Origin: a virus
Length of the DNA stretch: 20,186 bases
Virus record (IMG/VR): IMGVR_UViG_3300044527_000465
Coordinates: 1 to 20,186 of that record
Reading direction: 5' to 3' (one strand)
Positions 1 through 20,186 of this stretch are shown here, one piece after another (within the stretch, counting starts at the first letter, position 1; each line of letters begins with the position of its first letter). Below the pieces are notes generated by a model, which searched no databases, was not told the origin of the DNA, and saw only the letters and a list, made by a program, of their open reading frames with translations. The translations under genes were made by a program, and so were the position numbers.

Positions 1-44
1 TCGACGCGGCGTTTCGCAAGGCGCAGACCCGAAGAAAGGCTTGA
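1..44 (+). CDS. C-terminal end of an upstream gene (partial)
   Basis: The reading frame open from the window edge ends at a TGA at 42-44 and encodes a basic tail (DAAFRKAQTRRKA). Its stop overlaps the next start as TGATG, the same coupling seen through the rest of this module. Only 13 residues are visible, so no function can be given, and the frame is a guess based on the coupling. Confidence 0.35.
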   Translation, partial: DAAFRKAQTRRKA

Positions 45-160
45 TGATGCTTCTCGCAGACCTCTCCAGTTTCGTTGGCTCGGTGTGGGCGGCCGCCCTT
101 TGCTTCTGCCTCGGCGTTGCCGGCGGCATCTACCTCTGCAAGCGCGGAATCATCAAGTGA
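44..160 (+). CDS. Small single-span membrane protein (38 aa)
   Basis: This short frame has one hydrophobic segment, about residues 9-33 (VGSVWAAALCFCLGVAGGIY within it), followed by a basic tail (CKRGIIK), so it probably spans the inner membrane once. An AAAGG site lies 4 nt before the ATG. The start overlaps the preceding stop, and the end overlaps the next GTG start as GTGA. Its place beside another tiny hydrophobic peptide at the end of a structural module would fit lysis accessory or tail-assembly peptides, but no family is recognised. Confidence 0.5.
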   Translation: MMLLADLSSFVGSVWAAALCFCLGVAGGIYLCKRGIIK

Positions 161-204
161 CGCGCCTGCTCATCTTCATCGCTGCGCTTGTCATCGTGGC
201 ATGA
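157..204 (+). CDS. Possible 15-aa hydrophobic micropeptide
   Basis: A GTG start overlapping the previous stop (GTGA) opens a 15-residue frame, MTRLLIFIAALVIVA, almost wholly hydrophobic. Its stop overlaps the ATG of the next gene as ATGA. The two perfect four-base overlaps are the only evidence that it is translated. It may be a membrane micropeptide, or just a spacer that keeps ribosomes moving to the next gene. Confidence 0.3.
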   Translation: MTRLLIFIAALVIVA

Positions 205-1121
205 GCGGCATCCTGAACGCTTCGTGTTGCTGCGGCGGTGGGACCATCCCGCCGGGTAACACCGTCTGCGTTCCCATCGTTGGCACGACCACGCCGACCT
301 TTACCATCACGGCCTCCCAGGATGGGTGGGTGCGCGGTGAACCCAAGGGCTTGAGCGATAGCACCGCGCCATGCGGATGCGATACCTGTGACACCAAGGT
401 CAAAATTTGGGCGGGTTGGAATAACGCCATCGGCGCATTGGAAGGCAAGATGTGGCGCGATGGATGGAATGGGTGGGTTGCGCCCGATAGTTGCGAATGC
501 TGCGAGATCACCTCGGACACGATCACCTACTCGGGCGGAAGCTGGACGGCCACGATGCAGTTCGGTGGCGGCGCGACCACGGTCAACGTGCTTTCGGAAT
601 CAAACACGTTTACAGAGTTTGGAACGGTGACGGGCGTGAAGTATCTCTGCTCCAGCATTTCGGCAGGGGTAGCACCGACTTGCCCGTCATGCGGTATTTG
701 TTGCGGTGGCGCTTCCGGTCTTTATGACGTTGTTGTGGTGACGTTCTCCGGGCAGAACAAGAGCGCACCCTATTACGACACCCAGGCTCAAAACGAAGAT
801 GGATTCTATGTGTGCGATCCCCCGTACGACCCGGCGTATGAGCGCAACTACTACTACCAGTACAACGCCACGGTTTACTACGCCAAGCCTGTTCCGTTCA
901 CGGCCACCCGAACACTCACCGGGGTCTATACGAGATACGCGGCGGTGGTAAATGTGCCGATGAACTTCTATCAGACCTCCACATCGGGTCCGGCTGAATC
1001 GTTGAGTTACACGGGATGCACCGCCGTGATCGGACCCTATCCAACGAATCCCGACGAGTGCCTGTGCGGCACGGCCAACGGCTACGGCTTTACTTTCCCC
1101 GCCACCATTACGCTGACATGA
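201..1121 (+). CDS. Cysteine-rich phage protein, unknown function (306 aa)
   Basis: I chose the ATG at 201 because it overlaps the preceding stop; upstream in-frame starts would run through the two small genes. The protein has about 19 cysteines in clusters: CCC at residues 9-11, CGCDTC, CECC, CPSCGICC and CLC. Between them are Gly/Thr/Tyr-rich stretches of beta-structure type, such as the NYYYQYNATVYY region. There is no signal peptide. Such spacing suits a structural-metal or disulfide-stabilised virion surface or tail protein. The position at the end of the structural module agrees, but no family is recognised. Confidence 0.7.
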   Translation: MSGILNASCCCGGGTIPPGNTVCVPIVGTTTPTFTITASQDGWVRGEPKGLSDSTAPCGCDTCDTKVKIWAGWNNAIGALEGKMWRDGWNGWVAPDSCECCEITSDTITYSGGSWTATMQFGGGATTVNVLSESNTFTEFGTVTGVKYLCSSISAGVAPTCPSCGICCGGASGLYDVVVVTFSGQNKSAPYYDTQAQNEDGFYVCDPPYDPAYERNYYYQYNATVYYAKPVPFTATRTLTGVYTRYAAVVNVPMNFYQTSTSGPAESLSYTGCTAVIGPYPTNPDECLCGTANGYGFTFPATITLT

Positions 1122-1405
1122 TTATCTTGGTAGGCAATCGCAGCATCGAAGTCCCCGACTCCGTGCCGGCCGCGGAGCGCGAGGCGTGGGCGCTGGCGCA
1201 ACTTGATCGCACGCGCAAGCCCGAAGGATGGCGCGGCCTGGGGGACGTTGTGGCTGCCGCAACGAAGGCCGTGGGCATCCGTCAATGCGGCCCGTGCCGC
1301 AAACGGCAGGAGGCGTTGAACCGCCTCGTCCCGTTCGCAAACAAAAACCCCCCGCCTGCCGGCCAACTTCCTGCGGCCGCAAGCGGGGGGGAGAAGAACG
1401 ACTAG
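1118..1405 (+). CDS. Hypothetical phage protein with CxxC motif (95 aa)
   Basis: The ATG at 1118 overlaps the previous stop (ATGA). The N-terminal part (MIILVGNRSIEVPDS) looks like a small beta unit. It is followed by an acidic/Arg helix and a CGPCRKRQEALNRLVPF segment whose CxxC, before a basic amphipathic helix, could bind a metal. The last 25 residues are Pro/Ala/Gly-rich and overlap the terminator of the opposing gene, so the 3' end has a double role. It is the last plus-strand gene before the convergent early operon. Function unknown. Confidence 0.6.
   Translation: MIILVGNRSIEVPDSVPAAEREAWALAQLDRTRKPEGWRGLGDVVAAATKAVGIRQCGPCRKRQEALNRLVPFANKNPPPAGQLPAAASGGEKND
1341..1391 (-). terminator. 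Rho-independent terminator of the recT/early transcript
   Basis: Read on the minus strand, a C-run/G-run hairpin (CCCCCCGCTTGC paired with GCAGGCGGGGGG, one mismatch) is followed at once by TTTTTG. It lies 22 bases past the recT stop. There is no T-tract in the plus direction, so it should work on minus-strand transcripts only. It lies inside the 3' end of the opposing gene. Confidence 0.75.
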
Positions 1406-1412
1406 CCTACGG

Positions 1413-2357
1413 TCAGAAGGGTACGTCCGCGGGGTCAACCTTGGCCGGGGCAATCGGCCCGATGACGCGCATGACCTGTAGGGTCTGCCCGATCCGGGCG
1501 ACCTCGAGGCGCATTTCCTTGTCCACGTTCGCGTCCGCCAAATGGCCATACTCGACAATCGAGGTGGCGATCCACGCCGCGCCGTGTTCGCCTACGGCGT
1601 TGATTGCAATGGGCTTGCCGGGGCGGCGCACCACGCGCAGGATCTTGAACGCCCCCTCGTATTCGTCAGGGTAGCCGTCAGCCGCCTTGGGGGTTTCCGG
1701 GGCCGGGTTTGCCTCCTGCTTGGCCGTGCGCTTGCGGACGGGCTTCGGGGCATCCTCCACCACCGATGCCTCTGCGTCAATCGTAGGGGCTGCGGGTGCG
1801 GCAAGGGCGGCGCGGGCCTTGGGAGCCTCGTAGCCGCGGGAGGGTGCTTCCTCGGTGATCTCGGTCTCGCCGTGGGCTTCAACGTACACCGGGGCCGCGC
1901 CGAGCGCGTCCGGGCAATGTTGTTTATATCCGCTCGAGATGCAGCGGGCGAACAGCATGGCCTTCGGCCACTTGCGCCAATTGTCCCCGCCGAGCTGCGC
2001 CCGCTTCGCATCGTCCATTGAGAAGGTCGTGGTCCCGATCTCCTCCCACTTGTTCTCCGGGCTGCGGCCGAAGAACACGATGCTGCACTCCGTGTCCGTG
2101 CAGGCGGCGCGGTAGTCGTACTTCCCTGCGCGCTTGATTGCTGCGGCCATCAGGTTGGCGGCCAAGACGGCCTTGCCCTTGATGATGTGCAGCCCGGTCA
2201 TCGCGTCATAGTCCGACAAACCCAAGCCGCGCCCGATGATGATCTTCGCGCACGCTGCGGCCTCCGACTGAATGTCGGGGAACATCCCCGAAGCCTTGAA
2301 CACCTGGGCGACCGACATGGGGTCAAGCTGCGCTTGCCCGATCCTTGCGAGTTCCAT
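1413..2357 (-). CDS. recT: RecT-family single-strand annealing protein with SSB-like tail (314 aa)
   Basis: It is predicted to anneal complementary single strands during phage recombination and replication. The RecT core covers about residues 1-150, with the family segment MTGLHIIKGKAVLAANLMAA at 53-72 and WRKWPKAMLFARC near 117-129. An Ala/Pro/Lys-rich linker (about 155-225) leads to a C-terminal domain of about 80 residues ending in DPADVPF, which resembles the acidic partner-binding tip of single-strand binding proteins. The start at MELARIG is set by a GAGGAG six bases upstream; an ATG six bases earlier overlaps the SD spacing. It has its own strong promoter inside the end of rusA and a terminator after it, so it may be expressed more than the operon. 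No exonuclease partner is seen beside it. Confidence 0.85.
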   Translation of the reverse strand: MELARIGQAQLDPMSVAQVFKASGMFPDIQSEAAACAKIIIGRGLGLSDYDAMTGLHIIKGKAVLAANLMAAAIKRAGKYDYRAACTDTECSIVFFGRSPENKWEEIGTTTFSMDDAKRAQLGGDNWRKWPKAMLFARCISSGYKQHCPDALGAAPVYVEAHGETEITEEAPSRGYEAPKARAALAAPAAPTIDAEASVVEDAPKPVRKRTAKQEANPAPETPKAADGYPDEYEGAFKILRVVRRPGKPIAINAVGEHGAAWIATSIVEYGHLADANVDKEMRLEVARIGQTLQVMRVIGPIAPAKVDPADVPF

Positions 2358-2397
2358 ATGCATCTCCTCGTGTACGCGGAGCGCCGCGCCCGTCCCG

Positions 2398-2447
2398 CGC
2401 AACGTGCGAGGGCGTGATCATTATACGGCCCGGTAGCCGAAAGTCAA
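2398..2447 (-). promoter_or_regulatory. recT promoter with GCACGTTGCG leader element
   Basis: On the minus strand TTGACT (2447-2442) and a perfect TATAAT (2425-2420) are separated by 16 bases. The -35 box overlaps the rusA stop codon. GCACGTTGCG (2407-2398) begins 12 bases after the -10, close to the expected transcript start. The same ten bases occur downstream of two other promoters in the window. The CACGAGGAGAT leader before the start codon also matches the leader of the gene at 6558. Confidence 0.8.
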
Positions 2448-2842
2448 GCGGCCGAAATGGCGATGACCGTCTGCGCGGTCGGCCCGTATGCCTTGGTGGC
2501 CCAAATCTCCACCACTTGTGCATCGTCGCGGTAGGCAATGCCCGTGAGCGCGTCTAGCGTGGCGCGCACGAGCTTGTCGGTGTCGGGCTTGCCGGGGAAC
2601 GTGCGGGCGGCCGTCCGCAACCCACGCGCTCCGAAATGGCTAGCGGGGCGGACGAACGAGAACGCCACGCGCACGCTGACCGGGCCGTCCACCACGGTCG
2701 CGCCGGCGACGTAGGCCGCTGCCGCCACGGCGGCGCGGTAGGGCTTGACCTTGGCGCTTGACTCCACGAGGACGATGCGGCTACCCCTGCGAAAAACGGT
2801 TTTACTTCCCTGCGGCGCGGCTGCGCCGGGGACGCTGAACAT
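2444..2842 (-). CDS. rusA: RusA-family Holliday junction resolvase (132 aa)
   Basis: RusA enzymes are small dimeric endonucleases that resolve Holliday junctions. The family pattern is visible: PDTDKLVRATLDAL at 86-99, then GIAYRDDAQV with D106-D107. D87, D89 and D107 match the usual acidic metal-binding triad, and K90 follows directly. The length is normal for the family. The ATG at 2842 overlaps the stop of the upstream gene (TGATG), and the N-terminus MFSVPGAAAPQGSK fits the usual beta-strand start. It is the last gene of the minus-strand operon and is followed by the separately promoted recT. Confidence 0.9.
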   Translation of the reverse strand: MFSVPGAAAPQGSKTVFRRGSRIVLVESSAKVKPYRAAVAAAAYVAGATVVDGPVSVRVAFSFVRPASHFGARGLRTAARTFPGKPDTDKLVRATLDALTGIAYRDDAQVVEIWATKAYGPTAQTVIAISAA

Positions 2843-3036
2843 CAATGCGCCTGCTTTGCCTGCTGGCTCTTGCAAAGTTCCAACTCCTGCTGTAGTTGAT
2901 TCCCGGTACGCATGATCCGCGCCATCTCCCGGCGGATGCGAATCACCTCGTGCATCGCCTCAATGGTGAGGGGGTCGGTAGTCGCGCTGCCCTTGATACG
3001 GTCCACGATGTCCTCGTCCTCCTCCTGGCGCGGCAT
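2842..3036 (-). CDS. Small helical hypothetical protein (64 aa)
   Basis: An acidic N-terminus (MPRQEEDEDIVDRIKG) is followed by a long charged helix, about residues 25-60 (EAMHEVIRIRREMARIMRTGNQL within it), with coiled-coil potential. It ends coupled to the resolvase by TGATG and starts 3 bases after the stop of the gene before it in the operon. No family is recognised. The coupling suggests a small accessory protein of the recombination operon. Confidence 0.6.
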   Translation of the reverse strand: MPRQEEDEDIVDRIKGSATTDPLTIEAMHEVIRIRREMARIMRTGNQLQQELELCKSQQAKQAH

Positions 3037-3039
3037 TGG

Positions 3040-3309
3040 TTACCCCTCACCCGCATACAAGATGCGCTCAATGTGCGTGGGCAGGACGTTGCGGCACTTC
3101 TGCGCTTCCTCCTCGGCTCTGATGGCGCGGTCGCGCCAAGTCGTGCCGTTGGGATTCTGCACCGTGGGGCGGTCGCTGTAGACCAGCAGCTCCATGCGTG
3201 CAAGCATCGCCTCCGCGGCAACCGCTCGCGCTCTCCAATCCACACACGGATCTTCCATCGCGCCGTCCTCCTTTCGGAGCAAACGTACACGGGCGGGGAT
3301 ACTAATCAT
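3040..3309 (-). CDS. Hypothetical operon protein (89 aa, or 72 aa from 3258)
   Basis: Two starts are each well supported. The ATG at 3309 overlaps the previous gene's end and has AGGAGG five bases upstream; the ATG at 3258 has AAAGGAGG eight bases upstream. The shared part (MEDPCVDWRARAVAAEAMLARMELL, split here as MEDPCVDWRA and AEAMLARMEL) is an Ala/Arg/Glu helix, followed by a polar loop and a second helix (RDRAIRAEEEAQKCRN). It resembles the many short helical phage proteins of early operons. No function can be assigned. Two tandem SD-start pairs could give two isoforms. Confidence 0.6.
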   Translation of the reverse strand: MISIPARVRLLRKEDGAMEDPCVDWRARAVAAEAMLARMELLVYSDRPTVQNPNGTTWRDRAIRAEEEAQKCRNVLPTHIERILYAGEG

Positions 3310-3598
3310 GCAAACCTCCTGCCGCTTTTCGTGCGGCGGCGGTCTTTCCTTGGAGGATGCGGCGGATGGCGCTGACGGACACCCCCAGCTCCGCAGCGAT
3401 GATGGCCTTGCTGACACCCCGACGGTGCGCCGACAGGACGGACGCAGCCTGTTGCAATGTCACCTTGCGCTTGATCCCCACAAGGCGGCTGACCGTGGAC
3501 CGATGCACCCCCCACTTGATTGCGATGGCCTTGGGCTGCATCCCGGCGGCCTCGTCGGCAATGATGCCGGCGCGGACGGATTCTGCGGTACGCCTCAT
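3302..3598 (-). CDS. Protein with two helix-turn-helix units, probable DNA-binding regulator (98 aa)
   Basis: Two resolvase/homeodomain-like HTH units follow each other. The first, about residues 10-42, includes PKAIAIKWGVHRSTVSRLVG; the second, about 50-85, includes KAIIAAELGVSVSAIRRILQ. Such a twin arrangement resembles a paired DNA-reading head and has no catalytic domain attached. The start at 3598 overlaps the preceding stop (ATGA). A lone twin-HTH protein in an early operon is a plausible repressor or activator of phage promoters. The repeated leader element in this window is a possible target, but that link is inference. Confidence 0.75.
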   Translation of the reverse strand: MRRTAESVRAGIIADEAAGMQPKAIAIKWGVHRSTVSRLVGIKRKVTLQQAASVLSAHRRGVSKAIIAAELGVSVSAIRRILQGKTAAARKAAGGLHD

Positions 3599-3780
3599 TC
3601 TGCGGCCTCCCTTCGGATCTTGATGTCTGCCGACACTTTGAACACCAACCGCGCAATGTGCGGGTGCTTGTCGTTGATGACGATGGCGGCAATATCGCGC
3701 CCGGTCGCATCGCTAAACACCACCTGGGTGGATGGCCTCACCGTAATCGCCAGCAGCTTCTGATGGGCGATGTCAACCAT
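3595..3780 (-). CDS. Small protein with faint CsrA-like C-terminus (61 aa)
   Basis: The protein is mostly short beta-strands: LLAITVRPSTQVVFSD, RDIAAIVIND and HIARLVFKV, ending ADIKIRREAAE. The last part resembles the CsrA pattern (a strand, then a short link, then xVxVxRxE), but the N-terminal LVLTRK-type strand of true CsrA is missing. It starts inside the end of the gene before it in the operon (overlap ATGGTTGA) and couples to the HTH gene by ATGA. It could be a CsrA-like RNA-binding protein or an unrelated beta protein; the evidence is weak. Confidence 0.5.
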   Translation of the reverse strand: MVDIAHQKLLAITVRPSTQVVFSDATGRDIAAIVINDKHPHIARLVFKVSADIKIRREAAE

Positions 3781-4177
3781 CGGCCACCTCCATCGCCTTG
3801 AGGCTGTCGGCCACGAACGACACTACGCGGCCAAGGTATTCCGTGCGCACGTTGTCGGCGGTATCGCCTTGCTCCCACATCGCCACGCTCGAGATGCGCG
3901 TGGCAATCACGGCATCCCGGCGCTTGCTCTCCCCGATGTCCACAAGCAGCGCGTGACAAAGCCAATACCGCACCGGGAAGTAATCCTCTTGAGTGCTGGT
4001 GAGGTTGTCCAGCGGAGCGCACCCGATGGCAGCAATGGCGGGAACGCCATCCTTGTTGGTCGCTGGCATGGCAAGCGTGGCCGAGATGGAATCCTCGTCA
4101 ACGTAGTTCGGCAGTCCGTCCAACCGCCATTGCACTTCCAAGATGGTGGGCGTAGCCCAACGGTTTTCGGTAGTCAT
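3773..4177 (-). CDS. Hypothetical protein coupled to the methyltransferase (134 aa)
   Basis: The ATG at 4177 overlaps the methyltransferase stop (ATGA) and has an AAGGA just before it. The sequence has mixed alpha/beta character: an acidic middle, a Tyr/Trp-rich stretch (EDYFPVRYWLCHALLV), and a C-terminal helix (YLGRVVSFVADSLKAM). No motif is recognised. Tight coupling to a methyltransferase could mean a partner role, but the whole operon is coupled this way, so this says little. Confidence 0.6.
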   Translation of the reverse strand: MTTENRWATPTILEVQWRLDGLPNYVDEDSISATLAMPATNKDGVPAIAAIGCAPLDNLTSTQEDYFPVRYWLCHALLVDIGESKRRDAVIATRISSVAMWEQGDTADNVRTEYLGRVVSFVADSLKAMEVADG

Positions 4178-5673
4178 TCCTTCGTCCTGATCTCCGCGTC
4201 CACCGCGGCAATGCGTTCCCCGATCCATGCCATGCAATTCACCGCCATGCTGTTGCCAAGCGCCTTGTAGCGCGGCCCATCCGGGCAGTCCTCGGCTTGC
4301 TTCTTGCGCCACGGGATGAGCGTGTAGTTGCGCGGAAATCCCTGTAAAAACTCCCATTCAATGGGGGTAAGCCGGCGCACGGTCATGGCCTGCATCGCCA
4401 TTGGAGTGTTCCGTCCACTTGCGTTGCTATTGGTGTTGACTGTTCCAGCGATGTTGTTACATCGAACTTCTCCAATTTGGTTTTGCTGAAACGCCACCGC
4501 CACGTTGATTGCATCGCTTCGTCCACCGCCACCCGGATTCGTCAGGGCTGGCGTTACGTCGTCTGCCATGATCTCCGGCATCTTGATGCCATCGCGAGTG
4601 CGGTTGGCAAACGCCACCGCCGCGTGCGCCGCGTTGTCGCGTGCAAGCGTGTGGCATGGATCGCCAGGTTGTCGGTTTTGCCTGTTGACGGGAGCGGTGA
4701 TTTGGAACAGGTCGTAAGGGACAGGCTGTCCGACTGCTTGAACTTCCGCTCGCGCCTCGATGGTGTATGCCACGCCATCAGTTCGCACTCCAACCCCGTC
4801 CGGTCCACTTGCAGGATTCTCGCGTGTTGCCCCGGCTTGAATCGCCATGGGCTGTGGAATCAGGTTTGCGCCATGCTGACTGAAGATTTCCTGATTGCTA
4901 TATCCGGGAGATCCGGTTCCGCTGGCGGATTGAGCAAGCGTTCCGGCACAGTTTGCAGGCCAAACGGTCGGCTGCGTAGTCAGGTTGTAGCACTCGTCGC
5001 CTGCGGGTCCGCCTGTTCCCTTTGCCCATTTGCTGCTGACTGTTCCAGCGCAACCTTCAGCATCGGCGGAAGCGCCTTGCCCCGACGTTCGGCGCGACGA
5101 AGAATCCCGCTGCACGCTTTCGCGCTCAAAGAGAACCTGGGCGGCACGCTCCCAGTCTCCAAGACATCCGACAACGAAGACACGTCGCCGGCGCTGCGGG
5201 ACGGCGCGGGGATGCCCGTGTGTTCTGCACCATTGAGCGTCCAAGACCCGGTAGGCCCACCCATACCCCAGTTCCCCCAACGCCCCGAGGAAGGAACCAA
5301 AATCCCGTCCTCCGTTGCTTGACAGGACACCGGGGACATTTTCCCACACAACCCATCGAGGCCGTAGACGCCGAGCGATTTCAAGATAGGTAAGCATGAG
5401 TCCGCCCCGAGGGTCTGACAAACCAGCGCGGAGTCCGGCAACGCTGAAGGATTGGCAGGGAGTTCCGCCCACGAGAAGGTCAATTGATCCGGGTTGAAGG
5501 GGCCATTGCTCATGCTTCGTCATGTCTCCGAAATTGGGAACGTTGGGATAGTGGTGCGCGAGTACCGCGCTTGGGAATGGTTCGATCTCGCTGAAGCCAA
5601 CCGGGGTCCAACCCAGGCCATGCCACGCAACGGTGGCTGCTTCAATTCCGCTGCACACGGATAGGTATCTCAT
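4174..5673 (-). CDS. DNA (cytosine-5) methyltransferase (499 aa)
   Basis: It would transfer a methyl group from S-adenosylmethionine to cytosine C5 in phage DNA, probably guarding it from host restriction. Motifs are in order: I (LSVCSGIEAAT, 4-14), IV (GGTPCQSFS with catalytic C73), VI (ENVPG at 111-115), VIII (QRRRRVFVVG, 160-169), then a long variable target-recognition region (about 180-430), RRLTPIEWEFLQGFP, and motif X (YKALGNSMAVN). All catalytic residues are present. At 499 residues it is longer than simple C5 enzymes because the recognition region holds several AGT(V/L)-type repeats. No cognate restriction gene is nearby, so this is probably an orphan phage enzyme. Confidence 0.93.
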   Translation of the reverse strand: MRYLSVCSGIEAATVAWHGLGWTPVGFSEIEPFPSAVLAHHYPNVPNFGDMTKHEQWPLQPGSIDLLVGGTPCQSFSVAGLRAGLSDPRGGLMLTYLEIARRLRPRWVVWENVPGVLSSNGGRDFGSFLGALGELGYGWAYRVLDAQWCRTHGHPRAVPQRRRRVFVVGCLGDWERAAQVLFERESVQRDSSSRRTSGQGASADAEGCAGTVSSKWAKGTGGPAGDECYNLTTQPTVWPANCAGTLAQSASGTGSPGYSNQEIFSQHGANLIPQPMAIQAGATRENPASGPDGVGVRTDGVAYTIEARAEVQAVGQPVPYDLFQITAPVNRQNRQPGDPCHTLARDNAAHAAVAFANRTRDGIKMPEIMADDVTPALTNPGGGGRSDAINVAVAFQQNQIGEVRCNNIAGTVNTNSNASGRNTPMAMQAMTVRRLTPIEWEFLQGFPRNYTLIPWRKKQAEDCPDGPRYKALGNSMAVNCMAWIGERIAAVDAEIRTKE

Positions 5674-5999
5674 GCGGTCATTCCCGGCTCGTTGCCTTCA
5701 AGGATGCGCCGCATCTTGCTAGAGACCGTGGCAGCGTTCACGAGCTGCTGCATGGGGAAGTCGGACGGGATGCCAACCTCCTCGGACAGCGCCACGCCGT
5801 CAAGCGACATGGCAATCAGGCTCCAATCCAGCAGGCGCGGATCGGTGGGCGTGCGCTGCCAGCGCGCCAGGATGGTGACCTCCACGGTCTTGGAGGAAAC
5901 GTATTCGCCCGCGGAATCGCCGGCGGGAAACAGGTCAGCGGACATGGTCACGGCATGGATGCGGGTGAAGATCCCGCGGCTATCTTCGTTGCTCACCAT
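5670..5999 (-). CDS. Hypothetical protein upstream of the methyltransferase (109 aa)
   Basis: GAGG seven bases before ATG 5999 fixes the start, and its stop overlaps the methyltransferase start (ATGA). The protein reads as an alpha/beta unit with strands around KTVEVTILARWQ and LLDWSLIAMSLDG, and a C-terminal helix with Met/Gln/Arg (MQQLVNAATVSSKMRRILEG). It belongs to no family I recognise. As part of the coupled early operon it is probably an accessory DNA-metabolism or host-takeover protein. Confidence 0.6.
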   Translation of the reverse strand: MVSNEDSRGIFTRIHAVTMSADLFPAGDSAGEYVSSKTVEVTILARWQRTPTDPRLLDWSLIAMSLDGVALSEEVGIPSDFPMQQLVNAATVSSKMRRILEGNEPGMTA

Positions 6000-6310
6000 T
6001 GGTATTCCTCGGGCATGGGGAAGAGGGTTGTGGGGTTGGGCCGCGACAGAACGCACACCTGTGCATGGCGACCGCTTGAGGCTACGCGGGTAGCCCCGGT
6101 CCAAGTGATGAGACCCTTGGTACGCAGCTCGCTGCATCGCTTCCACGCACCTAGCGGGAGGCCCGCGGCTGTCGCCGCCTCCTCATCGGTCAGGCCGTTC
6201 GGGCTGGCGCGGTAAGCCTCAAGCAACTTGGCCTGCATCCCCTTGGCGGGGACCACCATGCTGTCGGCGGCAGCGTGCGAAGTCCACGGGTCGGTTCGCC
6301 GTGCGCTCAC
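5993..6310 (-). CDS. Winged-helix DNA-binding protein (105 aa)
   Basis: The N-terminal DPWTSHAAADS motif (7-17) followed by a winged helix (LLEAYRASPNGLTDEEAATAAGL, split as LLEAYRASPN and GLTDEEAATAAGL, then WKRCSELRTKGLI and a TR..SSGR wing) is a common layout in small phage DNA-binding proteins. The start is GTG at 6310, overlapping the previous stop as GTGA. It probably binds DNA as a transcription or replication accessory factor. No partner-binding or catalytic domain is present. Confidence 0.75.
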   Translation of the reverse strand: MSARRTDPWTSHAAADSMVVPAKGMQAKLLEAYRASPNGLTDEEAATAAGLPLGAWKRCSELRTKGLITWTGATRVASSGRHAQVCVLSRPNPTTLFPMPEEYQW

Positions 6311-6558
6311 AGGATCACCTCCGTCTTGGCATGGACCGTCAGGAACATCCGGTCGGCGGTGTCGCGGCGGTCAAGCGCGTCCTGCCACGCGGCCTCGTTG
6401 TCCGGGTCGATGTGATGGAAGTCGGCGTGCGTGCGGAGGACTTCCTGGCTGACCGCATCGGACAATTCCCGAGCGCAGGCAAGCAGGACATCCCCGTAGA
6501 TCCGGCCAAGGGTGGGGTGGTTGTTCAGGGCATCTTCGACGGTGACCTTGATCTTCAT
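6307..6558 (-). CDS. First gene of the minus-strand early operon (83 aa)
   Basis: The ATG at 6558 follows GAGGAG by six bases and lies downstream of a clear promoter, so this gene heads the operon. The protein begins MKIKVTVEDAL and continues as acidic helices with several His residues (RTHADFHHIDPDN, DALDRRDTADRM). No family is recognised. The leader (CACGAGGAGAT before the start) is nearly the same as that of recT, so the two transcription units share 5' signals. Confidence 0.65.
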   Translation of the reverse strand: MKIKVTVEDALNNHPTLGRIYGDVLLACARELSDAVSQEVLRTHADFHHIDPDNEAAWQDALDRRDTADRMFLTVHAKTEVIL

Positions 6559-6586
6559 TGCAATCTCCTCGTGATTTCGCGGCTTC

Positions 6587-6642
6587 CGCAACGTGCGTCC
6601 ACCGCTTGGGGGTGTTATACGCATAGGTATCGGCAGGCGCAA
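6587..6642 (-). promoter_or_regulatory. Promoter of the minus-strand early operon with leader element
   Basis: On the minus strand TTGCGC (6642-6637) and TATAAC (6619-6614) are 17 bases apart. GCACGTTGCGGAAG starts at 6596, 17 bases after the -10. The same 14 bases occur at exactly the same distance after the -10 of the promoter at 9867. The region 6643-6719, between this promoter and the divergent plus-strand gene, shows no convincing promoter in the plus direction. Confidence 0.75.
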
Positions 6643-6719
6643 GCCCCCGGCTGTAAGAAATCCGACCACTTTTTTCTTTTTTGCGGCGAGGCAATCAGAC
6701 CCCGATAGCGTGGCGGGGC

Positions 6720-7631
6720 ATGGATCTCCCGTTCTCTGTGGCGCAGGAGTCTCGCAACATCCACACCGTGGATCTGAAGTTCACTTCCTATGCGGATGAG
6801 TGGTGGTTCCTGCTTTCGTCAGACCGCCACCACGACAACCCACATTGCAACCGCGACCTCGAGGTGAAGCACCTGGACGAATGCGTTCAGCGCCGCGCCG
6901 GCGCGTTCTTCTTTGGAGATACTGGCTGTTTGATGCAAGGGCGGTACGACCCGCGCAGGGCGCGCCGTGGCGTTCACGAGGAGGACGAGCTAGCGACTGA
7001 CTACTTGGACAGCGTGATCCGCAACGCGGCGAAGTTCTATGCCCCGTATGCGCGGAACATCTGCTTGATCACCAGGGGCAACCATGAGCAGTCGGTACTC
7101 AAGAACTGCGACACGGACTACACCGAACGTCTTTGCGAACGCATGAGCGAACAGACGAAGCACAAGGTGTATCCCGGCGGATACGGTGGCTGGGTGCGCT
7201 TCCAATGCCATCGTCAGAGCGAACGTCACGGCCTCACGCTCAAGTATTTCCACGGAGCTGGTGGCGGCGCGCTGATGAGCCACGGCACGCTCCGCGTCCG
7301 CCGCGATGCCGCCGTGATGCCTGATGCGGACATTGTCTGCACGGGCCACATTCATCGACGGTGGATCATGCCGCTGCGGCGCGAGCGCCTGGTGGGCGAC
7401 CGTGACGGAGTGCGCGTGGTGCAGGACACCCAGCACCACATCTGCTGCGGGACGTACAAGGACGAGTTCAACGACAACTTCTCGGGCTGGGCAAACGAGT
7501 CCGGTCATCCCCCGCACGACATGGGCGCGGTGTGGATGCGTGTTTACTTCTCCCGCGAAACCTACAGGAAGCGCAGCGGCAAGATTGCGATGCGATATAC
7601 CCTCACCCCATCCTTCGTACTTACGGACTGA
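6720..7631 (+). CDS. Calcineurin-like metallophosphoesterase (303 aa)
   Basis: This is a two-metal phosphohydrolase fold, likely acting on nucleic acid or nucleotides. The motif series is complete: D35-x-H37 (SSDRHHD), G66-D67 (FFGDTG), G120-N-H122-E123, H178 (FHGAGGG) and G209-H210-I-H212 (TGHIHRRW). A frame from TTG 6681 exists, but ATG 6720 is the more natural start; the purine-rich run before it is close, so its SD is poor. It is followed two bases later by a small HExxH gene. Phage relatives can be nuclease or phosphatase components; no SbcC-like ATPase partner is visible. Confidence 0.8.
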   Translation: MDLPFSVAQESRNIHTVDLKFTSYADEWWFLLSSDRHHDNPHCNRDLEVKHLDECVQRRAGAFFFGDTGCLMQGRYDPRRARRGVHEEDELATDYLDSVIRNAAKFYAPYARNICLITRGNHEQSVLKNCDTDYTERLCERMSEQTKHKVYPGGYGGWVRFQCHRQSERHGLTLKYFHGAGGGALMSHGTLRVRRDAAVMPDADIVCTGHIHRRWIMPLRRERLVGDRDGVRVVQDTQHHICCGTYKDEFNDNFSGWANESGHPPHDMGAVWMRVYFSRETYRKRSGKIAMRYTLTPSFVLTD

Positions 7632-7633
7632 CC

Positions 7634-7915
7634 ATGCGAGTTCGACTCGGTGGCAAATACTGGACGCTGCGCTTCGCGTCGAACATGAGGGACTTCGGGG
7701 ACATGATCGACCCCGGCAAGGCCGCTGGCCGCCTCATTCGCGTGGCAACCTGGCCGTGTGAGAAGGATCGGATGGACACCACAATCCACGAGGCCATCCA
7801 CGCGATCCGCCCGGAGCTAGACGAGGAGGCCGTGGCATCGACCGCCACCGACATCGCGCACCTTCTGTGGCGGTTGGGATATCGCCGGGTCGTTAACGGC
7901 AAGCCCGTTGAGTAG
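7634..7915 (+). CDS. Small HExxH zinc-peptidase-like protein (93 aa)
   Basis: H52-E53-x-x-H56 (IHEAIHA) with a following acidic pair (ELDEEAV, E64/E65) forms a short zincin-type motif. The C-terminus LWRLGYRRV is typical of a family of small phage putative metallopeptidases. The protein begins two bases after the phosphoesterase stop, so the two are probably co-transcribed. No substrate can be named. The small size suggests a minimal catalytic domain or a non-enzymatic zinc fold. It is the last gene before the long intergenic region. Confidence 0.65.
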   Translation: MRVRLGGKYWTLRFASNMRDFGDMIDPGKAAGRLIRVATWPCEKDRMDTTIHEAIHAIRPELDEEAVASTATDIAHLLWRLGYRRVVNGKPVE

Positions 7916-7924
7916 GGGTACACT

Positions 7925-8090
7925 TGAGCTGCGGTGATGTGGGTGTAGTAGGCCGAAGGCCAAGGCGCGATTCCCACTTGTGCCGGCGCACAAGACCGTA
8001 AGGCACGACCGCCGGCGTATACAGCAATGGGGTAATGAAACCTACCGCCAGGGCAGGGCGCGATGCTGAAAGCACGCGCTGCTGTCCGCT
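7925..8090 (+). ncRNA. Candidate structured RNA between converging signals (no gene)
   Basis: Nested inverted repeats suggest a folded RNA. GTGGG (7939) pairs with CCCAC (7973) around GGCC-GAA-GGCC (7951-7961). CTTGTGC-CGGC-GCACAAG lies at 7977-7994. GCCGGCG (7982) can instead pair with CGCCGGC (8010), giving alternative folds. A long hairpin spans 8051-8087: GGGCAG with CTGTCC, GCGCG with CGCGC and TGCT with AGCA closing a GAA loop, broken only by small bulges. No convincing coding frame covers it. Strand is assumed from the neighbours. No known RNA class is recognised with confidence. Confidence 0.45.
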
Positions 8091-8130
8091 GCATCGAATG
8101 CGTCACAGATGTTCAAATATGTAGCACTTT

Positions 8131-8222
8131 CGTACACGTTATTTGGATGTGTCGATTCCGCGTACACGCGGTTTTCCGGGACCGGAAAAGAACACGGCTC
8201 GGGACTTGCGTCAACCGAGCCG
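8131..8222. promoter_or_regulatory. Operator-like cluster: CGTACACG repeats and palindromes
   Basis: CGTACACG occurs at 8131 and 8161, exactly 30 bases (about three helical turns) apart. A perfect palindrome TTTTCCGGGACCGGAAAA lies at 8172-8189, with 8-bp arms and a GA centre. CGGCTCGG (8195) and CCGAGCCG (8215) form another 8-bp inverted repeat. None is followed by a T-tract, so regulator binding is a better reading than termination. Confidence 0.45.
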
Positions 8223-8241
8223 CGCTTCCGGGGGCTAAATT

Positions 8242-8311
8242 GTCGGGCATAGGCTGCACGCGCAGACTATCGCAAAAACCATCGCCCGACGAGCGCAGGA
8301 TAGTGTATACT
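8242..8311 (+). promoter_or_regulatory. Weak candidate promoter for the replication genes
   Basis: TATACT at 8306-8311 would serve as the -10 for the gene at 8440. No good -35 lies 16-18 bases upstream (CGCCCG region), so an activator would be needed if the promoter is real. GTCGGGC (8242) and GCCCGAC (8284) form a 7-bp inverted repeat just upstream, enclosing a smaller CTGC-ACGC-GCAG hairpin; this may be the control site. Confidence 0.35.
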
Positions 8312-8342
8312 CCGATCCAACGCAACCCGATGTGGGTGGCGA

Positions 8343-8408
8343 GAGCGGCTGGCGCTGCTCAACATCTCGAAAACCGTGGGCGGGGCGGGTCAAGCCCGCC
8401 AGCCGCTC
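8343..8408 (+). promoter_or_regulatory. Leader hairpin before the DUF1376 gene
   Basis: GAGCGGCTGGCG (8343-8354) is perfectly complementary to CGCCAGCCGCTC (8397-8408), twelve base pairs. Inside it GGCGGG and CCCGCC can pair as a competing stem. The structure ends 31 bases before the start codon and would be in the transcript from the -10 at 8306. It could control translation or stabilise the leader; no known riboswitch is recognised. Confidence 0.45.
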
Positions 8409-8439
8409 CCCGCCTCGCCCCGGTCCTATGGGAGTTTCC

Positions 8440-8970
8440 ATGTCCACGCCTTGGTTCCCTTTCTACGCCTCCGACTTCTACGCAAGTACGGCGGCGTGGC
8501 CTCCCGATTGGGTAGGCGGTTACATCCGCCTGCTGTCGTTCGCCTGGATGAACGGCGGCATTCCCAACGACCGCGAGGCCATCAACCGCATTGCTGGCGG
8601 ACTGACCGATGCCGGGTGGATCGCCATTTGCGCCCGTCTGACGCTCGCAGACGGTGACCGTGACGGTGACCGCCACGGTGAGCGTGAGCAAAGGTGGGTG
8701 CATCCGCGCATGGAGCGGGAGCGGGAACGCACCGACACCATCCGCAAGGCGCGCCAGGATGCGGCGGCAGCCACCAATAGGAAGCGACAGGACGGTGACC
8801 GTCACGCTGACCGTACCGCTGACCGCCACGGTGAGCGCACCGCTGACCGGGGCGTAACTACAACCACAACCACAGATATCCAACCCCCCATAGCCCCCCC
8901 TTCAAAGGGGGGGCGGGTTGGTAAGAATCGAAGAGACCGGAACAGAGACCTGAATCAACCGCAATGGTGA
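8440..8970 (+). CDS. DUF1376-type replication-associated protein with charged repeats (176 aa)
   Basis: The N-terminus (WFPFYASDFYAST, then GGYIRLLSFAWMNGGIPND and INRIAGG) matches the DUF1376 domain found at the start of phage replication-initiation proteins. After residue 70 come Asp/Arg/His-rich tetrapeptide repeats (DGDR, HGER, TADR), encoded by 12-bp DNA repeats, an Arg/Glu helix, and a disordered tail with a hexathreonine run. GGGAG five bases before ATG 8440 sets the start; an ATG 12 bases earlier is less well placed. The C-terminal half looks like repeat DNA forced open as coding sequence. A role in replication initiation is inferred from the domain and from the DNA repeats. Confidence 0.7.
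   Translation: MSTPWFPFYASDFYASTAAWPPDWVGGYIRLLSFAWMNGGIPNDREAINRIAGGLTDAGWIAICARLTLADGDRDGDRHGEREQRWVHPRMERERERTDTIRKARQDAAAATNRKRQDGDRHADRTADRHGERTADRGVTTTTTTDIQPPIAPPSKGGRVGKNRRDRNRDLNQPQW
8650..8685 (+). repeat. Iteron-like 12-bp tandem repeats, cluster 1 (3 copies)
   Basis: GACGGTGACCGT, GACGGTGACCGC and CACGGTGAGCGT follow head to tail within the DUF1376 gene. The unit is 12 bp, so it keeps the reading frame (D-G-D-R type tetrapeptides). Confidence 0.8.
8791..8850 (+). repeat. Iteron-like 12-bp tandem repeats, cluster 2 (5 copies)
   Basis: Five head-to-tail copies share the pattern xxCGsTGAsCGn: GACGGTGACCGT, CACGCTGACCGT, ACCGCTGACCGC, CACGGTGAGCGC, ACCGCTGACCGG. The first copy is identical to the first copy of the cluster 130 bases upstream. 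This resembles replication-origin iterons inside an initiator gene, as in lambda O, but the origin function is inference. Confidence 0.8.
8881..8920. repeat. C7/G7 hairpin inside the end of the DUF1376 gene
   Basis: Seven C (8894-8900) and seven G (8907-8913) surround TTCAAA, and outer arms CAACCC/GGGTTG (8881, 8915) extend the pairing. No T-tract follows and 50 coding bases remain, so it is not a normal terminator. It follows the 12-bp repeats and could be part of the same origin-like region. Confidence 0.5.
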
Positions 8971-8983
8971 CGAGGAGACCGAC

Positions 8984-9439
8984 ATGGAAACGATTACCTG
9001 GAACGACAACAAGATCCTGATGGGGAAGCTTTGGCCCCGGTGGCAGCCCTCCCCGGAGGAGGCTTCGATCCTGAACCGCAAGTGGGGGTCGCTGCATCAA
9101 GACAAGCTGCGTGACTGCATCGAGCAGCACAAGCTCGTCCGCAGCAGCAGGCCCGACATTGCGGCCATCCACAAGGCCTACTGCGCGATCACCCCAGCGG
9201 CCGCGGAAATCGCGGGACGGTCGGAGGTGGAGGCCACGCGCAGGAACGCCAGCGCCGTTCAAGGCCCGACCGCGCAGGACTACGCGGATTGGGATGCGTG
9301 GGCCAAGGGGGTGCTATCGACCGCGACCCGGCAGGAGATCGAAGCGGCCCAAGAGCGCCTGGGCATCAGCCCGGACACGCACCGCGTACTGGCGGTCGCG
9401 CTGGACTATTGCCGCAAGAACCCGCCACCACGGAGGTAG
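8984..9439 (+). CDS. Hypothetical protein downstream of the replication gene (151 aa)
   Basis: GAGGAG six bases before the ATG gives a firm start. The protein is helical: an N-terminal Trp-rich segment (LMGKLWPRWQPSPEE) is followed by IHKAYCAI-type helices, an Ala/Arg-rich middle and a helix (QEIEAAQERLGIS) near the C-terminus. The WPRWxPSxEE..... pattern is like that of phage proteins next to replication initiators, where helicase-loader or replisome accessory roles are common, but no motif proves it. Confidence 0.6.
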   Translation: METITWNDNKILMGKLWPRWQPSPEEASILNRKWGSLHQDKLRDCIEQHKLVRSSRPDIAAIHKAYCAITPAAAEIAGRSEVEATRRNASAVQGPTAQDYADWDAWAKGVLSTATRQEIEAAQERLGISPDTHRVLAVALDYCRKNPPPRR

Positions 9440-9443
9440 ACTC

Positions 9444-9749
9444 ATGGGCATGGGCAAGCGCCGGCGCGTCGCCGCCATCCTCCTGTCGGGCTTCGATGAC
9501 TGCCTCCTCGGGGTGTCCTACCCCCGCAGCGGGGAGCGCGGCATCCCGGTCGCCGTCTACTCGGCGGACATGATCGCAGCTCGCTTGCGGGACAATGACG
9601 GCATGAGCCACCGCGATGCGAAGGCGTTCGTGGCCGATCAGATCGAGCAGGAGTGGCTTGGGGCCGGAACGCCCCGGATTGTGTGGGCGGCGACCGCCAA
9701 CGACTTCGGGGTGGCCGAAGATCCCCCAGCGCCGCCGCAAGCCGCCTAG
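9444..9749 (+). CDS. Hypothetical phage protein (101 aa)
   Basis: GGAGG seven bases upstream supports ATG 9444, four bases after the previous stop. The sequence AAILLSGFDDCLLGVSY with GIPVAVYSADMIAARL and HRDAKAFVADQIEQEWLG reads as a compact alpha/beta protein, with a Pro/Ala tail. Similar short proteins with an ILLSGFDDALIGV-type start are common in phages, but their function is not known to me. It is the last gene before an intergenic region with regulatory sites. Confidence 0.65.
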   Translation: MGMGKRRRVAAILLSGFDDCLLGVSYPRSGERGIPVAVYSADMIAARLRDNDGMSHRDAKAFVADQIEQEWLGAGTPRIVWAATANDFGVAEDPPAPPQAA

Positions 9750-9810
9750 GTTGCCCCAGGACGCGCCCGCGCTGCCCGGACAGCCCCAGGGGCATCCTGC
9801 GCCCCCTGCC

Positions 9811-9854
9811 CCGTAGGGGCCATCCTACGGCCTCAAATAATTCTTGGAATTATT
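9811..9854. repeat. Two inverted repeats upstream of the 9867 promoter
   Basis: CCGTAGG (9811) and CCTACGG (9824) can form a 7-bp stem with a six-base loop. AATAATTC-TTG-GAATTATT (9836-9854) is a perfect AT-rich inverted repeat in an otherwise GC-rich area, 12 bases before a -35 box. The first may end the upstream transcript, although no T-tract follows directly. The second looks like a regulator-binding site. Confidence 0.5.
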
Positions 9855-9866
9855 GATGTTACCCCC

Positions 9867-9925
9867 TTGACGGCTGTATATGGAGGGGTATCATCCTTGT
9901 GCCGTATGGATGCACGTTGCGGAAG
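9867..9925 (+). promoter_or_regulatory. Promoter with leader element for the 9964 gene
   Basis: TTGACG (9867-9872) and TATCAT (9889-9894) are 16 bases apart. GCACGTTGCGGAAG (9912-9925) starts 17 bases after the -10, as at the minus-strand operon promoter. A small hairpin TGCCAC-CAA-GTGGCA lies further down the leader before the AGAGAGG ribosome-binding site. Confidence 0.75.
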
Positions 9926-9963
9926 TACGGTAATGCCACCAAGTGGCAGAGAGGAACGTGTCC

Positions 9964-10212
9964 ATGAGAAAGGCACACGCAGTCATCGTCGCGCAGCCTG
10001 AAGCTGCAACCGTTGTTTCAAACGCCATCGCTACCTTGCATTGCATGGCGGAGTACGGGAAAACGATGGTCTCGGAGCAGTTTGAACTGGCCGCACGGCT
10101 GGCAGACCTTCGCAAGACCGAAACCGTTCTCCAGGCTCTGCTTGCAGAAATCAGCAAGAGGCGCGTGGAACTTGAAACACGGCAGCGCAGCATGGCAAAC
10201 CCGCGATGGTGA
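9964..10212 (+). CDS. Small helical protein in its own transcription unit (82 aa)
   Basis: The protein starts with a short strand (RKAHAVIVAQPEAATVV) and continues as a long amphipathic helix with heptad-like spacing (FELAARLADLRKTETVLQAL, then LAEISKRRVELETRQ), so a coiled-coil dimer is likely. A dedicated promoter and a strong terminator five bases past the stop frame it, which is rare among the coupled genes here and suggests separate and perhaps strong early expression. The leader carries the shared GCACGTTGCG element. Function is not recognised. Confidence 0.65.
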   Translation: MRKAHAVIVAQPEAATVVSNAIATLHCMAEYGKTMVSEQFELAARLADLRKTETVLQALLAEISKRRVELETRQRSMANPRW

Positions 10213-10216
10213 ACAG

Positions 10217-10250
10217 GGCCGGCCCCCTTTGGGGGGTCGGCCTTCCTGTT
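10217..10250 (+). terminator. Rho-independent terminator after the 9964 gene
   Basis: GGCCGGCCCCC pairs with GGGGGTCGGCC (11 pairs, one G-U) around a TTTG loop, followed by the T-rich TTCCTGTT. It lies directly after the stop at 10212. Confidence 0.8.
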
Positions 10251-10280
10251 TCCAAGACTCTCGTTTTAACCTTACCACCC

Positions 10281-10640
10281 ATGATCACCGCACAAACACC
10301 CATCGACTCCGACCCCGTGCATCAGATGCTCTCCACCCGCGCCCTGCACGTTCTCATGATTGGGCAGGCCATCCCTACCGTGGGCGACCTTGCCGCCGTT
10401 GACCGCGCCACCGCAGCCAAGTGGCGGCAATGCGGCGCGGTCACCCTGGCCGAATTTGACCGCCTCCTGCGCTCCGCAGGACTGTGGTGGGGTGGGCAGC
10501 ATTCAGGCGACATCGAAGCCGTCCGCGCCCGCCTCAAGGAACTCGAGGAGGCCAACGCTGTCCTGCGCGCCATGCTTGCCCCCAACACGCTGGCGGCCTT
10601 CGACCGCTACACGCAGCTCGTCAAGGAGTACGCGCAATGA
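10281..10640 (+). CDS. RNA polymerase alpha-CTD-like protein with coiled coil (119 aa)
   Basis: Residues 17-70 (LSTRALHVLM, then IPTVGDLAAV, then GAVTLAEFDRLLRSAGL) follow the helix-hairpin pattern of the RNA polymerase alpha C-terminal domain (LSVRxxNxL…TVGDL…GxxSLxEIxxxLxxxGL). A helix with coiled-coil character (IEAVRARLKELEEANAVLRA) comes after it. A free alpha-CTD-like unit could bind promoter DNA or host polymerase. There is no clear SD before ATG 10281; the bases just upstream are TTACCACCC, so leaderless or weak initiation is possible. It begins a run of genes joined by ATGA overlaps. Confidence 0.6.
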   Translation: MITAQTPIDSDPVHQMLSTRALHVLMIGQAIPTVGDLAAVDRATAAKWRQCGAVTLAEFDRLLRSAGLWWGGQHSGDIEAVRARLKELEEANAVLRAMLAPNTLAAFDRYTQLVKEYAQ

Positions 10641-10909
10641 AGCACAAGCGCACAGGCCGCCGGCGCGGCTACGCCGACCTCTTCGACCGCGTCATCTACC
10701 TGGTGGTGCAGACCGACAAGGGCATCTACCCCACCCGCCTCGCCCTCTCCACGGTTTGGGGATGCAGCCCCAGGGCCGTCTCCCACCTCGTGGACCACGC
10801 CAAGCACACTTACGGAGTGCGCGTGCGCTCCGTCACCGAACGCAACCGGGGCTACGAACTCGTCAGCCCCGGTGTCCTCAACCTCAACGCCCTCAAGGAG
10901 CGCGCATGA
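10637..10909 (+). CDS. Winged-helix DNA-binding protein (90 aa)
   Basis: A basic N-terminus (KHKRTGRRRG) precedes a winged helix: YPTRLALSTVWGCSPRAVSH is the HTH, and YGVRVRSVTERNRGYELVSP is the wing with the conserved RGYEL turn. This matches HTH_11-like regulator domains without an effector domain. The ATG overlaps the previous stop (ATGA), linking it to the alpha-CTD-like gene; together they could form a small transcription-control pair. That pairing is inference. Confidence 0.7.
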   Translation: MKHKRTGRRRGYADLFDRVIYLVVQTDKGIYPTRLALSTVWGCSPRAVSHLVDHAKHTYGVRVRSVTERNRGYELVSPGVLNLNALKERA

Positions 10910-11205
10910 TCGAACTACCGGAAAACCTTCTGCCATTTGAGCGCAACCGAATCAATGACCTACGCAAACTTGCCGACAAGGCCGGACCAGCGACCGCGTT
11001 TGCGGCGGAACAAGTGGTGTCCATGCTTGTCAAATCGTTGCAATACAACTGGGAATCCGCCGCCAAGCACCGCGCCGAGCGCGACCGCCTGGAATCCATC
11101 ATCGTGCGCCTTGGCGGCGGGTTCGACCGCCGCGGCCTTGAGGGCGAACCCCGCGGCATCATGGTGCAGCACGGCATTCACACCGTGGTGGAGGACTCCC
11201 GATGA
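10906..11205 (+). CDS. Hypothetical helical protein (99 aa)
   Basis: ATG 10906 overlaps the stop of the winged-helix gene. The chain is mainly helical (ERNRINDLRKLADKAG, EQVVSMLVKSLQYNWES, KHRAERDRLESIIVRLGG), followed by a Gly/Arg loop and a short strand (IHTVVED). Coiled-coil association is possible. No family is recognised. Its stop overlaps the truncated methyltransferase start (ATGA). Confidence 0.6.
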   Translation: MIELPENLLPFERNRINDLRKLADKAGPATAFAAEQVVSMLVKSLQYNWESAAKHRAERDRLESIIVRLGGGFDRRGLEGEPRGIMVQHGIHTVVEDSR

Positions 11206-11435
11206 ATCTGTATTCCCTGCCGGAAATGGAAATCAACGGTAGCGATGAGGTCTACACCCCGCCGTGTTTGTTTGAGCGCCTTGGACTGACATTTGACATC
11301 GATGTCTGCGCGCCAACTGGCGGCCTTCCGTGGATACCAGCAACTCGGCATTTCTCGATTGCCGAAAACGCCATTGCAGAGAAAAGTGCGTTTCGCAACG
11401 AGATCGAGCGCCAAGGCGCAAGGATACGCCAATGA
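11202..11435 (+). pseudogene. Truncated phage Dam-type N6-adenine methyltransferase (77 aa)
   Basis: Residues 14-57 (SDEVYTPPCLFERLGL, FDIDVCAPTGGLPWIPA, RHFSIAEN) match the N-terminus of phage DNA N6-adenine methyltransferases (Dam, PF05869 type). The rest of the enzyme, including the catalytic NPPY motif, is missing. After about residue 58 the sequence becomes an unrelated tail (EKSAFRNEIERQGARIRQ) and stops exactly at the start of the AT-rich next gene. A full enzyme is roughly twice this length or more. It is probably a remnant left when the foreign gene arrived. It may still be translated, since its ATGA coupling remains. Confidence 0.7.
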
Positions 11436-12283
11436 ATGCAAAATCATTGTTTGATCGAATTCCCCACACAGTTGCCGCGATGCCGCTAAATCCACGCAGT
11501 ATTCACGTTCGGCAAGTTAACAGTAGTGACATGTTGGAAATGCAAAGGTGCATGTCAAAGGCCGTTTGGCGTCCGGCTCCAGGAAGAAAACTTGCATTTT
11601 TTGTACAACACGATGATGTATTGATTGGACTTATATTTCTTGCATCACCAGTCATAAATCTTGGAGTACGCGACAAATACTTGAACCTTCCCAAAGAACC
11701 AACGGAACGTGGTAGGGCATTGAGGTCAATCATGGATTTGTCTGTATGCGTCGGATCCCAACCATTGGCTTGGCATTGGAATATTGGGAAATTATGCGCA
11801 ATGCTTGCAACGACCCTTGTAGATGAATTTACGTCTAGGTACGGAGATCCGTTATTGTGGGTGACAACAACCTCCCTGTATGGACGTGGATGTCAATACA
11901 ACAGGATTTATAAGTTTCTTGGATATACAAAAGGTTACGGACATGAACATATTGATGATTGGGAATATTCACGAATGCTTTCGTGGATGCGCGACAACAA
12001 AATCCCAATTCCATCATGCCGATTTGGTGAAGGATCAAATCCAAGAATGCGACGCATTGCTGCATACCGAAAGGCGTCACAAAACCGTGAGATTCATTTA
12101 AAGCACGGTCATCAACGCGGCGTGTACATCCATGCTGCACTATCAACTTCCAAGCGCGCTGAAATTATCAATGCTTGGTATGAAAGATGGGGGTATCCGC
12201 GATGGACAAGGACGCAATACATGTGTCCTCCATACAATCACGGTCTGCATGAAGATGTCAATATTCTTGAACGGGGGACATAA
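11432..12283 (+). CDS. DUF4338 (DruA-like) protein, AT-rich foreign gene (283 aa)
   Basis: DUF4338 is the family of DruA, a component of the Druantia anti-phage systems; its activity is not established here. The family blocks are visible: VLIGLIFLASPVINLGVRD (63-81), a GKLCAMLAT helix, and LWVTTTSLYGRG with CQYNRIYKFLGYTKGYGHEHI (about 142-174, split here). The gene is far more AT-rich than its neighbours; one 60-base line (11581-11640) has 18 G+C against 41 in a line of the terminase gene (13621-13680). It starts with AAGGA seven bases upstream and overlaps the truncated methyltransferase stop (ATGA). It looks like a late acquisition, carried as an anti-competitor or accessory gene. No DruB-E partners are present. 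Confidence 0.75.
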   Translation: MNAKSLFDRIPHTVAAMPLNPRSIHVRQVNSSDMLEMQRCMSKAVWRPAPGRKLAFFVQHDDVLIGLIFLASPVINLGVRDKYLNLPKEPTERGRALRSIMDLSVCVGSQPLAWHWNIGKLCAMLATTLVDEFTSRYGDPLLWVTTTSLYGRGCQYNRIYKFLGYTKGYGHEHIDDWEYSRMLSWMRDNKIPIPSCRFGEGSNPRMRRIAAYRKASQNREIHLKHGHQRGVYIHAALSTSKRAEIINAWYERWGYPRWTRTQYMCPPYNHGLHEDVNILERGT

Positions 12284-12375
12284 TGAACGTCGATCACGAG
12301 AAGCGCGAGTTGACGAAAGAAGGGGCGGAGTGCGCCCCTCGACCCATGCCGCCCATCCTGAAAGGAATGCGATGA
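12283..12375 (+). CDS. Small polar peptide between coupled genes (30 aa)
   Basis: The ATG at 12283 overlaps the stop of the DUF4338 gene (TAATG), with GGGGG five bases upstream. The frame encodes a charged, Pro-rich peptide (MNVDHEKRELTKEGAECAP, then RPMPPILKGMR) whose stop overlaps the next ATG (ATGA). Base composition is back to the phage's GC-rich type. There is no recognisable domain. It may be a real small protein or the residue of a longer gene. Confidence 0.4.
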   Translation: MNVDHEKRELTKEGAECAPRPMPPILKGMR

Positions 12376-12587
12376 CATCCGAAATCGTGAACCGACTGAG
12401 GAAGAACAGCGAGTGCCTTGCGCCGTCGATCATGCTTGAGGCGGCTGACACCATCGAACGCCTCCGCGAGGAGCGCGATGATGCGCGGCGGGAGGTGTGC
12501 GAATGGTGCGGGCTGTTTACAAATGAGCCACCGCAAGACGTGGCAGTAAAGAACAACTGGGATTGTTTCAACGAGGACGGCAAGTGA
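12372..12587 (+). CDS. Small phage protein with EAADTIERLREER helix and CxxC (71 aa)
   Basis: ATG 12372 follows AAAGGA by five bases and overlaps the preceding stop. The helix LEAADTIERLREERDDARRE is shared by many short phage proteins (Lar-like and Ea8.5-like leaders), and the CEWCGLF that follows could bind zinc. The C-terminus is acidic and polar. Function is unknown. The stop overlaps a GTG start of the next gene as GTGA. Confidence 0.65.
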   Translation: MTSEIVNRLRKNSECLAPSIMLEAADTIERLREERDDARREVCEWCGLFTNEPPQDVAVKNNWDCFNEDGK

Positions 12588-12733
12588 AGGACAATGACCG
12601 CTGCGAGTGCGAAATCTGCCGCGAGTACCGATCCCAGGACCGCGTCATCAATGCCGTGGTCATCTGCATCGGTTTCGTCGCCGCCGCCATCATGGGTTAC
12701 GTTGGCGTGATATGCTTCCGCGTATGGCAGTAA
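12584..12733 (+). CDS. Small membrane protein with N-terminal CxCxxC (49 aa)
   Basis: The GTG start at 12584 overlaps the previous stop (GTGA). A short N-terminus with CECEIC (metal-binding spacing) and charged residues leads into one hydrophobic segment, about residues 22-45 (VINAVVICIGFVAAAIMGYV within it), ending RVWQ. A single-span inner-membrane protein with its Cys-rich end on one side is likely. It could be a superinfection, lysis or host-interaction factor; no family is recognised. It was too short for a routine gene list, but the coupling supports it. Confidence 0.5.
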   Translation: MKDNDRCECEICREYRSQDRVINAVVICIGFVAAAIMGYVGVICFRVWQ

Positions 12734-12975
12734 TCACGACCTACGATCAATTCAAGGCCACCATCACCGAAGCCGTGGCCGCCGCTGGCGGCACGCGATC
12801 CGGCCTTGCCCGCGAGATGGAAGCCAACGGCATCCTGCGCGCCCATACCGTCCGATGCCTCCTCGGCACACCCGGCACGGTCATCGGGAAGCGCAAGCCC
12901 ACCTTCGACTCCATCCTGAAGGTGGCGAACGCCGCCGGGTTTGACCTCGTGTTGCAAAACCGAAAGGCACGGTAA
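12724..12975 (+). CDS. HTH (XRE-like) DNA-binding protein (83 aa)
   Basis: ATG 12724 lies inside the end of the previous gene (10-base overlap). The sequence follows the lambda-repressor-type pattern: ITEAVAAAGGTRSGLAREME (helices 1-2), LRAHTVRCLLG (recognition helix region), then FDSILKVANAAGFDLVLQN (helices 4-5, the usual ending of XRE domains). It has no effector domain. A role in control of late gene expression is plausible, since it lies just before the terminase genes. Confidence 0.7.
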   Translation: MAVITTYDQFKATITEAVAAAGGTRSGLAREMEANGILRAHTVRCLLGTPGTVIGKRKPTFDSILKVANAAGFDLVLQNRKAR

Positions 12976-12997
12976 GATGCAGTCAGAAGGGGGCATT

Positions 12998-13420
12998 ATG
13001 CCCGACGAAACGCCCGACCCCCGTAGGGGGAAGGGGGATACTCGTGACCTGGTTTCCCGGCGCGAGAAAACCCTGCACCTGTCATGCCTTGAGCGCGCCG
13101 TGTACGGCGGGTGGGACATTCCCGCCCCTGCCGCGCAGGCCGCTCCCGCGTTCCTCATGGATGTGATGAACGACCCCAACATGGACACCCGCACCCGCGT
13201 GCGCGCCGTGGAGGTCATGGCCGCCCTGTCGCGTGATCGGGTCGATGCCACCGTCCAACTGGACCGCATCTACCGCCTTGAGGACGGAACCGCCACCGAG
13301 CGCGTGGAGATCACCGCCGATATGCCGGACGGGGCGCTTGAGGCCGTGGCCCGCTCCATCGCCGGCGTGGCCCCGGCAGAACCTTCCAAGCCGTGCCAAA
13401 AGCCCAAGCGCAAGCCCTGA
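12998..13420 (+). CDS. Probable small terminase subunit (140 aa)
   Basis: It overlaps the large terminase gene by 28 bases and has the composition of a small terminase: Arg-rich N-terminus, helical middle (CLERAVYGGWDIP, APAFLMDVMNDPNMDTRTRV, RAVEVMAALSRDRVD) and a short strand region with a basic tail. The LERAxxxGWxIP … RxRAVEVMxAL pattern is seen in proteins encoded just before phage large terminases. I chose ATG 12998 because AAGGGGG is five bases upstream; an ATG at 12977 is possible. Recognition of phage DNA ends for packaging is inferred from position. Confidence 0.6.
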   Translation: MPDETPDPRRGKGDTRDLVSRREKTLHLSCLERAVYGGWDIPAPAAQAAPAFLMDVMNDPNMDTRTRVRAVEVMAALSRDRVDATVQLDRIYRLEDGTATERVEITADMPDGALEAVARSIAGVAPAEPSKPCQKPKRKP

Positions 13421-14838
13421 CCGCGACCCAGGCCGTGGAGGCCGCACGGGAGAACCCGGCGGCCTTTATCGCATTGCTCATCGGCAAGCCCATCAGCGGA
13501 CTGCAACGCGAACTGCTGATCCACGCCACCACCCACCACCGCTGGTACGGTGAACTACCAAGAGGTCACGGGAAAACGTCTAGTCTGACGTATTTGGCCG
13601 CGTGGTGGCTTGGCCGCCGCCCTGCTACCCGCTTCAAACTCATCGGGTCCAACGACGAGGCCGCCAGCGCCACGAGCCGCTTCCTGCGCGACATCATCCG
13701 CAGCCCCCTGTACCGGGCCGTGTTCCCCCACGTTGCCCTCAAGCCCGGTGAGGACACCGTGACGGCCTGGAGCGTGACCGCGCCCGGTCTGCCTGCCCGC
13801 CGCGACCCGTCCGTGCAAGCCTCCGGCATCTTCGGCCGCACGGGCGGCCGCGCTGACATCCTGTGGCCCGATGACATCTGCGACCTCCGCAACGCGGTAC
13901 TGCAACCCGCACTCCGCGAACAGGTCAAGGAGGCGATGGCGAACATTTGGCTGCCGATGCTTGACCCGTCCGCCAAGCACCCGGCGCGCATTTGGCGCAC
14001 GGCCACGCCCTTCCATACGGATGACATCACCGCCCAATGGCGGCGCGAGTGCGAGGAGAACGGCACGCTCCTGCGGAAGCCATGCCGGGGCTTGGAAAGC
14101 CCGTGGCCCGAAGTCTTTACGGCCGAACTGCTCAACCGCAATCGCCGCGAGATGGGGCCGATGGCCTACGCCCGCGCCTACGAGCTTGTGCCGCTGTCCT
14201 CTGACCTCCTCGTGTTCCGGCCCGAATGGGTGCGCTATCACGATGGCAACCACACGGGGTCGCGCACCATCGCCGCCATCGACTGGGGGTACGGCCGCAA
14301 GCGCCAGGAGCGCGACGATCCCGACTACTCCGTCTGCATCGTGGGCGAGGTGGACTACAACCGCAACCTGTACCTGACCGACATCCTGCGCGTGCGCGAG
14401 TCCTTCCCGGACTTCGCCCGCATGGCGAAGGAACTGGTGGAGCGCCGGGGCTGCCAACTGGTTCTCGCCGAGGCCAATGGGCCGCAAAAGGGCGTGTTCG
14501 ACCAATTCCGCATGGGTTGCCGTCAACCCGTCATCCCCGTGGAACGCGGGGCGGACAAGCACCTCCGCGCCGCTGGGGCGCAGCCCTTCGTTGAGCAGGG
14601 CCGCCTTCACTTCCCCCAGGCTGCCAACGGCCAAGCCGCGCCCGACTTCCGCGTGGTGCTGGACGAGCTGCTGTCGTTCCCCGCCGGGTCGCACGATGAC
14701 ACCGTGGACGTTGTGGTGGACCTCTGCAACGCGGCCGCCAGCGGCACGGTGGTGAGCCAAGGCGGCGTGGTCACCGTCAACACCACGCCCACGCGGATGT
14801 TTGAATCGCGTGGTCCGAAGCGAAGGATGTTCGGGTGA
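13393..14838 (+). CDS. terL: Large terminase subunit, packaging ATPase and nuclease (481 aa)
   Basis: This motor protein cuts and pumps phage DNA into procapsids. The Walker A-type motif LPRGHGKTS (55-63, K61) and Walker B ILWPDD (156-161) with D160-D161 form the ATPase. The C-terminal RNase H-like nuclease has D297 (AAIDWGYG), E360 (LVLAEANG), and D435/D436-D439 (SHDDTVDVVVDL). Length is normal and no motif is missing. The only close start is GTG 13393, inside the end of the small terminase gene. The portal gene follows after 12 bases. A very long open frame opposite (13555-15264) is an artefact of GC-rich codon use. Confidence 0.95.
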   Translation: MPKAQAQALTATQAVEAARENPAAFIALLIGKPISGLQRELLIHATTHHRWYGELPRGHGKTSSLTYLAAWWLGRRPATRFKLIGSNDEAASATSRFLRDIIRSPLYRAVFPHVALKPGEDTVTAWSVTAPGLPARRDPSVQASGIFGRTGGRADILWPDDICDLRNAVLQPALREQVKEAMANIWLPMLDPSAKHPARIWRTATPFHTDDITAQWRRECEENGTLLRKPCRGLESPWPEVFTAELLNRNRREMGPMAYARAYELVPLSSDLLVFRPEWVRYHDGNHTGSRTIAAIDWGYGRKRQERDDPDYSVCIVGEVDYNRNLYLTDILRVRESFPDFARMAKELVERRGCQLVLAEANGPQKGVFDQFRMGCRQPVIPVERGADKHLRAAGAQPFVEQGRLHFPQAANGQAAPDFRVVLDELLSFPAGSHDDTVDVVVDLCNAAASGTVVSQGGVVTVNTTPTRMFESRGPKRRMFG

Positions 14839-14850
14839 GTCGTTAGACTG

Positions 14851-16347
14851 ATGCGAATGGCCGACCCGCAGCACAGCAATCCTCTGATGCCGAACGCCGT
14901 TCCGGGCGCTGGCCTTCCGCCCGCACGACGGCCGCGCAAGCCCCTGCCCGCGCCCACGAGCCGCGGACCCACCGGGCCGCTTGCCCTGCCCGTGGAAGTG
15001 CAGCGGTCGTACTTCCGTACCGCGTCCCTGATGCTGCGAAACAGCAGCCTCGCGTACCGCCTGGATGTGAACTACCAGGCCATGATGCGGATGGACGCGG
15101 ACATCGAAGGTGTCCTGCGCTCCCTCCTCGTCACCCTTGCTGGCCTTGAGTGGTCCGTGACGGCGGACGATGATGACAACCCTCGGACGCAGAAACTCGC
15201 GTCCCGCATTGCCGACATCATCAACGCCATCCCTCGGCGCAGCGACCTGTTCCGCGCCATGCACGAGGCCGTGTGGTACGGCGTGTCCGCGACCAACATC
15301 GTCTACGAGAAGGACGCGAAGCTCGGCGTGCGCGTGGCCGAATGGATTCCGTTCGCCGCTGACACCCTAGCATTCGACCAGCGCGGCAACGTGGCAATGC
15401 GCGTGGGTGCGGCGTACATCAATGAATCGTCGGTGACCGACCTTGGCTTTGACTCGCTCGTCCACCTGTTCGACGAGAACGAGCGACGCGCCATTGTCCT
15501 GCACCGCGTGTTCACGACCGCCCCAAATTTCATCGACCCGAACAGCGCCGACCAGGTCTACCGCGGCGTGGGCGCACGCGATGTGTGCTGGTACATTTGG
15601 CTGCTGAAGCAGGAGATCCTTCAGAACGCCGCTGCCTACGCGGAGCGGTACGCGCTCGGCATCCGGGTGGGCTACTACCCCGCTGGCAACGATGCGGCCA
15701 AGAGCGAGATGCTGACGGTTCTTCAGAACCTCGTCAACGACAATTCCGTGGTGCTGCCGCGTATCGGCCCGAACGAGTCGATGTACGACATCGACATCAA
15801 GGACGCGAACGCGGGCCGCGCTCAAATCTTCATGGAGATGGTCGATTGGTGCAGCAGCAAGCTCAAGGAGGCCATCCTGGGGCAGTCGCTCTCGAGCGAG
15901 GCGGGCAGCACGGGCCTCGGCTCCGGCGTTGCCGACCTTCACGCTGACACCCTGTCCCGCGTGATCCGCTACCACGCGGACGCGCTGGCGGAATCCATCA
16001 CCACCGACCTGGTGCGCGTGGTCGCCAAGATGCTCGGCGCGTCCGATGACGAAGCCCGCGCCATCCGTTTCAACTTCGCCCCGGAGCGCCCGGACACCAA
16101 GGAGCGCCTGGAGGCCGTGGAGAAGTTCGTGGCCCTCGGCGGCCGCGTCAGCGAACGCGAGGTGCGCGACCTCCTCGGCCTTGCCGAACCGATGGACGGC
16201 GAACCCGTCCTCGGTGGCAAGTCGGCCGGCGGGGACAACCCCATTGCAGCCATGCTTGGCATGGGCAACGATGCCCCGGAGGGTGAGGAACCCGCCCCGC
16301 AGGCTCCCAAGGTCGTGGCCGTCCGCAAGCGCAAGCGCAAGGCATGA
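14851..16347 (+). CDS. Portal protein, DUF935 (Mu gp29-like) (498 aa)
   Basis: The portal forms the dodecameric ring at the capsid vertex through which DNA passes. The core has the DUF935 features: YRLDVNYQAMMRMDADIEGV (split from a longer stretch) and LEWSVTADDDD near the N-terminus, HEAVWYGVSATNIVYE, and the signature LGQSLSSEAGSTGLGSGVA at about 343-361. N-terminal Pro-rich and C-terminal Lys/Arg tails are likely disordered. An ATG six bases after the chosen start is an alternative. The stop overlaps the MuF start (ATGA), the usual portal-MuF order. Confidence 0.9.
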   Translation: MRMADPQHSNPLMPNAVPGAGLPPARRPRKPLPAPTSRGPTGPLALPVEVQRSYFRTASLMLRNSSLAYRLDVNYQAMMRMDADIEGVLRSLLVTLAGLEWSVTADDDDNPRTQKLASRIADIINAIPRRSDLFRAMHEAVWYGVSATNIVYEKDAKLGVRVAEWIPFAADTLAFDQRGNVAMRVGAAYINESSVTDLGFDSLVHLFDENERRAIVLHRVFTTAPNFIDPNSADQVYRGVGARDVCWYIWLLKQEILQNAAAYAERYALGIRVGYYPAGNDAAKSEMLTVLQNLVNDNSVVLPRIGPNESMYDIDIKDANAGRAQIFMEMVDWCSSKLKEAILGQSLSSEAGSTGLGSGVADLHADTLSRVIRYHADALAESITTDLVRVVAKMLGASDDEARAIRFNFAPERPDTKERLEAVEKFVALGGRVSEREVRDLLGLAEPMDGEPVLGGKSAGGDNPIAAMLGMGNDAPEGEEPAPQAPKVVAVRKRKRKA

Positions 16348-18260
16348 ACCGCGCCGCGCTAGACAAGCACCTCCGCAGCGTCCTCAAGGAGGCGCAGCAG
16401 GCGTACCGCAAGGGCATCGCAGCCCAGGTACTGGGGGAAACGGGCGCGGAGCATTGGCAGACGTTCCACGAGGCAACGTCGGCCCTTCTGATGGCATCGT
16501 GGCTCTTTGGCGCACGGCAGGCCATCGACAAGGCCAAGATCCCGGACGAGGCCGTGGCGGGGATGCTCGAGGACAACACGGCCCTGACCTTCGACCGCCT
16601 TGAAACGGGCGTTGTGCTGGAGGGGTTCGGCCGCGATTTCCTCGCCCCCATCGCCAACTGGTTCCGCACCCGCGTGCCGATCTCGCGCACGGATTGGGAT
16701 GTGCTGATTGAGGCCGCCCAGCGCAGCGGCGGCGAGGTGGCCGACCACGAGCGCGACAACGCCCTGCCCGATATGCGCGCCCGTAACCCGGTGCTTGATT
16801 CGCTCCTGCGCGGCATCACGGTCAACCCCCAGGGTGGGCAAATCTCCACGGCCAAGCGGATCACGGACGGCACGTTCTTTGTGACCGCCATGAACCCCAA
16901 GCAGACGCGGCAGACGCAGGAGCTGATTGCCCGCGTCATCGAAGAGAAACCCGGCAAGTCCGTGGTGGGCAAGTGGATACGCAAGATGAACCTCGGGGAC
17001 TTCGTGACCACCACGCAGATGGTCACGGGTACGCACCTGACCACGGCGCGGCTTGAGACCGTGCTACGCACGAACACCAACCGGGCGGCCACGGAAGGGC
17101 TTGCGGAGACCCTGCGCGAACCGAAGGTGCAGGCGTTCGTGCCGCTGGTGGAATACAGCGCGACCGGGGACAACCGGACGCGGCCCACGCATCAGGGCTT
17201 GGACGGCTACATCGGCACGATGGAGATGTTCGACCGCCAGGGGATCGCACCGCCGTGCGGATTCAACTGTTTCCCGTCTTGGCAACCTGTTGAGGGGGCC
17301 GTGGACATGGGCTTCCGTACGTCATATTGCGGTGCGCTGGTACACCTCAATACGCGGTCGGGTGGCACTATCGCAGCGACAGCCAATCACCCAATACTGA
17401 CCGACCGGGGATGGATTCCGGCCCACGCTGTCAAGGTTGGCGACAAGATGCTGCGCCGCAGCGTCAAGCCCGTGAACGCGGCGGAAGGACTTGGATACAA
17501 CCAGGGCAACTACTTGCAGCCCACGGCCTTGCAGATATTCAACGCGCTCGCGGCGAAGGCTGTAACCCGTACGACTGTCAGCGCGAAGGCCAACGGCCAT
17601 ATGTTCGATGGCGATGCCATGAGCGCGCATGGCGAAATCGACGTTGTAAGGACCGACCGCGTACTGGTGTTCGATGTGTTCAACGCCCAGGGCGCGAATA
17701 GCCTCCAAGAGCGGCAGCTCGTCGGGGCTGGTCAGCCGAGCCTTGGATTTGGCGCATCGGATCAATTCGTTCATGCTTCGCTTTCGGCCACGAACGGCAG
17801 CCCAAGCCGCCCCGCATTGCCGTTTGACGGCAGCCGGATCTTGCTTGATTCCGCTCCATTTGAGCGTTTCGGCCTCCCCCTGCGTGCGGAGCTTGATGCC
17901 TCGCTTGAGGAGTCGGCGATCAATCGCACCACGAGATACGCCGAGCGATTTGGCGATTTGGTTGGTGCTTTCGCCGGCACGGTAACGCTTGACGATGTTG
18001 TCGATGTCGATGTTGTTTCTAAGTGGGAGGGGCATGTGTATGACTTCCGAAGCAGCAGCGGCATTCTACTCGCTGACGGTTTGATCGTGAGTAATTGCCG
18101 CTGCGCGCTGATACCCGTGCCGGCGGCTCGCGCCCTCGAGCGCGGGTGGACGGATGTGAATGGCAACGTGAACTACGCCGCGCTGAAGCGGCACAACGGG
18201 AAGCGCCAGCAGCTCATCGACACGCGGCAGATTCCCGATCCCGGATTTGTGAATGCATAA
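16344..18260 (+). CDS. MuF-like minor head protein interrupted by an intein (638 aa precursor)
   Basis: MuF-family proteins sit at the portal vertex and help assemble or inject the head. The N-extein (residues 1-308) is helical and ends with the family block RTRPTHQGLDG … PPCGFN; the C-extein (585-638) begins CRCALIPV. Joined, they give the MuF signature PPCGFNCRCALIPV, so the host protein would be 362 residues, a normal size. Residues 309-584 are a Hint intein inserted just before the first Cys of CRC. The start overlaps the portal stop (ATGA). Extein codons are GC-rich at position three (17 of 20 in a sampled stretch); the intein is less so. Splicing is needed for a functional head protein. 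Confidence 0.92.
   Translation: MNRAALDKHLRSVLKEAQQAYRKGIAAQVLGETGAEHWQTFHEATSALLMASWLFGARQAIDKAKIPDEAVAGMLEDNTALTFDRLETGVVLEGFGRDFLAPIANWFRTRVPISRTDWDVLIEAAQRSGGEVADHERDNALPDMRARNPVLDSLLRGITVNPQGGQISTAKRITDGTFFVTAMNPKQTRQTQELIARVIEEKPGKSVVGKWIRKMNLGDFVTTTQMVTGTHLTTARLETVLRTNTNRAATEGLAETLREPKVQAFVPLVEYSATGDNRTRPTHQGLDGYIGTMEMFDRQGIAPPCGFNCFPSWQPVEGAVDMGFRTSYCGALVHLNTRSGGTIAATANHPILTDRGWIPAHAVKVGDKMLRRSVKPVNAAEGLGYNQGNYLQPTALQIFNALAAKAVTRTTVSAKANGHMFDGDAMSAHGEIDVVRTDRVLVFDVFNAQGANSLQERQLVGAGQPSLGFGASDQFVHASLSATNGSPSRPALPFDGSRILLDSAPFERFGLPLRAELDASLEESAINRTTRYAERFGDLVGAFAGTVTLDDVVDVDVVSKWEGHVYDFRSSSGILLADGLIVSNCRCALIPVPAARALERGWTDVNGNVNYAALKRHNGKRQQLIDTRQIPDPGFVNA
17268..18095 (+). mobile_element. 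Hint intein inside the MuF gene (276 aa)
   Basis: The element begins with Cys1 (CFPSW, block A) and has block B as T38-A-N-H41 followed by PILTDRGW. It ends with HVYDF (block F) and ADGLIVSN (block G), then Cys+1 of the C-extein. The last residue is Asn276 as in class 1 inteins, but the residue before it is Ser275 where His is usual, so C-terminal cleavage may be slower or use another residue. The length exceeds that of a mini-intein by about 130 residues. The extra middle has no LAGLIDADG or HNH motif in the sense frame. Instead it overlaps an antisense endonuclease-like ORF. Base composition is less GC-rich at sense third positions than in the exteins. Confidence 0.9.
17322..18035 (-). CDS. 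Antisense homing-endonuclease-like ORF nested in the intein (237 aa)
   Basis: The ORF lies wholly inside the intein on the opposite strand, each codon being the complement of one intein codon. Residues 14-46 form a helix-turn-helix (YRAGESTNQIAKSLGVSRGA, then IDRRLLKRGI). Residues 103-180 resemble a Vsr/DUF559-type nuclease: SPDE with E106, QYAVGPYNVDF with D133, IAIE with E144, and a LQVVALVV strand. The usual GGxxH after the second Glu is not present (HMAVGLRADS), so activity is uncertain. GGAAG lies eight bases before the ATG and TAGAAT (18068-18063) about 27 bases before it. Over the first 60 codons GC is 35, 26 and 42 at positions 1, 2, 3, a coding-like order for this strand. Whether it is expressed is unknown. 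Confidence 0.6.
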   Translation of the reverse strand: MPLPLRNNIDIDNIVKRYRAGESTNQIAKSLGVSRGAIDRRLLKRGIKLRTQGEAETLKWSGIKQDPAAVKRQCGAAWAAVRGRKRSMNELIRCAKSKARLTSPDELPLLEAIRALGVEHIEHQYAVGPYNVDFAMRAHGIAIEHMAVGLRADSRTGYSLRRERVEYLQGRGLQVVALVVSKSFRRVHGLDAAAQHLVANLDSVGRNPSPVGQYWVIGCRCDSATRPRIEVYQRTAI

Positions 18261-18281
18261 ATCGCATAGGAGGACGCTACG

Positions 18282-19688
18282 ATGGAAGGTATGAGCAACA
18301 ATCGCAACGAAATCGAACAGCGGCTCGGGGTGTTTGCGCGACCTGGCGCAAAGGCGAAGATGGGCATCCTGGATCGCATCAGCCGCGGTTTGAGTGCCGC
18401 CACGGCAAAGCCCGTTGATCCCACCACGCCGCAGTATGCCTCCGGCCTGAACGCCGCGAAGAAGGCCGCGGAGGATGCCAAGAGCAACTACGACTACATG
18501 GCCGATCTGAACGATGCTCGGTTCAAGCAGCTTGACAATTACGTCAAGGTGACGAGCAGCATGATTGCCAAGATGAACTCCACGGCCGATATCCAGCGGC
18601 TCATTGCTGGCCTCAAGGCCGCGGTGGCTGCGCGTGTGTTCGTGCAGTCTTCCATGAAGACCCCGTTCTCTCGGTCTCAAGCGAAGACTGTGTTCGCCTC
18701 ACAGATGAGCGATGCTGATAGGGCATTGAACACTCAAATCAGCAACGCATTGAGCAAGATTATCAAGTCGTGGGATGCTTGTCAGAATCTTGAAAAAATC
18801 CTTCGGTATGCCGCAGACGACAACCGGAAGAATGAAAAGGGAAACCAATTCAAGGCTTTGAAGGTTGAAGCCTATTGGTTGGCAGATAAAATCAACGATC
18901 TTGCCGTTGAGGCGAGTCAACTTGGTCAATACAAGGGACGAATCAAGACGACTGAAGAGCTGCGCGCAGAAGTAGCCAAGGCTCAAGACCTACTTCGCAA
19001 GCTTGTGCCATTGAACCAAAAGGCGGACATGATTCGCCGCAACGCACAAAAGGTGGAAAAGTCGGGAACGTTCTCGCGCCTGGGTGAAAAGACCGAATTT
19101 GTTTCACAGAGCCGTCAACTTTATACGGAATACAAGAAGCAGATCAGCAAAGCATTCAAGGCGGCCGAACGCCTTCAAGGTCTCGCAAGCGACTTTGAGT
19201 GGAATCTCAAAGACAAGCAGTCTGCTGCAAAGAAGCAAAAGAAGAATGACAAGGCAAATCAGTTTGCTGCGTTGATCAAAGAACTCAATTCGCTTCTGCG
19301 TGACATGGACAACGTTTCTATGGACGCAAGCGGTCTTGGTATGGAATACGGACAGTCTTTTGACGACATGAAGGCAGATGCAGACAAGAGTCAAGACATA
19401 GTTCGCAAGACTGCAATCTTGGCTGCAAAGTTTGACGCGATCAAGCGCAAGGCATCGGAAGTACAAAAGATGAATTCGGCGCGTATTACCGCTTCCCGCC
19501 CCGGCGCGAAGGCCACCGCCGCCAAGCCCGAGATCGATGATACCGAGCAGGACAAGGCCGGCCTCAAGCTTATGGAGAAGGCCGACAAGGCCGTCAGCGA
19601 CAAGATCCGCACACTCATCAAGGAAGGCAAGCCGCAGGACCAGGCGGTTGCCATTGCGCTCGACATGAAGCGCCGAGGAGAACTCTGA
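18282..19688 (+). CDS. Helical head-module protein with internal duplication (468 aa)
   Basis: AGGAGG eight bases before ATG 18282 sets the start. The protein is nearly all helix and rich in Lys, Ala, Asp and Gln. Residues 126-260 and 261-396 are two copies of one unit: FSRSQAKTVFASQ matches FSRLGEKTEFVSQ, and NEKGNQFKAL matches NDKANQFAAL. The C-terminus (IRTLIKEGKPQDQAVAIALD) is a motif found at the end of several phage head-region proteins. Its position between MuF and the next structural gene suits a scaffold or other assembly factor, but this is inferred from context. The repeated part is less GC-rich (27 G+C in 60 at 18781-18840) than the ends (34 in 60 at 19561-19620). Confidence 0.65.
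   Translation: MEGMSNNRNEIEQRLGVFARPGAKAKMGILDRISRGLSAATAKPVDPTTPQYASGLNAAKKAAEDAKSNYDYMADLNDARFKQLDNYVKVTSSMIAKMNSTADIQRLIAGLKAAVAARVFVQSSMKTPFSRSQAKTVFASQMSDADRALNTQISNALSKIIKSWDACQNLEKILRYAADDNRKNEKGNQFKALKVEAYWLADKINDLAVEASQLGQYKGRIKTTEELRAEVAKAQDLLRKLVPLNQKADMIRRNAQKVEKSGTFSRLGEKTEFVSQSRQLYTEYKKQISKAFKAAERLQGLASDFEWNLKDKQSAAKKQKKNDKANQFAALIKELNSLLRDMDNVSMDASGLGMEYGQSFDDMKADADKSQDIVRKTAILAAKFDAIKRKASEVQKMNSARITASRPGAKATAAKPEIDDTEQDKAGLKLMEKADKAVSDKIRTLIKEGKPQDQAVAIALDMKRRGEL
18657..19469 (+). repeat. Protein-level tandem duplication (two units of about 135 codons)
   Basis: Units span about 18657-19061 and 19062-19469. They align along their length at protein level with conserved marks (FSR, SQ, QIS, NQF, AS.LG, KSQD/KAQD, VEK/VQK), but the DNA has diverged, so the duplication is old. 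A third, weaker copy further upstream is not convincing. Confidence 0.7.
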
Positions 19689-19689
19689 T

Positions 19690-20186
19690 ATGGACATCAC
19701 CACCGCACAGAACAACTTCCGCAAGGTGACGGCCGCGTCCGTTCCGGCCACCTACACCGCTGGCGGGGCGACCCTCGTTCAGACCCCGCCCACCACCGGG
19801 CTGCTGTTCGACTACACCTCGGCATCGGTCAACGGGCAGAACCCCTCGCTGCTCTACGTCATGCCGTTCATGGTGTCGGCAACCACCGCGCAGACCGCCA
19901 TCGGTATGCGGCTCCTTGGTTGGCGCAAGTACCTGGACACCAGCGGCACGCTCACGGGCGTGACCATTGCGGATACAGCCGGCAACTTTACCTGTAATGC
20001 CAACCCAACCCTGGCGGTCGGGCAGGCGCTGACCATTGCCGGAACATTTGGCGGTACTGGATCAATCACCCTTCCGGCGTATTCAAACCCGACCACTTAC
20101 TACATCATCGCCACGAACGGATCAAGCACGTTCCAGCTCTCGGCAACCTCAGGTGGTACGGCGATCACAACGACCGCTGGTACTCC
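19690..20186 (+). CDS. Structural protein, N-terminal part (cut by window edge)
   Basis: ATG 19690 follows the previous stop by one base, and GAGGAG is 10 bases upstream. The 165 visible residues are Thr/Ala/Gly-rich beta sequence. After an N-terminal part (NNFRKVTAASVPATYT, LLFDYTSASVNGQN, VMPFMVSATTAQTAIGMRLL) comes a module TIAGTFGGTGSI … YYIIATNGSSTFQLSATSGG, a repeat seen in phage virion beta-domains. It is probably a capsid-decoration, neck or tail-related protein of the head module. The 3' end lies outside the window, so its full size is unknown. Confidence 0.7.
   Translation, partial: MDITTAQNNFRKVTAASVPATYTAGGATLVQTPPTTGLLFDYTSASVNGQNPSLLYVMPFMVSATTAQTAIGMRLLGWRKYLDTSGTLTGVTIADTAGNFTCNANPTLAVGQALTIAGTFGGTGSITLPAYSNPTTYYIIATNGSSTFQLSATSGGTAITTTAGT

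Follow-up and report, generated by a model that had tools for sequence, protein, structure and literature searches.

A new structured RNA family with a four-way junction and a 3′ hairpin in an uncultured phage group

The DNA analyzed here, referred to in full as the window, is a 20,186-base IMG/VR virus record. Between two of its gene groups lies a region of about 157 bases whose plus strand (positions 7931–8087) is, as judged by comparison with related sequences, under selection for a fold consisting of a closing helix P1, a four-way junction, and the hairpin P5. The same comparison shows the element to be genuine and to represent a new family of structured RNAs in an uncultured phage group. 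A first-pass annotation of the window had proposed a new structured RNA, possibly a phage small RNA, at this place, and the covariation, strand, and promoter data discussed below support that proposal. The reading that we favor is that of a discrete, trans-acting, protein-binding phage RNA, to which we assign a probability of roughly 0.55. The more specific idea, that this is a new phage RNA class confined to a single large group of uncultured phages and acting in trans on host machinery through an invariant apex in P3, is tentative and falls somewhat short of even odds.

Organization of the RNA element

The junction is formed by P1 together with P2, a composite arm Px–P3, and P4, and P5 follows on the 3′ side (Table 1). 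The element lies in what had been described as a 524-base gene-free region, and positions 7916–8439 are indeed empty in a coding-potential gene call. The long hairpin with G-U pairs reported at 8051–8087 is present, with GCU-GAA-AGC as its inner tip. Two mutually exclusive pairings had also been noted near position 7982. Both can be traced in the sequence, a CTTGTGC/GCACAAG hairpin (7977–7994) and the pairing of GCCGGCG (7982–7988) with CGCCGGC (8010–8016); the latter, which is P3, is the conserved one.

Among homologues, Px occurs as UUGC/GCAA, AUGC/GCAU, UCGG/CCGA, and AAGG/CCUU, and the variable regions of the RNA are P2 and the tip of P5. The apical part of P3 is nearly invariant and reads CANAAG-GCC-GNRA-GGU-ACGNC. 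It is here that conservation of unpaired bases is concentrated, the invariant ones being C7989, A7992, A7993, A8005-C8006-G8007, and C8009. Sarcin-ricin and k-turn motifs were considered for this apex by eye, and their strand order does not fit.

Table 1. Positions of the RNA element, its helices, and neighboring features in the window
Feature	Position	Strand	Basis or remark
HExxH protein gene, left neighbor	7634..7915	+	codon-model gene call; no Pfam match
-10 box TACACT	7919..7924	+	-12 to -7 relative to predicted start G7931
Conserved RNA element, P1 through P5 (predicted transcript)	7931..8087	+	cmsearch with model R2, 130.3 bits, E 2.7e-28; covariation
P1, 5′ strand	7931..7934	+	pairs with 8045-8048; GC to AU at pair 7934-8045, three independent times
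P2	7939-7943 with 7973-7977 (span 7939..7977)	+	variable loop; two-sided change in 3/5 pairs
Px, 5′ strand	7978..7981	+	pairs with 8024-8027; 92.9% paired; returned unaided by RNAalifold
P3	7982-7988 with 8010-8016 (span 7982..8016)	+	two-sided change in 6/7 pairs
P3 apical domain, invariant	7989-8009	+	contains CC-GNRA-GG at 7996-8003
Px, 3′ strand	8024..8027	+	changes in the alignment and RNAalifold
P4	8030-8033 with 8040-8043 (span 8030..8043)	+	GC to UA and UA to CG changes; 100% paired
P1, 3′ strand	8045..8048	+	comparative alignment, RNAalifold
P5, 3′ hairpin	8051-8062 with 8075-8087 (span 8051..8087)	+	G8081 bulged; two-sided change in 9/12 pairs
-10 box TATACT of the rightward-block promoter	8306..8311	+	relatives compared
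Pseudoknot in the leader of the gene at 8440 (second conserved RNA)	8343..8420	+	helix A 8343-8352/8399-8408; helix B 8378-8389/8409-8420
DUF1376/primosomal-type gene, first on the right	8440..8970	+	gene call, domain match

Comparative evidence for the fold and its strand

RNAalifold, run on a MAFFT alignment of eight sequences (A2) that had been aligned without any fitting to structure, returned the complete fold, with 42 pairs, 17 of which showed compensatory change. A larger alignment (A4) of 60 distinct sequences was fitted to an earlier covariance model without Px, and although that model had no Px, the helix became visible in A4 with changes of its own. Over the 60 sequences and 38 pairs, 98.4% of the pair cells hold standard pairs vs 76.8 ± 0.6% in shuffles, while controls in which one strand was slid gave 40 to 49%. 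The covariation score for the same sequences is 0.555 compared with 0.168 ± 0.008 in shuffles. Since shuffles take no account of kinship, we added a tree-aware test whose null lets each column evolve independently along the same tree. The covariation in related phages that the first-pass annotation had named as a check proved strong: 87 independent two-sided changes on the tree are spread over 25 of the 38 pairs, and six column pairs score above the 95% family-wise maximum of the tree-aware null, all of them inside the structure and none outside it. Mean pairwise identity is 57% among 25 non-redundant sequences. Moreover, the pair cells include 184 G-U and just 3 A-C combinations, so the plus strand is the one that folds.

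Folding of single sequences is not significant. Stability does not rise above that of shuffled sequences (z = -1.16 on the plus strand and -1.41 on the minus strand), and the minimum-energy fold of the window contains just 12 of the 38 conserved pairs; the case for the RNA rests on comparison. A protein-coding reading was rejected. No reading frame is kept across the homologues: their length differences are not multiples of three, and every one of the six frames is interrupted by stops in a share of them.

Distribution in uncultured viruses

About 90 loci were collected from IMG/VR by searches with two proteins, HExxH and metallophosphoesterase, and in relatives among them a block at about 7969–8089 recurs at differing distances from the HExxH gene. 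Patterns from the conserved core of this block retrieved additional contigs, and matches were confirmed with covariance models (R1, later R2). Confirmation was obtained for 65 of 86 flank-derived loci, 54 of 54 loci from the first pattern, each of the 48 new viral loci that were examined for the second pattern, the one match in a cellular genome, 19 more loci, and 46 of 62 matches from two further patterns. The other 16 of those 62 were chance by the covariance model, with no score falling between 18 and 99 bits; as chance matches exist, pattern matches alone were never counted.

By our own count from the match tables, the carriers comprise at least 160 uncultured viral contigs, and whole records contain exactly one copy in 41 of 43 cases and none in two. 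This breadth, with nearly always a single copy, makes the RNA likely to be a core function of its phage group. Among cultured phages, DNA and protein searches turned up nothing related to the region or to the HExxH protein, and RNA searches of cultured phages and plasmids returned T-arm or short chance matches only. A pattern search of cellular genomes from 84,980 species matched a single contig, which is phage-like, 3.4 kb long, and assigned to a Nocardiaceae metagenome-assembled genome (L145, JAJFUQ010000015.1). The RNA is surrounded there by the phage neighbors c4, c11, and c3, and none of 197 other genomes of the same class carries it according to the covariance model; the contig is probably of phage origin and binned with that genome.

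The Rfam covariance-model search that had been suggested matched no family. With Rfam 15 there is no match at the gathering score, relaxed matches over the RNA are at chance level, and the versions from L050, L051, and L145 likewise have no match. ARAGORN detects neither a tRNA nor a tmRNA at the RNA, and the open-access literature searched contains no description of it.

Predicted start, promoter, and 3′ end

In 25 of 25 non-redundant homologues, a -10 box is found at an exact distance from P1. Its consensus is TATACT-like (T24 A25 T18 A18 C18 T25 at -12 to -7), the six bases separating it from the start vary in sequence and are fixed in length, the start base G is invariant, and position -1 is a pyrimidine. 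No -35 element is conserved upstream in these 25 sequences. Given the fixed position of the box, the RNA should begin at the first base of P1, and it is strongly indicated by the sequences that transcription starts at G7931 from a promoter of its own. The promoter at 8306–8311 is also of the TATACT-like -10 type with no evident -35, the absence being established as conserved for the box at 7919–7924 only. This common design hints at a shared activator or an unusual use of sigma factors.

In the 3′ flanks compared, no U-tract follows P5 and no conserved terminator lies downstream of it. A terminator-like hairpin with a T-run, located 81 bases after the RNA in the window and in L005, is not conserved. 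We infer that the 3′ end of the transcript coincides with the end of P5 or lies shortly beyond it, and because no U-tract is present there, this end is perhaps made by trimming.

An inverted repeat occurs soon after P5, at 8101–8126 in the window (GCTACAnATGTTCAAATATGTAGC type) and as TAGTCA N10 TGACTA at the same place in other relatives; by its sequence, it looks like the DNA site of a regulator. In two related phages (L219 and L221), a segment of about 33 bases bounded by a palindrome (GCATAAA...TTTATGC) lies just after P5 in opposite orientations, as if it had been flipped.

Gene neighborhood and the leader of the rightward block

The recognizable genes of the window are those of a tailed phage and encode a RecT-like annealing protein, a RusA-like resolvase, a cytosine methyltransferase, an exonuclease-like metallophosphoesterase, a DUF1376/primosomal protein, and a large terminase. 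Judged by eye, the frame next after the portal gene (16344–18260) appears to contain an intein, with a Hint-like block, TANHPILTDRGW, and the ending VSNC.

The RNA is situated between leftward and rightward gene blocks and points toward the rightward block in every locus sampled. Its left neighbor is the HExxH gene in the window and c33, c14, or the divergent gene c4 elsewhere, c4 having its start codon about 20 to 25 bases from the predicted RNA start in most relatives. On the right it is followed by c17 (DUF1376), c11, or c59, or by a gene on the opposite strand (c33, c65, or a gene in L223). In six loci (L087, L081, L097, L102, L127, and L075), a convergent c33 has its stop just a few bases away from P5; in L049–L051, a gene begins about 20 to 27 bases after P5. 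The gene c33 (L087, L097, L127) is an accessory PAPS-reductase-like gene whose best PADLOC match is SspD, and phages differ in the side of the RNA on which it is inserted.

The rightward block has a promoter and a leader of its own (Table 1). The leader forms an H-type pseudoknot of 22 pairs that are 96.7% paired in 15 sequences, with two-sided change in seven pairs and a covariation score of 0.261 vs 0.131 ± 0.013. Its first strand can alternatively make a local hairpin, GAGCGG/CYGYTC. As this hairpin is paired in 15 of 15 sequences, the leader may, judging by sequence, be a two-state switch.

Possible functions of the RNA

In the model that we favor, the RNA would be transcribed from its own -10 promoter, beginning with the first base of P1, and would finish with P5 or shortly beyond it, perhaps through trimming. 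The junction would display the nearly invariant P3 apex as a putative binding site for a host or phage protein, with P2 and the tip of P5 free to vary. The RNA would then work in trans and would serve takeover or gene control and not one neighboring gene; in the more specific and less probable idea named at the outset, its target would be host machinery, of which RNA polymerase, the ribosome, and defense systems are examples. The position between leftward and rightward blocks suggests such a role, and the varied neighbors, together with the promoter and leader of the rightward block, argue for, without proving, a separate transcription unit as opposed to the leader of one gene. Against a discrete RNA stand its unvarying direction toward the rightward block, as a leader would also have, the gene start just past P5 in L049–L051, and the lack of a conserved terminator. 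The shared position could also simply be inherited synteny.

The RNA might instead be a cis-acting leader that mediates put-like processive antitermination, in which the 5′ end of a transcript modifies RNA polymerase for the rightward block. Such a role would accord with the start of the fold at the predicted first transcribed base, the constant orientation, the lack of a U-tract after P5, the terminator-like site in the window and L005, and the precedent of HK022 putL, which acts in this way without a dedicated protein partner (PMC9378689). However, the rightward block comes with a separate promoter and leader, about ten of the sampled loci have a convergent gene as the next one, and the terminator-like site is not conserved. 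Moreover, put RNAs are about 70 nt long with two stem-loops (PMC9378689), whereas the present RNA is a 157-nt four-way junction. We regard antitermination as unlikely.

It is less probable still that the RNA is connected with a replication origin, as a transcript priming or regulating replication begun in the intergenic region. The switch between leftward and rightward genes is near, the element lies ahead of the primosomal-type DUF1376 gene, and many relatives have inverted repeats after P5; however, that gene is displaced or replaced in some relatives (e.g., L222), and the fold has no primer-like feature. A part in the particle or the packaging motor, like that of phi29 pRNA, is very improbable. 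One copy per phage, a compact junction, and a phage-only distribution would fit it, but the neighbors are replication-type genes and not packaging genes, the contigs have an ordinary large terminase, and the Rfam models give no match.

We attach even less weight to the RNA being, on the minus strand, a riboswitch-like leader of the leftward c4 gene. The short distance to the c4 start codon in most relatives would suit such a leader, but the ratio of G-U to A-C combinations contradicts it in favor of a plus-strand fold, and c4 is not beside the RNA in the window, L005, L011, L018, L049–L051, L055, L087, or L222. A guide-type RNA (an omega RNA of IscB/TnpB, or its remnant), for which a resemblance to CGTAAGGC in the first-pass annotation is the sole argument, has a negligible chance: that stretch is the CC-GNRA-GG tip of P3, the TnpB domain PF07282 is found in 0 of 39 carrier contigs with a control that rang in 6 of 14, and a predicted start fixed at P1 leaves no space for a 5′ guide. 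The IscB domain PF14239 was found in 0 of 30 contigs in a search whose positive control also rang nowhere.

Comparison with known systems

Elaborate conserved folds are known in few phage RNAs, and the studied examples, put RNA and pRNA, uncovered unexpected control of polymerase or packaging. For the present RNA, direct tests have become possible now that a fold, a covariance model, and a predicted start site are available.

The host-polymerase-binding RNAs, such as 6S RNA, are comparable as small RNAs, and the present one could likewise act on host machinery in trans. However, 6S RNA is one long bulged hairpin, and the present RNA matches no Rfam family, whether at gathering or at relaxed thresholds. 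The omega RNAs of IscB/TnpB (HEARO) are also GC-rich multi-stem RNAs within mobile DNA; here, in contrast, no linked TnpB-type gene was found, there is no 5′ guide space, and Rfam gives no match.

The put RNAs of HK022 (putL and putR) are cis-acting, present in two copies, and built of two stem-loops in about 70 nt near the 5′ end (PMC9378689). The present RNA resembles them in being a structured phage RNA, in its predicted place near the transcript's 5′ end, and in having no dedicated protein gene beside it; it differs in its 157-nt length, its four-way junction, its single copy, and the separate promoter of the rightward block, and thus does not have the form that defines put RNA. The phi29 pRNA is likewise a small phage-only junction RNA. 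It is built on a three-way junction and belongs to phi29-type podophages (PMC5340915), whereas the RNA at 7931–8087 has four arms at its junction and is without an Rfam match.

Finally, the RNA shares a four-way junction with tRNA, and P2 of L050 and L051 has the sequence of a tRNA T-arm. However, P1 is just 4 bp long, the arms differ in order and length, P5 is an extra hairpin, and ARAGORN gives no match. A T-loop-like UUCGAAU loop is seen in P2 of short-loop relatives (L050, L051, L018, and L140), and other short-loop lineages have a T-loop-like seven-base loop in P2. This likeness may point to a T-loop tertiary contact or to an origin in a fragment of tRNA.
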